From positions 62,001 through 126,000 of the forward strand of contig NZ_JACICA010000006.1 of the NCBI RefSeq assembly GCF_014195585.1: a stretch of 64,000 bases of DNA. Direction: 5' to 3'. The stretch is from Alloprevotella rava. GTDB lineage: Bacteria; Bacteroidota; Bacteroidia; Bacteroidales; Bacteroidaceae. The notes below the pieces were generated by a model. It did no database searches. It saw nothing but the letters and a program-made list of their open reading frames with translations, and was not told the origin of the DNA. Position 1 is the stretch's first letter; each line of letters begins with the position of its first letter. Of this stretch, positions 1 to 64,000 are shown piece after piece. A program made the position numbers and the translations under genes.

Positions 1-28
1 CACGTTGTGTCGCTGGGGAGAACTGGCA

Positions 29-163
29 CAAGAAAGATGCGAGCAGATAGCCGTATTGCTTTCTCAAACGCAATAAGGGAGTGAGCTGACACAATAAGGA
101 TGCTGGCGGATAGGCTTATTATATTCCCAAACGCAATAAGGAGATTTACGATCATCGCTATTG
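29..163. repeat. 21-bp-lattice octamer array 1
   Basis: This is intergenic DNA downstream of prmC. Octamers of the CCTTATTG/CAATAAGG type start at 51 (CCGTATTG), 71, 92, 114 (GCTTATTA) and 134, with weaker 6-of-8 matches at 29 and 156. The fourth base of CCTTATTG, or its partner base pair in the reverse form, falls at 33, 54, 75, 96, 117, 138 and 159, which is exactly 21 bp apart. The rest of 1-270 shows no gene that I can support. Confidence 0.8.
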
Positions 164-270
164 CGTTTGTGCGCCTCTACTTGCAAATGATTCAAAGAAG
201 CATTAGAAGCCTCACCGAATAGTGCAGAGGCTCAGGCTTGTCGGACAAGAAGATTTGGCAGTTTAGCTTT

Positions 271-1122
271 TTAGCGAACAGCCTTTATCATTCGGTCTTT
301 CCCATAAATGTCGCGGCGCAGCTCCACGTTGGAGTAGCCGTTAGATTGGAACATTTCCACGGTTTCTTGCCCGTAGGCTTGATTGATTTCTACCAACACT
401 GCTGCGGCTTTGAGTTGCTGACCGAGGCGCGCCAAAGCCCGATAGAAAAGAAGAGGATCGGTATCGGGAACAAAGAGAGCTGAGGCGGGTTCATAGTCCA
501 AAACGTGGGTTTCCATCTCCGCGCGCTCGCGCTCACAAATATAAGGGGGATTGGAAACAATATAGAGAGCATCCCTCGAGGGCGCGCTCGCCGCGCTCTC
601 ATTCACCACTTCCAACACATCCGTTCGGCAAAAATCCACTACAACGCCATTGGCTTGCGCATTCTGCTGCGCCACGGCCAAAGCCCCTTCCGAAATGTCC
701 CACGCCATGACCTGCGCACGTGGAAACTGCTTGGCCAGAGAGATGGCAATACAACCCGTACCGGTTCCCACATCGAGAACGGAGCAAGGAGCATCGGAGG
801 GCAAGAGAGATGCCACCCACCCCACCAGCTCTTCCGTTTCTGGCCGAGGAATCAAGGTGTCGGGCGTCACACGAAAGGTGAGATCGCAAAATTGTGCTGT
901 ACCGATGGCGTATTGCACAGGTTCACCCTGCTCTAAGCGGCGGAGGATTTTTTCCAGCCTTATTGTATCTTCTTCGGAAAATACCGTATCTTTGCCCAGA
1001 TAGATGTCGGTGCGCGACAGGCCAAAGGCATCTTCCAACACAACAAACGCCAGGGCGCGGGCTTCCCGTTCTTCCACTTTCGGGACGAGCGTATCAACAA
1101 TTTGGCGAAACATAGATTTCAT
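271..1122 (-). CDS. prmC: Peptide chain release factor N5-glutamine methyltransferase PrmC (HemK)
   Basis: PrmC methylates the glutamine of the GGQ motif in release factors RF1 and RF2 in the cytoplasm, using S-adenosylmethionine. The 283-residue product has the family's usual length. An N-terminal helical domain is followed by a Rossmann methyltransferase domain with the SAM loop DVGTGTGCIA (about residue 118) and the diagnostic catalytic motif SNPPYI (about residue 190). A TAnnTTTGC promoter box lies at 1126-1134 on this strand, so the transcript begins at or inside the first ATG. The second methionine, at 1113, is therefore a plausible alternative start giving 280 residues. The gene is divergent from ribD, with 12 bp between the start codons. 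The identification is firm; only the start is open. Confidence 0.96.
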   Translation of the reverse strand: MKSMFRQIVDTLVPKVEEREARALAFVVLEDAFGLSRTDIYLGKDTVFSEEDTIRLEKILRRLEQGEPVQYAIGTAQFCDLTFRVTPDTLIPRPETEELVGWVASLLPSDAPCSVLDVGTGTGCIAISLAKQFPRAQVMAWDISEGALAVAQQNAQANGVVVDFCRTDVLEVVNESAASAPSRDALYIVSNPPYICERERAEMETHVLDYEPASALFVPDTDPLLFYRALARLGQQLKAAAVLVEINQAYGQETVEMFQSNGYSNVELRRDIYGKDRMIKAVR

Positions 1123-1125
1123 AAG

Positions 1126-1134
1126 GCAAAGGTA
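1126..1134 (-). promoter_or_regulatory. Bacteroidetes -7 box for prmC
   Basis: The minus strand reads TACCTTTGC, an exact TAnnTTTGC match, four bases upstream of the prmC ATG at 1122. No TTTG -33 element is evident at the usual distance. If it is used, the transcript would be leaderless or nearly so. Confidence 0.5.
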
Positions 1135-2193
1135 ATGAATAAATCAAAAAATACAACGGACACTTTCTATATGCGCCGCTGCATCCAACTGGCTCGGCAG
1201 GGCGAAAACGGAGCAGCTCCCAATCCGATGGTGGGCGCTGTGATTGTTGGCGAGGGACGTATCATTGGCGAGGGGTATCATGCTCATTGCGGACAGGCAC
1301 ATGCTGAGGTGAATGCTATCAACAGCGTGCGCCCCGAAGACCGCCCGCTCTTGCAGGAGGCCACAATCTATGTGAGTCTCGAACCTTGCTCTCATTTCGG
1401 CCGAACGCCGCCTTGTGCCAAACTCATTATCGATTGCCACATACCGCGCGTGGTTGTGGGCTGCGAAGATCCTTTTGCTAAGGTTCATGGGCGCGGCATA
1501 CAGATGCTGCGGGATGCGGGCGTAGAGGTGGTTGTCGGCGTGTTGGAAGAAGAATGCCGCGCGCTGAATAGGAAGTTTTTCACGTTCCATACTCACCGCC
1601 GTCCTTACATCACACTGAAATGGGCGCGCAGCAAAGATGGTTTTCTGGACAGTTGGAGAGAGCCGCTCCTCGATACGGATGCTACCGATTCCCTCCCCTC
1701 CCAACCAGCAGGGGAATACACTGAAGAAGCAACGCCTCAAGCGGCGCAGCAACCCGCTCTACTCTCCACACCGCTCACACAGATGGCGGTGCACCATCAG
1801 CGGGCGCAGCATCAGGCCATCCTTGTGGGACACAGCACACTGCGCCTCGACCGCCCGAGCCTGACGGTGAGAGCCTGGGACGGAGCCGACCCGCTACCCG
1901 TTGTCTTGGGGCGCGTGGCCGAGGGAGAACTCCCACGCGGTTGGCAGTGCTTTGCGGATATCGAAACCATGCTCGATTCGCTCTTCCGGCAGAACGTGCA
2001 GAGCCTCCTCGTTGAGGGCGGCGCGCAAACCTTGCAGTCGTTCATCGATGCGGGCCTTTGGGACGAAGCGTGGGAGGAACTGTCGGCCACTATGCTGCAA
2101 AGCGGTGTGCCTGCCCCGCGTATGCCCTACGGCGTAGAACTGGAAATTGTCCAGAAATTCGGCGTACCGTTCAGTCATTGGACAAATAGTTAA
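1135..2193 (+). CDS. ribD: Bifunctional riboflavin biosynthesis protein RibD
   Basis: RibD deaminates the pyrimidine product of GTP cyclohydrolase II and then reduces the ribosyl side chain with NADPH, two early steps of riboflavin synthesis in the cytoplasm. The N-terminal deaminase domain shows the zinc motifs HAEVNAI and PCSHFGRTPPC. The C-terminal RibD_C reductase domain shows ILVGHSTLRLDRP and LVEGGAQTL. The product is 352 residues from the ATG at 1135. An upstream in-frame ATG at 1102 would overlap prmC and add 11 residues with no family counterpart, so 1135 is preferred. No other rib gene is in the window. The spacer to the next gene is 19 bp, so the two may be co-transcribed. Confidence 0.95.
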   Translation: MNKSKNTTDTFYMRRCIQLARQGENGAAPNPMVGAVIVGEGRIIGEGYHAHCGQAHAEVNAINSVRPEDRPLLQEATIYVSLEPCSHFGRTPPCAKLIIDCHIPRVVVGCEDPFAKVHGRGIQMLRDAGVEVVVGVLEEECRALNRKFFTFHTHRRPYITLKWARSKDGFLDSWREPLLDTDATDSLPSQPAGEYTEEATPQAAQQPALLSTPLTQMAVHHQRAQHQAILVGHSTLRLDRPSLTVRAWDGADPLPVVLGRVAEGELPRGWQCFADIETMLDSLFRQNVQSLLVEGGAQTLQSFIDAGLWDEAWEELSATMLQSGVPAPRMPYGVELEIVQKFGVPFSHWTNS

Positions 2194-2212
2194 CAACATC
2201 TTTTATATCATC

Positions 2213-2713
2213 ATGAAAAAAGTTCTCTTACCCATTTGCCTTGCCCTTCTGACCTGGACTGGCAGCGGCTCTGTCCTTGAAGCGCAGGCACAGAGTGGTC
2301 CTCACAAAGTGGTGGTTGCTAAGAAAAAGGCGACCAACAAAGCAAACACCAACGAAGTGCGACAGTTCTATAAGAACTTCCTCAAATCCTATATCTTGGG
2401 AGGTAAGGACGTGCACAGCAATCCGAAATTCAGAGCGTACCTCTCCGAAGAGCTGATACAGAAGCTCCACGAAAGATTTGTGAGCGAATACGATGACGAG
2501 GACGGAATGGGCCTTGCCGTATGGCTCTTCCGTGGCGGCGGGCAGGATCCCGACGATGCCGAGATGCTGCGCACGCTTTCCGTGCAACCAGCGAAGGACA
2601 ACTGGTATGTGGTCAAAATGACTTCAAGAGGGAAACGCGACACCCTACGCGTGAGAATCGTGAAGAAGAACAAACGCTTCCTCATCACGGATGTGGAAAA
2701 CCCCGATTGGTGA
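2213..2713 (+). CDS. Small secreted protein, DUF3828-like
   Basis: The product is 166 residues from the ATG at 2213. The next in-frame start upstream, at 2147, would overlap ribD and bury the signal peptide. Residues 1-27 form a signal peptide (lysines, a leucine-rich core, then AQAQ). The mature part begins with a short basic linker and then a globular domain with VRQFYKNFL, YLSEELIQKL and an ending VRIVKKNKRFLITDVENPDW. This pattern resembles the DUF3828 family of periplasmic proteins of unknown function. It follows ribD closely and is ended by a strong hairpin terminator. The export call is solid, the family call is from memory of the pattern, and no function is known. Confidence 0.7.
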   Translation: MKKVLLPICLALLTWTGSGSVLEAQAQSGPHKVVVAKKKATNKANTNEVRQFYKNFLKSYILGGKDVHSNPKFRAYLSEELIQKLHERFVSEYDDEDGMGLAVWLFRGGGQDPDDAEMLRTLSVQPAKDNWYVVKMTSRGKRDTLRVRIVKKNKRFLITDVENPDW

Positions 2714-2742
2714 GACGCTCCACAACGGCCTAAACATAAGAA

Positions 2743-2780
2743 AGTCCTCGGTATTTGCAGATACCGGGGACTCTTTTTTT
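2743..2780 (+). terminator. Rho-independent terminator
   Basis: A 12-bp stem (AGTCCTCGGTAT with ATACCGGGGACT, one G-U pair) with a 6-base loop is followed by CTCTTTTTTT. It ends the ribD/2213 transcript and sits before the convergent SLC13 gene. Confidence 0.9.
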
Positions 2781-2797
2781 CTATCTGGCAAGAGCCA

Positions 2798-4264
2798 CTA
2801 AGCAATCAGGTGCATAGAACCTACGAAATAGAGCACCAAGTAGCCGATCAGCATGGAGACAATACCCAGCGTCAGACCTATCTTCAGCATGTCGTTCTGC
2901 TTCACGAGGCCCGTACTGTATGCAATGGCGTTCGGCGGAGTACTGATGGGGAGACACATAGCACTTGAAGCAGCGATGGCGATACCAATGAGAATCGTTG
3001 CCGTGCCGCCGATAGAGCCGAGCGCACCGCCCATACCCTTGCATACAACGGCCAGAATCGGAACGAGCAGGGCTGCCGTAGCCGTATTGCTAATGAAGTT
3101 GGAGAGGAAGAAGCAGATAAGGCCTGAAATGAGCAAAATAGCCACAGGACTCCAAGAGCCAAATGGGATACTGTCGATGGCGTTCTCTGCCAGGCCTGAA
3201 CCGTTCATGCCGAGACCTAAGGCGAAACCGCCCGCCACCATCCAAATGACACTCCAGTTTATCTCCTGCAAATCTTTCGCCGTGATAACGCCCGTCACCG
3301 CAAAGACGCCCATGGGCACCATTGCCACAGTGTTAGCGTCGATACCCGTGATTTCCTTCGGGATTACCCAAAGCAGGATGGTAACGATGAAAGTAGCGCA
3401 TACCACCCACATACGCCAACCGCGGTGTACTTCGCCGGTGATGTGGAGGTCGATAGTTTTTTTCGTGAAAGGGAAAAAGCGCAGAATCACCCTCCAACTG
3501 ATGACGAGCAGCAGAATAACGAGTGGCAACATAAACATCATCCACGTGCCAAAGCCGATGTCCATGTTCAGCCCCTCCGGACTGTTGAGATACTTTAAGG
3601 CAATCATGTTGGGAGGCGTGCCGATGGGCGTTCCCATACCGCCGAGGTTAGCTGCAACGGGGATGCTCAATGTCAGCGCAATGCGACCCTTTCCGTTAGC
3701 TGGCAGAGCGGCAAACACAGGGGTGAGGAACGTGAGCATCATGGCTGCCGTGGCTGTGTTACTAACGAACATGGAAAACACGCCCGTAATGAGCAAAAAG
3801 CCCAACAGCACATTCTCGCTCTTACGCCCAAAGGGTTTGATCATGGAGCGAGCCAGCAACACGTCGAGTCCCGACTTAGATGCCGCTATGGCAAGGATGA
3901 AACCGCCCAAGAAGAGCATGATGACGGGGTCGGCAAAGGAAGCCATGACCTCCTTCGACTTGAGCAACTCGCCCACGCCTTCGCCCTTGAAAGGAAGGAG
4001 CGCGTTGTTGGTCACAGTAAGACACATCGTGGTGATGATACCGAGCGATGTTGCCCAGGAGGGGATACACTCGGTGAGCCAAGAGAGCGTGGCAAACACG
4101 AAGATGGCAATGATGCGCTGTTGCACAACTGTCAGTCCGTTGATACCGAAAAAGTCGATAGGAAGATTCCAAACAATGGTGGTCACAAGGATGATACCGA
4201 CGAACTCCCAAAGCTTCTTGGGGGAGAACGCCGCACTTAGGCCGGGGGTTTTCTCTTCTGCCAT
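2798..4264 (-). CDS. SLC13/DASS-family sodium:dicarboxylate symporter
   Basis: This is an inner-membrane carrier of the divalent anion:sodium symporter family, which typically takes up succinate, fumarate, malate or related anions with Na+. The 488-residue product is hydrophobic throughout. It carries the two family-defining SNT motifs, VSNTATAAMM (about residue 165) and ISNTATAALL (about 390), each in an inverted-repeat half, plus the GTPPNMIAL and STPPNAIAYS loops that accompany them. It is transcribed alone from a well-formed promoter at 4308-4338 and converges on the terminator at 2743-2780. The exact substrate cannot be read from the sequence. Confidence 0.93.
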   Translation of the reverse strand: MAEEKTPGLSAAFSPKKLWEFVGIILVTTIVWNLPIDFFGINGLTVVQQRIIAIFVFATLSWLTECIPSWATSLGIITTMCLTVTNNALLPFKGEGVGELLKSKEVMASFADPVIMLFLGGFILAIAASKSGLDVLLARSMIKPFGRKSENVLLGFLLITGVFSMFVSNTATAAMMLTFLTPVFAALPANGKGRIALTLSIPVAANLGGMGTPIGTPPNMIALKYLNSPEGLNMDIGFGTWMMFMLPLVILLLVISWRVILRFFPFTKKTIDLHITGEVHRGWRMWVVCATFIVTILLWVIPKEITGIDANTVAMVPMGVFAVTGVITAKDLQEINWSVIWMVAGGFALGLGMNGSGLAENAIDSIPFGSWSPVAILLISGLICFFLSNFISNTATAALLVPILAVVCKGMGGALGSIGGTATILIGIAIAASSAMCLPISTPPNAIAYSTGLVKQNDMLKIGLTLGIVSMLIGYLVLYFVGSMHLIA

Positions 4265-4307
4265 AGTATTACGTTTTTAGAATTAGTTTGCGAAATATTA
4301 GACAAGC

Positions 4308-4338
4308 CAAAAGTAAAGACTATTCCATAAATTGCAAA
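4308..4338 (-). promoter_or_regulatory. Bacteroidetes-type promoter for the SLC13 gene
   Basis: On the minus strand TTTG (4335-4338) is followed after 19 bases by TACTTTTG (4308-4315), an exact match to TTTG-N19-TAnnTTTG. It predicts a leader of about 40 nt before the ATG at 4264. Confidence 0.8.
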
Positions 4339-4481
4339 GTGAAAATAACAAAAAGATATATACTGCCGTAAAAACACACAGGAGAAGCCGCTCCCCTTTC
4401 CGACTTTTAGAACAATTCTGCGGAAGACTCTCCACTCTCCAAAAGAGAAAATCGAGCCTCGTACAGACTTGATTTCCAACA

Positions 4482-4574
4482 CAATAAGAAGGGCTAAAAA
4501 TATCCTTATTGTGTCAGCTGGCTTCCTTATTGTATCAACTGACGCAATAAGGCTGTCGGCTGACATCCTTATTG
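4482..4574. repeat. 21-bp-lattice octamer array 2
   Basis: Octamers start at 4482 (CAATAAGA), 4504, 4525, 4545 (reverse) and 4567. The anchor base pair lies at 4486, 4507, 4528, 4549 and 4570, exactly 21 bp apart. The array lies in the 529-bp divergent spacer between the SLC13 and skp-like promoters. I see nothing else in that spacer. Confidence 0.85.
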
Positions 4575-4761
4575 TATTTTTCAGCTTCTCCTTTGTAGAA
4601 ATCGATAGGTGAAAAAGGAGAAGAGAAAAAGACCCATCTTGCCAAACAACGGCAGGGAGAAAGCCGCCAGGCGAAAAGTTCTGCCGAAGACTCCAAATGC
4701 TTGATTCTTGCTTTTTTGAGTTATTATTGCCGTTTATGTGTCAGATTCGGAGGGGAATCAT

Positions 4762-4770
4762 TATTTTTGC
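4762..4770 (+). promoter_or_regulatory. Bacteroidetes -7 box for skp-like/murI
   Basis: TATTTTTGC is an exact TAnnTTTGC match, 23 bases upstream of the ATG at 4794. No clear TTTG -33 element was found. Confidence 0.7.
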
Positions 4771-4793
4771 AGAACACACATTTATATATAAGT

Positions 4794-5306
4794 ATGAAGC
4801 GAACAATTCTCCTGATGGTTTTGCTGCTCGTGGGCTGTGCTGCGATGCAGGCGCAAACCGCTCTGAAATATGGATATTTACACTACGACTCGCTGCTGGT
4901 GAAGATGAGCGACTATGCTGCTGCACAGGAGCAGCTGGCAACGCTCCGCAAACAATATCAGCAAGAAACGGACTATAACGAACAGAGCTTCAAACGGCAG
5001 TTTGCCGAATTTCTGCAAGGGCAGAAGAATTTTCCGCAGAACATTCTGCTGAAACGCCAGCGCGATTTGCAGGAGGCTATGGAGAAAAGCATCGCTTTCC
5101 GCCAGTCGGCTGAGGAGCTGATAAAGAAAGCTACCGCCGACCTTCTGCTGCCCGTCCGCCAACGCTTGGATGCTGCTATCCGCGAAGTGGGCATGGAGCG
5201 CGGCTATCAGTTTGTGCTCAATCTCGACAATAACACAGTGCCCTTTGTGCATCCGCAAATTGGAGAGGATGCCACGCCCTACGTCAGAGAAAAACTCAAG
5301 CGATAA
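4794..5306 (+). CDS. OmpH/Skp-family periplasmic chaperone
   Basis: Skp-family proteins hold unfolded outer-membrane proteins in the periplasm on their way to the BAM complex. The 170-residue product begins with an export signal. It may be a lipoprotein, because LLVGC fits a lipobox, or it may be cut after AQA. A long helical, coiled-coil-prone body rich in Q, E, K and R follows, matching the tentacle helices of the family. The C-terminal VGMERGYQFVLNLDNN segment is the typical Skp/OmpH closing strand. The start at 4794 follows a TATTTTTGC promoter. It lies 57 bp upstream of murI, an arrangement I recall as common in Bacteroidales, where ompH genes precede murI. Confidence 0.88.
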   Translation: MKRTILLMVLLLVGCAAMQAQTALKYGYLHYDSLLVKMSDYAAAQEQLATLRKQYQQETDYNEQSFKRQFAEFLQGQKNFPQNILLKRQRDLQEAMEKSIAFRQSAEELIKKATADLLLPVRQRLDAAIREVGMERGYQFVLNLDNNTVPFVHPQIGEDATPYVREKLKR

Positions 5307-5363
5307 ATTCCCTGAATTATTCCACACGCTGCGCTATATCCACAGCACAACAGAAGAAGAAAG

Positions 5364-6221
5364 ATGTCTGAAGACTCTAACAAGCAACGCTATCCCATCG
5401 GTGTTTTCGACAGCGGATACGGCGGACTCACCATTCTCCGCCAGATACGGCAATACCTGCCTCAATACGATTATATCTATCTGGGCGATAACGCTCGCGC
5501 ACCTTATGGGTCTCGTTCCTTTGAGGTGATCTATAAATATACGCTCGAAGCTGTGGAGGCGCTCTTCGCCCGCGGCTGCCGCTTGGTGATACTGGCGTGC
5601 AACACGGCATCGGCCAAAGCCTTGCGCAACATTCAGCAAATCGACCTTCCGCGCCTCGGAGCAGACCGCCGCGTACTGGGCGTGATTCGCCCCACGGTGG
5701 AGGCTGTGCCTGAGATTACACGGTCGGGGCATGTGGGCCTTCTCGGCACACCTGGCACCGTCAACTCTGGTTCGTACAAAATGGAGATTTGCCGCTTGGA
5801 GAAATATGTCGAACTAACCTCGCTGGCTTGCCCCATGTGGGTACCGCTGGTGGAATACAACGAGTATGACTCGCCCGGAGCCGACTATTTCGTGAAGAAA
5901 CGCATCGATATGATCATGCGCCTCGACCCAGAAATCGACACGCTCATACTGGGTTGCACTCACTATCCCTTGCTTATCAACAAAATCATGAAGTATGTCC
6001 CCGAGGGAGTCCGACTCATCGAGCAAGGCGAATATGTGGCGCGCAGCTTGGTGGACTATCTCAAACGACATCCCGAGCTTGAGGCACAATGCAGCAAGAT
6101 GGGGCAATGCCATTACCTCACCACCGAACAAGAATCTAAATTCCGCGAAACAGCAGCCATATTCCTCCGCGAATCCCACTTACAGGTCACGCAGATTGAA
6201 CTACCGGAGGTGATGGCATAA
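5364..6221 (+). CDS. murI: Glutamate racemase MurI
   Basis: MurI converts L-glutamate to the D-glutamate used in peptidoglycan stem peptides and needs no cofactor. The 285-residue product carries GVFDSGYGGLTIL near the N-terminus, LGDNARAPYG, and the two catalytic cysteines in LACNTASA (about residue 78) and LGCTHYPLL (about residue 197). It follows the skp-like gene on the same strand and is probably co-transcribed with it. No clear promoter or terminator is visible in the 87 bp after it. Confidence 0.97.
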   Translation: MSEDSNKQRYPIGVFDSGYGGLTILRQIRQYLPQYDYIYLGDNARAPYGSRSFEVIYKYTLEAVEALFARGCRLVILACNTASAKALRNIQQIDLPRLGADRRVLGVIRPTVEAVPEITRSGHVGLLGTPGTVNSGSYKMEICRLEKYVELTSLACPMWVPLVEYNEYDSPGADYFVKKRIDMIMRLDPEIDTLILGCTHYPLLINKIMKYVPEGVRLIEQGEYVARSLVDYLKRHPELEAQCSKMGQCHYLTTEQESKFRETAAIFLRESHLQVTQIELPEVMA

Positions 6222-6308
6222 TATTTCCATAAAATTTTGGAAGAGCCGGACGGAGCAACACTCCCACACCTGCCCTTCCGTTTATCTATCTTGTAAATAC
6301 CTACTCAC

Positions 6309-6761
6309 ATGAAAAGAATCACCCTTCTTATGATGCTGCTCCTGAGCGTTGCTGGATTACAAGCCAAAGACCTCGTAGTGGCACTCAAAAACGGACAAAA
6401 AATCACTTTCTCCTTGTCCGACAATCCTGTCATTACTTACGCTGGCACTACGTTTAAGGCAGTGGGCGGTAGCAATGAAGTGACGACCGACTTATCAAAC
6501 GTGCAGAAATACTACTTTGAAGATTCGCCCACCACAGGGCTCGGAACAACCACTACGCGCCCCACGCTGCAAAACGGAACGGCACATTTCAGCGGCTTAC
6601 CTACGGGTACGCTCGTTAGCCTCTATGCCACTGACGGCCGCCTGCTGCATAGCACAAAAGCCAACAGCAATGGCGATGCCCACATCAGCTTCGGCCAATA
6701 CCCCGCCGGCACCTACGTTATCACAGCTGGCTCGGCCATCATCAAAGTAGTAAACAAGTAA
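6309..6761 (+). CDS. Short secreted protein with T9SS-type C-terminal sorting domain
   Basis: The 150-residue product has a signal peptide ending near LQA, then a small N-terminal domain (ALKNGQKITFSLSDNPVITY, then LSNVQKYYFE). A C-terminal domain of about 75 residues ends in GTYVITAGSAIIKVVNK and has the look of a type A T9SS sorting domain. There is no obvious effector domain between them. The last 232 coding bases are almost identical to the end of the neighbouring SGNH gene. A paralogue with the same layout lies at 17336. The role is unknown; export through T9SS is inferred from the C-terminal pattern only. Confidence 0.8.
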   Translation: MKRITLLMMLLLSVAGLQAKDLVVALKNGQKITFSLSDNPVITYAGTTFKAVGGSNEVTTDLSNVQKYYFEDSPTTGLGTTTTRPTLQNGTAHFSGLPTGTLVSLYATDGRLLHSTKANSNGDAHISFGQYPAGTYVITAGSAIIKVVNK

Positions 6762-6768
6762 AGAACAG
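6530..6768 (+). repeat. Near-identical sorting-domain repeat, copy 1
   Basis: This 239-bp stretch matches 7596-7834 with 6 mismatches by my manual count (about 97.5% identity) and no gaps. It covers the C-terminal domain, the stop codon and the first bases after it. Confidence 0.93.
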
Positions 6769-6777
6769 CGACATAGA

Positions 6778-7827
6778 ATGAAACGACTGCTCTTATTGGC
6801 TCTCATAATAATAGGATACATCACCACAATTTTCGCCCAGCAATCCAATCCTTATTCAGGCAAAAACATCGTTTGGATAGGAACGTCTATTCCTGCTGGC
6901 GTACCGGGTCGTCAGTACCCTGAACTTGTAGCCAAACGTCTCGGAATGAATTTGAAAAACCGTGCTATTGGTGCTTCCTACATATCAATGGGCAGCATCA
7001 AACCAGGTAATTCTTTAGACCCACACTCATGCCTATCCATGACCAAAGCTGAGATGAAAAAGATGTGGGGCGCATCTGCTCCTACTCACGCTTCTTTTGA
7101 AGAAGTTTTCAAGGAGATCAACTCCAACACAGATATAGTAATCTTCGACCATGGATATAATGATAGAGAACTGATTGATAAAGAACTGGCTACACTGAAT
7201 AGTAATTCTCATGCTTTCGATATAGATAAAAACACCTATGCCGGTTCTGTAGCATTTCTCTTCAATGAAATCCGTAAACGCGCACCTCATGCCAAAATAA
7301 TTCTGGCTGGCTATTTTTCAGACAACCATGAAGCGTGGATAGGCGTTAATGCTGATGGTACGTCCAAGTATGTAAATACCAAAGGCGTTTGTCAGATGCA
7401 AGAATGGTTAGCCAACAAAGCACAAGTGCCTTTACTGCGTGTGTGGGAATTACTCGATGTTTCCGACCATTCTCCTCTCACGGGTCGCAATACATTCAAA
7501 GAGTTCTGCCCTGATGACGTACATCCCCATTCCGACGAAAGTGGACGCAGCATAAAGATGTATGCCGATGCGTTGATAAATGCTCTCCAACAGCTCACCA
7601 CAGGGCTCGGAACAACCACTACGCGCCCCACGCTGCAAAACGGAACGGCACTTTTCAGCGGCTTACCTACGGGTACGCTCGTGAGCCTCTATGCCACTGA
7701 CGGCCGCCTGCTGCATAGCGCAAAAGCCAACAGCAATGGCGATGCCCACATCAGCTTCGGCCAATACCCCGCCGGCACTTATGTTATCACAGCCGGCTCG
7801 GCCATCATCAAAGTAGTAAACAAGTAA
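6778..7827 (+). CDS. Secreted SGNH/GDSL-type hydrolase with T9SS-type sorting domain
   Basis: This is probably an exported esterase or deacetylase of the SGNH fold. The 349-residue product has a signal peptide to about residue 21 (IFAQ). Block I reads WIGTSIPAG with the candidate catalytic serine at about residue 37, where the family usually has GDS. Block III reads FDHGYND, fitting GxND. Block V reads DDVHPHSD, with the Asp/His pair near residues 246-249. The last 75 or so residues are a T9SS-type C-terminal domain nearly identical to that of the preceding gene. It starts 16 bp after that gene and precedes a third small secreted protein, so the three are likely one operon. The substrate is unknown; a carbohydrate ester is plausible. 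Confidence 0.85.
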   Translation: MKRLLLLALIIIGYITTIFAQQSNPYSGKNIVWIGTSIPAGVPGRQYPELVAKRLGMNLKNRAIGASYISMGSIKPGNSLDPHSCLSMTKAEMKKMWGASAPTHASFEEVFKEINSNTDIVIFDHGYNDRELIDKELATLNSNSHAFDIDKNTYAGSVAFLFNEIRKRAPHAKIILAGYFSDNHEAWIGVNADGTSKYVNTKGVCQMQEWLANKAQVPLLRVWELLDVSDHSPLTGRNTFKEFCPDDVHPHSDESGRSIKMYADALINALQQLTTGLGTTTTRPTLQNGTALFSGLPTGTLVSLYATDGRLLHSAKANSNGDAHISFGQYPAGTYVITAGSAIIKVVNK

Positions 7828-7834
7828 AGAACAG
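7596..7834 (+). repeat. Near-identical sorting-domain repeat, copy 2
   Basis: This is the second copy of the 6530-6768 repeat at the 3' end of the SGNH hydrolase gene. Five of the six differences fall in the last two-thirds of the repeat. Confidence 0.93.
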
Positions 7835-7838
7835 AATA

Positions 7839-8144
7839 ATGAAAAAGATACTTCTTGCAGCCCTATTCATCATGGGCCTTACCACTCCAGCTGCCGCACA
7901 GCACTACCACATGGTTGTGAAGCAGAAAGACGGGAAGACATTCCGCATACGAACGGACAGCGTGAAGAAAGTGACATTTACAGCGGGCGCTTCGGCTCAA
8001 GCCTCTAAGGTGTCGACCAATAAAAACGTGCAAGCAAAGGTGCAAACAAAGGTGCACGCCAACGAGAAGGCAAGCAAAGGCGCAAACAATGGTCGCACTT
8101 TTTCGCAGGTGATAGTTGCCAACCAGCGCAACCGCCGTGCGTAA
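7839..8144 (+). CDS. Small secreted basic protein related to the N-terminus of the 17893 protein
   Basis: The 101-residue product has a signal peptide ending at AAAQ. Residues 21-48 (MVVKQKDGKTFRIRTDSVKK then VTF) align with the start of the DUF4876-type protein at 17893 (MIVTHADGTTDTISTKTVKN then VTF). After that the protein is a low-complexity basic tail rich in K, N, A and Q, with short DNA repeats of CAAAGGTGCAAA type, and it lacks the rest of the larger protein. It starts 11 bp after the SGNH gene. It could be a truncated paralogue or a genuine short secreted protein. No function is known. Confidence 0.6.
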   Translation: MKKILLAALFIMGLTTPAAAQHYHMVVKQKDGKTFRIRTDSVKKVTFTAGASAQASKVSTNKNVQAKVQTKVHANEKASKGANNGRTFSQVIVANQRNRRA

Positions 8145-8193
8145 GGCGATGAGCCACTAACAAAGAAATATCAACGATGGCGCGACAAGCTTT

Positions 8194-8202
8194 TACCTTT
8201 GC
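8194..8202 (+). promoter_or_regulatory. Orphan -7-like box in a convergent spacer
   Basis: TACCTTTGC is an exact TAnnTTTGC match, but no gene follows on this strand before the hairpin at 8237-8305. It also sits inside a short AAGCTTT/AAAGCTT inverted repeat. There is no -33 element. It may be chance or the start of a small RNA. Confidence 0.3.
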
Positions 8203-8236
8203 GCGAAAGCTTGCTGCAACAAACCGAACACAAAAC

Positions 8237-8305
8237 GCCTGCGGCGAACACACAAGCTACTCCCTTTGATGGGTAGGATACTTGCGTGTTCGCCGCAGGC
8301 TATTT
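8237..8305. terminator. Long hairpin between convergent genes
   Basis: GCCTGCGGCGAACACACAAG (8237-8256) pairs with CTTGCGTGTTCGCCGCAGGC (8281-8300), giving 19 of 20 pairs around a 24-base loop. Short T-rich stretches lie on both sides. It separates the 7839 gene from rnr and probably stops transcription from both directions. Confidence 0.7.
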
Positions 8306-8416
8306 TATTGTCGGAAACTCGGGCTTTGCTGCTCTGTCCGATACAGCTGATAAAGCAGTGGATAAGGCGAAAAACGAGCCGCCAGCAGTTGCTCTGCGGC
8401 AAGTCTCACCCCTTCA

Positions 8417-10801
8417 TCATTTCGCGCTCTTCTTTCCGCGCGAAGTACGTTTCTTCTTCGCCGCCGGCTTTTGCGGAGCGGGGCGCGATGCCGACTTAGC
8501 CGCAGGTTTAGCCGACTTGGCGGGATGCGCCTTTTGTTCTTCGGTTTCCACGAGCGAGAAGTCGAGCTGTCGGCGGTCTAAGTTGGCGCGCTCCACGCAG
8601 ATGCGCACCTTGTCGCCCAAGGCATAGCGCTTTCGGAAGCGGCGACCGATGAGGCAGAAGTTCTTCTCGTCGAACTCATAGTAGTCGTCCTCCAAGCACC
8701 GCAGCGGAATCATTCCTTCGCAGCCGTTCTCCGTGATTTCCACATAGAGGCCGAACTCCGTCACCCCATCTATGACGCCATCGAACTCTTCTCCGAGCCG
8801 GTCGCCCATAAATTCGATTTGCTTGTATTTGATGCTGGCGCGCTCTGCGGTTTCTGCCAGTTGCTCCATGGCGCTGGCGTGTTCGCAGAACTCTTCAAAG
8901 CGCGGACCGTTGGCACTTCGGCCGCCCTCCGCATATCGCGTGAGCAGACGGTGCACCATCAAGTCGGGATAGCGACGGATGGGCGACGTGAAATGTGTAT
9001 AGTAGTCGAACATCAGTCCGTAGTGGCCGATGTTGTGAATAGAGTAGCGCGCCTTCATCATTGCTCTTAGCGCCACCATTTCCACCATATTTTCTTCGGG
9101 ACGATTATGAACATCCTCAAGCAACTGGTTCAGACTCTTGCTCACCTCCTGCTTAGAGCCCTCCGTCCTTAGTTTGTAGCCAAATCGACCTATAAATCCA
9201 TTCAGTTTCTCCAGCTTCTCTGGATCGGGAACATCGTGAATACGATAGACAAAGGTTTTGGGTTTCTTGCCGCGAGCCACCTTTCCGATGCGTTCTGCCA
9301 CGGAGCGATTGGCCAGCAGCATGAATTCCTCCACAAGTTTGTTGGCATCGCGCGCAATTTTGAGATACGTAGAAATAGGATGGCCTTTGTCGTCGATTTC
9401 AAAGCGCACTTCCGGGCGGTCGAAGCCTATAGCGCCGTTTTTGAAGCGTTTGTCGCGCAGGAGCTTTGCCAGGCGGTTCAGCACAACAAGCTCTTCTGCA
9501 AATTCTCCCGTAAGCGGTGTTCCCTCGGGCAGCACTTCTGGATGGTCGCCCGGCGTTTGGAGATCAGCCGCCGAAGCCTCGCCGTTGTGTTCCAGAATGT
9601 ATTGCACCTCCTCATAAGTGAAGCGACGATTGGAACGTATCACGGTGTGCGCCAAGTGCCAATCCAGCACTTCGCCTCTCTCGTTGATATGAAAAATAGT
9701 GGAATATGCCACCTTCTCCTCGTCTTGTCGCAACGAACAGAGTTGGTTGCAGAGTTTTTCGGGCAGCATCGGGATGGTGCGGTCTACAAGGTAGACACTC
9801 GTGGCTCTATTGTAGGCTTCACGATCTATGATGTCGCCCTCCTTCACATAGTAAGAAACATCGGCAATGTGTACGCCAACTTCCCACACAGCCTTACTGC
9901 TGGTGGTTTTGGGGCGCGCAGTGGAGAGCGGCAAGCCTTTACCACTAATGCGACGTATAGAAATGGCGTCGTCGAAGTCTTTAGCGTCGTGCGGGTCGAT
10001 GGTGAAAGTCACGGCATCGCGGAAATCCTCGCGCCGCTTTATCTCCTCAGCTGGAATCTCTACTGGGATGTTGTCCGCAGCCAGTTCCACCTTTTCGGGA
10101 TAGGAATACGGCAGATTGTACTCCGCAAGAATGGCGCACATTTCTGCATTGTTTTCGCCCTGATGTCCAAGGATATCGACCACCTTTCCTATCGGGCTTT
10201 TCGAGTCGTGCGGCCATTCCACGATTTTCACCACTGCCTTGTCGCCTGTCTTACCTCCTTTCAAGAACTTCTTTGGGATGAAGATGTCGGCAGCCAGCGA
10301 ACGGCTGTTGGTGATAAGGAAAGCGAAATTTCTGTCCACTTTCAGCTCGCCCACAAAGGAGTCGTTCTTGTGTTCGAGTACTTCCGTCACCACGGCCTCG
10401 CGGGAGTGGCCTTGTCGGCGGGCCAGCATGGTCACTCTGACACGGTCGCCATCGAGAGCATGGCTCGAATTGCGCTCCGTCACAAGGATGCTCTGCCCTC
10501 CATCGTCTGGAAGAAACGAGTTGCGGCCGTTGCGCTTGCGCACAAACGTACCTTCCATCACCTGGGAGCGCACCGCGTAGCGGTAGTTACCGCGATCGTC
10601 ACGGGCTATATAATCGTTGAGAATGAGATCATCAATAACATCGAGCATCAGCATTTTCTGCGGATGATTGGTAGCATGAAGTTCCTGAAAGAGTTCTCTC
10701 ACCTTGAAATCTTTCGCAGGGTTCTGTTCGAAGAGCTCTAACAAATGCTGCACGACGTCTTTTTTAGACAATCGGCGCGAGGTTTTCTTGGACTTTGCCA
10801 T
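8417..10801 (-). CDS. rnr: Ribonuclease R
   Basis: RNase R is a processive 3'-5' exoribonuclease that degrades structured RNA in the cytoplasm. From the ATG at 10801 the product is 794 residues. An N-terminal winged-helix region (LSKKDVVQHLLELF) is followed by cold-shock-type domains, the RNB catalytic core with the metal-binding motif DPHDAKDFDDAIS (about residue 268), HFTSPIRRYPDLMVHRLL near residue 600, and an S1 domain (FDGVIDGVTEFGLYVEITEN). The lysine- and alanine-rich C-terminal tail is typical of the family. A longer frame starting at 10879 adds 26 unlikely residues. The upstream leader contains a small GTGAGC/GCTCAC hairpin (10818-10837) and a weak GATATTTGC box. Confidence 0.96.
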   Translation of the reverse strand: MAKSKKTSRRLSKKDVVQHLLELFEQNPAKDFKVRELFQELHATNHPQKMLMLDVIDDLILNDYIARDDRGNYRYAVRSQVMEGTFVRKRNGRNSFLPDDGGQSILVTERNSSHALDGDRVRVTMLARRQGHSREAVVTEVLEHKNDSFVGELKVDRNFAFLITNSRSLAADIFIPKKFLKGGKTGDKAVVKIVEWPHDSKSPIGKVVDILGHQGENNAEMCAILAEYNLPYSYPEKVELAADNIPVEIPAEEIKRREDFRDAVTFTIDPHDAKDFDDAISIRRISGKGLPLSTARPKTTSSKAVWEVGVHIADVSYYVKEGDIIDREAYNRATSVYLVDRTIPMLPEKLCNQLCSLRQDEEKVAYSTIFHINERGEVLDWHLAHTVIRSNRRFTYEEVQYILEHNGEASAADLQTPGDHPEVLPEGTPLTGEFAEELVVLNRLAKLLRDKRFKNGAIGFDRPEVRFEIDDKGHPISTYLKIARDANKLVEEFMLLANRSVAERIGKVARGKKPKTFVYRIHDVPDPEKLEKLNGFIGRFGYKLRTEGSKQEVSKSLNQLLEDVHNRPEENMVEMVALRAMMKARYSIHNIGHYGLMFDYYTHFTSPIRRYPDLMVHRLLTRYAEGGRSANGPRFEEFCEHASAMEQLAETAERASIKYKQIEFMGDRLGEEFDGVIDGVTEFGLYVEITENGCEGMIPLRCLEDDYYEFDEKNFCLIGRRFRKRYALGDKVRICVERANLDRRQLDFSLVETEEQKAHPAKSAKPAAKSASRPAPQKPAAKKKRTSRGKKSAK

Positions 10802-10916
10802 ATAGATATAGTTTTGCGTGAGCCAGAAATAGCTCACTTTCTTGCAAATATCCTTAAAAAAAACTACTTCTCCTCTCATTTAATATAAAATAACGCAGAG
10901 CTCTGACAAATATGTC

Positions 10917-10925
10917 TACTTTTGC
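10917..10925 (+). promoter_or_regulatory. Bacteroidetes -7 box for the DUF4294 gene
   Basis: TACTTTTGC is an exact TAnnTTTGC match, only 5 bases upstream of the ATGATG at 10931. It predicts a near-leaderless transcript. Confidence 0.6.
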
Positions 10926-10930
10926 AGCCT

Positions 10931-11569
10931 ATGATGAAAGAGATTCGAGCCATATTGCTGTTGCTATGTGCCACCTTGGCGTTGACACTCCAAGCACAAG
11001 ACATTGAAGATCCTGGTTCAAGCAAGAACCTGGAGAACGTGGCTATGCCCCACTTTGTGAAAGTGGAGAAGACATTCTACAAAGGCGACAGCATCCCTGC
11101 TATCCGCCTCATCGACCCTGTATATAAATATCCCCCGCTTACTTTTAAGAACGAAGAGGAAAAGGCGCGCTACAATCGCTTGGTGGAAAACATCAAGAAG
11201 CTCCTACCGCTGGCTAAAATGGCCCGATATACCATTATCGAGACCTATAACTATGTGGAGACATTGCCCGACAAGCGAAGCAGAGATGCCCACTGGAAAC
11301 GAGTGGAGCAGGACTTGGTGAACGAGTACAAGCCTATGGTGCGCCGCCTGACCCGCTCGCAGGGCCGCTTGCTTATCAAGCTCGTGGATCGCGAGTGCAA
11401 CCAGACGGGCTTGAGTATTGCGCGGGCCTTTCTCGGTACTGCACGGGCCAATTTCTACCAAGGAATCGGCTGGGTGTTTGGTCTGAACCTCAACAAACAC
11501 TACGACCCGAACGGCGATGACCGCCTGACGGAGCGCGTGTGCCGACTGGTGGAGAGCGGACAGATTTAG
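10931..11569 (+). CDS. DUF4294 domain-containing exported protein
   Basis: This belongs to a family found across Bacteroidetes whose function is not established. The product is 212 residues from the first ATG of an ATGATG pair. It has a signal peptide to about residue 23 (LQAQ). The body carries IRLIDPVYKYPPLTFKNEEE, VRRLTRSQGRLLIKLVDREC and ARANFYQGIGWVFGLNLN, a pattern I associate with DUF4294. It is a single gene with its own promoter box almost touching the start codon, and it is followed by a triplicated terminator-like repeat. Confidence 0.85.
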   Translation: MMKEIRAILLLLCATLALTLQAQDIEDPGSSKNLENVAMPHFVKVEKTFYKGDSIPAIRLIDPVYKYPPLTFKNEEEKARYNRLVENIKKLLPLAKMARYTIIETYNYVETLPDKRSRDAHWKRVEQDLVNEYKPMVRRLTRSQGRLLIKLVDRECNQTGLSIARAFLGTARANFYQGIGWVFGLNLNKHYDPNGDDRLTERVCRLVESGQI

Positions 11570-11570
11570 G

Positions 11571-11787
11571 GAATGTGCTAATGTGCTAATGTGAAGCGGC
11601 GGGTGCCGCTTTTTTAATGTGCTAATGCCGCAAAGAAATGTGCTAATGCTGGAGAGGAATGTGCTAATGTGCTAATGAGGAGCGGCGAGTGCCACTTTTT
11701 TAATGTGCTAATGCCGTGAGGGAATGTGCTAATGTGCTAATGGGGAGCGGCGGGTGCCGCTTTTTTAATGTGCTAATGCCGCGAGGA
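11571..11787 (+). repeat. Three tandem units, each carrying a terminator-like hairpin
   Basis: Units start at 11571, 11657 and 11722. Each begins GAATGTGCTAATGTGCTAAT, then has a hairpin AGCGGC-GGGT-GCCGCT followed by six or seven T, then AATGTGCTAATGCCG. The middle hairpin has one mismatch (GCCACT). Unit 1 carries an extra 20 bp with one more GTGCTAATG. The array directly follows the DUF4294 stop codon. The rest of the spacer to 12020 has no supported gene. Confidence 0.85.
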
Positions 11788-12026
11788 AATGAGATAATGG
11801 CTAAGAAGGATGCACCGGAAAGCTTTATTTTATCGTCTGATAATTTGACAAGTGAGTCGAACGAAGTAGATGTTAAAAGAAAGGGATTTTCGCGGCGATT
11901 TATTAGATGAAATTTGAAATGAAAGGGCTGTGATGAAGAACACCTAAGAGATGTGGAAATGCTATAAGGAAAAAACGAGAAAAAGGAGGGAGAGAGGACT
12001 GATTTTATACTCGTAAAGCGTCGATA

Positions 12027-12119
12027 CAATAAGGCTGTGAACGGACATCCTTATTGCGTCAGCTGATAGCCTTATTGCGCTGGCCGACATCCTTATTGTA
12101 TTTATCAACACCCTTATTC
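12027..12119. repeat. 21-bp-lattice octamer array 3
   Basis: Octamers start at 12027 (reverse), 12049, 12070, 12091 and 12112 (CCTTATTC). The anchor base pair lies at 12031, 12052, 12073, 12094 and 12115. The array lies about 240 bp upstream of manA. I see nothing else in 12120-12340. Confidence 0.85.
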
Positions 12120-12346
12120 TGTTGCTCTTTTCAAGCAGCTCACCGTTGCGTTGCTCAGAGATTTTATCGAGCTTCTCATTTTCGCGCCATTCTCGGAGGC
12201 TTAGAATCAGAAGTTTCTTGACTTTTTAGAAAAGAAGACGGGACGAACAGGGCGGACAATTTGGACTAATCGGACACTCTTTTGTAAGAGGAAGCGATTC
12301 GATAGAGCTAAAAAAAGGCGGGAGTGGAGGTATTATTATTTTTTTG

Positions 12347-12355
12347 TATTTTTGC
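12347..12355 (+). promoter_or_regulatory. Bacteroidetes -7 box for manA
   Basis: TATTTTTGC is an exact TAnnTTTGC match whose last base is 3 bases before the ATG at 12359. It predicts a leaderless or near-leaderless transcript. Confidence 0.6.
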
Positions 12356-12358
12356 AAC

Positions 12359-13405
12359 ATGCAAAGTCTTCCAACTCTTTACCCCCTCCTTTTTGAGCCT
12401 AATCTACATGAGGCTGTTTGGGGCGGACATTATCTTACCAACTGGAAGCAGCTTCCGCATACCGAGACTCCTATTGGTGAATCCTGGGAGGTCAGCGGCA
12501 TTCCCAACTGCTCCAGTATTGTTGCTAACGGACCTTTGGCCGGCAAAACGCTCAATGAGGTCATCGCGACCTACAAAGGGCAGGTGCTCGGAGAGGCCGT
12601 TTACAAACACTACGATGGGCAAATGCCATTGCTCATCAAGTTTATTGACGCTCAAGATAACTTGAGCATACAGGTGCATCCCGATGATGAAATGGCCAAG
12701 GCGGTACACGGAAAGATGGGTAAGAACGAGATGTGGTACGTTATCAAAACGGAACCTGGAGCTTGTATCTATAGCGGTTTTGCACAAGAGATTACGCCCT
12801 ACGAACTGCGCCAGCGCATTGCTGACGGAAGCCTGACCGATGTCATCGCACGTCATGAGGCGCAGCCCGGCGATGTATTCTATATCCCAGCAGGTCGTAT
12901 CCACGCCATCGGCAAAGGTATTCTGCTGGCCGAAGTGCAGCAGAGCAGCGACCTCACCTACCGCATCTTCGACTACAACCGCCTCGGAATGGACGGCGAA
13001 CCGCGCGAACTCCACGTCGACTTAGCGCAACAGGCCCTCAACTACAAGGTGGACAGTCAGTATCGCACTCGCTACGAAGAAAAGAACAATAGTGCAAATT
13101 TGGTCATTGATAGTAAGTTTTTCAATGTCCGAGTTGTCAATTTCGACGCGCCTATCCATCGCAACTTAATCAAATACGACAGTTTCTTTATTACGATGGC
13201 CATCAAGGGCGATAGTTATATCCGTTTGCGCTCCACGGACGAGCAATTCCTACTTCGAGAAGGGCACACCTGCCTCCTGCCTGCCGCCGTGGCCGACTGC
13301 GATATTATCCCCACCAAATCGGGTGTGTCGAACAAAATCCTGGATGCGTTTATCAACAACGAGTACAACCCCATCAAAACATTCTTCAAGCAAATTGTCA
13401 AATAA
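12359..13405 (+). CDS. manA: Mannose-6-phosphate isomerase, class I
   Basis: ManA interconverts mannose-6-phosphate and fructose-6-phosphate. It links central metabolism to GDP-mannose and fucose precursors, which suits the polysaccharide genes further along. The 348-residue product has the cupin zinc-site motifs QVHPDDEMA (about residue 100) and KNEMWYVI, and the catalytic-region GRIHAIGKG. The start at 12359 gives the usual N-terminus and lies just after the TATTTTTGC box. The cytoplasmic enzyme is short compared with the enterobacterial form but fits the Bacteroidetes form. It is a single-gene unit. Confidence 0.95.
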   Translation: MQSLPTLYPLLFEPNLHEAVWGGHYLTNWKQLPHTETPIGESWEVSGIPNCSSIVANGPLAGKTLNEVIATYKGQVLGEAVYKHYDGQMPLLIKFIDAQDNLSIQVHPDDEMAKAVHGKMGKNEMWYVIKTEPGACIYSGFAQEITPYELRQRIADGSLTDVIARHEAQPGDVFYIPAGRIHAIGKGILLAEVQQSSDLTYRIFDYNRLGMDGEPRELHVDLAQQALNYKVDSQYRTRYEEKNNSANLVIDSKFFNVRVVNFDAPIHRNLIKYDSFFITMAIKGDSYIRLRSTDEQFLLREGHTCLLPAAVADCDIIPTKSGVSNKILDAFINNEYNPIKTFFKQIVK

Positions 13406-13440
13406 ATCAAGCAAAAGCAGAAAATACATCAATAAAATAT

Positions 13441-13449
13441 TATCTTTGC
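13441..13449 (+). promoter_or_regulatory. Bacteroidetes -7 box for the CD225-like gene
   Basis: TATCTTTGC is an exact TAnnTTTGC match. It predicts a leader of roughly 85 nt before the ATG at 13539. Confidence 0.6.
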
Positions 13450-13538
13450 ACAACTTTTAGAGAAAGCAAACTCGTATTCATCTACCATAAAAGCCCCATA
13501 ATGGAATCTTTAGGAAAGATGCTATTTATCGAGACTTT

Positions 13539-13817
13539 ATGAAAACTAACTCAACAAAAAAACGCAGTTCACATAAGCACAACACAAACTTTGTTTGGGC
13601 TGTTTTGTCGGCTGTCTTTTTTCTTCCTTTGGGCATCATTTCTTTTATCTATTCGCAACAAGCAGAGAGTCTCTACACGGCAGAACGCCCCATGGACGCA
13701 CGTATGGCTGCTGCGGCATCACGAATGTGGACCATCATCAGCCTTATTGTAGGTGCCCTCGTTTACGCCTTCCTCGCCATTTTCCTACATGTAAATGGCA
13801 CTATCCATATCTTCTGA
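13539..13817 (+). CDS. CD225/dispanin-family small membrane protein
   Basis: The 92-residue product has a basic N-terminus and two hydrophobic segments (about 19-39 and 66-88). The first includes FVWAVLSAVFFLPLGIISFI, followed by YSQQAESLY, then AAAASRMWTIISLIVGALVY. This is the CD225 layout, known from interferon-induced transmembrane proteins and found widely in bacteria with no settled function. It has its own promoter box and sits alone between manA and the TonB operon. Confidence 0.8.
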   Translation: MKTNSTKKRSSHKHNTNFVWAVLSAVFFLPLGIISFIYSQQAESLYTAERPMDARMAAAASRMWTIISLIVGALVYAFLAIFLHVNGTIHIF

Positions 13818-13934
13818 CAGCAGCGATAAAAGATGCTCAAAATTTCCTCAAACGTAGTTGTCAATACGTTTGAGTTCACATTCATTAAATAGGAATACCC
13901 CCTCCAGGGTATCTCACCTCTCATTGGGAAGAAT

Positions 13935-13943
13935 TACCTTTGC
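13935..13943 (+). promoter_or_regulatory. Bacteroidetes -7 box for the TonB-receptor operon
   Basis: TACCTTTGC is an exact TAnnTTTGC match, 9 bases before the first possible ATG (13953) and 30 before the second (13974). Confidence 0.65.
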
Positions 13944-13952
13944 GCATCCAAA

Positions 13953-16925
13953 ATGCCGTATATTCACTTTGGAATGAGAAGGAGAGATCTTGTTTTAACA
14001 ATTATATTAGGGAGTGTTAGTATTGCAGGCTTCGCTCAGAACGTGAGAGGCACCATTATTAGTGCCAAGGACAAACAGCCCATTATGTTTGCCTCTGTCA
14101 CACTGAAAGAAAGCCACCTCTACGCCTATACAGACAAATCCGGACACTTTATCATCAAAAACGTACCCAAAGGACCGACGACAGTAGTCGTTAGTTGTTT
14201 GGGCTATGCTTCGCGCACGCAAACCATCAACTTTACTGGTAAGGACGCCGTCATTGATGTGACGCTCGACGAGAACGACCTCAAACTCGGCGAAGCCGTA
14301 GTGGTGGCGAAACGCAAACGCGACGACGCTACAACAGCCTACTCCATCAATCGCACCACACTGGACAACCAGCAAATTATCAACCTTGGCGACATCTCCA
14401 CACTCCTTCCAGGCGGGAAGAGTGTTAATCCTTCGCTAATGAACGATAGGCGTATGTCGCTGCGCAGTGCTTCGTCGGAGCGCGGCAATGCTTCTTTCGG
14501 TACAGCCGTCGAAGTGGACGGTGTGCGCCTCAACAACAATTCGGCAACAGGAGAGAGCTTGGGCGCCAGTACCCGAGCGTTGAGCGCGTCAAACATTGAG
14601 AGCGTGGAGATTGTCTCAGGTATTCCGTCCGTGGAATACGGCGACTTGAGCAACGGTATAGTGAAAGTGAACACGCGCCGCGGCCACTCTCCATTTATCA
14701 TTGAAAGTTCTGTCAACCAGCATACACGCCAACTGGCTGTCAATAAAGGTTTTGGTGCGGGCAAGGAAGGTGGCGTTATCAACCTTTCGTTGGAACACGC
14801 GCGCTCCTTTTCCGATGCGGCATCGCCTTATACGGCCTATCAGCGCAACGCCTTTTCGCTCAACTATCTCAACGTGGTAATGAAAAACCGCCTGCCGCTG
14901 ACGCTCAACGTGGGCGTGCGCGGAAACATTGGTGGCTACAATTCAAAGAAAGACCCCGACGAGCAATTAGAAAACTACGCAAAAAAACGAGACAACGGCG
15001 TGAGCGGAAACATACGCTTGAACTGGCAGCTCAACCAACCTTGGCTTACTTCGCTACAATTTATCGGCGCAGCATCATACAGTAACCGCCGTTCAGAAAC
15101 ATACACCAACGCCAGCAGTGCTTCTACACAGCCCTATCTACATACACTCACGGAGGGCTACAACATTGCTGAGGACTACGACAAAAACCCTACAGCCAAC
15201 ATCATCTTAGGCCCAACGGGCTACTGGTATGTGAAAGGATTCAACGACTCTAAGCCGTTCAACTATTCCTTAAAGCTGAAAGCCGATTGGAACCACAAGT
15301 TTGGCAGCGTGAGAAACCTGCTCATGCTCGGAACTGAGTGGACGAGCACGCACAACGGCGGACGCGGCACTTACTATGACAACCTGCGCTACGCCCCTAC
15401 TTGGCGAGAATATCGCTACGATGCACAGCCCGCCATGAACAACATGGCAATCTACGCGGAGGAGAAAGTGAGCGTCCCGACAGCAAAAGGTGGGCTCTTT
15501 GAACTAACCGCCGGTTTGCGCGAGGACCTTACCATTATCCGCCACTCGAAATATCCGCGCGTGAGTTCGTTGTCGCCGCGCGTCAATAGTCGCTACGTAT
15601 TCTTCTCTGGGAGAAAAGCGTGGGTTTCCGACTTGCGCCTACACGCCGGATGGGGCAAGAGCGTGAAACTTCCCAGTTTCCAAATCCTTTATCCCTCGCC
15701 CTCGTATCGAGATATGCTCGCATTCTCGTCCACAAGCGATGCGCAGAACCGTTCCTACTACGCTTACTACACTTACCCTTCTACAACGGTGAGCAACCCC
15801 AACCTGCGCTGGCAGTACACCCATCAATACGACGCGGGAATAGAAGTGAAGACGCGCATCGCAGACATCAACGTGTCGGCCTTCTACAACAAGACATTCC
15901 GCCCCTACATGGCCACCAACATCTTTACGCCGTTCGCCTATAAATACACCACGCCATCTGCGCTGCAAAAGAGCGGCATCCCCGTAGCCGACCGAGCGTT
16001 CAGTGTGGACCAGACGACGGGCGTTGTCACTGTGACAGATGTGACGGGAAAGCGCCCAGCTGTCACGCTCCCCTATGAAGACCGCTATACATACGTGACC
16101 AATGCCACTTACGTAAATGCGTCGACCGTGAGCCGCTACGGATTGGAATGGATCATTGATTTCACGCAAATTCGTCCACTACGCACACAGGTGCGCCTTG
16201 ATGGTAACTATTACCATTATAAAGGAATGGATCATACGCTCTTTGCTGATGTCCCACTGGGACTACATAACCGTCAGTCCAACGGAGCGCTCTATCAGTA
16301 CATCGGTTACTACCGTGGCGGCAGTGCCTCTTCCACCAACTACACAGCAAATGCTGCTGCAGCCAACGGAAGTGTGTCGAGCCAAGCCAATCTAAACGCC
16401 ACCTTCACTACTCATATCCCCAAACTACGCCTCATCATGGCCCTGCGCGTGGAGAGCTCGCTCTATCGTTATAGTCGCGCGAAAAGTTCAAGAGGATATA
16501 TCGTTGAAAACGGCCAACCAAATCTCGAAAAACCTTATGATGGGAAAACACGCAACCAAACTGTTGCTGTACTTCCCGAATACTACTCTACATGGGATAA
16601 TCCCGCAGAAAAGAAACCCTTTTACGACACGTATCTTTGGGCACGCAAGAACGATCGCAACCTTTACAATGATCTCTCGCAACTGATTGTTCGTACAAAC
16701 TACCCATATATGCTCAACCCCGATAGAGTGAGCGCTTACTGGTCGGCAAATATCAGCGTAACGAAGGAGATCGGTGACCACGTTTCCTTATCCTTCTACG
16801 CCAACAACTTCTTCAACACATTGCGCCGTGTACACTCGTCGCAGACGGGATTGGAGACGTCGCTCTTCGGAAGCGGTTATGTTCCCAACTTCTATTATGG
16901 ACTCTCACTAAGACTCAAACTCTGA
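13953..16925 (+). CDS. TonB-dependent outer-membrane receptor with carboxypeptidase-like N-terminal domain
   Basis: This is an outer-membrane active transporter energised by TonB. The frame gives 990 residues from 13953 or 983 from the ATG at 13974. The second start gives a cleaner signal peptide (MRRRDLVLTIILGS, ending at FAQ) and a longer leader. After the signal come a carboxypeptidase-regulatory-like beta domain (VRGTIISAKDKQPIMFASVT), a plug domain (VEIVSGIPSVEYGDLSNGIV) and a long barrel ending in an aromatic-rich YYGLSLRLKL strand. It heads an operon whose next start overlaps its stop by one base (TGATG). The substrate is not evident; see the operon finding for the comparison with TonB-receptor/M16 systems. 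Confidence 0.93.
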   Translation: MPYIHFGMRRRDLVLTIILGSVSIAGFAQNVRGTIISAKDKQPIMFASVTLKESHLYAYTDKSGHFIIKNVPKGPTTVVVSCLGYASRTQTINFTGKDAVIDVTLDENDLKLGEAVVVAKRKRDDATTAYSINRTTLDNQQIINLGDISTLLPGGKSVNPSLMNDRRMSLRSASSERGNASFGTAVEVDGVRLNNNSATGESLGASTRALSASNIESVEIVSGIPSVEYGDLSNGIVKVNTRRGHSPFIIESSVNQHTRQLAVNKGFGAGKEGGVINLSLEHARSFSDAASPYTAYQRNAFSLNYLNVVMKNRLPLTLNVGVRGNIGGYNSKKDPDEQLENYAKKRDNGVSGNIRLNWQLNQPWLTSLQFIGAASYSNRRSETYTNASSASTQPYLHTLTEGYNIAEDYDKNPTANIILGPTGYWYVKGFNDSKPFNYSLKLKADWNHKFGSVRNLLMLGTEWTSTHNGGRGTYYDNLRYAPTWREYRYDAQPAMNNMAIYAEEKVSVPTAKGGLFELTAGLREDLTIIRHSKYPRVSSLSPRVNSRYVFFSGRKAWVSDLRLHAGWGKSVKLPSFQILYPSPSYRDMLAFSSTSDAQNRSYYAYYTYPSTTVSNPNLRWQYTHQYDAGIEVKTRIADINVSAFYNKTFRPYMATNIFTPFAYKYTTPSALQKSGIPVADRAFSVDQTTGVVTVTDVTGKRPAVTLPYEDRYTYVTNATYVNASTVSRYGLEWIIDFTQIRPLRTQVRLDGNYYHYKGMDHTLFADVPLGLHNRQSNGALYQYIGYYRGGSASSTNYTANAAAANGSVSSQANLNATFTTHIPKLRLIMALRVESSLYRYSRAKSSRGYIVENGQPNLEKPYDGKTRNQTVAVLPEYYSTWDNPAEKKPFYDTYLWARKNDRNLYNDLSQLIVRTNYPYMLNPDRVSAYWSANISVTKEIGDHVSLSFYANNFFNTLRRVHSSQTGLETSLFGSGYVPNFYYGLSLRLKL

Positions 16926-17305
16926 TGAAACACATTTCTTACATACTCCTGACGCTCCTACTGCTGCTGCCCGCCGCGTGTGCCGACTACGACGACACAC
17001 TGGATGTGGTCAAAATCACCATAAAGCTGAAAATCCCCGAGACCTACGATGGTCCACTGGACGGACTGCGCGTTGAACTGCTCAATACTACCGCCAGTAC
17101 GTTTGTGGACTCTACCGACACACAGGGCGAAGCTCACTTCACGTTGCCTGCAGGTATCTACAGCGTTCGTAGTTCGGCACAAAAAACCACCAAAGACTAT
17201 CGCTACTTCTTCAATGGTACGCTCAGCCAAGTGGTAGTGACCAGCGATTCGGCCCATACTCTCACGCTTCCCCTCACGATGTCGCGCAAGCGCATTGTAC
17301 ACTAA
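16925..17305 (+). CDS. Small lipoprotein resembling the N-terminal domain of DUF4876 proteins
   Basis: The 126-residue product has a lipobox-like signal (LLLPAACADYDD), so it is probably a lipoprotein anchored at Cys19. The rest is a beta-rich domain with TIKLKIPETYDG, LNTTASTFVDSTDTQGEAHF and TLPAGIYSVRSSAQKT. This is the Ig/prealbumin-like pattern that normally forms the first part of DUF4876 lipoproteins. The remaining DUF4876 part is found in the gene at 17893, after an intervening gene. Translation is likely coupled to the TonB receptor, because the start overlaps its stop codon. Confidence 0.7.
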   Translation: MKHISYILLTLLLLLPAACADYDDTLDVVKITIKLKIPETYDGPLDGLRVELLNTTASTFVDSTDTQGEAHFTLPAGIYSVRSSAQKTTKDYRYFFNGTLSQVVVTSDSAHTLTLPLTMSRKRIVH

Positions 17306-17335
17306 AGAATAGACCCAATAAAAAAAATTAACAAC

Positions 17336-17857
17336 ATGAAGAAAAGAACCCTCCTCACTATGGTCGCAGCGGCCATAATGACTTTGGCTCCGCTCCACTC
17401 CCAGGCTTCATCCGCCAACGGGACGGAGACAGTGACTTATCTCGTGCTGACGCAGACCGACGGAACTGTCAGCAAATTTTCGCTGAATGAGGCGCCCGTG
17501 CTTAGCTATGCAGGCGACAGTCTCGTGGTTACTTGCAGTGGCAACCAACTAATGACTGCGCTCGAAGGCCTCCGCGACTATTCGTTCACAACTGAGCAAA
17601 TAACGACGAGCATCAAGGACGTACCCTCAACTGGTAGTACTTCAACCACGCCCGCACCCAACGTGGCGTTCAGCAACGCCACTATCAGCGGCTTGAAAGC
17701 TGGTGCACTGGTGCGCGTTTATAACATCAGCGGTGTGGCAGTGAGCACTCTCACGGCCGACGCTGAAGGAAAAGTCAGCGTAGACCTCAACAACCTCCCC
17801 AAAGGTGTGTACATCCTGAGCACTCCCAGCAAGAGCTTCAAAGTTCTCAACAAGTAA
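17336..17857 (+). CDS. Short secreted protein with T9SS-type C-terminal sorting domain (paralogue of 6309)
   Basis: The 173-residue product has a signal peptide ending near SQA, then a small domain (YLVLTQTDGTVSKFSLNEAP, LSYAGDSLVV, LEGLRDYSF), a Thr/Ser/Pro-rich linker, and a C-terminal domain with LKAGALVRVYNISGVAVSTL and GVYILSTPSKSFKVLNK. Domain order and spacing match the 150-residue protein at 6309, but the sequences have diverged. It sits between the two halves of what is usually one DUF4876 protein. T9SS export is inferred from the C-terminal pattern. The function is unknown. Confidence 0.78.
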   Translation: MKKRTLLTMVAAAIMTLAPLHSQASSANGTETVTYLVLTQTDGTVSKFSLNEAPVLSYAGDSLVVTCSGNQLMTALEGLRDYSFTTEQITTSIKDVPSTGSTSTTPAPNVAFSNATISGLKAGALVRVYNISGVAVSTLTADAEGKVSVDLNNLPKGVYILSTPSKSFKVLNK

Positions 17858-17892
17858 AACATTTTAGTAACAAACAAAAACAAAAATACATC

Positions 17893-19014
17893 ATGAAGAA
17901 ATTATTACTCTCCTTAGTGACTCTGTTGACAGTATCACTCAACGCCAACGCACAGTCTTGGAATATGATCGTTACTCACGCTGACGGCACAACAGATACA
18001 ATCTCAACCAAGACCGTAAAGAACGTAACGTTCCAGCGCAAGGACAAAAACGCCGACCAGCTCATTATTAAGGAACTTTACACGGCAGGCGTACCTACGG
18101 ACAACAATCCCAACAAAATTTTCCACCAAGATAAAGGTTTTATCATCTATAATAACTGTCCCGACACAGCTATTGTCAACAACTTGGCAGTAGGTATTCT
18201 CGAACCCTTTAATGGCCACGCTCCAAACGGTTGGTATGAAAATGAAACAGATACCAAACCTGTATACGAGTCTCAAGGATGGGTACCAGCAGCTAATGGT
18301 ATCTGGTATTTCCAACAGACTTTGGTGCTCGCTCCCTACTCTCAAGTTGTAATTAGCTGCATGGGTTCTATCGACAACACGCAGACGTACAGCAAGAGCG
18401 TTAACTACGCCAACGCAGACTATTATGCAATGTACGATCCAGAATCTGGATACTATAATACATATTATTATCCCACTCCTTCCAGCGTTATCCCAACAGC
18501 ACACTATTTAAAAGCATTTAAATTTGGCCAATCCAACGCGTGGACACTGAGTACAACATCTCCCGGTTTCTTTATCTTCCAGACAAAAGGTGTTGCACCT
18601 CGCGACTATGCCAGCAATGAAGACAACATTGTTTACGAACCTGGCCGCCCACAAAGCAAAGTCTTTGCTTGCTTGAAAGTTCCTACTGCTTGGATCATTG
18701 ATGGTCTTGAAGTGTATGAAACTAAAAACATTGGAAAAAGCAAGAAGCGTTTCACTGCCGACATAGATGCTGGATACATTGCTCAAACCTACGGCCAGTG
18801 CCATTCGCTCTATCGCAACGTAGACGAAGCAGCCACGAAAGCCATCGCAGGCAACGAGGCAAAACTCGTTTACAACTACACGTTAGGTACTGACCCCAGC
18901 GGAATTGATGCTGAAGCATCTATCAAGAATGGTGCAAAGATCGTTTACAAGGATAGCAACAATTCAACTGTAGACTTCCACGAACGCAACCAGTTCTCTA
19001 TTCGAGGCAACTAA
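17893..19014 (+). CDS. Secreted DUF4876-type protein (C-terminal part of the usual architecture)
   Basis: The 373-residue product has a signal peptide ending at NAQ, then a short domain (MIVTHADGTTDTISTKTVKN then VTF) shared with the small protein at 7839. The DUF4876 core begins at IIKELYTAGVPTDNN (about residue 57), with GFIIYNNCPDTAIVNNLAVG, SKVFACLKVPTAWIIDGLEV and an ending VDFHERNQFSIRGN. As I recall, typical family members carry an N-terminal Ig-like lipoprotein domain, which is encoded here by the separate gene at 16925. It ends 4 bp before the DUF6850 gene. It is probably the surface or periplasmic partner of the TonB receptor, with no assigned ligand. Confidence 0.8.
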   Translation: MKKLLLSLVTLLTVSLNANAQSWNMIVTHADGTTDTISTKTVKNVTFQRKDKNADQLIIKELYTAGVPTDNNPNKIFHQDKGFIIYNNCPDTAIVNNLAVGILEPFNGHAPNGWYENETDTKPVYESQGWVPAANGIWYFQQTLVLAPYSQVVISCMGSIDNTQTYSKSVNYANADYYAMYDPESGYYNTYYYPTPSSVIPTAHYLKAFKFGQSNAWTLSTTSPGFFIFQTKGVAPRDYASNEDNIVYEPGRPQSKVFACLKVPTAWIIDGLEVYETKNIGKSKKRFTADIDAGYIAQTYGQCHSLYRNVDEAATKAIAGNEAKLVYNYTLGTDPSGIDAEASIKNGAKIVYKDSNNSTVDFHERNQFSIRGN

Positions 19015-19018
19015 ATAA

Positions 19019-20638
19019 ATGAAAAAACTTTCATCATACATCATCTTGCTGGCAGGGACATTACTTGTTCCTGTCGGCTTGTTTTCTCAAACGACCGACA
19101 GCCTGCTCCTGCGCGACTTCAACTTCGTGGGGACGAGCGACGCATGGCTGGGAAGCAACAATGCCGCTGCACTCACGCGCTGGCACAGTCGTAACATCTC
19201 GCGCGCCGAACTTTCAAGCCATTATCAACGCGGAGGTTTCGTCAACTACAACGAATCGCCACGCGCTTGGAATACTACGGGTCGCGTAGAGTCCTTTTAC
19301 AGACTCTCGCCGCGCATGGTTGTTTACGGACAGATGACGTATGATAGTTTTTCGGGAAGAGAAATGACGGGCTCTGCCTTTATCAGCCCACACCGCAAGC
19401 CTTTCGACATTGCGGAGGACTCGCTGACAAATGCGGGCAAAAAGCATTTCGACACCTACCACCTCATCGGCGCACTCAGCTGGCAAATGTGGCGCGGACT
19501 ATCTATAGGCGCAAAGGTCGACTTCACAGCTGCCAACGCCGCCAAGTACCGCGACTTGCGCCACAAGACAAAGCTGATGGACCTCAACCTTTTGATGTCT
19601 ATCTACGCTCCTGTGGCCCGCACGCTCAGCTTTGGCGCAAACTATCAGTACCACCGCAACACGGAGAGCGTCTCCTTCAGGACCTACGCTGAAAACGATA
19701 AAGAGTTCCTTTCTTTTATCAACTACGGCCCGTGGATAGGGGAAGCAGAGCTTTTCTCCGACCAAGGCTACACCGCGCGCGGCATCGAGCAACCGCTTGT
19801 GAGCGAATATCAAGGTGCAGGTGTACAAGCAGCCTGGACGCCCCTACCCGGACTGAACTGGTACAACGACTTTCAGCTCGCTTACCGCCATGGATACTAT
19901 GGCCGAAAGTCGCCATACAGCATCACCTTTATGGCGCACAACAGCCACCTGCTTACCTACACATCTCGCCTGCAATGGCGCGGCAACAAGCAAGAGCACA
20001 GCGTGGACATCAACTTCACGCAGGAGAATCTCCGCAACGTGCGCAACACTTACCGCAACCTAACGAACGAGAAGGGGGCTTCCTACTACGAATACTATGA
20101 TGCAGTGAAGACGGGGAACCGCCTGTGGCAGGATTTCCACGTGGGCTACACCGCTCGCTGGGGTATCGTCAACGAACTTCCCCTTTGGAGCGTGCAGGCC
20201 GGACTGAATGTGAACCGCCGCAAGCAGACGGGCTACGACTATCCCTATTACCGTCATCAGCGACTCACACGAACGGAAGGTTCTCTGCAGGCAGAGCGCA
20301 ATTTGCTCCTTCGCAGCGGTGTCCTTTCCTTGCGCGGCAGCATGGCGTATGCTAAAGGCAGTGGCGCGGCTTATGAGGACGGCACATTCATTAAGCCCTC
20401 CGATAAGCAAAAGGGATTTCCCCAGATGGAGGCTTTTCTTTATCGGGAGTATCTCTATCTGACTGCTCCGCAATACACTTTTGGCGGCGGCGTGGGCTAT
20501 GCTTTCCATTTCCCCGCCACTCGTATCAAAACTTACGTTAATCTCGATGCTGTCCACCACAAGGCTAACGTGAGAAACGCCTTCTTGGCTGGACGCGACA
20601 ATACGGGTGTGACACTCACCATCGGATGTGCGTTCTAA
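19019..20638 (+). CDS. DUF6850-family outer-membrane beta-barrel protein
   Basis: The 539-residue product has a signal peptide (MKKLSSYIILLAG, ending near LFSQ). The body consists of alternating aromatic/polar strands, such as VYGQMTYDSFSGREMTGSAF and FGANYQYHRNTES, and ends in a final phenylalanine (GVTLTIGCAF), which is the outer-membrane insertion signature. The overall pattern and neighbours fit DUF6850, a barrel family I know as a companion of DUF4876 proteins and TonB receptors. The gene is in the middle of the operon, 4 bp after its neighbour. Its role is unknown. Confidence 0.83.
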   Translation: MKKLSSYIILLAGTLLVPVGLFSQTTDSLLLRDFNFVGTSDAWLGSNNAAALTRWHSRNISRAELSSHYQRGGFVNYNESPRAWNTTGRVESFYRLSPRMVVYGQMTYDSFSGREMTGSAFISPHRKPFDIAEDSLTNAGKKHFDTYHLIGALSWQMWRGLSIGAKVDFTAANAAKYRDLRHKTKLMDLNLLMSIYAPVARTLSFGANYQYHRNTESVSFRTYAENDKEFLSFINYGPWIGEAELFSDQGYTARGIEQPLVSEYQGAGVQAAWTPLPGLNWYNDFQLAYRHGYYGRKSPYSITFMAHNSHLLTYTSRLQWRGNKQEHSVDINFTQENLRNVRNTYRNLTNEKGASYYEYYDAVKTGNRLWQDFHVGYTARWGIVNELPLWSVQAGLNVNRRKQTGYDYPYYRHQRLTRTEGSLQAERNLLLRSGVLSLRGSMAYAKGSGAAYEDGTFIKPSDKQKGFPQMEAFLYREYLYLTAPQYTFGGGVGYAFHFPATRIKTYVNLDAVHHKANVRNAFLAGRDNTGVTLTIGCAF

Positions 20639-20670
20639 CCCTTCAGTATTCATTATTATCTCTCTCTTAA

Positions 20671-23478
20671 ATGAAGAAAATTTTATCCTATATTTTTTTG
20701 CTATTCCTTACAACAGAAGCTACGGCACAAAACGTAGAGACCGACAGAAGCTTCCGAACTGGCAAGCTGCCTAACGGCCTGACGTACTACATACGCCACA
20801 ACGCGAAAGAAGCTGGTTTGGCCGATTTCTACATTGCCCAGCGCGTGGGTAGCATCCTCGAAGAGCCGCGCCAACGCGGTTTGGCCCACTTTCTGGAGCA
20901 CATGGCGTTCAACGGAACGCAGAACTTCCGCGACACGCCCAAGAGCCCGAGCATTGTGCACTGGTGCGAGGCACACGGCATAAAGTTCGGCACAAATCTC
21001 AACGCTTACACCTCCGTTGACGAGACTGTGTACCACGTTGGAGCTGTTCCCGTGCGCAACAACACAACTGTGGACTCCACCCTCCTTATCCTCCACGACT
21101 GGAGCCACTACCTCCTGCTCACCGATAAGGAGATAGACAAGGAGCGAGGCGTCATCCACGAGGAATGGCGTACGCGCCGCGCCGGCATGGCCACACAGCG
21201 CATGATGGAAAATGCACTTCCCATCATCTACAAAGGCTCTAAGTATGAGGACTGCCTACCCATCGGCTCGATGGACATTGTGGACAATTTCCCCTACAAA
21301 GACCTGCGTGACTACTACCACAAATGGTATCGCCCCGATCTGCAGGCCATCATCGTGGTGGGCGACATCGACGTGGACGCTATGGAGAAGAAGATCAAGG
21401 ACATCTTCGGTCCAATCCCCATGCCTGAGAACGCCGCCAAGCGCGAGTACTTCTCCGTGCCCGACAACGACAAGATGATTGTGGCCTCCCTGAAAGATGC
21501 AGAGCAGCCCATCATGCTCGTGAATCTCTACATGAAGCGCGACGCAGCCCCCGAGACGGAAAAGAACACACTGAAGTATCAGCGCGATGCCTACGTGGAC
21601 GACCTCGTGAGCTATATCGTGGGCGAGCGTCTCAACGAGGTGCAGGAAAGTCCGAGCAAGCCCTGCCTCAGCGCATCCGCACGCATCGGTCAGTTCCTCG
21701 TGAGCCGCTCAAAAGAAGCGTTCACTCTCTCTTTCGGCGCGCGCCAGGAAAACATCCGTGGCTCTTTCGACGCTACCGTGGGATGTATCGAGCAGATTCG
21801 CCAACATGGGTTCACGCAGAGCGAACTGGACCGCGCCAAGGCTTTCTACCTCAAGCTTATCAACAACCGCTTCAACCAGCGCGACGATCGCCGCAACAGC
21901 TATTTTGTTCGCAAGGCGCAAAACAACTTCCTCAACAACGAGCCCATCACAACCGAGGCTTACGACAAGCAACTGGCCGAACGCTTCGACCGCGAGGTGA
22001 CGCTCAAGGACGTGAATGCAGCTATGCGCGAGGCCATCACCAATCGCAACCAAGTGCTTGTGGTCTACGCACCCGAGAAAGCAGACTTCCACATCCCCAC
22101 CGATGCTGAACTGGAGAGCTACGTACTGGAAGCGCAGGCTCGCAAGTATCCCGCCTACCAGGAAAAGAAGGTGGACACGAAGCTCATTGAGAAACTACCC
22201 AACAAGGGCCGCATCGTGAGCCAGAAAGCCTTCGACCACGGCACCACAGAGCTCACGCTGAGCAATGGCGTGAAGGTGTATTTCAAGCCAACGGATTTCA
22301 ACAAGGACCAGGTAACGCTGCGCTTCTTCGGAGAGGGCGGCTCATCGCTCTACCCTGATACCGACATCCCCAACATTCAGTTCCTCGCCACGGCCATTAA
22401 GGAAGGCGGACTTGGAAAGTTGGACAAACTCGCTCTCAATAAGTACCTCTCCGACAAGACGGTCCGCATCAGCGCCAACGTAGGCACCGAAACGCAGAGC
22501 ATCGGCGGACAATCCTCCGTGAAGGACGTGAAGACGCTCTTCGAGCTTGCACACCTCTACTTCACAGACCTGCGCCGCGACGATCAGGCTTTCGGTGCAG
22601 AACTCAACCGTATGCGCTCCTTCCTGACCAATCGTGAGGCCAGCCCGAAAGTGGGCTACAACGATTCGCTTTCGGCTATCGTTTACGGCAACTCGCCGCG
22701 CACTCAGCCCGTGAAGGCTACCACCATCGACAAGGTCAACTACGACCGCGTGCTGCAGATCTATCATGAACGTTTCAGCAATGCTTCCAACTTCAAACTG
22801 ATCGTGATGGGCAACATCTCGCTTGAAACGCTCCGCCCCTTGCTCGAACAGTACATCGCTTCGCTGCCATCAACGGGCAAGAAGGAGACATTTGCCGACA
22901 CCTACCCCAATGTGCGCAATTGCAACGAAACGCACCGCTGGACGAAGAAGATGAACACGCCCATCTCAAAGGTGAGCATCATCTACACCTGGAACGAACC
23001 TTACTCCGCTAAGTCCGACTTGCAGCTCGATATGTTCCGCCGCGTGCTTTCTATTGCCTATGTCGACTCTGTTCGTGAGGACAAAGGCGGCGTTTATGGC
23101 GTGGGGCTGAGCAGCAGTATCGACAAATATTCCAACCCGCGTGCGCTCCTGAAAGTGGCCTTCGACACCGACCCCGACAAATACGAAATGGTGATGCCCA
23201 TCATCTACCGACAGATAGAACACATCGCCCAGTCGGGCCCTGCGGCTGCCAGTCTGAAAAAGGTAAAGGAATACCTCCTCAAGCAGTATGACCAGGCCGT
23301 TATCACCAACGACTATTGGAGCTACGTGCTCTACAACCAGCTGCGCAATGGAGTTGATTTCGACAAGAACTATAAGCAGCTCGTTGAGAAAACCACGGCG
23401 GCCGACATCCAACGCATCGCCAAAAATATGCTCCAAAGCAAGCGCCGCATAGAAGTGACCATGCTCTCGGAGAAATAA
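20671..23478 (+). CDS. Large periplasmic M16-family zinc metallopeptidase
   Basis: The 935-residue product has a signal peptide (cut near ATAQ) and two tandem M16 halves. The first half carries the inverted zinc motif HFLEH at about residue 73, with the family's downstream glutamate in the ERGVIHEEWRTRR region. The second half (from about residue 525, LSNGVKVYFKPTDFNKDQVT) looks inactive, as is normal. The length and layout are those of the PqqL/FusC class, in which a periplasmic M16 enzyme cleaves a protein brought in by a TonB receptor. It is the last gene of the TonB operon and is followed by a strong terminator. Confidence 0.9.
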   Translation: MKKILSYIFLLFLTTEATAQNVETDRSFRTGKLPNGLTYYIRHNAKEAGLADFYIAQRVGSILEEPRQRGLAHFLEHMAFNGTQNFRDTPKSPSIVHWCEAHGIKFGTNLNAYTSVDETVYHVGAVPVRNNTTVDSTLLILHDWSHYLLLTDKEIDKERGVIHEEWRTRRAGMATQRMMENALPIIYKGSKYEDCLPIGSMDIVDNFPYKDLRDYYHKWYRPDLQAIIVVGDIDVDAMEKKIKDIFGPIPMPENAAKREYFSVPDNDKMIVASLKDAEQPIMLVNLYMKRDAAPETEKNTLKYQRDAYVDDLVSYIVGERLNEVQESPSKPCLSASARIGQFLVSRSKEAFTLSFGARQENIRGSFDATVGCIEQIRQHGFTQSELDRAKAFYLKLINNRFNQRDDRRNSYFVRKAQNNFLNNEPITTEAYDKQLAERFDREVTLKDVNAAMREAITNRNQVLVVYAPEKADFHIPTDAELESYVLEAQARKYPAYQEKKVDTKLIEKLPNKGRIVSQKAFDHGTTELTLSNGVKVYFKPTDFNKDQVTLRFFGEGGSSLYPDTDIPNIQFLATAIKEGGLGKLDKLALNKYLSDKTVRISANVGTETQSIGGQSSVKDVKTLFELAHLYFTDLRRDDQAFGAELNRMRSFLTNREASPKVGYNDSLSAIVYGNSPRTQPVKATTIDKVNYDRVLQIYHERFSNASNFKLIVMGNISLETLRPLLEQYIASLPSTGKKETFADTYPNVRNCNETHRWTKKMNTPISKVSIIYTWNEPYSAKSDLQLDMFRRVLSIAYVDSVREDKGGVYGVGLSSSIDKYSNPRALLKVAFDTDPDKYEMVMPIIYRQIEHIAQSGPAAASLKKVKEYLLKQYDQAVITNDYWSYVLYNQLRNGVDFDKNYKQLVEKTTAADIQRIAKNMLQSKRRIEVTMLSEK

Positions 23479-23514
23479 AACAAACCGACACATTTTCTCT
23501 ATTCTATAGCTTTT

Positions 23515-23555
23515 CCCGCCCGACTTCTCCCACAGAGGTTGGGCGGGATTTTTTG
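23515..23555 (+). terminator. Rho-independent terminator of the TonB/M16 operon
   Basis: CCCGCCC (23515-23521) pairs with GGGCGGG (23541-23547), the stem extends inward by six more pairs including two G-U pairs, and ATTTTTT follows. Confidence 0.9.
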
Positions 23556-23662
23556 ATGCCACTACTCCAATCATCCCCACATGCACTCCGCAAGCCCCGA
23601 GCCTTATTCGTGCCATTTTCGCAAAAAAACATCATCATCTTTATCCTGTACATTTTTTTTGT

Positions 23663-23671
23663 TAGTTTTGC
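23663..23671 (+). promoter_or_regulatory. Upstream -7 box for the thioredoxin-like gene
   Basis: TAGTTTTGC is an exact TAnnTTTGC match about 150 bases before the ATG at 23823. A second box follows at 23742. Confidence 0.5.
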
Positions 23672-23741
23672 AAAAATCTAAATAATTCTCGCATATGAAA
23701 ACAAGCTCAGATAATAGAAACATTTGCAAGATTCATAGTAT

Positions 23742-23750
23742 TACATTTGC
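23742..23750 (+). promoter_or_regulatory. Proximal -7 box for the thioredoxin-like gene
   Basis: TACATTTGC is an exact TAnnTTTGC match giving a leader of about 70 nt to the ATG at 23823. Confidence 0.55.
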
Positions 23751-23822
23751 AGCTTGCGTGAAGTAATTATTAAAATTAGAGCATGCATACATAGAACGCA
23801 TACTTTTTTAAAAATCAATATT

Positions 23823-24959
23823 ATGGAAAAAAGATTTTTGACAACAATTCTCTTATTAACTTTATTTACGTCTATATGGGCATATTCTATTCGTGGAAAG
23901 GTCTTAACATCTTCAAAACACCAAACTCTGACAATTAAAGCCTTCTATAGAGACGCTAATGATAAATTACATCGGATTACAGATAGTACCACCATCATAG
24001 GTGATACTTTTTCGATAGCAGGAGAAGTTTTCCCTTACGAATTTATAAAAGCACAGTTGTACATAGGAAAAGAGCCAGCAGGTCAATTCCTGCTTAATAG
24101 AACACATAATAATCTTAATATTATAATGGATAATAGTGGAAATATACGTATCAAGTCACTATCAAATATTGAAGAAAATAAACTATTTCAACAAATAGAC
24201 AGTATTTATAATTTATACTTAGATTGTTATGGCAGCAACGTCCAAGATCTTAATTCGGGAGAAATAATAGGAAAACAAATTACTGATGAAAATATTCAAC
24301 AACAGTTATATCAATATAAATTACAACAACTTCAAAAAAATCCGGCTAATTATTACAGCTTGATGATGCTATATGATTTTGCACACAGCATATTCGTTAA
24401 TAAAAATGATAGTGTTCTGTTTTATTTCAATAAATTATCACCTACCTTACAAAACACTCCACTTGGAACATTACTCTACAAAACAACATTAGACAGACAG
24501 AATAGATCAGTTCAATCATCTGAAGGACAAAAAATCCCTTATTTTGAGGTTAGAGATGTCCATAACAATCTTTTTCGGAGTTCTGCCCTCCAAAATAAGG
24601 TATCTATTATTATATTTTCAGCAGTTTGGTGTCGCCCGTGTCAAAAAATTATTCCTGCATTAAAAAAAATTTATAATAAGTACAAAAAAACAGGTTTGAA
24701 AATTGTTTATTTCAATCTTGACAATAATATAAAAAAGTGGAAAAACCACATCCAAAAGCACAAGTTTACATGGATAAATGTATCTGAATTATACCCTGCG
24801 AGAGATTTTGGGAAGAAAGGAATTGCAAAAGATTTTTATGTCAATAGTATCCCAACAATATTTTTAATAAATAAAGAAGGAGTTATTGTCAGAAGATTTA
24901 ATAATTGCATAAATGAAATGGAAATCCTTGAAAAGGAAGTTAATAAGCAATTAAAATAA
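23823..24959 (+). CDS. TlpA/ResA-like thioredoxin-fold protein with DUF4369-like N-terminal domain
   Basis: This is an exported thiol-disulfide oxidoreductase. The product is 378 residues from the ATG at 23823; the frame is open further upstream, but that part has no family match. A signal peptide (to about residue 20) is followed by a beta-rich DUF4369-like domain (SIRGKVLTSSKHQTLTIKAF), a helical linker, and a C-terminal thioredoxin domain with AVWCRPCQK (CxxC at about residue 270) and the cis-proline region NSIPTIFLINKEG. The base composition is strikingly A+T-rich compared with the genes on both sides, which suggests recent acquisition. Two promoter boxes precede it and it stands alone. 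The redox partner is unknown. Confidence 0.87.
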   Translation: MEKRFLTTILLLTLFTSIWAYSIRGKVLTSSKHQTLTIKAFYRDANDKLHRITDSTTIIGDTFSIAGEVFPYEFIKAQLYIGKEPAGQFLLNRTHNNLNIIMDNSGNIRIKSLSNIEENKLFQQIDSIYNLYLDCYGSNVQDLNSGEIIGKQITDENIQQQLYQYKLQQLQKNPANYYSLMMLYDFAHSIFVNKNDSVLFYFNKLSPTLQNTPLGTLLYKTTLDRQNRSVQSSEGQKIPYFEVRDVHNNLFRSSALQNKVSIIIFSAVWCRPCQKIIPALKKIYNKYKKTGLKIVYFNLDNNIKKWKNHIQKHKFTWINVSELYPARDFGKKGIAKDFYVNSIPTIFLINKEGVIVRRFNNCINEMEILEKEVNKQLK

Positions 24960-25180
24960 ATCGCCATACGAATGTTAACTTCGTAAAACCTTCCCTCGGC
25001 GGGTTCGTCGCTTACACATAATTTAATCCTTTTTCTAATAAACCAGAATTTTCGCAAAATCCGTAGTTAAAAACGGCCAATAATCAGCAAAGAATTTTCC
25101 CACTTTTCCTCGTCTGAGAATAGCCCCAATTTGCTCTTTTTCCCGCCAACCACGCAACCGAAGCCTCGCGCCCGCCGATA

Positions 25181-25251
25181 CAATAAGGCTATCCGCCAGC
25201 ATCCTTATTGTGTCAGCTGACAGAATAAGGAAGTCGGCCAACGCAATAAGG
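25181..25251. repeat. 21-bp-lattice octamer array 4
   Basis: Octamers start at 25181 (reverse), 25203, 25223 (GAATAAGG) and 25244 (reverse). The anchor base pair lies at 25185, 25206, 25227 and 25248. The array occupies the middle of the 636-bp spacer between the thioredoxin-like and DKNYY genes. The remainder holds only the 25553 promoter. Confidence 0.85.
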
Positions 25252-25552
25252 AAATCGACGGACAGGTACAGCCGTATTTTCAAGAGAAAAAGACCTAAAA
25301 AGTGGCAAAAACGCACCCATCCACCTCTTTCCGCCAGCTTTTCATCCATTTCTCCTTTCCACAGCAGAACACAACCGCTAAAAAATCCCACAGATTTTGC
25401 AGACTCTCGATTTTTTAGCCACTCCAGAAGTGCACAACAAAGTAAAATAAAACGAAAACTTTCCTATCCGTAAATACGATTAAAAAAGAAATATCTTTCC
25501 CTATAAAATCACAAAAAACACTCTTAAAAAGGGCAAACCACAAACTAATCCT

Positions 25553-25561
25553 TATCTTTGC
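25553..25561 (+). promoter_or_regulatory. Bacteroidetes -7 box for the DKNYY gene
   Basis: TATCTTTGC is an exact TAnnTTTGC match, 34 bases before the ATG at 25596. Confidence 0.65.
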
Positions 25562-25595
25562 GACAAAGACAACCGAAGATTTCATAAAACAAACC

Positions 25596-26270
25596 ATGAT
25601 GATGAAAAAGATATTGATATGCTTCTGCACGCTGCTGCTCGCCTCCGTGGTTCTCATGGAGAGTCAGGCGCAAGTGTTCAACCGCGAATACACCATCACG
25701 CGCGACTATGTATATTTCAGAGGCCAACCACTGCGCGAAGCCAATCCGCGCTACTTCCAAGATCTGGGACACGGCTATGGTAAGGACAACCGCTATGTGT
25801 TTCTCTTCGGCCAAATCCTGGAGTATGTAGACCCCGCCACGTTCCGCCTCGTGACACAACGCAGGCCCTACGGTCCAGATCCCGCCCAAGATTTAGTGGA
25901 CGACGACATCGATGAAGACACCTACAACCTCTACTACGGCGGAAACTTCACGCAAGGTGGCTATGTGCAGATGAACAACACCGTTCTCTATCACGGCCGA
26001 AAAATCGAGGGAGCTTCAGCACAGAGTTTCCAATATCTCGGCAAAGGCTATGCAAAAGACGACTGGAACGTTTATTTCGAGGGTAAAAAAATCAAAGGTG
26101 CTTCCACCATGAATTTCTCCCTCGTTGGCGGCTTCTATGCCACCGACAACTGGGCGGTCTACTATCGCGGGCGCAAAGTAGAAGGCGCCACCACCATGAA
26201 CTTCACCTACCACGGCGGTGGCTACGCCGAAGATTCCTGGAACACCTATTTTCAAGGACGAAAGCTGTAA
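25596..26270 (+). CDS. Exported DKNYY-repeat protein
   Basis: The 224-residue product starts MMMKK (three possible ATGs at 25596, 25599 and 25602) and has a signal peptide ending near SQAQ. The mature protein is built from repeats of about 30 residues of the form GKGYAKDDWNVYFEGKKIKG, GGFYATDNWAVYYRGRKVEG and GGGYAEDSWNTYFQGRKL. These are DKNYY-type units, in which a D-x-x-x-V-Y-Y core alternates with a G-x-x-I/V-x-G-A turn. At least five units are visible. DKNYY proteins are secreted or periplasmic with no established function. The gene has its own promoter and terminator. Confidence 0.85.
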   Translation: MMMKKILICFCTLLLASVVLMESQAQVFNREYTITRDYVYFRGQPLREANPRYFQDLGHGYGKDNRYVFLFGQILEYVDPATFRLVTQRRPYGPDPAQDLVDDDIDEDTYNLYYGGNFTQGGYVQMNNTVLYHGRKIEGASAQSFQYLGKGYAKDDWNVYFEGKKIKGASTMNFSLVGGFYATDNWAVYYRGRKVEGATTMNFTYHGGGYAEDSWNTYFQGRKL

Positions 26271-26294
26271 CCTCCCGCCGCCTTATCCCCCTAA

Positions 26295-26334
26295 AAAATC
26301 CCTTGCACCCCTCTCTCCGTGCAAGGGATTTTCA
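26295..26334. terminator. Bidirectional hairpin terminator
   Basis: AAAATCCCTTGCAC (26295-26308) pairs perfectly with GTGCAAGGGATTTT (26319-26332) around a 10-base loop. Confidence 0.9.
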
Positions 26335-26386
26335 CAACAACACCTCCCGCCCACCTCCCTGCCCATCGCATTTTCCCATCCCTACA

Positions 26387-26419
26387 TTTGATATTCTCAA
26401 AGTTTAATGATACCTTTGC
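26387..26419 (+). promoter_or_regulatory. Promoter of the first polysaccharide cluster
   Basis: TTTG (26387-26390) is followed after 20 bases by TACCTTTGC (26411-26419), a full match to the Bacteroidetes vegetative promoter. It drives the wzx gene at 26623 and presumably the genes after it. Confidence 0.85.
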
Positions 26420-26622
26420 GAGAAAGAGAGGGACTTATTTAGAGGCTATCTCACAGAGATAGAACACAAGACTCTATAAACCTTCATGATTATAACTTGC
26501 GTTAAATCAAGCATTTGCACACCTCAAGGATAGATCTTTGAGGAGCTATAATAGTTGCCTATCAATGCAACAAGAGCATTTACCAGAGAGAGAGGCAACA
26601 GGTAATAGTACTAGGAAAAATA
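26420..26622 (+). promoter_or_regulatory. Long structured 5' leader of the first polysaccharide cluster
   Basis: About 200 nt separate the promoter from the GTG start. A 9-bp stem with a UAGA loop is formed by CCTCAAGGA/TCTTTGAGG (26522-26543). GTTGCCT (26554-26560) can pair with AGGCAAC (26593-26599), and TTACC (26580-26584) can pair with GGTAA (26601-26605); the last two pairings cross and so exclude one another. A leader-based attenuation step is possible. No UpxY-type antiterminator gene precedes it. Confidence 0.45.
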
Positions 26623-28155
26623 GTGACAAACTCCCACGAAAATAGTAAACGCATAGCTAAGAATACTGGAATTCTTTATCTGAGAATGTTTTTTATGATG
26701 GCTATTAGCTTGTTTACAAGCCGCGTCATCCTTCAAACTCTCGGCGTTAATGATTTTGGTATTTACAATGTTGTTGGGGGAGTTGTCTCAATGTTTTCTA
26801 TCCTCTCAAACTCTCTATCGTCTTCGATCAGCCGCTTTTTAACCTTCGAACTTGGCAAAAAAAACTACGATCGGCTTAAAACCATTTTTTGCACCGCTAT
26901 CAATGTCCAAATCTTAATGGCTATTGTCGTTTTAGTAATAGCAGAGGTGGCTGGCGTATGGTTTTTGAATTACAAAATGAACATTCCACCGGAAAGATTA
27001 GATGCAGCTAATTGGACACTACAATGCTCACTCTTTACCTTTGTAATTAGCGTTATTAGTGTGCCATATAACGCATCAATAGTCTCTCATGAACGAATGT
27101 CGGCTTTCGCTTGGATTTCAATTATTGAAGCTTCGCTAAAATTAGGAATAGTATATTTATTATGGCTTTCTCCTTATGATAAATTAAAAGCATACGCAAC
27201 ACTCATGTTCTGCGTTTCGCTCTTAGTTTTTCTAACATACCGCACCTATTGCAAACGGCATTTTGAAGAATGTCATTATCACATCCTGTTAGACAAACCT
27301 CTAATGAAAGAAATGACAAGCTTTGCTGGATGGGGATTCTTAGGAAGTTCATGTATGGTTATGAACACACAAGCCATTGACATTCTCATAAATATCTTCT
27401 TCGGTGTTGCTCTGAATGCGGCGCGAGGAATCTCCAAGCAAGTAGAAAGTGCGGTGACACTCTTCGTTACAAATTTCATGACTGCCCTTAATCCACAGAT
27501 AACAAAATCCTATGCAACATCCGATTGGGATTATATGCATAATTTGGTCTGTTGGGGAGCAAAATTCTCCTACTTCCTTATGCTCTTTTTTGCTATCCCA
27601 ATATGCTTCGAAACTTCTACAATACTTCATCTATGGCTAGGAATTGTTCCCGATTATACTATTTCTTTTGTTCGGTTAACTTTGGCAGCTTCAATGACAA
27701 CTATTTTAGGTAATACAATGGTTACAGCCATTCAGGCTACTGGGCACATAAAAAAATATCAGATTGTCGTTAGTATTTGGGGAGCCACGTGTTTCCCTTT
27801 AACTTGGATAGCTTTCAAAATGGGATTTTCCCCTGTTTCTGCTTACTTCATTTACTTCATAGTTTATTTCGCCCTTATTTTTATTAGGATTTATCTTGTA
27901 AAGAACTTCATACACATGACTGTATCAAGATACTTCTGCGATGTTCTCATTCCTGTCTTATTTGTTTCCTGCTTAGCAATTATCCTCCCCACATTATTAT
28001 GCTCTACAGTAGAACAAGGAATGTTTCGATTCATCTTCATGTGCGTTTTGAGCATGATTTCCACCATAGGCTCGATCTACTTAGTAGGACTAAAGAAAAA
28101 TGAAAAACAAATGATTCTAATGTTCATAAAAAACAAAATATCAGTCAGAAGATGA
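26623..28155 (+). CDS. Polysaccharide flippase (Wzx-type, MOP superfamily)
   Basis: This inner-membrane protein probably flips lipid-linked repeat units to the periplasm. The 510-residue product has 12 or more predicted membrane segments and the MOP-type N-terminus with RMFFMMAISLFTSRVIL and LGVNDFGIYNVVGGVVSMFS. The start is GTG at 26623 with AGGAAAAA just upstream; no ATG lies near. It heads the first polysaccharide cluster, which is A+T-richer than the core genes before it, and overlaps the next gene by 4 bp (ATGA). A second flippase lies at 57559. Confidence 0.92.
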   Translation: MTNSHENSKRIAKNTGILYLRMFFMMAISLFTSRVILQTLGVNDFGIYNVVGGVVSMFSILSNSLSSSISRFLTFELGKKNYDRLKTIFCTAINVQILMAIVVLVIAEVAGVWFLNYKMNIPPERLDAANWTLQCSLFTFVISVISVPYNASIVSHERMSAFAWISIIEASLKLGIVYLLWLSPYDKLKAYATLMFCVSLLVFLTYRTYCKRHFEECHYHILLDKPLMKEMTSFAGWGFLGSSCMVMNTQAIDILINIFFGVALNAARGISKQVESAVTLFVTNFMTALNPQITKSYATSDWDYMHNLVCWGAKFSYFLMLFFAIPICFETSTILHLWLGIVPDYTISFVRLTLAASMTTILGNTMVTAIQATGHIKKYQIVVSIWGATCFPLTWIAFKMGFSPVSAYFIYFIVYFALIFIRIYLVKNFIHMTVSRYFCDVLIPVLFVSCLAIILPTLLCSTVEQGMFRFIFMCVLSMISTIGSIYLVGLKKNEKQMILMFIKNKISVRR

Positions 28156-28982
28156 GAATTAGAACTATTTTAGGACGCGCTTTACGATATATTTTTTACG
28201 GAGTTCCTATTCAAGTAACAAAAGCCCAGATTTTCTATACCCAACCATCAAAACAGTTAGAAGGTAAAAAAATCATAATTACAGGAGGTGGTAGAGGATT
28301 AGGCTTTTCCATGGCAAAAAAGTTCATAGCAGAAGGAGCAGAAGTTCTTATTGCAGGAAGGGATGAAGAAACACTAATAAAAAGTGCAAATACATTAAAA
28401 TGTAAATACTTAACACTCGATATTAGTAATACAAACGAAATAAATACTTTCTTACAAAAAGCCAATGAGCTATTAGGGGAAACAGACTGCTTAATAAATA
28501 ATGCTGGAATTTCTCTTCATGAACAAGACTTCACAAAAGTAACTTCTGAAACGTTTGATCAGCAAATAGCCATAAACCTCAAAGGCTGTTTTTTCATGGC
28601 TCAAAAATTTATTGCTTTACTAAGAGCAAAAAATAAAAAAGGAAACATCTTATTTATCTCCTCTGAAACAGGAGCAACAGTTGATGACCGCCCTTATGGA
28701 TGGACAAAAGCAGCCATCAACAGTATGACACAGGGACTCGCTTCAAAAATGATTCGTGAGGAAATCAGAATTAACGGATTAGCACCAGGTATAACAGCCT
28801 CCGAGATGACTGGTTATGATACAGAGGGGAATCTCTTTAGCGGAGCATCTCCTAATGGAAGAATTTATCTTCCAGAAGAAGTTGCAGAAATTGCTTGTTT
28901 TCTGATTTCAGACATTTCCTCTTGCATCTCTGGACAAATAATCTATTGCAACAACGGAAAGACTCTTAATACTAGATGGTAA
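28152..28982 (+). CDS. SDR-family oxidoreductase
   Basis: This is a classical short-chain dehydrogenase/reductase. The 276-residue product has a roughly 35-residue N-terminal extension, then the Rossmann motif TGGGRGLG (about residue 46), NNAG, a candidate serine in FISSETG, and the catalytic YGWTK (Tyr182, Lys186). It probably reduces or oxidises a sugar-linked or small keto/hydroxy compound with NAD(P)H. It overlaps the flippase by 4 bp and lies 4 bp before the MenD-like ThDP enzyme, so the two likely act in one pathway, for example ThDP-dependent carboligation followed by reduction of the keto product. The substrate is unknown. Confidence 0.88.
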   Translation: MRIRTILGRALRYIFYGVPIQVTKAQIFYTQPSKQLEGKKIIITGGGRGLGFSMAKKFIAEGAEVLIAGRDEETLIKSANTLKCKYLTLDISNTNEINTFLQKANELLGETDCLINNAGISLHEQDFTKVTSETFDQQIAINLKGCFFMAQKFIALLRAKNKKGNILFISSETGATVDDRPYGWTKAAINSMTQGLASKMIREEIRINGLAPGITASEMTGYDTEGNLFSGASPNGRIYLPEEVAEIACFLISDISSCISGQIIYCNNGKTLNTRW

Positions 28983-28986
28983 TTTT

Positions 28987-30735
28987 ATGAAACAAAAATA
29001 CTACACCAATGAAAGAAATATCCAAATAGTGATCTCTCTACTCAAGCAGCATGGCATCAAGAGAGTTATCGCATCACCAGGAACTACCAACATGACATTT
29101 ATAGGTAGCATACAAAACGATCCCTGGTTTGAGATTTGGTCATCGGTAGATGAACGATCGGCAGCTTATATAGCCTGTGGGATGGCTGCTGAGACTGGAG
29201 AACCTGTTGTTATCAGTTGCACTGGAGCTACAGCTTCTCGAAACTATTATCCAGGGATGACAGAGGCTTACTATCGGAAACTTCCCGTTCTTGCGATTAC
29301 ATCCCACAGAGGAGACTATCAGATAGGACACCTCATAGATCAACAAATTGACAGACGACAGATAGCTAAAGATGTAGCTCTAGAATCTGTAGTTGTTCCT
29401 TTGGTAAAGGATGCAAACGACGAAAAATACTGCACTATTGAAGCTAACAAGGCAATCCTTGCACTCACTCAAAACGGAGGAGGCCCTGCACATATTAATA
29501 TGTTTACAACATACAGCCAAGATTTTAGCGTAAAAGAACTTCCTCCTGCCCGCGCCATTTTTCGCCATACACTATCTGATTCACTTCCTGCACTACCTAG
29601 TGGAAGAATTGGAGTCTTTATATCTTCTCACAGAGATTTCACAAAAGAAGAGACTGCGGCCATAGATAACTTTTGTGCCTCGCATGATGCTGTTGTCTTT
29701 TGCGATCACACTAGCAGCTTTTATGGCAAATACGCTGTACATATGTCTCTACCCTTTGCGCAACGAGATTTAGACACAGAACTCAAACATTTGGACTTAT
29801 TGATCCATATCGGAGAAGTTTCAGGAGATGGATATAAGGAATATCAAAAGCGCGTCTGGAGAGTGAGCGAAGACGGAGCACTAAGGGATTCTTTCAATTG
29901 TTTGTCTGATGTCTTTATGATGCCCGAGAAATCTTTCTTTGAAAGATACACCGCTGAAGGAGAGAGAAAAGAAAACTATCTAAATGAATGCTTAGCGCTC
30001 TATCAAGAAGTTTACTCTAAATTAACAAACATCCCTTTTGGCAACATTCGGATTGCACAACATTTGTCACAAAGACTCCCCATTAATTCTGAAATACATT
30101 TTGGAATTTTCAATAGTCTTCGTTCTTGGAATTTCTTCCAACTTCCAGAAGGAGTTAAAGGACAATGCAATGTTGGAGGATTTGGAATTGATGGAGCAGT
30201 TTCAACAATGGTAGGAGCGTCTTTAGCTAATCCTAATCGAATCGTATTTGGCGTATTTGGAGACTTAGCTTTTTTCTATGATATGAATGTCATCGGCAAT
30301 CGTCATGTAGGGAACAATCTTAGAATACTTCTTGTCAACAATGGAAAAGGAGCAGAGTTCAGATTGTATGGACACCCTTGTTCCATCTTTGGACAAGAGG
30401 CTGATGCATACTTAGATGCTGCGGGCCACTTCGGTAATCAGTCGGCAAAACTTGTACGACACTATGCTGAAGACTTAGGATATGAATACCGTTCAGCCTC
30501 AAATGAAGCAGAGTTCGAATCTCTAGTAACTTGGTTTACTACTCCAAACATAACTGAAAAGCCTCTATTCTTAGAAGTTTTTACAGAGAGCGAAAACGAG
30601 AGTGTGGCACTGGAAAAAGTGCTTCATCTAGCTTCGACCCCAACAGGAGTTTTCAAAAATAGAATAAAGGCTACTATGACTAATATCATTGGAGAAAAAG
30701 GGAAAGCTGTTGTCAAAAAACTTTTGAGAGAATAA
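28987..30735 (+). CDS. MenD-like thiamine-diphosphate-dependent enzyme
   Basis: ThDP enzymes of this shape join or cleave C-C bonds next to a keto group. The 582-residue product has the N-terminal Pyr domain with ASPGTTNMTFIG and the conserved glutamate region SVDERSAAY. The C-terminal PP domain contains GGFGIDGAVSTMVGAS and the ThDP/Mg motif GDLAFFYDMN (about residue 424), ending in NN some 27 residues later. These local patterns are closest to MenD, yet no menaquinone gene is nearby. Its place between an SDR and a pyruvyl transferase in a polysaccharide cluster suggests it makes an unusual sugar or acyl substituent. Acetolactate-synthase or decarboxylase relatives cannot be excluded. Confidence 0.85.
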   Translation: MKQKYYTNERNIQIVISLLKQHGIKRVIASPGTTNMTFIGSIQNDPWFEIWSSVDERSAAYIACGMAAETGEPVVISCTGATASRNYYPGMTEAYYRKLPVLAITSHRGDYQIGHLIDQQIDRRQIAKDVALESVVVPLVKDANDEKYCTIEANKAILALTQNGGGPAHINMFTTYSQDFSVKELPPARAIFRHTLSDSLPALPSGRIGVFISSHRDFTKEETAAIDNFCASHDAVVFCDHTSSFYGKYAVHMSLPFAQRDLDTELKHLDLLIHIGEVSGDGYKEYQKRVWRVSEDGALRDSFNCLSDVFMMPEKSFFERYTAEGERKENYLNECLALYQEVYSKLTNIPFGNIRIAQHLSQRLPINSEIHFGIFNSLRSWNFFQLPEGVKGQCNVGGFGIDGAVSTMVGASLANPNRIVFGVFGDLAFFYDMNVIGNRHVGNNLRILLVNNGKGAEFRLYGHPCSIFGQEADAYLDAAGHFGNQSAKLVRHYAEDLGYEYRSASNEAEFESLVTWFTTPNITEKPLFLEVFTESENESVALEKVLHLASTPTGVFKNRIKATMTNIIGEKGKAVVKKLLRE

Positions 30736-30738
30736 CTT

Positions 30739-31851
30739 ATGAAAATCGGTATCCTCACTTTCTGCAACTCACGCGACAATTACGGACAGATCCTGCAATG
30801 TTTTGCTTTGCAGGAATTGCTACGCAATGCGGGACACAATCCGTTTTTAATTCGATATAATGAAGACAGAAGATCTGCGGCTACAGACAAAGGACAGAAA
30901 AGCGTCCTGCGCTATCTGAAACACTTCCGCACCTACTATAACCTCTTCTGGCAACAACGAAAAGAAGAGGCTTACTATCAAGAAGAAGCTAAGCACGATC
31001 GAATGTTTCGGAACTTTATTAAGGAGCATATCACGACGTCACCTATTATATATGATCGCCTATCTATCATTGACTGTCCACCAGAAGCTGATGCTTACAT
31101 CTGCGGAAGTGATCAGATTTGGGGTGGAGATTTAGCTTATTACCTAAATTTTGTTCCTACAGGAAGAAAAAAGATAGCATACGCTCCATCTTTTGGTGGA
31201 GTATCTAATTTTACCCTCGCCTATCAAGAACAAGTTAAGATGTGTCTGCAAGATTTTTCCTTTATCGGAATGAGGGAGCAATCAGGAGTAAAGACATGTC
31301 AAGACATAGGAATTTCAGACGCAATAAAAGTATGTGACCCTACTCTGCTCTTAACAAAAGAAGACTACTGCCGATTGTTACCTTCAGAAAGAATATCGGA
31401 GAAGCCGTACGTTCTACTTTATCTCTTAGGTGCTCCCACAAATATAAATGTCAAAGATGTTTATAAAATGGCAGAACAAAGAGGGTTTGAAGTAAAATAT
31501 ATTGCTTCACAGGGGCAATATGATTCTTTCCCCAAAATATACCCATCCATCCCTGACTGGCTAAGACTGATTCGCGATGCAGAATTAGTCATTACCAACT
31601 CCTTTCATGGAACTGTCTTTTCCCTCATCAATACAACACCTTTTATAACTGTGCCTCTTATCCATTCTTACAAACGGATGAATACAAGAATCACTGATTT
31701 TCTAACAGATATAGGCCTAACAAATAGAATTAGTGAAAAGATAGTTCCGTTAAGTCAAGAAGACATGGATTTTACAACATTCCATACTTACCAACAGGAG
31801 TTTGGAACATCCTGCAAAGAAATACTACTCAAAGCTTTAGAAAATAACTAA
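30739..31851 (+). CDS. Polysaccharide pyruvyl transferase family protein
   Basis: Members of this family transfer pyruvate from phosphoenolpyruvate to a sugar as a ketal, or act as related glycan-modifying enzymes. The 370-residue product has the typical start IGILTFCNSRDNYGQILQCF, the middle SDQIWGGDLAYYLNF followed by KIAYAPSFGG, and the late ITNSFHGTVFSLI motif common to the family. It lies 3 bp after the ThDP enzyme, closing the block that starts at the promoter at 26387. The first composite repeat unit follows. Cytoplasmic; the acceptor sugar is unknown. Confidence 0.9.
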   Translation: MKIGILTFCNSRDNYGQILQCFALQELLRNAGHNPFLIRYNEDRRSAATDKGQKSVLRYLKHFRTYYNLFWQQRKEEAYYQEEAKHDRMFRNFIKEHITTSPIIYDRLSIIDCPPEADAYICGSDQIWGGDLAYYLNFVPTGRKKIAYAPSFGGVSNFTLAYQEQVKMCLQDFSFIGMREQSGVKTCQDIGISDAIKVCDPTLLLTKEDYCRLLPSERISEKPYVLLYLLGAPTNINVKDVYKMAEQRGFEVKYIASQGQYDSFPKIYPSIPDWLRLIRDAELVITNSFHGTVFSLINTTPFITVPLIHSYKRMNTRITDFLTDIGLTNRISEKIVPLSQEDMDFTTFHTYQQEFGTSCKEILLKALENN

Positions 31852-31868
31852 TCATAACTCGCCAAAAG

Positions 31869-31938
31869 AGGTTCATCCCCGAATTGCGTTGCTACTTTTC
31901 TTTACTCATAAATACCTGTATAATTCGGGGATGAACCT
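31869..31938. repeat. Palindromic element A, complete copy
   Basis: A 70-bp element is bounded by a perfect 16-bp inverted repeat, AGGTTCATCCCCGAAT (31869-31884) and its complement (31923-31938). The interior reads TGCGTTGCTACTTTTCTTTA then CTCATAAATA. An inverted, diverged copy lies at 53821-53888. Confidence 0.88.
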
Positions 31939-31979
31939 AAAATTTTCCCACGAGCGGGTGTATAAATCAGCGTGAACGC

Positions 31980-32050
31980 CCTTATTGTGTTTGGGAATAG
32001 AATAAGGGTGTCAGCTGATAGTCTTATTCTACAAGCTGGCGCGCTTATTG
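31980..32050. repeat. 21-bp-lattice octamer array 5
   Basis: Octamers start at 31980, 32000 (GAATAAGG), 32022 (TCTTATTC) and 32043 (GCTTATTG). The anchor base pair lies at 31983, 32004, 32025 and 32046. The array lies between elements A and C in the spacer 31852-32395. Confidence 0.85.
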
Positions 32051-32120
32051 TGGGGAAGGCTGTAAGTAGGATAGCAAAAATTTAGAGGGATGGAAACGCT
32101 CCTCCCGCGTGTATTTTTTT

Positions 32121-32312
32121 GTTGTCACGTCGTCACGTTGTCACACTTTGCGGTTAATAGTTTGAAATACAACATGTTATATGCGTGACAACAGCGTGAC
32201 AACAAAAAGGGGGATGAAAATTTGTTGTCACACCCTATAAGGGGTTGTCAATCAGATAGTTTTCGTAATCTGTGACAACGTGACAACAAAAAATAACTTT
32301 TTATTGGTAGGA
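32121..32312. repeat. GTTGTCAC/GTGACAAC site cluster (element C), copy 1
   Basis: Direct and inverted GTTGTCAC-type sites: GTTGTCACGTCGTCACGTTG and GTCAC (32121-32145), two CGTGACAAC (32184-32203), TTTGTTGTCAC (32221-32231), and TGTGACAACGTGACAAC (32271-32287). It ends at the shared TTTTTATTGGTAGGAG-type sequence. Order and spacing match 53509-53689. There is no open frame worth calling. Confidence 0.85.
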
Positions 32313-32355
32313 GAAGATTTGGTTTATTGTATGAAGAAAGGATAGCACTAATGCC

Positions 32356-32371
32356 ATTCGGGGATGAACCC
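32356..32371. repeat. Half-copy of element A
   Basis: ATTCGGGGATGAACCC matches the right end of element A (31923-31938) in 15 of 16 positions. It closes the composite spacer 25 bp before the next gene, so the unit 31869-32371 has inverted ends. Confidence 0.8.
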
Positions 32372-32395
32372 AAAAAGAGTTTTATTAAATAAAGT

Positions 32396-33499
32396 ATGAA
32401 GAAATACCTCTTTATTGATGGCCCACTCGGAGGAGGAGGAGCAGAGCGAGTTTTGATAGATATTCTCCGCAATTTCGATTATTCTCAGTACTCGGTCGAT
32501 CTCTGTCTTCTTTGCCCTGGTGGACCTCTTGAAAAAGAAATACCAGAACAGGTAAATGTCATTCATCTATGGCCGTCATACACCCTCAGCTTCCGCCTTG
32601 CAAACCATCTGTCGAAAGATTTAGGCATCAACTGCCTACTCAAAAAGAAGCTTCGGGATAAATTAGAGGATAAATATGACGTAGTCATTAGTTTTTTAGA
32701 AGGAATGCCCCTAAAATTGCATGCTCTCTCGGGGCTTCATGGGAGACATTATTCTTGGGTACATTGCGACTTGTTCAAATTTCCCTACGAAGCGGCTCAA
32801 TTTAGAAAAGGCGAAGAGTTGAAGATGTATGAGCAAATGGATGCTGTTATCTGTGTGGCTAATGACACAGAGAGGTCGTTTCATAAAAGGTTTCCTGGAC
32901 TTCAAACAACAACCCGAGTTATATATAACCCCATTGATTTTGAAAAAATCTGCCAAATGGCAGACGAAGAAAACATTATTAATAAGCTTTTCACAGTCGT
33001 GGTAATAGGCAGGTTGACTCCTCAAAAAACAATAGACCGGGTGGTGCGGTTGGCTGCAAGACTGAAACAAGAAAACATTCTTGATGTTCAGTTTCAGATA
33101 ATTGGAGAAGGAGAATTGAAGCATGAACTCGAAGAACAGATTCGAGAATTAGCCGTAACAGATATGGTTTCTCTTTTAGGCTTCAAACAGAACCCGTTCC
33201 CCTACATCAAGGCTGCCAACATACTACTAAGTAGCTCTATGGCAGAAGGTTTCGGCCTTGTCATCTGCGAAGCTATGGTTCTCGGAGTTCCTGTCATGTC
33301 GACAGAAACCGATGGCCCCCGCGAAATTTTGCAAAACGAATATGGACTACTTTGTCAACACGATGACGAATCCATCTACCAAGCGTTTATGCAAATGTAT
33401 ACAAATGCTGATCTAAGAAGGTCCTTTGCAGACAAAGCCAAAAAACGTGTTGAAAACTTTCGCGTAGAAAATACGGTGAGAGAGATTTACAAGCTGTAA
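32396..33499 (+). CDS. Glycosyltransferase, GT4-like
   Basis: This is a cytoplasmic GT-B enzyme that would add one sugar to the lipid-linked repeat unit. The 367-residue product begins LFIDGPLGGGGAERVLIDIL, the GT4 loop that binds the acceptor or phosphates. It has VVVIGRLTPQKTIDRVVRLA at the start of the C-terminal lobe and the nucleotide-sugar site SSSMAEGFGLVICEAMVLGV with the E-x7-E pattern. It is the first gene after the composite repeat unit. Donor and acceptor are unknown. Confidence 0.9.
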   Translation: MKKYLFIDGPLGGGGAERVLIDILRNFDYSQYSVDLCLLCPGGPLEKEIPEQVNVIHLWPSYTLSFRLANHLSKDLGINCLLKKKLRDKLEDKYDVVISFLEGMPLKLHALSGLHGRHYSWVHCDLFKFPYEAAQFRKGEELKMYEQMDAVICVANDTERSFHKRFPGLQTTTRVIYNPIDFEKICQMADEENIINKLFTVVVIGRLTPQKTIDRVVRLAARLKQENILDVQFQIIGEGELKHELEEQIRELAVTDMVSLLGFKQNPFPYIKAANILLSSSMAEGFGLVICEAMVLGVPVMSTETDGPREILQNEYGLLCQHDDESIYQAFMQMYTNADLRRSFADKAKKRVENFRVENTVREIYKL

Positions 33500-33553
33500 T
33501 CACTCCTTCCTACATAACATTATTAAAAATACAGGTCTATTTATCTCTTATTT

Positions 33554-34642
33554 ATGGAACTACTGAATAAGCGCATTCTCGTTTGCTCGCACTATAGTGC
33601 TCCTTATGCAGGCAACTTTATCAAATCTTTCCTTTTCCTATCCAAATATGTATCTGAAATTGCTTTTGTCTTCCCACCTGAAACAAAAGAAAGGGATTGG
33701 ATAAAAGACATCAAGCATAAGGTTTATTTCGCATCTCCTGTATCCCCAAAAAACTGCCAAGAACTCGAAAACATCATACAGGATTTCCATCCCGATATAG
33801 TTCACTGCAATTTTGAGGGCTATGACATAGCGGCCGTGCAAGCTGTCCGTCACCTCGATATGAAAAAACACTGCAAAGTGGTTTGGCAGCTTCATGATCC
33901 TTTATCCTACATTCCGCATCCCATTAAAGCCTTATATCAGAGGTTTTGTTTCTACCGCCATTACGGATACTACGGATGATTTGCTCATATTTTCTCCGTT
34001 TCTGAAGAAAATGTAGATTTTGTCCACCGCTTCAACAAACAACCAATTACATTCATCCCTAACGGTACTGATACAGAACGGCTTCATATCACCTTTGAAC
34101 GCTCTCGAAAACCTTTTATCTTCTTAGCATTCGGCGGGCGAAATATAAGCAAACGTATAGACCTACTCATTCGTGCAGCACAACTGCTCCATAAACAACA
34201 AGAACAAAACTTCGAAGTATGGCTTACAAACGGAACGGACACACAGCAAGTGGTTAACGAAAAAGTAGGAAACAATCTCCCCTCCTGGCTCAAGATTGTA
34301 GAGCAACAGGCAGATATCAGCCAGTTATACGATAGTGTTTCATGTTTTGTTTCCTCTTCCGAGTTTGAAGGTCTCTCTTATGCCATCATAGAAGCCTCTA
34401 TATCAGGACTTCCTGTAATACAAAGCGACATTCTTCCAAACATGTGGAACGCAGGGAATCCTTCTACCTTTGTTTTCCATTTTCCAGATATTAAAGACCT
34501 TGCAGAGCAGATGAAAAAGGTAATGGAATACGATCCCGCTCAATTAGAAGAACGATGCCGAAAGACCAGCAAGACGAATGCCCACAAATATTCGCTGGAA
34601 ACTTGGGCAACAAAAGTTATCGACTTCTATCGTTCGTTGTAG
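33554..34642 (+). pseudogene. GT4-like glycosyltransferase broken by one in-frame TGA
   Basis: The frame from 33554 reads an N-terminal GT-B lobe (LVCSHYSAPYAGNFIKSFLF, VHCNFEGYDIAAV, VWQLHDPLSYIPHP) up to a TGA at 33977-33979. The same frame then continues without another stop through FAHIFSVSEENVDF, ITFIPNGTDTERL, FLAFGGRNISKRIDLLI and CFVSSSEFEGLSYAIIEASI to 34642. One base change (for example CGA or TGG to TGA) explains it; there is no frameshift. Joined, it would be a normal enzyme of about 362 residues. It lies in line with intact glycosyltransferases, so the disruption looks recent. A sequencing error or restart at an internal codon is possible. Confidence 0.87.
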
Positions 34643-34718
34643 CACGTCTCCTTCAAAATCCATAATAGCCTACAGCGCTCCTCTACTTATTTAAGCCCAC
34701 AGCATTTCACTTCCAATC

Positions 34719-35897
34719 ATGCCACAGGACAACCATAGTAATCCTTCCATTCTTTTCACCATAGGAACACTTGATGGAGGAGGCGTTACAAAAAGCCTGC
34801 TCAGCTTATTAGATACTATCGATAAGGAGGAATACAACGTATCGCTACTTATCGGGAGTTATTTAGGAAAATCCGACAAAGATGTACCCGCAGGAGTTCA
34901 GATACTAAAGAATAACACTTTATCTCTCCTAACTGAAGGAGTTAGAGGTCTTCCTAAGCTTATCAAAAAGGGACATATCCTTCTGGCTTTAGGAAGCATC
35001 CTCCGCATCATTCTTTCTACTATCAACAAAGGCTGGGCAGGATGGTGGCTGTCTCGGCTCATGCCGTCAATAGATAAGGAGGAATACGACTTAATAGTGG
35101 ACTACAACGGGCAGCACATGCTCTACTACATGATTGACAAGCTACGAGGGAAACACAAAGTGACGTTCTTCCATAGCGACTACCGAAAGTGGCCCTACTA
35201 CTATGCGATGGACAAGAAATATTTTGAGAAAGCGGACGCTATTTTTACCATTTCAGAAACCTGTGTACAATCGCTTCAAGAGCTCTTTCCCGAAGTGGCA
35301 AACAAAGTGAAATTAATGGAAAACATTTCCAATCCGCGCGCCATTAAGCAGAAGTCGCTCGAACATATCGACTTTAAAAGAAAGCACCAATATGTGCTTC
35401 TCTCACTGGGGCACATCTGCATAAACAAAGGAAGCGATATTGCATTAGAAGTAGCCGTCCAGCTAAAAAAGAAAGGGATAGATTTCAAATGGCTTTTTGC
35501 TGGTTCTATCAGCAAAGATATGGACTATTTACACTACGTTGAACAACGTGACCTAAATGATAACATCCGCTTCTTAGGCCCTGTCAAGAATCCCTATCCA
35601 TACATCAAAGAAGCTGATATTTTTGTACACCTTTCCCGCTTCGAAGGAAAATCCATCGCTCTTGATGAGGCAAAAATCTTGTGTAAACCTATTGTTGTTA
35701 CAAACTTCTCCAGCGTACACGATCAATTCGAAGACGGCGTGAATGCCAGCATCTGTGAAATGAATGCAGATAGTGCTACTCAGCATATCCTTGAACTTCT
35801 TCACGATAAGAACCTACAAGATAAATACATCCAGTATCTCAAAAATCATATTTCCGATAATACGCAGGAAGTGAACAAACTTCTCAACTACCTATAA
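34719..35897 (+). CDS. Glycosyltransferase, GT4-like
   Basis: The 392-residue GT-B enzyme starts with ILFTIGTLDGGGVTKSLLSL, an unusual GGG-V-TKS version of the GT4 loop. It continues with the acceptor-lobe motif KVTFFHSDYRKWPYYYAMDK and the C-terminal lobe LLSLGHICINKGSDIALEVA, and has VHLSRFEGKSIALDEAKILC as the nucleotide-sugar site. It lies 76 bp after the broken glycosyltransferase and 7 bp before the polymerase gene. It probably adds a sugar to the repeat unit in the cytoplasm. Specificity is unknown. Confidence 0.89.
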   Translation: MPQDNHSNPSILFTIGTLDGGGVTKSLLSLLDTIDKEEYNVSLLIGSYLGKSDKDVPAGVQILKNNTLSLLTEGVRGLPKLIKKGHILLALGSILRIILSTINKGWAGWWLSRLMPSIDKEEYDLIVDYNGQHMLYYMIDKLRGKHKVTFFHSDYRKWPYYYAMDKKYFEKADAIFTISETCVQSLQELFPEVANKVKLMENISNPRAIKQKSLEHIDFKRKHQYVLLSLGHICINKGSDIALEVAVQLKKKGIDFKWLFAGSISKDMDYLHYVEQRDLNDNIRFLGPVKNPYPYIKEADIFVHLSRFEGKSIALDEAKILCKPIVVTNFSSVHDQFEDGVNASICEMNADSATQHILELLHDKNLQDKYIQYLKNHISDNTQEVNKLLNYL

Positions 35898-35904
35898 AAA
35901 CAAT

Positions 35905-36963
35905 ATGAAAGAAGCTCTACTTTTATATATCAACGCTTTTACTTATTGCAGCTTCCTCTTAGCACTTTGCTACACACTCTATATTGCTAATAAGGACAAA
36001 CTTCAAAAGGACAATCAAATACCTGTTCTTTTTATCTTTGCCATACTGGTTTTCTATATAGGAACATTTCCTTACAAGGGATTAGGAGGAGACCGTGAAC
36101 TCTACGCACAAGGTTTTCTACAGGCCACAGAATGGAAAGCAAATCGTGACGTACTATTTATGGCCTATAACTACTTCTGCCGAAAAATTATGGGGCTTGA
36201 TTTGTGGCTTTCCTTAACGGGTTTTCTCTACGTCCTGGGCATCTATCAACTGAGTCGCAAGAAATGTAAGGTAGAGTCTACAGCTCTCTTTGTTGGCTAC
36301 ATCACATTCCTTTTCTTCAGTGCATATGCTGTCAACACTATGCGAGCTGGTTTAGCTGCATCACTTTTATTATACGCGTTAGTTTGGCGAGATTCTAACA
36401 AACCCATATATTTTTCTCTTCTCTTCTGCGCCACTCAGATACACTCTTCTATGTGGCTTCCAGTCTTGGCATTAGTTCTATCACTTTATTATAAAAACAC
36501 AAAAGTATATTTCTACTTTTGGCTTCTCTGCATTCCCTTGTCTTACTTTGCTGGAAGCTATTTCCAACAACTTGCGCAACCTTTGGTGACTGACTTCACT
36601 CAGCTAAACATCAAGGGGTATCTCATTGAAAAAGATAAGATGTATAAATCTGGATTTCGATTCGACTTTATCATATACAGTCTGATTCCAGCCCTTCTTG
36701 CCTATTACTATATCTACAAGAAAAAAGTTAAGGATTCTTTTTATACCAACATCATTAATACCTATCTGATAGCTAACGGAATCTGGATATTGGTGATTCG
36801 AGCAAACTTCTCTGATCGCTTCGGGTACCTTTCATGGATTTTCATCCCACTCCTATTGCTCTATCCCGTTCTCAACTACAAACTCTGGCCAAAGCAACAA
36901 CAGAAAATAGGCGGGATAATTCTGCTACAAGCACTCTTTACCTTCTTTATCAACATCCGATAG
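35905..36963 (+). CDS. EpsG-family (Wzy-like) polysaccharide polymerase
   Basis: The 352-residue integral membrane protein has about ten hydrophobic segments. The EpsG-type features are GTFPYKGLGGDRELYAQGF after the first segments, the VNTMRAGLAASLLLYAL motif, and a large loop before the last helices containing NFSDRFGYLSWI. In a Wzx/Wzy system it would polymerise repeat units on the periplasmic face. It is 7 bp from the preceding glycosyltransferase and 2 bp from the next gene. A second EpsG-like gene is at 61372, in line with two separate glycans. Confidence 0.85.
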   Translation: MKEALLLYINAFTYCSFLLALCYTLYIANKDKLQKDNQIPVLFIFAILVFYIGTFPYKGLGGDRELYAQGFLQATEWKANRDVLFMAYNYFCRKIMGLDLWLSLTGFLYVLGIYQLSRKKCKVESTALFVGYITFLFFSAYAVNTMRAGLAASLLLYALVWRDSNKPIYFSLLFCATQIHSSMWLPVLALVLSLYYKNTKVYFYFWLLCIPLSYFAGSYFQQLAQPLVTDFTQLNIKGYLIEKDKMYKSGFRFDFIIYSLIPALLAYYYIYKKKVKDSFYTNIINTYLIANGIWILVIRANFSDRFGYLSWIFIPLLLLYPVLNYKLWPKQQQKIGGIILLQALFTFFINIR

Positions 36964-36965
36964 CC

Positions 36966-37850
36966 ATGAACCAACCCTCTATAACAATTGTAACCCCAAC
37001 TTACAACCGGGCACACACGTTGCCTCAGCTCTACGATAGTCTCTGCCAACAAACGAACCAGAACTTCGACTGGCTCATTATCGATGATGGCAGCAATGAT
37101 AACACTAAAGAGTTATGCCAGGAGTTTGCAGGGCAAAACTTCAAGGTGCAATATATCTACAAAGACAATGGCGGAAAACACACCGCTCTCAATCTTGCCA
37201 TTGATATTGTCACAACAGAGTTGTTCTTCATCGTTGATAGCGATGATTTTCTTACTGTGGATGCCATACAAACTATTCTCAACGATTGGGAAACCATAAA
37301 AGATAAAGACCTCTGCGGTATTTCATACCTTCGTGGATATTCCGCAGACGCTGTTATCGGCGACAAACACCCCAAAGATCATGTTATAGACAACTTCAAT
37401 CAAGTTCGATTCAATCAACACATTGACGGCGATAAAGCAGAAGTATGGGTAACTGAATGCTTAAAAGAATATAGATTTCCGGTTTTTGAAGGAGAACGAT
37501 TTATGGGAGAGAGTTGGATGTGGGCGCAATTAGCCTTCAAACGAGACATGCTGATGGTCAACAAAATCATCTACATTACCGAATATCTCGAAGGAGGGCT
37601 TTCGCGCTCAGGCAGGACTTTGCGAATCAAATGTCCGCAAGGAGGAATTGAAAATGCAATCATAGGTATGAATCCTGTATTCAATATAAGCATTAGGATA
37701 AAACACGCCTTGCTCTTCATTGCCTATAGCTTCTTTGCCCATAAAAGGTTCTCTGACATATTGAAGCCTCCCTACAAAAAACTTATCGGGCTATTGCTTC
37801 CTGCAGGATGGCTGCTTTATAAATATTGGGACAAGAGATTTGCCAACTAA
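36966..37850 (+). CDS. Glycosyltransferase family 2
   Basis: This is a cytoplasmic GT-A enzyme. The product is 294 residues from the ATG at 36966, two bases after the polymerase stop. Longer versions of the frame run into that gene. Motifs are ITIVTPTYNRAHTLPQLYDS at the N-terminus, IDDGSNDNT, the acceptor-side KDNGGKHTALNLAID, and the metal-binding DSDDF (about residue 96). The C-terminus has weak hydrophobic stretches. It ends this transcription block. A 489-bp spacer with a hairpin terminator and an octamer array follows. Confidence 0.92.
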   Translation: MNQPSITIVTPTYNRAHTLPQLYDSLCQQTNQNFDWLIIDDGSNDNTKELCQEFAGQNFKVQYIYKDNGGKHTALNLAIDIVTTELFFIVDSDDFLTVDAIQTILNDWETIKDKDLCGISYLRGYSADAVIGDKHPKDHVIDNFNQVRFNQHIDGDKAEVWVTECLKEYRFPVFEGERFMGESWMWAQLAFKRDMLMVNKIIYITEYLEGGLSRSGRTLRIKCPQGGIENAIIGMNPVFNISIRIKHALLFIAYSFFAHKRFSDILKPPYKKLIGLLLPAGWLLYKYWDKRFAN

Positions 37851-38072
37851 TCAATAAGGTTTTTCAAAAAGAAGAAAATGAAAAAAGCCTTTTGAGAAAC
37901 TTTCTTTCCTTTTCTTTGACAATGGGTTTTCTCATTCTGGAAATGAACATTACAAAGAATTAAAAGAAAAAGTTCTTGAATAGAACTGAAAAATATTATT
38001 CTCTTGAAGCGTAGCATTGTTTTCGACTGAAAATTAACAAAAGAAGGAGGATTTTGCATAAAATCAGCGGCC

Positions 38073-38099
38073 AACACGTGCCCGATAGCACGTGTTTTT
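38073..38099 (+). terminator. Hairpin terminator
   Basis: AACACGTGC (38073-38081) pairs perfectly with GCACGTGTT (38088-38096) and is followed by a T run. It lies 220 bp after the GT2 gene. Nothing coding is evident in 37851-38072. Confidence 0.75.
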
Positions 38100-38170
38100 C
38101 TTTATTCTGTCAGCTGATACAATAAGGCTGTCAGCTGACATCCTTATTGTGTTCGTAAATATCCTTATTG
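38100..38170. repeat. 21-bp-lattice octamer array 6
   Basis: Octamers start at 38100 (CTTTATTC), 38120 (reverse), 38142 and 38163. The anchor base pair lies at 38103, 38124, 38145 and 38166. The array begins in the tail of the hairpin terminator. Confidence 0.85.
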
Positions 38171-38339
38171 TATTTCCAGTTTCTCAAGAAGAAAATAAGA
38201 CTCCACCCCAAGAAGGGACAAATTGTCCTATTCTTATGATGCTTCAAAATGGCGTTCGTTTTGATCGCTGGAAAAGAAATTGATTTTGAAGCCACTCTCG
38301 AAGCCGTAGACTGCGAATAATTTTTCCAAAATCAACCTC

Positions 38340-39404
38340 ATGCAAGTAATCATTGATCCTCGATTGAGATTCAATTATGCCTCTTGGTATTTATTAGGCA
38401 TATACAAAGTATTTGGAAAGCAAAATATCTCTTTCGATGTCAAACCATTTACGTCCATCTCTTATCATTCCGTTAGAGACTACAATAGTGGATTTGCTTT
38501 TATCGTTCAGAATGAAGATAGAGTTAAAAAAATCTTTATAGATACTGAAGACCAAGCCATTATTTTTAAAGACAGATATGAATGGTGCGACATATATGGA
38601 ATGGTTAATCCAACTTCCCAACAAGTACGCGACTATCCCAAGCTCACTGCCATTGGGCCACAATTTGGTATCAGTTTAGCATCATGGGCAGGAACAATCA
38701 AACACTGTATCAACTTAATCCTGAAAGGTGGGATACATACTGATTTACCCCTAAAGTTATATATCCGGGATTGTCTATACTCTAAAATTCGAAGGAGACC
38801 TCTTCGATTGTATACACAGCCCCATGAAGTAACAAAAAATTATATCTTTCACGCCAGCACCTTATGGTATGGCTCACATGAAGTAAATTATACAAACAGA
38901 TTTCGAGGGGAGTTTCTCAAAGCCGCTCATAAGGCAGGATTGAAAATAGAAGGAGGTTTTTATTATTTAGATACTCCCGATGTGGTTCAACAAATGCCAG
39001 ATTATCCCAAATATAAAGAAGAATACAAGGACTTTCTATACAATAAAAGATTGTCTATGGACGATTACATAAAGAAAACTTTGGAGAGCGTCGTTGTATT
39101 CAACACCCCATCTGTTTGCTCGTGTCATGGATGGAAATTAGGAGAGTATCTCTGTATGGGTAAGGCCATTATTTCCACACCCTTAACAAGAGAATTGCCT
39201 TTTCCTTTAGAGCATGGAGAAAATATCCACTTTGTTTCCTCTACAGAAGAACTGTACGATGCCATTGTTAAAATCAATACCGACGAGGCATATCGAAACA
39301 AATTAGAAAAAGGAGCAAAACACTACTATATGCAATGGCTTGCTCCCGAGAAAGTGATAGAAAGATTATTCTCCAAGGTAACAGAACATAATAAAAATAA
39401 GTAA
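38340..39404 (+). CDS. Probable GT-B glycosyltransferase, family not recognised
   Basis: I do not recognise this 354-residue protein with certainty. The C-terminal part looks like the nucleotide-sugar lobe of a GT-B glycosyltransferase: VVVFNTPSVCSCHGWKLGEY, MGKAIISTPLTRELP, and LEHGENIHFVSSTEELYDAI. The N-terminal half, starting IIDPRLRFNYASWYLLGIYK, has no motif I can name. There is no signal peptide or membrane segment. It lies 2 bp before a GT4 gene in a row of glycosyltransferases, so sugar transfer is the likely role. Confidence 0.65.
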   Translation: MQVIIDPRLRFNYASWYLLGIYKVFGKQNISFDVKPFTSISYHSVRDYNSGFAFIVQNEDRVKKIFIDTEDQAIIFKDRYEWCDIYGMVNPTSQQVRDYPKLTAIGPQFGISLASWAGTIKHCINLILKGGIHTDLPLKLYIRDCLYSKIRRRPLRLYTQPHEVTKNYIFHASTLWYGSHEVNYTNRFRGEFLKAAHKAGLKIEGGFYYLDTPDVVQQMPDYPKYKEEYKDFLYNKRLSMDDYIKKTLESVVVFNTPSVCSCHGWKLGEYLCMGKAIISTPLTRELPFPLEHGENIHFVSSTEELYDAIVKINTDEAYRNKLEKGAKHYYMQWLAPEKVIERLFSKVTEHNKNK

Positions 39405-39406
39405 TT

Positions 39407-40474
39407 ATGAAAATCCTGCAAGTTATCACCTCGCTGTTGCCTGGCGGAGCGGAAAAGATCGTTACAGACCTTAGTTTAGGCCTAAAAGCTCGCTCCCATG
39501 AAGTAGACATTGCAGTGTTCGAGGGGAGCGACACACCCTTTAAACAAAGACTGGAACAAAACGACTGCAGAGTTTTCTATTTAGGCCACTCTTTCTATTC
39601 TCCGCTCAACATACCTGCCCTCAGACGCATGGTTGCTGACTACGACATCGTACATTCTCACAACTCATCGCCTCAGCTCTTCACGGCTATTGCTGCTTAC
39701 GGAAAGAACATCCCCATTGTCACGACAGAGCATAATACAACTAACCGAAAACGACAGCACAAACTTTTAGCGTTTGTTGACCGCTGTATGTACAAACACT
39801 ACACACATATTGTTTGTATTAGTCCTCTTACCCACACATTGCTCTTGCAACATCTCGGTTCTTGCTCAACCCCTTGTTCTGTTATTCCAAATGGCATCGA
39901 CGTAGCCTCTTTCCACGAAGCCAGCGGTAACAACATCTCACGAGATCCAAATAAAACAATCATCACAGAAGTAGCTGGTTTTCGCCCACAGAAAGATCAA
40001 GACACCCTACTACGAGCTTTGGCCTTACTCCCTACAAATCAATTTGAAGTGTGGCTGGTAGGCGATGGTGAACGCAGAGCTAAACTCGAAGAGTTGGTGC
40101 ACGAATTACATATAGAAAAAGCAGTAAAGTTTTGGGGCTTACGCGATGATATCCCGCAACTACTAAAAGCCTCCGATATTATCTGCATGAGTTCCCACTA
40201 CGAGGGGCTCTCACTTTCAAGTATCGAGGGAATGAGTGTCGGTCGTCCTTTCGTGGCCAGCGATGTGAACGGTTTACACGAAATAACAGAAGGAGCAGGC
40301 CTGCTCTTTCCTCATCAAGATGCTCAGGCCTTAGCCACTCTGCTCAGCCAATTAGCCAATGATCCTACGTTTGCTAACGACATAGCTCAGCGTTGCTACC
40401 AACGCGCATTACAATTCGACCTCCAGAAAATGGTCGATGCCTACGAAACGCTTTATCGCAATATTCTACAATAA
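39407..40474 (+). CDS. Glycosyltransferase, GT4-like
   Basis: The 355-residue GT-B enzyme begins ILQVITSLLPGGAEKIVTDL, the classic GT4 start. It has VHSHNSSPQLFTAI, then VTTEHNTTNRKRQH, then VIPNGIDVASF between the lobes. The donor site reads MSSHYEGLSLSSIEGMSVGR. It starts 2 bp after the preceding gene, so translation may be coupled. It would add one sugar to the repeat unit on the cytoplasmic side of the membrane. The specific sugar is unknown. Confidence 0.92.
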   Translation: MKILQVITSLLPGGAEKIVTDLSLGLKARSHEVDIAVFEGSDTPFKQRLEQNDCRVFYLGHSFYSPLNIPALRRMVADYDIVHSHNSSPQLFTAIAAYGKNIPIVTTEHNTTNRKRQHKLLAFVDRCMYKHYTHIVCISPLTHTLLLQHLGSCSTPCSVIPNGIDVASFHEASGNNISRDPNKTIITEVAGFRPQKDQDTLLRALALLPTNQFEVWLVGDGERRAKLEELVHELHIEKAVKFWGLRDDIPQLLKASDIICMSSHYEGLSLSSIEGMSVGRPFVASDVNGLHEITEGAGLLFPHQDAQALATLLSQLANDPTFANDIAQRCYQRALQFDLQKMVDAYETLYRNILQ

Positions 40475-40496
40475 AAAAGACTCGTTCCTATTCAAG

Positions 40497-41645
40497 ATGT
40501 CAAAACCTAAACTCCTACGCGTCACTACACACGACATCAGTCTCAACGGACTGCTGAAAGGACAACTCCGTTTTCTCAGTCAATACTTTGAGGTTGTCGG
40601 GGTGGCAGCAGATACGGGAGAGCTGCAAGAGGTGGCAAAGAGAGAAGGGATTCGCGTTATCGAAGTGCCCATGCATAGAGAGATTTCGCTCTGGGCGGAT
40701 CTTTCGTGTTTATGGACTTTGTGGCGGTTGTTCCGCAAAGAGCGACCAGATATTGTTCATGCCAATACGCCAAAAGGTTCATTACTCTCAATGATTGCTG
40801 CCTGGATGGCGAGAATTCCTGTCCGCATCTACACTGTCACAGGACTACGCTACCAAGGCGTGACAGGGAAATTCAGATGGCTACTGCAGTCTATGGAAAA
40901 GCTGACGTGCCGTTTTGCTACGGACGTAATCCCTGAAGGAAAAGGCGTCTTAAACGCGCTGAGAGAAGACGGTATCACCCAAAAACCTTTGGAAGTTGTC
41001 TTGAATGGCAATATAAATGGTGTGGACATCTCTTACTTTTCCGTTCAAGAATACCCTGCTAACAGAGCGCAGGCAAGAAGAGAACTGAACATTTCTCCCG
41101 ATGATTTCACGTTCGTCTTTATAGGCAGAATTGTGGCGGATAAGGGCATGAACGAATTAGCTTCTTGTATGCGACGCCTCAAAGGACGGTGCAAGCTAAT
41201 TCTTGTAGGTAGTTTTGAAAGCACGCTCGACCCACTGAAAGAAGATAATGAAGATTTCTTCAAAACTTCTCCTGACGTTCGGTTTGTGGGCTGGCAAACA
41301 GACATTCGTCCATACTTGATTGCCGCTGATGCCTTAGTTTTTCCTTCCTATCGCGAAGGCTTCCCCAATGTTGTATTACAAGCCGGCGCGATGGAATTAC
41401 CCGCCATCGTTACGGACATAAATGGGGCGAACGAGATCATCGTGGACGGGCAAAACGGCATTATCATTCCGCCGAAAGACGAGGAGGCGCTCTACAACGC
41501 AATGGTTTCTTTCATTGAAGAACCTCAACGCATTTCATCAATGACTGCTAAAGCGAGAGAAATGGTATGCACCCGCTTTTCTCAACAAGAGGTTTGGAAT
41601 GCGTTGCATGAAAGATATAAGAAAATGCTCCTCAATAACAAATAA
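40497..41645 (+). CDS. Glycosyltransferase, GT4-like (PglA/WbpT type)
   Basis: The product is 382 residues from the ATG at 40497. A longer frame from 40437 overlaps the previous gene. Motifs are LLRVTTHDISLNGLLKGQLR, the NTPKGSLLSMIAAWMARIPV segment, YTVTGLRYQGVTGKFRWLLQ, and the donor site FPSYREGFPNVVLQAGAMEL. The NTPKGSLL/TGLRY pattern recalls the GT4 enzymes that add the second sugar to a bacillosamine-type lipid carrier. This fits the phosphoglycosyltransferase and sugar-modifying genes that follow, but that specificity is an inference. Confidence 0.9.
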   Translation: MSKPKLLRVTTHDISLNGLLKGQLRFLSQYFEVVGVAADTGELQEVAKREGIRVIEVPMHREISLWADLSCLWTLWRLFRKERPDIVHANTPKGSLLSMIAAWMARIPVRIYTVTGLRYQGVTGKFRWLLQSMEKLTCRFATDVIPEGKGVLNALREDGITQKPLEVVLNGNINGVDISYFSVQEYPANRAQARRELNISPDDFTFVFIGRIVADKGMNELASCMRRLKGRCKLILVGSFESTLDPLKEDNEDFFKTSPDVRFVGWQTDIRPYLIAADALVFPSYREGFPNVVLQAGAMELPAIVTDINGANEIIVDGQNGIIIPPKDEEALYNAMVSFIEEPQRISSMTAKAREMVCTRFSQQEVWNALHERYKKMLLNNK

Positions 41646-41651
41646 AACGCT

Positions 41652-42248
41652 ATGCTCTACGCGCTTGCACATTTTTTGAGAGATAAAACGCCATGGGTCT
41701 GGGATTTGGTGAACTGGATCAATTCTTTCCTCTTCTCTATAAGATATGGGCAGAAACTCAAGGAGGTCGAAAAGTCGCTCCATCAAGAAAGGAATGAAAG
41801 CCTAAAAATTGTACGCCTCTCTGATGTTCCAACAGAGGACATGGTTCACTTCTTTCAACAGCAACCCGAAGAAGCGTTTCGATTCTTTAAGCCGCATGGA
41901 TTTACGGCAGATGCCATTCGTAAGCTTCAGCGCAATAAAGCTTTCTTAGGATACGTTCTCTTAGAAAAAGAAAGCGGACACATTGCCGGGTATTGCTTTA
42001 ATCGTAGTTTCTTCTTTGGTAAAGGATTTAGAGGCCGAATCGTAGATATAAATCATAGAGGCCAAGGGTTAGGCACTTGCATGAATAAGATTCTCAACGA
42101 AGTAGGTTTCGGAATCGGTCTTCGTCTTTTCGAAACAGTTTCTAAAGACAATATCGCATCCTATCGTTCTGCTCTTTCTGCCAGTAATGTTCGAGTTGTA
42201 AAAGAACTGGAAGACAACGACCTCTATCTTGAAATTCTTCCTAACTAA
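41652..42248 (+). CDS. GNAT-family acetyltransferase
   Basis: The 198-residue product has an N-terminal region of about 50 residues with a possible amphipathic or membrane-touching helix (VWDLVNWINSFLFSIRYG), then a GNAT domain with FLGYVLLEKESGHIAGYCF and the acetyl-CoA loop INHRGQGLGTCMNKIL (about residue 135). GNAT enzymes move an acetyl group from acetyl-CoA to an amine. The neighbours are a bacillosamine-type phosphoglycosyltransferase, a sugar aminotransferase and a UDP-sugar dehydratase. It may therefore N-acetylate the 4-amino sugar, a step done by an unrelated left-handed-helix enzyme in the Campylobacter pathway. Confidence 0.85.
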   Translation: MLYALAHFLRDKTPWVWDLVNWINSFLFSIRYGQKLKEVEKSLHQERNESLKIVRLSDVPTEDMVHFFQQQPEEAFRFFKPHGFTADAIRKLQRNKAFLGYVLLEKESGHIAGYCFNRSFFFGKGFRGRIVDINHRGQGLGTCMNKILNEVGFGIGLRLFETVSKDNIASYRSALSASNVRVVKELEDNDLYLEILPN

Positions 42249-42270
42249 TAAGTTTTCAATCTCTCCACCA

Positions 42271-42957
42271 ATGATATTAAAATACATCTTTGACCGATTG
42301 GTTTCGCTCATTGGTATGATATGCCTTTGCTGGCTCTATCTTCTCGTGGCCATACTCATCAAAGTGAAAATGCCTGGTCCGGTGCTGTTTGTACAGCAGC
42401 GGGTGGGACGCAACGGAAAGATATTCCGCTGCCACAAATTCCGATCAATGAGTGTCTCAAAAACATCGGCCACTGCTTCTAAGAACTCTACCCAAAGCTC
42501 TATTGCATCCGAAGAACAAAGCCGCATCACACCACTGGGAGAAAAGCTCCGGCGCTATAAGATTGATGAATTGCCCGAACTTTGGGACGTATTTATTGGA
42601 AAGATGAGTTTTGTGGGACCTCGACCAGATGTTCCTGGATACGCAGACCAGCTGACAGGCACCGATCGCGATGTGCTCCAACTCCGACCAGGAATCACAG
42701 GTCCTGCATCCCTCAAATATCGCAATGAGGAGGAGCTACTGGCTAATATCGCCGAAAGACTCAAACAAGAAGAAGTCCTCTGTATCAATGGCTTTGAAAT
42801 TCGTTCTGTTCAAGAGTATAACGATCGCATTATCTATCCCGATAAAATCCGACTCAACTACTACTATTTTCACCACTATAGTTTCATCCAAGACATACAA
42901 ATGATTGTCGCGACCGTCTTCGGAAAACAAATTGAGTATGCAGGAGAGAAAATCTGA
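42271..42957 (+). CDS. Small undecaprenyl-phosphate sugar transferase (PglC/WbaP-type)
   Basis: This monotopic phosphoglycosyltransferase starts glycan assembly by moving a sugar-1-phosphate to undecaprenyl phosphate. The product is 228 residues from the ATG at 42271. One N-terminal re-entrant hydrophobic helix (LVSLIGMICLCWLYLLVAIL) is followed by GPVLFVQQRVGRNGKIF, KFRSM, a Ser/Thr-rich loop, the catalytic-region LRRYKIDELPELWDVFIG, MSFVGPRPDVPGYADQL and LRPGITGPASL. It lacks the large N-terminal membrane domain of WbaP/WcaJ, as in PglC. It follows the GNAT gene by 22 bp. Confidence 0.93.
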   Translation: MILKYIFDRLVSLIGMICLCWLYLLVAILIKVKMPGPVLFVQQRVGRNGKIFRCHKFRSMSVSKTSATASKNSTQSSIASEEQSRITPLGEKLRRYKIDELPELWDVFIGKMSFVGPRPDVPGYADQLTGTDRDVLQLRPGITGPASLKYRNEEELLANIAERLKQEEVLCINGFEIRSVQEYNDRIIYPDKIRLNYYYFHHYSFIQDIQMIVATVFGKQIEYAGEKI

Positions 42958-43033
42958 AAGCTCATTACGCAATATAATCTTATCATATAATCTATCTCCC
43001 AATCCAACTATAACAAAAATCAACCATTAAGAT

Positions 43034-44272
43034 ATGAATAGAATCTACTTGTGCTTAGCTCACATGAGCGGCAACGAAATGCAGTATATCCAAGAGGCGT
43101 TTGACACCAACTGGGTCGTGCCTCTCGGCCCAAACGTGAACGGATTTGAGAAAGACCTCGAAACATACGTTGGACAGGACAAAAAGGTGGTGGCATTATC
43201 TGCAGGAACGGCTGCGGTTCATTTGTCGCTACTTGCCCTTGGAGTGACGGCTGGCGATGAAGTCATCTGCCAGAGTTTCACGTTCTGCGCGTCCAGTCAC
43301 CCTGTTACCTACTTGGGTGCAAAGCCCGTATTCATTGATTCGGAAAAGGAATCCTGGAATATGGACCCCGCCCTGCTCGAAGAGGCTATCAAAGACCGCA
43401 TGGCTAAAACGGGGCGCAAGCCGAAAGCCATCATCCCCGTCTATCTCTATGGAATGCCGGGCCGCATCGATGAGATTTTGGAAATTGCTCGCAAATACGA
43501 CATCCCTGTCGTTGAAGATGCTGCCGAGGGATTCGGCTCACGTTTCGACGGACAGGCAGTCGGCACTTTTGGAGAATACGGCGTGCTCTCCTTCAACGGT
43601 AACAAGATGATCACCACTTCAGGTGGAGGCGCGCTGATCTGCCCCACGGAAGAGGCTAAAAACCGCGTGATGTTCTTTGCCACCCAAGCGCGCGAAGCTT
43701 ACCCCTACTACCAACACGAAGAAATTGGCTACAACTATCGTATGTCAAACATCTGTGCGGGCATCGGGCGCGGACAGATGACCATATTGGATGAACACAT
43801 CAACCACCACAAGCACGTGGCTCAGCTCTACGCCGAACTCCTGCGTGATGTAGAGGGCATTGATGTACACTTGAATCCTAACAATCGCTACGACTCAAAC
43901 TATTGGCTGAGCACCATTACTATTTCTCCCGACCTCCATATCAAAGGAGAAGAAGAAGCCTACAAGACGGCAGTTGAAGGCGCTGTGGGCGGAGCAGCTG
44001 GCGTGGTTCACGCAGGAGGTTCGTTGCACACGGAACTAGAACCAAACCGCAACGTGGAAGCGCTGCGCGTATGGCTTGACAAGGCAGGTATAGAAAGTCG
44101 CCCACTTTGGAAACCGATGCACGCGCAACCTTGCTACAAAGATGCACCGCGCTATGTCAACGGCACATCTGACGAACTCTTCCGCGTAGGTATGTGCCTG
44201 CCCAGCGGCCCTTATGTTTCGGACGACGATGTCCGCCGCATTGTCGAAACCATCAAAGCTGCCATTCTTTAA
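43034..44272 (+). CDS. DegT/DnrJ/EryC1-family sugar aminotransferase (PglE-like)
   Basis: This PLP enzyme converts a UDP-4-keto-6-deoxy sugar to the 4-amino sugar with glutamate. The 412-residue product has VVALSAGTAAVHLSLLALGV, GDEVICQSFTFCASSHPVTY, VEDAAEGFGSRFDGQAVGTF and the PLP-lysine motif LSFNGNKMITTSGGG (Lys191). As recalled, the start MNRIYLCLAHMSGNEMQYIQ is typical of PglE-like enzymes. With the dehydratase at 44368, the GNAT at 41652 and the transferase at 42271 it forms a bacillosamine-type set. No clear promoter is visible in the 76-bp upstream spacer. Confidence 0.93.
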   Translation: MNRIYLCLAHMSGNEMQYIQEAFDTNWVVPLGPNVNGFEKDLETYVGQDKKVVALSAGTAAVHLSLLALGVTAGDEVICQSFTFCASSHPVTYLGAKPVFIDSEKESWNMDPALLEEAIKDRMAKTGRKPKAIIPVYLYGMPGRIDEILEIARKYDIPVVEDAAEGFGSRFDGQAVGTFGEYGVLSFNGNKMITTSGGGALICPTEEAKNRVMFFATQAREAYPYYQHEEIGYNYRMSNICAGIGRGQMTILDEHINHHKHVAQLYAELLRDVEGIDVHLNPNNRYDSNYWLSTITISPDLHIKGEEEAYKTAVEGAVGGAAGVVHAGGSLHTELEPNRNVEALRVWLDKAGIESRPLWKPMHAQPCYKDAPRYVNGTSDELFRVGMCLPSGPYVSDDDVRRIVETIKAAIL

Positions 44273-44367
44273 TTCCTCTAAGAAAGTCAGACAGAATTGA
44301 CCTCTCAAGGAGACTTTCTGGCTGAGAAAATATCTATCCTTTGTAACCTATCTTTTTTACCATTCCT

Positions 44368-46350
44368 ATGTCTTTCTTACATAAATTTTCCCATTGGTAT
44401 TTCAATAAGAAGGCACTGCCCTATTGGGCTATCGTTTTAGCCGACAGCATCATTATCATATTGGCTTATGCCGTCACCTATTTCATCTTTCGCCCGCAAC
44501 TGCTCTATTGGCCTGACTACGGTCTTTCTGCAGAACGCCTTGAATTGATAGGGTGGATCAGTGTACGCCTTCTCATTTTCCTCGTACCATATCTCATCGG
44601 TATGCGGATCTTCAAGACGTATGCTGACATTTTCCGTTATTCATCGTTTATTGATCTCCTTCGGGTTGTCGGTGCCATGAGCATAGGAGGTATCTTGGCT
44701 TGGATGCTCCACTACCCCCTGTTTGTCTCCCGACAGTTTTATATCCAAAACATTCGCAGCTTTGAGGCCAATATCCGCACCCGGGACATCCTTGTAGCCA
44801 CAATTGCTGCCACCTTCCTGCTCTGGCTCACACGCATGATCGTCAAGTCGCTCTATGAAGTGAGTTTTACTCGAGCTGAAGCTAAATCGGCTTTCATCTA
44901 CGGCGTGAAAGGCGGTGGCATCAGCATCGCTAAGAGCATTCGCAACATGAAGCCCCAGCAGTTTGCCCTCCGCGGTTTTGTGACTGACGACAAAGGCGAA
45001 GCCAACCATGTGCTTATGGGGCAGCGCGTATATTTTCTGGACGATAAGCTGATACCTTTGATGAAAGAGCGCGACATTAAAGTATTGCTTGTGTCGCCCT
45101 TATGTAGTAATGCTCTCCGCCAAAACCAAGCATTCCAAGATGCACTCATCGAAGCCGATATCCGCATTCTCATGATGCCCAAGGCCGAGGAATGGAAAGA
45201 AGGCGATAAGATTGAGCCACTAAAAGAGGTAAAAATCGAGGACCTCCTCCCTCGCAATGAAATCCAGGTGGACATGGACGCTGTCGGGACCATGCTGCGC
45301 GGGAAAAGTATCCTCATCACGGGTTCGGCAGGTTCCATTGGCTCAGAAATGGTACGGCAGATTGCCACCTATCAGCCAAAGCGAATGATTCTCATCGACC
45401 AGGCCGAGACGCCTCAACACGATATCCGACTGATGATGAAGAACGAATGGCCCGATATCCAAACCGAAACCATCGTGACGAATATCTGCCACCGCGACCG
45501 CATAGAGCAAATTTTCAGCACTTATTGCCCCGACTATGTCTTCCATGCTGCGGCCTACAAACACGTGCCCATGATGGAAAATAATCCTTCAGAAGCTGTT
45601 CAGAACAACATCGAAGGCACACGCATCATTGCAGATATGTCCGTAAAATACGGGGTAAAGAAATTCGTCATGATATCTACAGACAAGGCTGTGAACCCTA
45701 CAAACGTCATGGGGTGCTCCAAACGCATCTGCGAGATTTATGTGCAGAGCCTCAACCATGCTGAAAAGGACGGCATAGTAGAGGGACAGACGCAGTTCGT
45801 TACGACGCGCTTCGGCAACGTACTTGGCTCTAACGGTTCAGTCATTCCCCTCTTCCGTCGCCAAATTCAAGCCGGAGGGCCCGTCACTGTAACTCATCCG
45901 GACATCATTCGCTTCTTCATGCTCATCCCCGAAGCCTGCAAATTGGTGCTCGAAGCTGGCACACACGGTAAAGGTGGCGAAATCTTCGTCTTCGATATGG
46001 GCAAACCGGTACGCATTGCCGACATGGCTAAACGTATGATCAAACTGAGCGGAGCGCAAGGCGTGAAAATTCAATATACAGGGCTGCGCGACGGCGAAAA
46101 GCTCTACGAAGAAGTGCTCAATAACGAAGAAGAATCGAAACCCACTTTTCACAAGAAAATCCGTATCGCTGCTGTGCGCGAGTATGACTACACGGAAGCT
46201 CAACAGCAAATCGATGCGCTCGTGGCTGCCAGCCATGAGTTCAACGATATGGAGACGGTGCGCATCATGAAGCAAATCGTACCAGAATATAAAAGTCAGC
46301 ATTCAAAATATGAAGAGCTGGACAAAACGACAGAAGTAGAAACCAACTGA
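44368..46350 (+). CDS. Membrane-bound UDP-sugar 4,6-dehydratase (PglF/CapD-like)
   Basis: The enzyme dehydrates UDP-GlcNAc to a 4-keto-6-deoxy sugar, using bound NAD+. The 660-residue product has four N-terminal membrane helices, a first Rossmann-like domain and a catalytic Rossmann domain with ITGSAGSIGSEMVRQIA (about residue 318). It also has HAAAYKHVPMMENNP, STDKAVNPTNVMGCSKR and DMGKPVRIADMAKRMI. This is the full-length membrane form typical of PglF and CapD. It follows the aminotransferase by 95 bp, and a strong terminator ends the first polysaccharide cluster. The last 20 residues are polar and variable. Confidence 0.94.
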   Translation: MSFLHKFSHWYFNKKALPYWAIVLADSIIIILAYAVTYFIFRPQLLYWPDYGLSAERLELIGWISVRLLIFLVPYLIGMRIFKTYADIFRYSSFIDLLRVVGAMSIGGILAWMLHYPLFVSRQFYIQNIRSFEANIRTRDILVATIAATFLLWLTRMIVKSLYEVSFTRAEAKSAFIYGVKGGGISIAKSIRNMKPQQFALRGFVTDDKGEANHVLMGQRVYFLDDKLIPLMKERDIKVLLVSPLCSNALRQNQAFQDALIEADIRILMMPKAEEWKEGDKIEPLKEVKIEDLLPRNEIQVDMDAVGTMLRGKSILITGSAGSIGSEMVRQIATYQPKRMILIDQAETPQHDIRLMMKNEWPDIQTETIVTNICHRDRIEQIFSTYCPDYVFHAAAYKHVPMMENNPSEAVQNNIEGTRIIADMSVKYGVKKFVMISTDKAVNPTNVMGCSKRICEIYVQSLNHAEKDGIVEGQTQFVTTRFGNVLGSNGSVIPLFRRQIQAGGPVTVTHPDIIRFFMLIPEACKLVLEAGTHGKGGEIFVFDMGKPVRIADMAKRMIKLSGAQGVKIQYTGLRDGEKLYEEVLNNEEESKPTFHKKIRIAAVREYDYTEAQQQIDALVAASHEFNDMETVRIMKQIVPEYKSQHSKYEELDKTTEVETN

Positions 46351-46397
46351 TACCGATTCGTTTCTACACAAGCGCCTAAAAGGCATCCCCACTTCTA

Positions 46398-46444
46398 AGG
46401 CTGCCAACTGACACACCTTTCTCGTCAGTTGGCAGCCTTTTTTG
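46398..46444 (+). terminator. Rho-independent terminator ending the first polysaccharide cluster
   Basis: AGGCTGCCAACTGAC (46398-46412) pairs perfectly with GTCAGTTGGCAGCCT (46424-46438) and is followed by six or more T. The 15-bp stem is one of the strongest in the window. Confidence 0.95.
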
Positions 46445-46772
46445 ATACTAAACGAAAAATAGTTTTCGACACTCTTCGAATAAAAAAGAAGAAGATAGCA
46501 ACCCTTAATCAAATCTCAGAGCAGTCAGAGCGATCTGAAACACCAAGTAGCCATACTATCCAATTAACCATCCTAAAATTTGACAAAGGATTTTCTTCAA
46601 AATAATGAAGAAAAGCAGAAGGGGAACAAAGAAAGAGAGATTTCATTCAAAGAAAACTCACTTCCCAATCAAAAAAGTCAGGAATTTGCTCAAATTTCCT
46701 TATCGTCCGCATCATTCTCGCATTTTTCACACCTTTTTCAAGTTGTAACACCTCTCTGTTGGCGGTCATTTT

Positions 46773-46864
46773 CCTTATTGTGTCAGCAGATAGAATAAGG
46801 GCGTGGGCTGACGCAATAAGCCTGTCAGTTGATAGCCTTATTGCATTCACGAAAACACTTATAA
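46773..46864. repeat. 21-bp-lattice octamer array 7
   Basis: Octamers start at 46773, 46793 (GAATAAGG), 46814 (CAATAAGC) and 46836, with a weak fifth at 46857 (ACTTATAA). The anchor base pair lies at 46776, 46797, 46818, 46839 and 46860. The array sits in a spacer of more than 1 kb (46351-47499). Apart from the terminator, this array and the 47248 promoter I see nothing there. Confidence 0.85.
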
Positions 46865-47247
46865 AAGCCGTCTTCATAAAAGGCTAAAAGAAAGAACTGA
46901 TACGGACACTGCGAATTTTGAGCCATTCTAGCACTAACAAAGTAAGAAGTATTTTTACAAAACAGGATTATTCATCTACCCTTTTTAGAAGAACAAATCA
47001 ACAAAGCTCAAATTAGAAAAATCAGCTAAGAACTAACAACAAAACTTCTTTATTTGTCCGCTATCTACTTCGTTTCCGACAACTAAGCACTACAATACAA
47101 TAAAGCAACAGAATACAACAAAGCGTATTTATTTCTCTCTCACCCAAAAGCATATACATTTCGTTTTAACCTTACATATACTTTCACCTTTTTACGACAC
47201 TTTGCAATATATTTTCCTCTTTTTTCTCATTTTTAATAAAATAACTG

Positions 47248-47256
47248 TATATTTGC
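47248..47256 (+). promoter_or_regulatory. Bacteroidetes -7 box and long leader for the wecA-like gene
   Basis: TATATTTGC is an exact TAnnTTTGC match. The transcript would carry a leader of about 240 nt (to 47499) that is A+T-rich and has no open frame I would call. Both other polysaccharide promoters in the window (26411 and 57362) also have leaders of 180-200 nt. Confidence 0.6.
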
Positions 47257-47499
47257 ATTTATCCTATAAATGGATACGAATCTCTATTGTAGCCTTTTAA
47301 TGGAATAAGACTACAAACTTTTTATTCGTAGCCCCCTGTTTATCACCTGTATACAACGTATCCAGGGAGCTAAAGAAATACCCTTTTACATTCTTTAAAC
47401 ACAACATCGGATGAGTAGATTTGTAAACTTTTAACACTTCTACCACGATACAAACTGCATCCCACAAAACTCGCGGATACAGACGGATAACTACACCTC

Positions 47500-48642
47500 A
47501 TGATATTCCTTTACAATTTCTTAGCCTTTTTTTTCAGTGCAGCCATGGCTACGCTGATGATTCGAGAAATTCTCCGCATAGCATACAAGAGAAAACTCTT
47601 TGACCTTATTGATGGACGAAAAGTCCATACGGTGCAAGTGCCACGCTTAGGGGGAGTTGCCTTTACTCCTAGCATCATCATGAGCATCTCGCTCTTGAGC
47701 GTCATTGCCTCCATGTTTGGCATCTCACCATTCTTTGTTGTCGATGGGCGCACCGTAGCCTATTGTCTCTTTGCCACACTGCTCATCTACAGCGAAGGGA
47801 TGGCCGACGATCTTCTCGGACTAAGATACCAAGTGAAGTTCTTGTTCCAATTCATCTGCGCCATCGTTCTGGTGCTCTCTCGAACCTATTTCACATCGCT
47901 CCACGGACTATTGGGTATCTACGAGATACCGCCAGCCATTGGCTACCCCCTGGCGGTGGTTTTCATCGTGGGCATCATCAACGCGATGAACCTTATCGAT
48001 GGTATTGATGGTCTAGCATCAGGTCTGAGTATGATAGCTCTCACTTTCTTTGGTATCTTCGCCACATGCTATGGTTATGCTGCTTTCAGTATCACAGCTT
48101 TTGCCACACTCGGCGTAGTTGTTCCGTTTTTCTATTATAACGTCTTCGGACGTGCCGAGACGGAGCACAAGATTTTCATGGGCGACTGTGGCAGCCAAAC
48201 CATCGGTCTGATTCTTGGTATGCTGTCCGTGCGTTTCTGTATGCTAGGTCACGCTCAAGAGGTGCTCCACTTGCCCAATACGCTTATCGTGGTGTTCAGC
48301 CTCCTCCTCGTTCCGTGTTTCGACGTTATCCGTGTGATGGTAGGACGTATGCGCCACGGCAAAAGTCCTTTCCACCCCGACAAGACACATATTCATCATA
48401 AGTTCTTAGCCCTCGGTTTCACGCACCGCCGCACCATGGTGACGATTCTCCTTATCGCCATGGGCTATGTCATCTTGACGCTCTCGCTAAGCCGCATCCT
48501 CAACATCAACATCGTTGTTCTAATCGACGTTCTTGTATGGACAGCCATGCACTTCTACTTGAACCGACGAATGGGGCCTCCCCCCCCTTACCCCTCTCCA
48601 AAAGGAGAGGGGAGTGAATACTCCTGTAGAAGACAATGTTAG
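47500..48642 (+). CDS. WecA-like polyprenyl-phosphate N-acetylhexosamine-1-phosphate transferase
   Basis: This polytopic enzyme of the MraY/WecA family starts glycan assembly on undecaprenyl phosphate. The 380-residue product has about eleven membrane segments. Motifs are RKVHTVQVPRLGGVAF near the N-terminus, MADDLLGLRYQVKFLFQF, the catalytic-site NLIDGIDGLASGLS, FMGDCGSQTIGL and the late HPDKTHIHHKFLALG histidine motif. The last ~28 residues (GPPPPYPSPKGEGSEYS and onward) are encoded by an inserted repeat (48575-48621), so the original C-terminus has been replaced. With wecB and wecC downstream it fits a GlcNAc/ManNAcA-containing glycan. It is the second initiating transferase in the window. 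Confidence 0.92.
   Translation: MIFLYNFLAFFFSAAMATLMIREILRIAYKRKLFDLIDGRKVHTVQVPRLGGVAFTPSIIMSISLLSVIASMFGISPFFVVDGRTVAYCLFATLLIYSEGMADDLLGLRYQVKFLFQFICAIVLVLSRTYFTSLHGLLGIYEIPPAIGYPLAVVFIVGIINAMNLIDGIDGLASGLSMIALTFFGIFATCYGYAAFSITAFATLGVVVPFFYYNVFGRAETEHKIFMGDCGSQTIGLILGMLSVRFCMLGHAQEVLHLPNTLIVVFSLLLVPCFDVIRVMVGRMRHGKSPFHPDKTHIHHKFLALGFTHRRTMVTILLIAMGYVILTLSLSRILNINIVVLIDVLVWTAMHFYLNRRMGPPPPYPSPKGEGSEYSCRRQC
48575..48621 (+). repeat. Inverted terminal repeat, left copy
   Basis: The sequence runs GGCCTC, eight C in all, TTACCCCTCTCCAAAAGGAG, then AGGGGAGTGAATAC. It encodes the terminal residues of the WecA-like protein. Confidence 0.8.
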
Positions 48643-48721
48643 GGGAAACTGGACTGCTTAGACTCTTGTGGATGAGAGTGGAAGACAATATTGGATTGAC
48701 GGATTACTAAGACTATGAGAT

Positions 48722-49096
48722 ATGTACGACTATGAAACGGCAAATCCGAACAAGTATGGGCTACTAAAAGAATTTGCGCGCAAGAACCGCGCAGGGATGA
48801 CGCCGTGCGAGAAAGCGCTGTGGGAAAAACTCAGAAAGCTGTCATGTGGCATAAAGTTTCGCCGACAACACCCCATAGCCGACTATATTGCCGACTTCAT
48901 CTGCCTGGAAAGAAAACTCATTATTGAAGTGGACGGAAAATACCACGAAAGCCCCGAACAAAAGGCTCATGATGAAATAAGAACCCACGATCTCGAAGCC
49001 TACGGATACACCATCCTTCGGTTCACAAACGAAGATGTTACCTATAACCTACAAACAGTCATCAACAATATAAAAGACTACGTTTTATACAAATAA
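48722..49096 (+). CDS. DUF559 endonuclease-like protein
   Basis: The 124-residue product belongs to the DUF559 family, which has a restriction-endonuclease-like fold related to very-short-patch-repair nucleases. Visible features are KNRAGMTPCEKALWEKLR, GIKFRRQHPIADYIADFICL, LIIEVDGKYHE (the E-V-D-G core of the predicted active site) and a closing YTILRFTNEDV. The length is the usual one for the family. It lies between inverted repeats and interrupts an otherwise polysaccharide-related gene row, so it is probably a passenger rather than a pathway gene. The biochemical role of most DUF559 proteins is not known. Confidence 0.88.
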   Translation: MYDYETANPNKYGLLKEFARKNRAGMTPCEKALWEKLRKLSCGIKFRRQHPIADYIADFICLERKLIIEVDGKYHESPEQKAHDEIRTHDLEAYGYTILRFTNEDVTYNLQTVINNIKDYVLYK

Positions 49097-49103
49097 AACA
49101 ACC

Positions 49104-49157
49104 ACTAACAAGCACATAAAAACAGACACACCCAACAAAAATACACACTCCCCTCTC
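49104..49157 (+). repeat. Direct repeat, copy 1
   Basis: About 54 bp containing AAAACAGACACACCCAACAA and ending in CACTCCCCTCTC. It is repeated with a few changes 107 bp downstream (49211-49264). It includes a partial third copy of the inverted terminal repeat. Confidence 0.75.
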
Positions 49158-49204
49158 TACGGGGCGTAGTTACCATCACCTAAACACAGTTGCAACAATA
49201 TAAA

Positions 49205-50467
49205 ATGCCCACCAACAAACACATAACAAAAGACACACCCAACAAAAGTATACACTCCCCTCTCCCGTTGGAGAGGGGTAAGGGGGTGAGGCTCACGTTC
49301 CTCCTCATCACCATCCTCTTCTTCATGTGGGGTTTTGCCCACAGTATGCTGGATGTACTCAACAAGCACTTTCAAGTGTCGCTCAATATCTCCATGACCC
49401 AGGCAGCACTCGTACAAAACGCCGTGTATGGAGGATATTTCCTGATGGCCATTCCAGCAGGAAAAATCATCAGCAGATTCGGGTATAGAGCCGGCGTCCT
49501 CACGGGGCTCGTACTCTTCTCCCTTGGAGCACTACTCTTTGTACCCAGTAGCTTACTGAACAATCCGCTCCTCACGTTCTATTTCTTCGTCTTCTCCCTC
49601 TTCGTCATCGGCTGCGGCCTTACCTGCCTCGAGACATCGGCTAATCCGTACGCCACAGTATTGGGCGATAAAGAAGGAGCAGAGCGACGCATCAATTTCG
49701 CCCAATCGTTCAACGGCTTAGGGTGGATTCTCGGTCCGCTGATTGGCCTATTCCTCTTCCGCGAAGGGGCAGAAAACAACGACGTTGTCATCCCCTATGC
49801 CGTCATCGGTGTGATAGTCCTCATCATGGCAACAGTATTCAGTAGAGTCCCCCTACCAGAAGTAGGAACAGAGAACGACGCCACGGAAGAAGACCCCCAG
49901 AAAGTTCGCTCCCTCTGGCAACACCGTAATTTTAAGTTCGGCATCCTCGTTTTGATGCTCTATGTGGCCGCACAAACGGGAGTCAACAGTTTCTTTATCA
50001 ACTACACCACCGATCCCGCTGTAGGAATCTCCACCACCACGGCCACCCTGCTCCTTGCCTTCGGCTGCATGGGTCTCTTCATGGTGGGCCGCCTCTGCGG
50101 TAGTTGGCTCATGAGTCGCATCCGCGCCGAACGTATCTTGACCTTCTGCGCCTTAGGTGCCACCCTCGCCACGTTCGTCATCCTGCTCACGGGCGGCATG
50201 ATAGGCACAGTTGCTCTCTTCTTTGTCTATTTATTTGAGAGCATCATGTTCCCCACCATCTTCGCCCTCTCTATCCGCGGATTGGGCAGTAAGCAGACAA
50301 AGCAAGCCAGCAGCTATCTCATCATGAGCATCGTAGGCGGTGCAGTAGCCCCCACTATCATGGCCTTCATCGGCGAGCATTCCGGTCTGGCTCAAGCTTT
50401 CATCGTCCCCCTCATCTGCTACATCGCCATCCTGCTGTATGGTATGAAATATAAAACACTGAAATAA
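49205..50467 (+). CDS. FucP-type major facilitator superfamily sugar transporter
   Basis: This is an inner-membrane proton-coupled sugar porter. The product is 420 residues from the ATG at 49205. It has 12 membrane segments, beginning LTFLLITILFFMWGFAHSML, which is the FucP/GluP N-terminal helix. It also has YGGYFLMAIPAGKIISRFGY, CLETSANPYATVLGD and AQSFNGLGWILGPLIG, all FucP/GluP-family motifs. The first ~27 residues (HSPLPLERGKG) are encoded by the right inverted repeat of the DUF559 unit, so the native start was probably lost. A GTG at 49286 is an alternative start. It lies 13 bp before the LicC-PLP fusion and may import a precursor for that pathway, by analogy with LicB. Confidence 0.9.
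   Translation: MPTNKHITKDTPNKSIHSPLPLERGKGVRLTFLLITILFFMWGFAHSMLDVLNKHFQVSLNISMTQAALVQNAVYGGYFLMAIPAGKIISRFGYRAGVLTGLVLFSLGALLFVPSSLLNNPLLTFYFFVFSLFVIGCGLTCLETSANPYATVLGDKEGAERRINFAQSFNGLGWILGPLIGLFLFREGAENNDVVIPYAVIGVIVLIMATVFSRVPLPEVGTENDATEEDPQKVRSLWQHRNFKFGILVLMLYVAAQTGVNSFFINYTTDPAVGISTTTATLLLAFGCMGLFMVGRLCGSWLMSRIRAERILTFCALGATLATFVILLTGGMIGTVALFFVYLFESIMFPTIFALSIRGLGSKQTKQASSYLIMSIVGGAVAPTIMAFIGEHSGLAQAFIVPLICYIAILLYGMKYKTLK
49211..49264 (+). repeat. Direct repeat, copy 2
   Basis: This is the second copy of the 49104-49157 repeat. It lies at the 5' end of the FucP-type coding sequence and runs into the right inverted repeat. Confidence 0.75.
49248..49294 (-). repeat. Inverted terminal repeat, right copy
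   Basis: This is the inverted counterpart of 48575-48621. It contains CACTCCCCTCTCCCGTTGGA, then GAGGGGTAAGGGGGTGAGGC. It lies within the first codons of the FucP-type gene. Confidence 0.8.
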
Positions 50468-50480
50468 GCAACAACACATA

Positions 50481-52295
50481 ATGCAAGCCATTATCCTTGC
50501 GGCTGGTATGGGCCGCCGTCTGGGGGAATATACCCGAGATAACACCAAATGTATGTTACCTGTCAATGGGGTGCGCCTCATCGACCGCGTACTCGGTCAG
50601 CTCTCACAACTGGGACTGAGCCGCGTTGTCATTGTTGTGGGCTACAAAGGGCAGAACCTTATCGACTACATAGGCCATCGCTACGACGACCGTCTCAAGA
50701 TTGAATATGTCAACAACCCTGTCTACGACAAGACCAACAATATCTATTCGCTCTCACTTGCCAAGGATAAATTGCAGGAGGACGACACGCTACTCATCGA
50801 ATCGGACTTAATTTTCGACGATAGCCTCTTCCGCATGATTCTGGATAATCCCTACCCCAACCTCGCCCTTGTGGATAAATACGAGACTTGGATGGACGGG
50901 ACGATGGTTCGCATTGACGAGGACAACAATATCGTCAATTTCATCCCTAAAAAGGCGTTCAAATATAAAGATGTAGATAGCTACTACAAAACCGTCAATA
51001 TTTATAAATTCTCCCGTGAGTTCTCGCAAAACAAGTATGTCCCCTTCCTCGAAGCCTACAGTAAGGCTTTGGGCAACAATGAATACTACGAGCAGGTGCT
51101 GCGCGTTATCACCTTGCTTGACAATGCAGAACTGAAAGCTCTACCCATTACTAACGGGGCTAAATGGTACGAAATCGACGACGTACAGGATTTGGATATT
51201 GCCGAAACGTTGTTTGCCGACAAAGACGAGTTTATGTACCGCTACAATATGCGGTTTGGTGGCCACTGGCGTTTCCCGAAACTCCTCGACTTCTGTTATC
51301 TTGTCAATCCCTATTTCCCGACGGCGCACATGAAAGATGAGTTGCGCGCCAACTTTGACATTCTTCTCTCAGAATATCCCAGCGGAATGTATGTCAATAG
51401 CCTCATTGCGGCCAAATACTTTGACATCCGACAGAAATACACCGTGGTAGGAAATGGTGCGGCCGAACTTATCAAGAGTTTGATGGAACGCGTGGAAGGC
51501 CGCATCGGTGTGGTCTATCCCACCTTCCAGGAATATCCCAACCGCAAGGAGCAAACGGAGATTATAGGCTTCACGCCCGATAATGCTGATCTCACCTATA
51601 CGGCCGATGATCTTATCCGCTTCTATGCCGACAAGAAGCTATCAACGCTCCTACTTATCAATCCCGATAATCCCAGCGGCAATTTCATCCCAATAGCCGA
51701 TGTGTTGCGCCTGGCCGCATGGTGTAAGGAACGCAGTATCTTCTTCGTAGTCGATGAGAGTTTCGTGGATTTCAGTGAGGACTTCCGCAACAACAGCTTG
51801 CTCCACAACGAAATTCTCCAGGCCTATCCCAACTTGGCCGTAATGAAGAGCATCAGCAAGAGCTACGGCGTCCCAGGTCTGCGCCTCGGGGTCTTGGCCA
51901 GCAGCGATGAAGCACTCATCAACTGGATGAAGCACGATGTGAGCATTTGGAATATCAATAGCTTTGCGGAATTCTACATGCAAATCTTCGGTAAATACCA
52001 GAAGGATTACGACCGCGCGTGTCAGAAGTTCATAGCCGAACGCGAACGCTTCATGGCTCGCCTCACGGACATTCCTTTCCTCCGCGTTATCCCTAGCCAA
52101 GCCAACTATTTCCTCTGCCAGGTTACAGAAAAATACACCAGCGAGGAACTCACACGCCGTCTACTCATGGATTTCAATATTCTTATCAAGGACTGCGACA
52201 ATAAGGACGGACTGGAAAATAAAAACTATGTGCGCATCGCTGTGCGTGACCAAAAAGACAACGACACGCTTGTCGAAGCACTCAAAACATTGTAA
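50481..52295 (+). CDS. Fusion of a LicC-like nucleotidyltransferase and a HisC/CobD-like PLP enzyme
   Basis: The 604-residue product has two enzymes. Residues 1 to about 235 are an NTP-transferase with LAAGMGRRLGEYTRDNTK, VVGYKGQNLIDYI, a metal-site region LIESDLIF, and a closing WYEIDDVQDLDIAE, as in LicC-type phosphocholine cytidylyltransferases. From about residue 265 to the end it is a fold-type I PLP enzyme with INPDNPSGNF, FFVVDESFVDFSED and SISKSYGVPGLRLGVLASS (Lys460). The PGLRLG form is close to CobD and HisC. A plausible route is decarboxylation or transamination to a phospho-amino-alcohol and then activation as a CDP derivative. An opine-dehydrogenase-like gene and licD follow. The fusion is clear; the substrate is inferred. 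Confidence 0.87.
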   Translation: MQAIILAAGMGRRLGEYTRDNTKCMLPVNGVRLIDRVLGQLSQLGLSRVVIVVGYKGQNLIDYIGHRYDDRLKIEYVNNPVYDKTNNIYSLSLAKDKLQEDDTLLIESDLIFDDSLFRMILDNPYPNLALVDKYETWMDGTMVRIDEDNNIVNFIPKKAFKYKDVDSYYKTVNIYKFSREFSQNKYVPFLEAYSKALGNNEYYEQVLRVITLLDNAELKALPITNGAKWYEIDDVQDLDIAETLFADKDEFMYRYNMRFGGHWRFPKLLDFCYLVNPYFPTAHMKDELRANFDILLSEYPSGMYVNSLIAAKYFDIRQKYTVVGNGAAELIKSLMERVEGRIGVVYPTFQEYPNRKEQTEIIGFTPDNADLTYTADDLIRFYADKKLSTLLLINPDNPSGNFIPIADVLRLAAWCKERSIFFVVDESFVDFSEDFRNNSLLHNEILQAYPNLAVMKSISKSYGVPGLRLGVLASSDEALINWMKHDVSIWNINSFAEFYMQIFGKYQKDYDRACQKFIAERERFMARLTDIPFLRVIPSQANYFLCQVTEKYTSEELTRRLLMDFNILIKDCDNKDGLENKNYVRIAVRDQKDNDTLVEALKTL

Positions 52296-52298
52296 CCC

Positions 52299-53321
52299 AT
52301 GAATATCTGCATCTGCGGTGGAGGAAACCTCGGCCACGTTGTCCTCGGCGTCTTAGCTGCACAACCTCAGAACCATGTCAGCCTGCTGACAAACCACCCG
52401 CAGCGATGGGCAGATACCGTGACGGTGACCGACCCTAACGGAAAGCAGTACGCTGGGAAGATTGCACAAATCACAAATCAAGCAGAAGAGGTCATACCGC
52501 ATAGTGACATTGTTCTGCTCTGTCTCCCCGGTTTTGCCATCCGCGAGGAACTGGATAAAATTCGCCCTTATCTGTCGGCCACTGCCGCAGTGGGGAGCAT
52601 CGTTTCCAGTACGGGATTTTTCTTTGAAGCTCAACGCCTGTTGCCCAAAGAGCAACCACTGTTTGGTTTCCAGCGCGTTCCGTTCATTTCCCGCACCACC
52701 GAATATGGTCGCAGCGCCGAACTGAAGGGCTACAAGCCGTTGCTCAACCTCGCCGTAGAGCAAACAGCCGACAAAGAGGCTTTGCGCCTCACTATCGAGC
52801 AACTATTCCACACTCCCACGGAGTTGTTGCAAAGCCACTATGAGGCAAGCCTTACCAACAGCAACCCCTTGCTCCATCCCTCCCGTCTCTATACGCTTTG
52901 GAAGGACTGGCACGAAGGTATTGTTTACGATAAGAATCCCTATTTCTACGCCGATTGGACACTGGAAGCTGCCCAACTATATATAGATATGGATGCGGAG
53001 TTTCAAACATTGCTCCGCACACTCCCCGTACGCCCCGAAGCCATTCCCGATGTACTCACCTATTACGAGAGCCATGATGCAGCATCGTTGGCACATAAGC
53101 TCCGCACCATCCCCGCCTTTCAAGGCATTCTTTCCCCAATGAAAGAGGTTGAAGGAGGTTTCCTCCCCGACTTCCACAGCCGCTATTTCACGGAGGATTT
53201 CCCTTTCGGTATGCGCTTCATTATAGAAGTGGCGCAAGAACAAGGAGTTGAAATTCCGAAAATCAAAGAAGTGTATGAATGGGGTATGGGGAAAATTCAG
53301 TTCATCCCCGAAATGCGTTGA
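52299..53321 (+). CDS. NAD(P)-dependent opine/octopine-dehydrogenase-like protein
   Basis: Opine dehydrogenases reductively join an amine to a 2-keto acid. The 340-residue product has the N-terminal nucleotide loop CICGGGNLGHVVLGVLA, the Rossmann continuation SDIVLLCLPGFAIREEL, and a C-terminal helical domain with EASLTNSNPLLHPSRLYTLW, which matches the catalytic-domain signature of the octopine/nopaline family (conserved N-x-x-x-H region). It starts 3 bp after the LicC-PLP fusion, so it probably acts on the same amino compound. The last codons (FIPEMR and the stop) coincide with a copy of repeat element A. The substrate is unknown. Confidence 0.85.
   Translation: MNICICGGGNLGHVVLGVLAAQPQNHVSLLTNHPQRWADTVTVTDPNGKQYAGKIAQITNQAEEVIPHSDIVLLCLPGFAIREELDKIRPYLSATAAVGSIVSSTGFFFEAQRLLPKEQPLFGFQRVPFISRTTEYGRSAELKGYKPLLNLAVEQTADKEALRLTIEQLFHTPTELLQSHYEASLTNSNPLLHPSRLYTLWKDWHEGIVYDKNPYFYADWTLEAAQLYIDMDAEFQTLLRTLPVRPEAIPDVLTYYESHDAASLAHKLRTIPAFQGILSPMKEVEGGFLPDFHSRYFTEDFPFGMRFIIEVAQEQGVEIPKIKEVYEWGMGKIQFIPEMR
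53299..53320. repeat. Half-copy of element A overlapping a stop codon
   Basis: AGTTCATCCCCGAAATGCGT then TG matches the left end of element A (31870-31891) in 20 of 22 positions. It supplies the last six codons and part of the stop of the opine-dehydrogenase-like gene and opens the second composite unit. Confidence 0.75.
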
Positions 53322-53368
53322 TGTCAGTATCCATGAGTAGCACTAAACCTCTGCCCTCTCGCAAATTT

Positions 53369-53439
53369 TCTTATTGCGTCAGCTGATACAACAAGACTGT
53401 CAGCTGACACCTTTATTGCATCAGCCCGCACCCTTATTG
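53369..53439. repeat. 21-bp-lattice octamer array 8
   Basis: Octamers start at 53369 (TCTTATTG), 53389 (CAACAAGA), 53411 (CTTTATTG) and 53432. The anchor base pair lies at 53372, 53393, 53414 and 53435, and a weak CAACAAAT at 53452 keeps the same step (53456). It lies in the 595-bp spacer with elements A and C. Confidence 0.83.
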
Positions 53440-53508
53440 TATTTGTGAGCACAACAAATAAGGCCGTAACTAAGAGGGAACACACTCCTCCTAAGAGTTC
53501 GTTTTTCC

Positions 53509-53689
53509 GTTGTCACGTCGTCACGTCGTCACACTTTGAGTATAACTAACTGAAAACGTATGGATTAAGCGCGTGACAACAACATGACAACAAATCGTTT
53601 GTTGTCACGCCTGCAAGCTTCTGATTATCAGCCTATTTACTCCTGCGTGACAACGTGACAACTAAAATTCAAGTTTTTACTGGTAGGAG
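53509..53689. repeat. GTTGTCAC/GTGACAAC site cluster (element C), copy 2
   Basis: This is the same order of sites as 32121-32312: GTTGTCACGTCGTCACGTCG then TCAC at the left, GCGTGACAACAACATGACAA near 53571, GTTTGTTGTCACGCC near 53597, TGCGTGACAACGTGACAACT near 53644, and TTTTTACTGGTAGGAG at the right end. Between sites the sequence is poorly conserved, so the sites themselves seem to be under selection. Confidence 0.85.
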
Positions 53690-53820
53690 TTATAATAGAA
53701 TATATAGATCTCTATCCACTATCCCCTGCGGGGACACTCTGTGATGCTGCGGTAGCTGTAGTGGCGGTATCGCACAGCACCCACATCTAATCACTCAACG
53801 CTCGCAAAGAGAAAAAATAA

Positions 53821-53888
53821 GGTTCATTCCCAAATTGTGCTGATATTTATGAGTACAGAAAAGTAGCAACGCTATTTGGAGGTAAACC
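53821..53888. repeat. Palindromic element A, inverted diverged copy
   Basis: Reading the minus strand, GCGTTGCTACTTTTCTGTAC then TCATAAATA matches the interior of 31869-31938. The ends are GGTTCATTCCCAAATT and its imperfect partner. It closes the second composite unit, 28 bp before licD. The stretch 53690-53820 holds nothing I can name. Confidence 0.83.
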
Positions 53889-53916
53889 GAAAATTAAACA
53901 AATAACACACAATCCT

Positions 53917-54726
53917 ATGACTCCCATATCTTCCGTAGAAGAACTTAAACAGATTCAGATTAATATTCTTCTTGCTATCGACAAGTTCTGCAACGAACAC
54001 AACATAAAGTACTCACTGGCTTGTGGAACACTGCTCGGCGCCATTCGCCACAAAGGGTTCATCCCTTGGGACGACGATATCGACATATACCTACTTCGTG
54101 AAGATTACAACCGACTGATTACTGCTTTCCCCACTGTTTTAGACGGAAAATACTCTCTGAATTCTCTCGAAAGAAATCCGCTTTGGAATCGTCCCTACGC
54201 AAAAGCTTTCGACACGCAAACGATAGAAATAGAGGCAGTCAAAAATAACGTTCCGAACATGGGTATAGGAATTGATGTGTTCCCCATAGACGATGTTCCC
54301 GATGATGAAGCAGAATGGAAACAGTTCGACAAACGCCGCCGCTTCTTGCAAAATTGTTATACACTAAAAACCTTGGCATGGAGAAAGGAACGCTCTTTTG
54401 GGAAAAATCTTTTCGCAGTATGCGCAAGCGTCTTATTATCTCCTTGGTCATTCCGCAAATTAGCAGAAATCATAGATAAATATTGTCAAAGGCACAACGG
54501 CAAAGGCTACAATCATATCTTTGAATGTTGCCTAGGAAGAATCTGCCGCCATAGCTTCAAAAAACAGGACATGGAACAAGTAGTTGACATTCCTTTCGAA
54601 CAATACACGTTCAAAGCAATGACTGGCTACGACGACTATCTAACCTCCACTTATGGAGATTATATGCAGCTCCCACCTAAAGAAAAGCAAGTGAGCCACC
54701 ACGTCTTTGAGGCGTATTGGAAATAA
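53917..54726 (+). CDS. LicD-family phosphotransferase
   Basis: LicD/FKTN-family enzymes transfer phosphocholine, or another phospho-alcohol, from its CDP form to a sugar on a surface glycan. The 269-residue product has the family core ACGTLLGAIRHKGFIPWDDD followed by IDIYL, with the metal-binding W-D-D-D-I-D. The acceptor-side GIGIDVFPIDDVP and the end TYGDYMQLPPKEKQVSHH are also present. Placed downstream of the LicC-PLP fusion and the opine-dehydrogenase-like enzyme, it is the probable final step of that route. A diverged fragment of a second licD 3' end lies at 55926-56112, beyond the acyltransferase. Confidence 0.92.
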   Translation: MTPISSVEELKQIQINILLAIDKFCNEHNIKYSLACGTLLGAIRHKGFIPWDDDIDIYLLREDYNRLITAFPTVLDGKYSLNSLERNPLWNRPYAKAFDTQTIEIEAVKNNVPNMGIGIDVFPIDDVPDDEAEWKQFDKRRRFLQNCYTLKTLAWRKERSFGKNLFAVCASVLLSPWSFRKLAEIIDKYCQRHNGKGYNHIFECCLGRICRHSFKKQDMEQVVDIPFEQYTFKAMTGYDDYLTSTYGDYMQLPPKEKQVSHHVFEAYWK

Positions 54727-54804
54727 AGAATAGGATTTATTGCAAGAGCCTTCTTCTATAAAACAACGAAAATCAAAAAAATAAACATATAAACTATCTC
54801 AATA

Positions 54805-55842
54805 GTGACTCCTTCAGAAATCAACTACAACTCAATAAATAATCAACGATTAGATTGGGTAGACTGGGCAAAAACGTTTTTAATGTTCTTCATTATCCTT
54901 TGCCATTCAGGCATAAGTACAGATGGAACAACATGGAAAATTATTTTTGCGTTCAACGTTCCTGGTTTTTTCTTCATCTCAGGGTATCTCTATCGTCCAC
55001 ACCCTTGGCAAAGAACTTTGAAAAGTTTTGGTATTCCGATTCTTTTCTTCTCTGTAATCAATCTTGCCTTTATACTCTTAAAGGAATATTCCTCAACAGA
55101 CAGCCATTCTGCATCATTTATCTGCAACAACATATTCAGCGGATATTTATTTGCTGGTGAACAAAACTTCTTTGTCCTATTTCCTGGTATATGGTTTATA
55201 GAAGTTCTATTCGTGTGCAGGCTTTTAATGGGAGATATAAACAAAATTTCTTTCTTCAGACAGAATTCTCTATTTACAGCTGGCGTATCAATAGCAACAA
55301 TGCTGTTTCTTTCGCATCTCACTCTCCCAGACCAACTAACATCTCCTTACATTTTCAGAGTGTTATCTTGCTTTCCTTTTATGCTTCTTGGGCATTATGC
55401 AAAAGAAGCAAATTGGATAAATCTAGTGAAAAGGCCACAGAAATTGCAAATAATAGTAGTTTCTGCTTTATTATATGTTACCATCTACAATCAAATGGGA
55501 TACATCAATATTTGGTCGAATAATTATGGCGATAATTATCTTGATTTCTTCATTTATGCTTGTGCTGCTTCAGCTTTCTTATTTTCCATTTGCAGAATAC
55601 TACCTAAAAGCAAATTTGCAGAAGTTACCAGCAAAGGAACTCTCTTAATACTAGGCATACACATGATGCTAATTGTTGTCCTGCGCCATGTATTCAAGAA
55701 AATGGGTCTTGAACCTGAAAACGAAATAATCTGCTGGATGATATCAATTATCACCATCTTCCTTTGCTATCTTCCGATAAAATGGTGTATAAATCATGCT
55801 CCAATATTGATTGGGAAGATTCCATCAGGTAAAAAGAAATAG
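54805..55842 (+). CDS. Acyltransferase family 3 membrane protein
   Basis: This is an inner-membrane enzyme of the type that O-acetylates or otherwise acylates surface polysaccharides. The 345-residue product has about ten membrane segments. The family N-terminus RLDWVDWAKTFLMFFIILCH has the conserved Arg and the active-site His region, followed by AFNVPGFFFISGYLYRP. The start is GTG at 54805; no nearby ATG gives the same N-terminus and no strong ribosome site is visible. It is A+T-rich and lies between licD and a licD remnant, which suggests it was inserted there as a cassette. Confidence 0.88.
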   Translation: MTPSEINYNSINNQRLDWVDWAKTFLMFFIILCHSGISTDGTTWKIIFAFNVPGFFFISGYLYRPHPWQRTLKSFGIPILFFSVINLAFILLKEYSSTDSHSASFICNNIFSGYLFAGEQNFFVLFPGIWFIEVLFVCRLLMGDINKISFFRQNSLFTAGVSIATMLFLSHLTLPDQLTSPYIFRVLSCFPFMLLGHYAKEANWINLVKRPQKLQIIVVSALLYVTIYNQMGYINIWSNNYGDNYLDFFIYACAASAFLFSICRILPKSKFAEVTSKGTLLILGIHMMLIVVLRHVFKKMGLEPENEIICWMISIITIFLCYLPIKWCINHAPILIGKIPSGKKK

Positions 55843-55925
55843 ACACACTGATTGGAGTATATGTTTTCAAGACTAACAACTAAAGTACGCTCTCAATTTG
55901 CAGGAGCTTCTGATCGTTCTAAATT

Positions 55926-56112
55926 GGCCGCTACTACTCCAAAAAACAAGAATTGGAACAAGTAGTTGACATCCCCTTCGAACAATACACGTTCAAAGGA
56001 AGTAATAACTAGCTATGATAATTATCTAACCTCAACTTATGGAGATTAGATGCAGCTCCCCTAAAAAGAAAAACAAATAAGCCACAATGTCTTTGAGGCG
56101 TATTGGAAATAA
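55926..56112 (+). pseudogene. Remnant 3' end of a second licD gene
   Basis: This stretch aligns with 54543-54726, the last 60 codons of licD. In one frame it reads GRYYSKKQELEQVVDIPFEQ then YTFKG, against EQVVDIPFEQYTFK in licD, and is then broken by in-frame stops and small insertions and deletions before the shared end VFEAYWK and stop at 56110-56112. It is clearly diverged rather than a fresh copy. The upstream edge is unclear. No start codon or complete product exists. Confidence 0.85.
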
Positions 56113-56148
56113 TAAGTAACTAACATCGTCAACAAGAAATTTAATTAT

Positions 56149-57315
56149 ATGAATTATATGAAAACAATAATGCTCGTTTTCGGGACTCGCCCCGAAGCCA
56201 TCAAGATGGCCCCCCTCGTGAAGGAATTTCAAAAGCATCCAGACGCATTCAAGACAGTCGTATGTGTAACAGGTCAGCACAGAGAAATGCTAGACCAAGT
56301 GCTTACCATCTTTGACATCAAGCCAGACTACGATCTCAACATCATGAAGCAGGGACAGGATCTCTATGATGTTACAGCACGTGTACTTGTTGGAATGAGA
56401 GATGTCCTCAAAGAAGTTCAGCCAAACGTAGTGCTCGTGCATGGAGACACCACAACCAGCACAGCAGCAGCTCTAGCAGCTTTCTATCAGCAAATACCTG
56501 TAGGGCATATCGAAGCAGGACTCAGAACACACAATATATACAGTCCTTGGCCAGAAGAGATGAACAGACAAATCACAGGAAGAATCGCCACCTACGATTT
56601 TGCGCCAACTCCGCTTAGCAGAGAAAATCTCCTCAAAGAAAATGTTACTGAAAAAAACATAACAGTTACAGGTAACACTGTCATAGACGCGCTCTACTGG
56701 GTCGTTGACAAAATTAAAAACAACAAAACATTAGATGCACAACTTGAGCAGATTCTTAGCAACGCAGGATACGACACCAAACGCCTCAACAAGGGAAAAC
56801 GTCTCGTTTTAATTACCGGGCATCGCCGAGAAAACTTTGGAAAAGGATTCATCAATATGTGTCGAGCTATACAAACTCTCAACAAAAAATATCCAGACGT
56901 TGATTTTGTTTACCCTATGCACCTCAATCCGAACGTGCGTAAACCCATTCACGAAGTATTCGGAGAAAACCTTAACAACCTGGGAAATATGTTCTTCATA
57001 GAACCTCTTGAATACCTCAGTTTTGTTTATCTGATGGAGAAATCAAACATTGTTCTCACAGATAGCGGTGGCATACAAGAAGAAGCTCCAGGATTAGGCA
57101 AGCCTGTACTCGTGATGCGCGATACTACCGAACGTCCAGAAGCGCTTAGTGCAGGGACGGTCAAACTTGTTGGGACAGATTATGACAAGATTGTCAATGA
57201 AGTAAGTCAGCTTATCGACAACATCAATGCCTACGAACAAATGAGCAAAGCCGTAAATCCTTATGGGGATGGAAAAGCTTGTGCGAGAATTGTAGAGAAA
57301 TTCAAAACAGAATAA
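56149..57315 (+). CDS. wecB: UDP-N-acetylglucosamine 2-epimerase (non-hydrolysing)
   Basis: The enzyme interconverts UDP-GlcNAc and UDP-ManNAc in the cytoplasm. The 388-residue product has the family start MLVFGTRPEAIKMAPLVKEF, HGDTTTSTAAALAAFY, GHIEAGLRTHNIYSPWPEE, ITGHRRENFGKGFINMC and TDSGGIQEEAPGLGKPVLVM. It feeds the dehydrogenase WecC at 58894, from which it is separated by a flippase, to make UDP-ManNAcA. It starts 36 bp after the licD remnant, at MNYMKT; the second Met at 56158 is an alternative. Confidence 0.96.
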   Translation: MNYMKTIMLVFGTRPEAIKMAPLVKEFQKHPDAFKTVVCVTGQHREMLDQVLTIFDIKPDYDLNIMKQGQDLYDVTARVLVGMRDVLKEVQPNVVLVHGDTTTSTAAALAAFYQQIPVGHIEAGLRTHNIYSPWPEEMNRQITGRIATYDFAPTPLSRENLLKENVTEKNITVTGNTVIDALYWVVDKIKNNKTLDAQLEQILSNAGYDTKRLNKGKRLVLITGHRRENFGKGFINMCRAIQTLNKKYPDVDFVYPMHLNPNVRKPIHEVFGENLNNLGNMFFIEPLEYLSFVYLMEKSNIVLTDSGGIQEEAPGLGKPVLVMRDTTERPEALSAGTVKLVGTDYDKIVNEVSQLIDNINAYEQMSKAVNPYGDGKACARIVEKFKTE

Positions 57316-57361
57316 TTTAAAATTATTAAAAATTTAACAGGCTCCTGTACTAATAATCCTA

Positions 57362-57370
57362 TAACTTTGC
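57362..57370 (+). promoter_or_regulatory. Bacteroidetes -7 box for the second flippase
   Basis: TAACTTTGC is an exact TAnnTTTGC match. It gives a leader of about 185 nt to the ATG at 57559. The leader is A+T-rich with only small hairpins such as CATAG/CTATG near 57521-57535. Confidence 0.6.
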
Positions 57371-57558
57371 AAGTATTGATTTCTATCTACAATAAATCAT
57401 TTCAAACCTGTAAATAATTATATCCTACTTTTATAGATCTATCAGTATTTTACAAAGTTTATATACCAAAGTAAAAGAAAGCCTATTCTTAAAGGAATCA
57501 TAAATACTACGACAATCATAGTCTTTTCTATGAGACGAAAGCTCTAAGGTATATATAT

Positions 57559-58875
57559 ATGACTAGAGAAAAAAAACATCTTTACAGAAGAATCAAAACA
57601 AAGATAGAAACTTCTGAAATAGCAACACGTATGGCCCATGGAGCCTTTTGGTCATTCTCTGGAACAGCTTTGGCAAAGCTTGTAATACTTCTTGCAGGTA
57701 TTGCTTGCGCACATGTCCTTGGTCAAAAAGAATATGGTGAATTTAACATGGTACGCTCCACGATAAATCTCTTTATTGTTTTTGGTGCTGCAGGTCTCGG
57801 ATTGACTGCTACAAAATATATTGCTCAGTTCAAAACAAGTGATCAAGAACATGTTAGTTCAATTTATATACTTACAAATTTTTTCGCTTTCGGTACAGGA
57901 TGCTTAGTAACCGCAGCTATTTTCTTTTTATCCCCAACACTTGCAAATCGCACACTAAATGCACCAGAACTTACTTCTACAATCCAATTAGGAGCGCTTC
58001 TGCTATTTTTAGCAGTTATCGACTCAGCTCAACAAGGAACTTTAGCAGGCTTTGAAGATTTCAAATCTATAGCTATAAATACGCTTGTCGGAAGCTTTTC
58101 TGAAGCTGCTTGTATGCTTATCGGAGGATATTTCTACGGAGTAAATGGAGCTATCTTAGGTTATGGTTGTGGATTCATCACTCTATATGTAACTAATAAT
58201 ATAGCGATTAGACGCAACTTACATACACTCCAGATAAGACCACATTTTTCACAGCTAAGAAAAGAAGACTTAAAGCTATTGTATACATTTAGTCTACCTG
58301 CAGCATTATCTTCTATAATGATTGCCCCAACATATTGGATTATACGTACAATGCTTGTTCGAAACACGTCTTTTTCAGAACTGGCTATATATGAAGCTGC
58401 AGATCAATGGAAAACTATAATTTTATTCATTCCTACGGCAGTCAGTCAGATTGTTCTTCCTATACTCTCAAGCATTGTTCATGAAGATCAAAAGAAGTAC
58501 AAAAAGATCCTTTACTATAACATCTCGTTAAATGCAATAATTGCAACGATCCTTTCTCTCATCATTTGCATAGGTAGTAATTTTATACTGAGTATATATG
58601 GTAAAGGCTTTACAAACCACTGGACGCTAATCTTTTTAGCAATCTCAACAATATTCACCTCTATTTCTTCAGTAGTAGGTTTGTCTATCTCCAGTCGCTC
58701 TAAGATGTGGACAGGATTCTCTTTCAATATTTTATGGGGCATCATGGCCGTTTTATTTAGCTCTATTTTCTTACAAAATGGGCTCGCTTCTACAGGAATT
58801 TCACTTGCAATCCTATGCTCATATATCATTCATGCAATACTGCAAATTATATATCTCAGACACATTATAAAATAA
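57559..58875 (+). CDS. Second polysaccharide flippase (Wzx-type, MOP superfamily)
   Basis: The 438-residue integral membrane protein has about twelve hydrophobic segments. The N-terminus reads ATRMAHGAFWSFSGTALAKL, followed by LGQKEYGEFNMVRSTINLFI and the G-L-G-L-T-A-T-K-Y pattern of Wzx-like MOP transporters. It would export lipid-linked repeat units of the second glycan. It differs clearly in sequence from the flippase at 26623, so each polysaccharide has its own exporter. It starts a new transcription block with its own promoter and precedes wecC by 18 bp. Confidence 0.9.
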   Translation: MTREKKHLYRRIKTKIETSEIATRMAHGAFWSFSGTALAKLVILLAGIACAHVLGQKEYGEFNMVRSTINLFIVFGAAGLGLTATKYIAQFKTSDQEHVSSIYILTNFFAFGTGCLVTAAIFFLSPTLANRTLNAPELTSTIQLGALLLFLAVIDSAQQGTLAGFEDFKSIAINTLVGSFSEAACMLIGGYFYGVNGAILGYGCGFITLYVTNNIAIRRNLHTLQIRPHFSQLRKEDLKLLYTFSLPAALSSIMIAPTYWIIRTMLVRNTSFSELAIYEAADQWKTIILFIPTAVSQIVLPILSSIVHEDQKKYKKILYYNISLNAIIATILSLIICIGSNFILSIYGKGFTNHWTLIFLAISTIFTSISSVVGLSISSRSKMWTGFSFNILWGIMAVLFSSIFLQNGLASTGISLAILCSYIIHAILQIIYLRHIIK

Positions 58876-58893
58876 TAAATAAAATTTTAGATA

Positions 58894-60114
58894 ATGATTA
58901 ATGTAATTGGATTAGGCTATATAGGTCTTCCTACAGCCCTGATGATGGCCTCTCATGGTGTTGAAGTTATCGGCACCGATTATAATAAGGAACTTGTAGA
59001 CTCTCTAAATCACGGCAAAACAACATTCAAAGAAAAAGGCCTTGATGAACTTTTCAATGCTGCTGTCAAAGCAGGAATTAGGTTCACCCACAAGTATCAG
59101 AGCACTGATATGTACATTGTATCAGTGCCTACTCCTTACGATCATTTTTCAAAAAAAGTCGATGCATGCTATATTATTGCAGCAGTGAAAAATATTATGA
59201 AGGTTTGTCCAAAGGGTGCAACCATTGTAATTGAGTCCACTGTCAGTCCTGGAACGATAGACAAATTTATACGTCCTGTCATTGAAGAAAACGGATTCAA
59301 AATAGGGAAAGATATAAATTTAGTTCATGCGCCAGAACGTATTATTCCTGGCAATATGATTTACGAATTACTGCACAACAACCGCACCATTGGAGCCGAC
59401 AATTTAGAAATTGGAGAGAAAGTAAAAAGTTATTACTCATCTTTCTGTCAAGGAGATATTGTTGTTACAGACATTCGTACGGCAGAAATGACCAAAGTTG
59501 TAGAAAACACATTTAGAGCTGTCAATATTGCTTTTGCAAACGAATTAAGCCGCATCTGCCGTCATGATAACATGGACGTGTATGAGATTATTAAAATCTG
59601 CAATATGCACCCACGTGTCAATATCCTCAATCCTGGCCCTGGAGTCGGAGGACATTGCATTAGTGTGGATCCATGGTTTTTAGTCGGCGATTATCCTCAA
59701 TTGGCAAAAGTGATTGACGAATCGATGAGAACAAACGATAGCCAACCAACTTTTGTTTTAGAACGTATTTATGAGATCATGAAGAATAACGGTATTTCAG
59801 GCAACCGACGAGTAGGCTTATATGGTTTGACTTACAAGGAGAATGTTGATGATGTGCGTGAAAGCCCTACACTCCAACTAATCAACATACAAGAACGTCA
59901 TTTGGCGCATCCATTGAAGAGCTATGACCCATTCGTTACAGAAGACATTGTACCTAATCAAATTCATAATCTTGATGATTTCTTAAACGATATTGATATG
60001 GTTGTCATCATGGTTAAACACGATGAGATCAGAAATAACATAAATAAATTAAAGGGTAAGATTATTCTCGACTGTCAAAATATCATTGACTTACCTGGAG
60101 TTTATCACATCTAA
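58894..60114 (+). CDS. wecC: UDP-N-acetyl-D-mannosamine dehydrogenase
   Basis: WecC oxidises UDP-ManNAc twice to UDP-ManNAcA with NAD+. The 406-residue product has the N-terminal Rossmann loop VIGLGYIGLPTALMMA, SVPTPYDH, ESTVSPGT, EMTKVVENTFRAVNIAFANE and the catalytic cysteine in GPGVGGHCISVDPWF (about residue 255). The closing NAD/UDP domain is YGLTYKENVDDVRESPTLQL. Together with wecB it supplies an acidic sugar to the second glycan. A 16-bp stem structure follows the stop codon. Confidence 0.96.
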   Translation: MINVIGLGYIGLPTALMMASHGVEVIGTDYNKELVDSLNHGKTTFKEKGLDELFNAAVKAGIRFTHKYQSTDMYIVSVPTPYDHFSKKVDACYIIAAVKNIMKVCPKGATIVIESTVSPGTIDKFIRPVIEENGFKIGKDINLVHAPERIIPGNMIYELLHNNRTIGADNLEIGEKVKSYYSSFCQGDIVVTDIRTAEMTKVVENTFRAVNIAFANELSRICRHDNMDVYEIIKICNMHPRVNILNPGPGVGGHCISVDPWFLVGDYPQLAKVIDESMRTNDSQPTFVLERIYEIMKNNGISGNRRVGLYGLTYKENVDDVRESPTLQLINIQERHLAHPLKSYDPFVTEDIVPNQIHNLDDFLNDIDMVVIMVKHDEIRNNINKLKGKIILDCQNIIDLPGVYHI

Positions 60115-60131
60115 TTATTCTATTTTTTATT

Positions 60132-60180
60132 AAATTCAGATTTCTAAGTCCTTCTGTTTTAGATATCTGAATTTTCTATT
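60132..60180 (+). terminator. Hairpin terminator after wecC
   Basis: AAATTCAGATTTCTAA (60132-60147) pairs with TTAGATATCTGAATTT (60159-60174) with one mismatch and is followed by CTATTTTAATT. The stem is A+T-rich, so partial termination is possible. Confidence 0.65.
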
Positions 60181-60238
60181 TTAATTGTATTTCCCCTAAT
60201 GAAAATACACTTTTAGAAAAGGAAAAGGATATTTTATA

Positions 60239-61375
60239 ATGACATCTATGAAAGCTTTCATCATTTATAAACATTTATTAGACTTAGATGGTAACAATTT
60301 CGTAATAGGAGGAATTGAAACCTATTTAGAAAATTTAGCTCGGGTGATTATTAAATTAGGAATCTTTCCCATAATAGTTCAATGCGCTAATAAAAATTTC
60401 TCAAAAAAGGTTGAAGGAATCCAATTTTATGGATTCAAGCATTCTGTCAACAACGATTTCCATAAATTTCTGTATAAAAAAATAAAGAACAAAATAAAGG
60501 AAGAAGATATACTGATCTGGGGAACAGATACTTTCTCTATTAAGACAGATCATAAAAGATCTATTTCTATACAGCATGGGATAGATTTTGATTATTACCC
60601 GTTAGAAGATAAATTCAGATATAAAGCCTATAAATTGGGTCTAGGCCATTTCTTTAAATTCTTACAACGACGAAGAGCTCGTAAAGTTTTTACAAAAGCA
60701 AAGTATCACGTTTGTGTTGATTACAATTTTTGGAATTGGTACAGAACTTTTTGTCTTCCTGATGAAGAAGACAAAATTTTTGTTATACCTAACTTTTCTC
60801 ATTTACACGACAAAAGACTTTTCCCAAAGCCTACAGACAAGCCAATAGAAGTCTTATTTGCTAGAAGATTTGTTAGAAGAAGAGGAATAGAAATTTTCAT
60901 GAACGTGGTGCAGCATTTCAAAAATACTGATTCACTACACTTCACTTTTGCAGGTGATGGCCCATACTTAGATCAAGTAGAAAAAATAGCAAAAAACAAT
61001 AAAAATGTAAAAATAACCAAATATAAACAAGCAGAATCATTAGCTTTCCATAGCTGTTTTGATATCGCCATCATTCCTACTATAGGATCTGAAGGTACAT
61101 CTTTCTCCTTGTTAGAGGCTATGTCGACAGGAAATGTTTGCATCTGTACCTGTGTTGGCGGTATGACAAATATCATACTTGATAATTTTAATGGATATTT
61201 TGTTCGCCCTAATTCATCTAAAGATATAATTGATAAAATTTCTTTTTTAACAAAGAATCCAGAAAAAATTGAATACTTATCTCAAAATGCACAAAAGACT
61301 ATTGAATCTTCTTTTTCATTTGATATTTGGGAACAACGCTGGATTAACATATTAAAAGAAATTACAGAACAATGA
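60239..61375 (+). CDS. Glycosyltransferase, GT4-like
   Basis: The 378-residue GT-B enzyme starts MTSMKAFIIYKHLLDLDGNN; the Met at 60248 is an alternative start. It has GGIETYLENLARVI as the N-terminal loop and IQHGIDFDYYPLEDKF. The C-terminal lobe begins VLFARRFVRRRGIEIFMNVV, and the donor site is IIPTIGSEGTSFSLLEAMST. It is strongly A+T-rich, like its followers, and overlaps the polymerase by 4 bp (ATGA). It would add a sugar to the second repeat unit. Confidence 0.9.
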   Translation: MTSMKAFIIYKHLLDLDGNNFVIGGIETYLENLARVIIKLGIFPIIVQCANKNFSKKVEGIQFYGFKHSVNNDFHKFLYKKIKNKIKEEDILIWGTDTFSIKTDHKRSISIQHGIDFDYYPLEDKFRYKAYKLGLGHFFKFLQRRRARKVFTKAKYHVCVDYNFWNWYRTFCLPDEEDKIFVIPNFSHLHDKRLFPKPTDKPIEVLFARRFVRRRGIEIFMNVVQHFKNTDSLHFTFAGDGPYLDQVEKIAKNNKNVKITKYKQAESLAFHSCFDIAIIPTIGSEGTSFSLLEAMSTGNVCICTCVGGMTNIILDNFNGYFVRPNSSKDIIDKISFLTKNPEKIEYLSQNAQKTIESSFSFDIWEQRWINILKEITEQ

Positions 61376-62448
61376 TCTTCTATATTCTGATTCTTTCTGT
61401 TCTTCTTTTATTAAAGAATAAATACATACTCCCTATATTCGTTATACTTGTTGGTGGAGTTTGCGCTATCAGATATAACGTTGGATACGATTATTCAAAC
61501 TATCTAACTATAATTTTAGGACACAACACTTACGATGCAGAATTTGACAGATTTGAGCCGCTAAGCAGATTTCTTATTTTATCATCAAGAAAACTACATT
61601 TTTCACAATTATTCTTTATCATCACATCACTCGTAATAATTGGTTCTACCGCTTTCTTCATAAAAAGAGAATCGATGAACAAAAAAATATCCATATTGAT
61701 CTTTATGAGTCTCCCTTTATTTTTTTGGGCCTCATTATCAATTATCCGACAAATGTGTGCCGTATCCTTAGGTACAATCTATTTTATATACTTATTTCAA
61801 AATAAATATATCAAAGCCTCTATCCCTTTAATACTAGCCATATTATTTCATTCCTCAGCATGGATTCTTTTACTTGCAATCATCATAAAACGAATTCATC
61901 TAAATAATAAAAAGATCGTATTCTTTTATATTTTATCTTTTTTCCTATACATTTTAATTCCTTTATTCTTGAGAATAAATACTGGAGTTTCATTCATCGA
62001 AAGAGCTCATTTTTTTATGATGAGTACCGAAGAATTAAAAGGATATAAAGGATTGTTTTACCTAGTAAATTTCATTTTTATTTTTCTCTTGTTTATATTA
62101 AAGAAACACTTAAATAATGAAGATGAAAACAAAGAGAAATTAGCATACTATTTTAAACTATTCGTAACTGGTACGATTATTTATAATATTTTTAGTCCCT
62201 TTGCTACACTCGGTGGTAGACTTTCAACCTTTTATCTGATAACACTCATTATTATCCTTCCTAATATTATTGAAATCTCCAATAATAAGATAGTTAAATA
62301 CTTAACTTACATATTCTCCTGTATTATATTTGTATACACAATCTGGTTAGCATCATCGTCATATCAAAAAGGATTAACTATAAAGGATCCTTATTGCCCA
62401 TATCGCACATTTTTATCAAATCAAAAGGAATATTATAATGCCTGGTAA
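61372..62448 (+). CDS. EpsG-family (Wzy-like) polymerase of the second cluster
   Basis: The 358-residue membrane protein has about ten hydrophobic segments. EpsG-type features are CAIRYNVGYDYSNYLTIILG in the first loop, RFEPLSRFLILSSRKLHFSQ, SIIRQMCAVSLGTIYFIYLF and AILFHSSAWILLLAI. It would link the repeat units of the second glycan on the periplasmic side. It overlaps the preceding gene by 4 bp and the next by 11 bp, so the three genes are translationally coupled. The A+T content is very high. Confidence 0.85.
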   Translation: MIFYILILSVLLLLKNKYILPIFVILVGGVCAIRYNVGYDYSNYLTIILGHNTYDAEFDRFEPLSRFLILSSRKLHFSQLFFIITSLVIIGSTAFFIKRESMNKKISILIFMSLPLFFWASLSIIRQMCAVSLGTIYFIYLFQNKYIKASIPLILAILFHSSAWILLLAIIIKRIHLNNKKIVFFYILSFFLYILIPLFLRINTGVSFIERAHFFMMSTEELKGYKGLFYLVNFIFIFLLFILKKHLNNEDENKEKLAYYFKLFVTGTIIYNIFSPFATLGGRLSTFYLITLIIILPNIIEISNNKIVKYLTYIFSCIIFVYTIWLASSSYQKGLTIKDPYCPYRTFLSNQKEYYNAW

Positions 62449-63253
62449 AAAAATTGAAATATCAGTAATTATACCTACTTATAAACCTAAAGATTATATT
62501 TTTACTTGCCTAGAATCACTTTCTAGACAAACATTGTCCTCAAAAAAAATTGAAATAATTATAGTTCTAAATGGCTGCAATGAGCCTTTTTATACTAAAA
62601 TCAATAATTTTATAGAGGCACATAAAGATTCTAATTTTATCTTATTACATACAGAAACACCAGGTGTTTCAAATGCAAGAAATATTGCACTAAAACGTGC
62701 CAAAGGGCGTTTCATCACTTTTATTGATGATGACGACTATATTTCAGACTGTTACTTACAAGAACTATTAGAAATCAGTGATAATGAAACTATAGGGTTA
62801 TGTCGTCCTATTGCCTTTTATGATGGTGAAAACAAGGAACTTTCATATCGTATAACAAAAGTCTTTGACAAATATGCAGATGGAAAGAAACATAATTTTC
62901 AAATCGCAAGAAAATTTTTTTCTGGGCCATGTATGAAACTCATCGCAAAAGATATCATCCAAGATAGGCAATTTAATACAACGTTCAAAAATGGAGAAGA
63001 TAGCCTTTTCATGTTTGAAATTTCAGATAAATTTAGATTCATAAAATTTTCTTCCCCTAATGCTATATACTACAGACGTTATAGAACCAATAGTGCATCA
63101 ACCAAAAAACGTTCTTATAAAAAACGTATCTTTAATGCTTCCAGACTCATTCTTGCAGAATCTAAACTTTACTTCACTTCGTTTAAAACTTATAGTACTA
63201 AGTTTTATTTCACCAGAATTTTAGGTGCAATAAAAGCCATTTTTTTAGGATAA
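62438..63253 (+). CDS. Glycosyltransferase family 2
   Basis: The 271-residue GT-A enzyme has the standard start VIIPTYKPKDYIFTCLESLS, the middle TETPGVSNARNIALKRAKGR and the metal-binding FIDDDDYISDCY (about residue 100). KNGEDSLFMFEISDKF is the usual catalytic-base region. The N-terminus overlaps the polymerase by 11 bp, a normal arrangement here. It is a cytoplasmic enzyme for the second repeat unit. Specificity is unknown. Confidence 0.92.
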   Translation: MPGKKIEISVIIPTYKPKDYIFTCLESLSRQTLSSKKIEIIIVLNGCNEPFYTKINNFIEAHKDSNFILLHTETPGVSNARNIALKRAKGRFITFIDDDDYISDCYLQELLEISDNETIGLCRPIAFYDGENKELSYRITKVFDKYADGKKHNFQIARKFFSGPCMKLIAKDIIQDRQFNTTFKNGEDSLFMFEISDKFRFIKFSSPNAIYYRRYRTNSASTKKRSYKKRIFNASRLILAESKLYFTSFKTYSTKFYFTRILGAIKAIFLG

Positions 63254-63259
63254 ACAACT

Positions 63260-64000
63260 ATGAGAATACTCTTTCTTACTGATAACTTTCCTCCAGAAGT
63301 CAATGCCCCTGCCACTCGTACTTTTGAGCATTGCCAAGAATGGGTTAAAGCAGGCGCTGAGGTAACTATAATCACAGGAGAACCTAATTTTCCACAAGGA
63401 AAAGTTTACGCTGGTTACAAGAATCAATTCTATAAAAAAGAAACTATCAATGGAATAAAAGTAATTCGAGTGTGGACTTATATAGTTCCAAATAAAGGAA
63501 TACTTAAGCGCACACTTGATTTTATCAGTTTCTCCATTACTTCTTTCTTTGCAGGGCTTTTTCAGAAGGCAGATATAATAATTGCCACGTCTCCTCAATT
63601 TTTCACAGCATTAAGTGCTCGAACTTTACACTTTTGGAAACACACTCCTTGGATCATGGAGGTACGAGATTTATGGCCCGAAAGCATTAAGACTGTTGGT
63701 GCCATAAAACAAGGGAAAATTATTCGCTATTGGGAATGGCAAGAAGAAAGATGCTACAACTCAGCTAAGAAAATTGTAGTAGTCACAGATACTTTCAAAA
63801 AGAAACTAATTGAAAGAGGATTTCCAGAAAACAAAATTGAAGTAATCAAAAACGGTGTCAATCTTGATCTTTTCAAGCCAATCAGAAAAGATCAAGAATT
63901 GTTAGACAAACTTGGACTAAGAGACAAAAAGATTATCGGATATATCGGAACACATGGTATGGCACATAAACTTGATTTCATCCTTAGATGTGCCAAAAAC
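63260..64000 (+). CDS. Glycosyltransferase, GT4-like (WbuB type), incomplete at the window end
   Basis: The frame is open from the ATG at 63260 to the end of the window (247 codons). It begins ILFLTDNFPPEVNAPATRTF, has EVTIITGEPNFPQGKVYAGY, ATSPQFFTALSARTL, MEVRDLWPESIKTVGAI and VIKNGVNLDLFKP, then KKIIGYIGTHGMAHKLDFIL at the start of the C-terminal lobe. The DLWPESI and GYIGTHG motifs are those of the WbuB-like branch of GT4, which often adds an N-acetylfucosamine-type sugar. The donor site lies beyond the window, so the call rests on the N-terminal two-thirds. Confidence 0.9.
   Translation, partial: MRILFLTDNFPPEVNAPATRTFEHCQEWVKAGAEVTIITGEPNFPQGKVYAGYKNQFYKKETINGIKVIRVWTYIVPNKGILKRTLDFISFSITSFFAGLFQKADIIIATSPQFFTALSARTLHFWKHTPWIMEVRDLWPESIKTVGAIKQGKIIRYWEWQEERCYNSAKKIVVVTDTFKKKLIERGFPENKIEVIKNGVNLDLFKPIRKDQELLDKLGLRDKKIIGYIGTHGMAHKLDFILRCAKN

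Follow-up and report, generated by a model that had tools for sequence, protein, structure and literature searches.

In the window, the 64,000-nucleotide stretch of Alloprevotella rava DNA analysed here, a DUF559 gene lies between the genes for a WecA-like glycosyltransferase and a FucP-type transporter, and the locus raises the question of whether this gene is mobile and, if so, by what means. A sequence-only reading had proposed that inverted copies of a palindrome-containing sequence bound the gene, that the two copies now encode parts of the neighbouring proteins, and that a small endonuclease gene moving with such repeats would be a transposase-free mobile unit. We regard the segment as probably (at roughly 0.7) one member of a class of mobile units that lack a transposase, are driven by a homing-endonuclease-like enzyme of the Vsr fold, and survive in genes by means of translatable ends and body.

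The palindrome-bounded DUF559 unit of the earlier reading is real, as confirmed by flank alignment, palindrome counts and a DUF559 profile match. It occupies 717 bp (48576-49292), with the gene intact between near-identical inverted ends of ~46 bp each (Table 1). From 48576 the left end reads GCCTC-CCCCCCCTTACCCCTCTCCAAAAGGAGAGGGGAGTGAATACT; the right end, reverse-complemented, reads GCCTCACCCCCTTACCCCTCTCCAACGGGAGAGGGGAGTGTATACT and finishes at 49292. Each end carries a GC-rich 22-bp palindrome, CCCCTCTCC-N4-GGAGAGGGG. When the flanks are aligned with each other the local alignment score is 67, a value that 1000 random placements in the window never reached. The window has four occurrences of the motif CCCCTCTCC where 0.16 would be expected, all of them within the unit, and the palindrome CCCTCTCC-N0-10-GGAGAGGG has two matches in the 2.56-Mb genome, both in the unit (controls 0), so that the whole-genome pattern search found no further copy elsewhere. 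A BLASTN comparison of the unit with plasmids gave 0 matches. A feature absent from the earlier reading is that the right subterminal 65 bp are present twice as a direct repeat, and an inner half-palindrome at 49150 is broken after CCCCTCTC. The repeat (49093-49264) and the broken half-palindrome look like what remains of a former end or a nested event.

Table 1. Features of the DUF559 unit and its neighbouring genes (window coordinates).
Feature	Position	Strand	Remarks
WecA-like glycosyltransferase (PF00953)	47500..48642	+	residues 359-380 encoded by the unit
Left inverted end	48576..48627	+	palindrome 48591-48612; translated as WecA tail
DUF559 gene, 124 aa	48722..49096	+	predicted PD-(D/E)XK/Vsr-fold nuclease with all invariant residues: D58, E69, D71, G72, H75, D84
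Partial inner duplicate of right subterminal segment	49093..49157	+	second copy 49200-49264, 86% identical
FucP-type MFS transporter (PF07690)	49205..50467	+	start ATG 49205, or GTG 49286 at the unit's extreme end; native N-terminus missing
Right inverted end	49242..49292	-	palindrome 49257-49278; translated as the transporter's first residues

The two neighbouring genes have been rewritten as proposed. With codon 359 the WecA frame enters the left end (GPPPPYPSPKGEGSEYSCRRQC), and it stops at 48642, the last 22 residues being unit-encoded. The same tail without the unit, which would have counted against the proposal, was not found among congeneric WecA proteins (0 of 28 readable tails). On the other side, nearly all congeneric FucP orthologues that were read begin with a leader like M..(K)T.DGRNYL.PF, ending DG(R/K)(N/D)(Y/F)...F.L.T.LFF.WGFAHS. 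The window protein starts with ..SPLPLERGKGVRLTFLLITILFFMWGFAHS instead of this conserved leader, which is missing, and its first residues therefore derive from the right end. In one congener (G031, locus L074), the linker LPLPRVRGEAVGR, possibly an element relic, joins the WecA-like protein in frame to the glycosyltransferase that follows.

The 124-residue protein belongs clearly to DUF559 (PF04480), with an E-value of 2e-33 and 115 bits against a curated cut-off of 20.6, and its gene is the single full DUF559 gene of the genome. Residues D58, E69, D71 and H75 are invariant across 17 sequences. The structure model (pLDDT 87) lies nearest to the DUF559 structure 3hrl and next to the homing endonuclease I-Bth0305I (3r3p), the latter with a Foldseek probability of 1.00 and a TM-score of 0.76 on the target. 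By fold and catalytic residues, the protein is thus a predicted PD-(D/E)XK/Vsr-fold nuclease, and on its structural matches we favor break-and-copy homing. The frame of the nuclease is unfused to either neighbouring gene, this copy being situated at gene ends. The nuclease clusters with that of congener G018 (support 100/86); the unit there is bounded by ends of the same kind and adjoins the start of an ORF identified by eye as electron-transfer-flavoprotein-like. To our knowledge, no mobilization activity has been described for any DUF559 protein. The DUF559/YcjD/MTES_1575 family is described merely as predicted PD-(D/E)XK nucleases (PF04480; PMC1189080; PDB 3hrl), YcjD having been treated in 2005 as a Vsr-related member of that group (PMC1189080).

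The ends of the window unit have counterparts across the phylum. DUF559 genes are present in 221 of 395 Bacteroidota genomes sampled, and 116 genes with sufficient flank were used in a test of ends, in which shifted windows at the same loci and the ends of other units served as controls. The inverted flank match exceeded the 95th percentile of the shifted controls in 78/116 units (Mann-Whitney p 4e-32), and a unit's own flanks matched within the top 5% relative to the ends of other units in 59/116. The palindrome sequence differs among units and is common to both ends of any one unit, and end similarity co-varies with nuclease similarity (Mantel rho 0.34, 0 of 999 permutations). For about one third of the genes, inverted ends were undetectable at the sensitivity used; some of these are surely settled genes. 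A single nuclease clade has units at different sites. Congener G032 holds five related units at five sites (L043, L047, L048, L049, L050) with strongly matching ends, and would make a good transposition system.

A search by end repeats, as the sequence-only reading had suggested, recovers DUF559 without using it as input. The outer-end pattern GCCTCACCCCC-NNN-CCCTCTCC was found in 36 of 301 genomes of the family, with 0 control matches among the genomes listed. Among the inverted GCCTCACCCCC...GGGGGTGAGGC pairs that were fetched, both long ones (518 bp and 667 bp) enclose a DUF559 gene. These finds, together with the phylum-wide cognate ends, support the idea of a transposase-free mobile unit. 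They also weigh on a simpler account, in which an ordinary nuclease gene happens to stand between GC-rich palindromes that are terminators or common repeats. GC-rich hairpins are able to end transcripts and DUF559 is common in the phylum, but the repeat is found nowhere else in the window genome, the flanks are inverted and cognate, and the same ends occur in the middle of coding sequence. Such a coincidence is extremely improbable; terminators and chance were rejected on the genome-unique palindrome, the 78/116 cognate ends, and the DUF559 genes in units located by ends alone.

The remaining inverted pairs that were fetched are non-autonomous copies of 88-216 bp; overall, copies from which the DUF559 gene is absent span 88-224 bp. 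The earlier reading would have been undermined by a repeat equally common without DUF559, and this expectation is answered in two ways: short copies do exist, reaching ~80 counts in one family genome, as is usual for transposons, whereas within the genus palindrome-bearing genomes are enriched in DUF559 (6/8 vs 8/50, p 0.0016). Several of the compared genomes are draft assemblies; in the draft genome G024, short copies are present and DUF559 was not found. The window's ends also bound short copies in frame within a radical-SAM protein, an AraC-type regulator, and a glycosyltransferase-like protein, where the copy sits inside a hypervariable loop that holds a different such insert in another species. 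Others are in frame in ORFs that look AroE-like and TolC-type by eye. At L395:1632-1770, a short unit lies at the exact center of a perfect flank palindrome (CCCCACAACTG/CAGTTGTGGGG). Insertion into the centers of pre-existing palindromes was considered on this striking case, yet it holds for 2/29 overall and is unconvincing. At L382:1630-1845, an older copy's outer ends enclose a short unit, as though an excision scar had received a new insertion.

The abundance of such DUF559-less copies suits an explanation in which some other enzyme mobilizes the palindromic ends, either a transposase (REP-type or IS-type) or a host factor, while the nuclease is cargo or a host-serving, Vsr-like repair enzyme. 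A repair role has indeed been proposed for VsrA, a Caulobacter DUF559 protein argued to act in mismatch repair (PMC12907096), and E. coli ycjD appears fixed in place. Against a passenger role, nuclease and ends co-diverge, the long units located by their ends carried DUF559, and the window genome has one full unit and no palindrome copies elsewhere. The nuclease is unlikely to be a mere passenger. Mobility of the unit is well supported, and we infer from the co-divergence of ends and enzyme that the enzyme itself may be the mover.

Many DUF559 matches in the phylum sample fall within open frames of 300-1480 aa. Reading of the frames together with Pfam identifies the hosts as RecG, LeuS (at two sites), MetH, IleS, ValS, HsdR, HsdM, a DegT aminotransferase, a sugar epimerase, an AAA helicase, methylmalonyl-CoA mutase, and Eco57I-type and UvrD-type proteins; further units are found at the gene ends of TruB, HisF, and HemF. 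Each in-frame insert consists of DUF559 plus ~20-45 aa of end-encoded linker between parts of the host protein, the left end translating as P.PSP.GEG-like and the right as LPSGE.LGGA-like sequence. MetH and LeuS have been occupied independently and repeatedly, and the RecG nucleases form one clade. It might be supposed that splicing of RNA or protein, or ribosomal bypassing, eliminates these inserts after transcription, in the manner of introns, inteins, or byp elements. The GC-rich inverted ends could base-pair in RNA, and the hosts are conserved genes, as intein hosts are. However, a splicing (Hint) domain is absent in every host scanned with Pfam, which detects DUF559 alone in the insert, and the frame has long remained open throughout the unit and both its ends, including at loci whose ends have degenerated (L144, L147). 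Removal is very unlikely, and the preferred reading is that the units persist as translated parts of their hosts.

RecG offers a view of gain and loss. Among the RecG proteins of 59 relatives of Tenacibaculum discolor, 12 contain the unit and more than 40 lack it, those without it usually having 34 aa between the same motifs. A close relative, with a RecG 97% identical, retains AAGCCCATCGCATGCAGGGGCT, both outer ends with the middle gone, and the RecG of another retains the right end alone, in frame. The embedded nuclease is under purifying selection (dN/dS ~0.1). In three sets of close relatives, all for RecG, synonymous divergence is lower in the unit than in its RecG flanks: 0.20 vs 0.51 (p 1.7e-6), 0.03 vs 0.30 (p 1.4e-7), and 0.06 vs 0.23 (p 9e-4). 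Four RecG pairs have nominally higher divergence in the unit (p 0.004-0.007), and over all RecG pairs the medians are equal (0.64 vs 0.65), so the low values do not reflect a general constraint on the unit. They are the pattern expected had the unit been copied between species into the same RecG site while the rest of the gene was left. The structure model of RecG with its insert has a mean pLDDT of 41 and is unusable.

Presence or absence at fixed sites of conserved genes and the fold itself are shared with the EDxHD/Vsr-fold homing endonucleases (I-Bth0305I, PDB 3r3p), and the low synonymous divergence in the three RecG sets may be a signature of unit-only transfer as well. By definition, the endonuclease gene of a homing element either resides in an intron or intein that splices itself or stands free between genes. 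DUF559 units, in contrast, are without intron or intein, the lack of a Hint domain in the scanned hosts also setting them apart from inteins, and embedded copies stay in the host ORF with the nuclease translated as part of the host protein. The window copy is intergenic in position, yet it rewrites both neighbouring genes. Palindromic inverted ends, many ectopic sites, and short non-autonomous copies are further differences from homing endonucleases. In these respects the units resemble REPtrons, in which one enzyme gene (TnpAREP/RAYT) lies between cognate inverted REP palindromes with solo copies elsewhere (PMC8266576, PMC3733652). The window unit has such flanking palindromes, but its enzyme is a PD-(D/E)XK protein of DUF559 rather than the HUH Y1 enzyme TnpAREP; DUF559-unit outer ends are (A/G)GCC...GGC(T/C) rather than GTAG-tagged, and the units occur in frame inside genes. 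In operation the DUF559 unit would resemble a homing endonuclease element, and in construction it resembles a REPtron, while falling under neither definition. Nor does it conform to a DDE/IS-type transposon: the window unit contains no transposase, and flank matches among 69 units with approximate borders equalled the shuffled control, giving no detectable target-site duplication, which speaks against a DDE transposase. The short copies in radical-SAM, glycosyltransferase-like, AraC-type, and AroE-like ORFs are like Rickettsia palindromic elements in being short palindromic units in frame within unrelated genes, a likeness of layout. The Rickettsia elements are ~150 bp with an encoded nuclease undescribed (PMC10969869), whereas the DUF559 class has an autonomous version with a nuclease.

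In the proposed mechanism, an autonomous unit would consist of a left end (A/G)GCC(C/T)...palindrome, a right end palindrome...(G/A)GGC(T/C), and one DUF559 nuclease gene of Vsr/I-Bth0305I fold between them; the shorter ends-only units are presumably mobilized in trans. The nuclease would recognize its own cognate palindromic ends, cut the target, or both. The chemistry would be cut-and-repair: repair of the break would insert a copy of the unit, homing-style at a site already used and more rarely at a new one. Ectopic insertion would be occasional and guided by the palindromic ends, leaving no target duplication and perhaps losing some flanking DNA, with which the truncated gene ends in the window are consistent. 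Since ends and body are readable in one frame or more (..LTPxPSPxGEG.. and ..LPSGE.LGGA..), surface loops and gene ends could retain insertions as added in-frame protein with splicing unnecessary. The window unit would have landed between the end of wecA and the start of fucP, and it now supplies 22 C-terminal and several N-terminal residues.

With somewhat less confidence than for the window segment, we favor a wider claim: that Vsr-fold nuclease units with cognate palindromic ends form a new class of selfish DNA, present across the phylum and probably beyond it, that homes and transposes without a transposase and persists in essential genes in the form of in-frame domains, translated and not spliced out, while its short derivatives keep adding peptides to bacterial proteins. 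The class is widespread and apparently undescribed, the DUF559 literature searched, with subscription journals outside its scope, describing no mobile unit with ends. The proposal supplies a functional hypothesis for a common family without an assigned role, covering E. coli ycjD and N. gonorrhoeae NGO0050, and would account for unusual insertions, and tails at gene ends, in many proteins of Bacteroidota. It makes testable the idea of mobile DNA residing in essential genes without splicing. We know of no mover of in-frame palindromic elements, those of Rickettsia included, and the DUF559 nuclease is a candidate mobilizer for them.

Outside Bacteroidota, DUF559 genes of Deinococcus, Pseudanabaena, and Sphingomonas plasmids (L292, L293, L294) have long, elaborate inverted repeats, which suggests that the class extends beyond the phylum. 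A DUF559 gene of N. gonorrhoeae (L289:2780-3560) is flanked by two palindromic repeat copies that are direct rather than inverted. E. coli ycjD (L298:1590-1943; L290:3300-3560) lies between sapF and fabI, with CCCTCTCC-type palindromes downstream and its 3' end partly duplicated. It is present in most fully matching genomes and was rejected as an empty-site system, genomes without the contiguous region carrying an efflux operon there. The gene has been reported to occupy the position that the eef efflux operon has in other E. coli (PMC12817139), which may parallel the loss of flanking sequence in the window.
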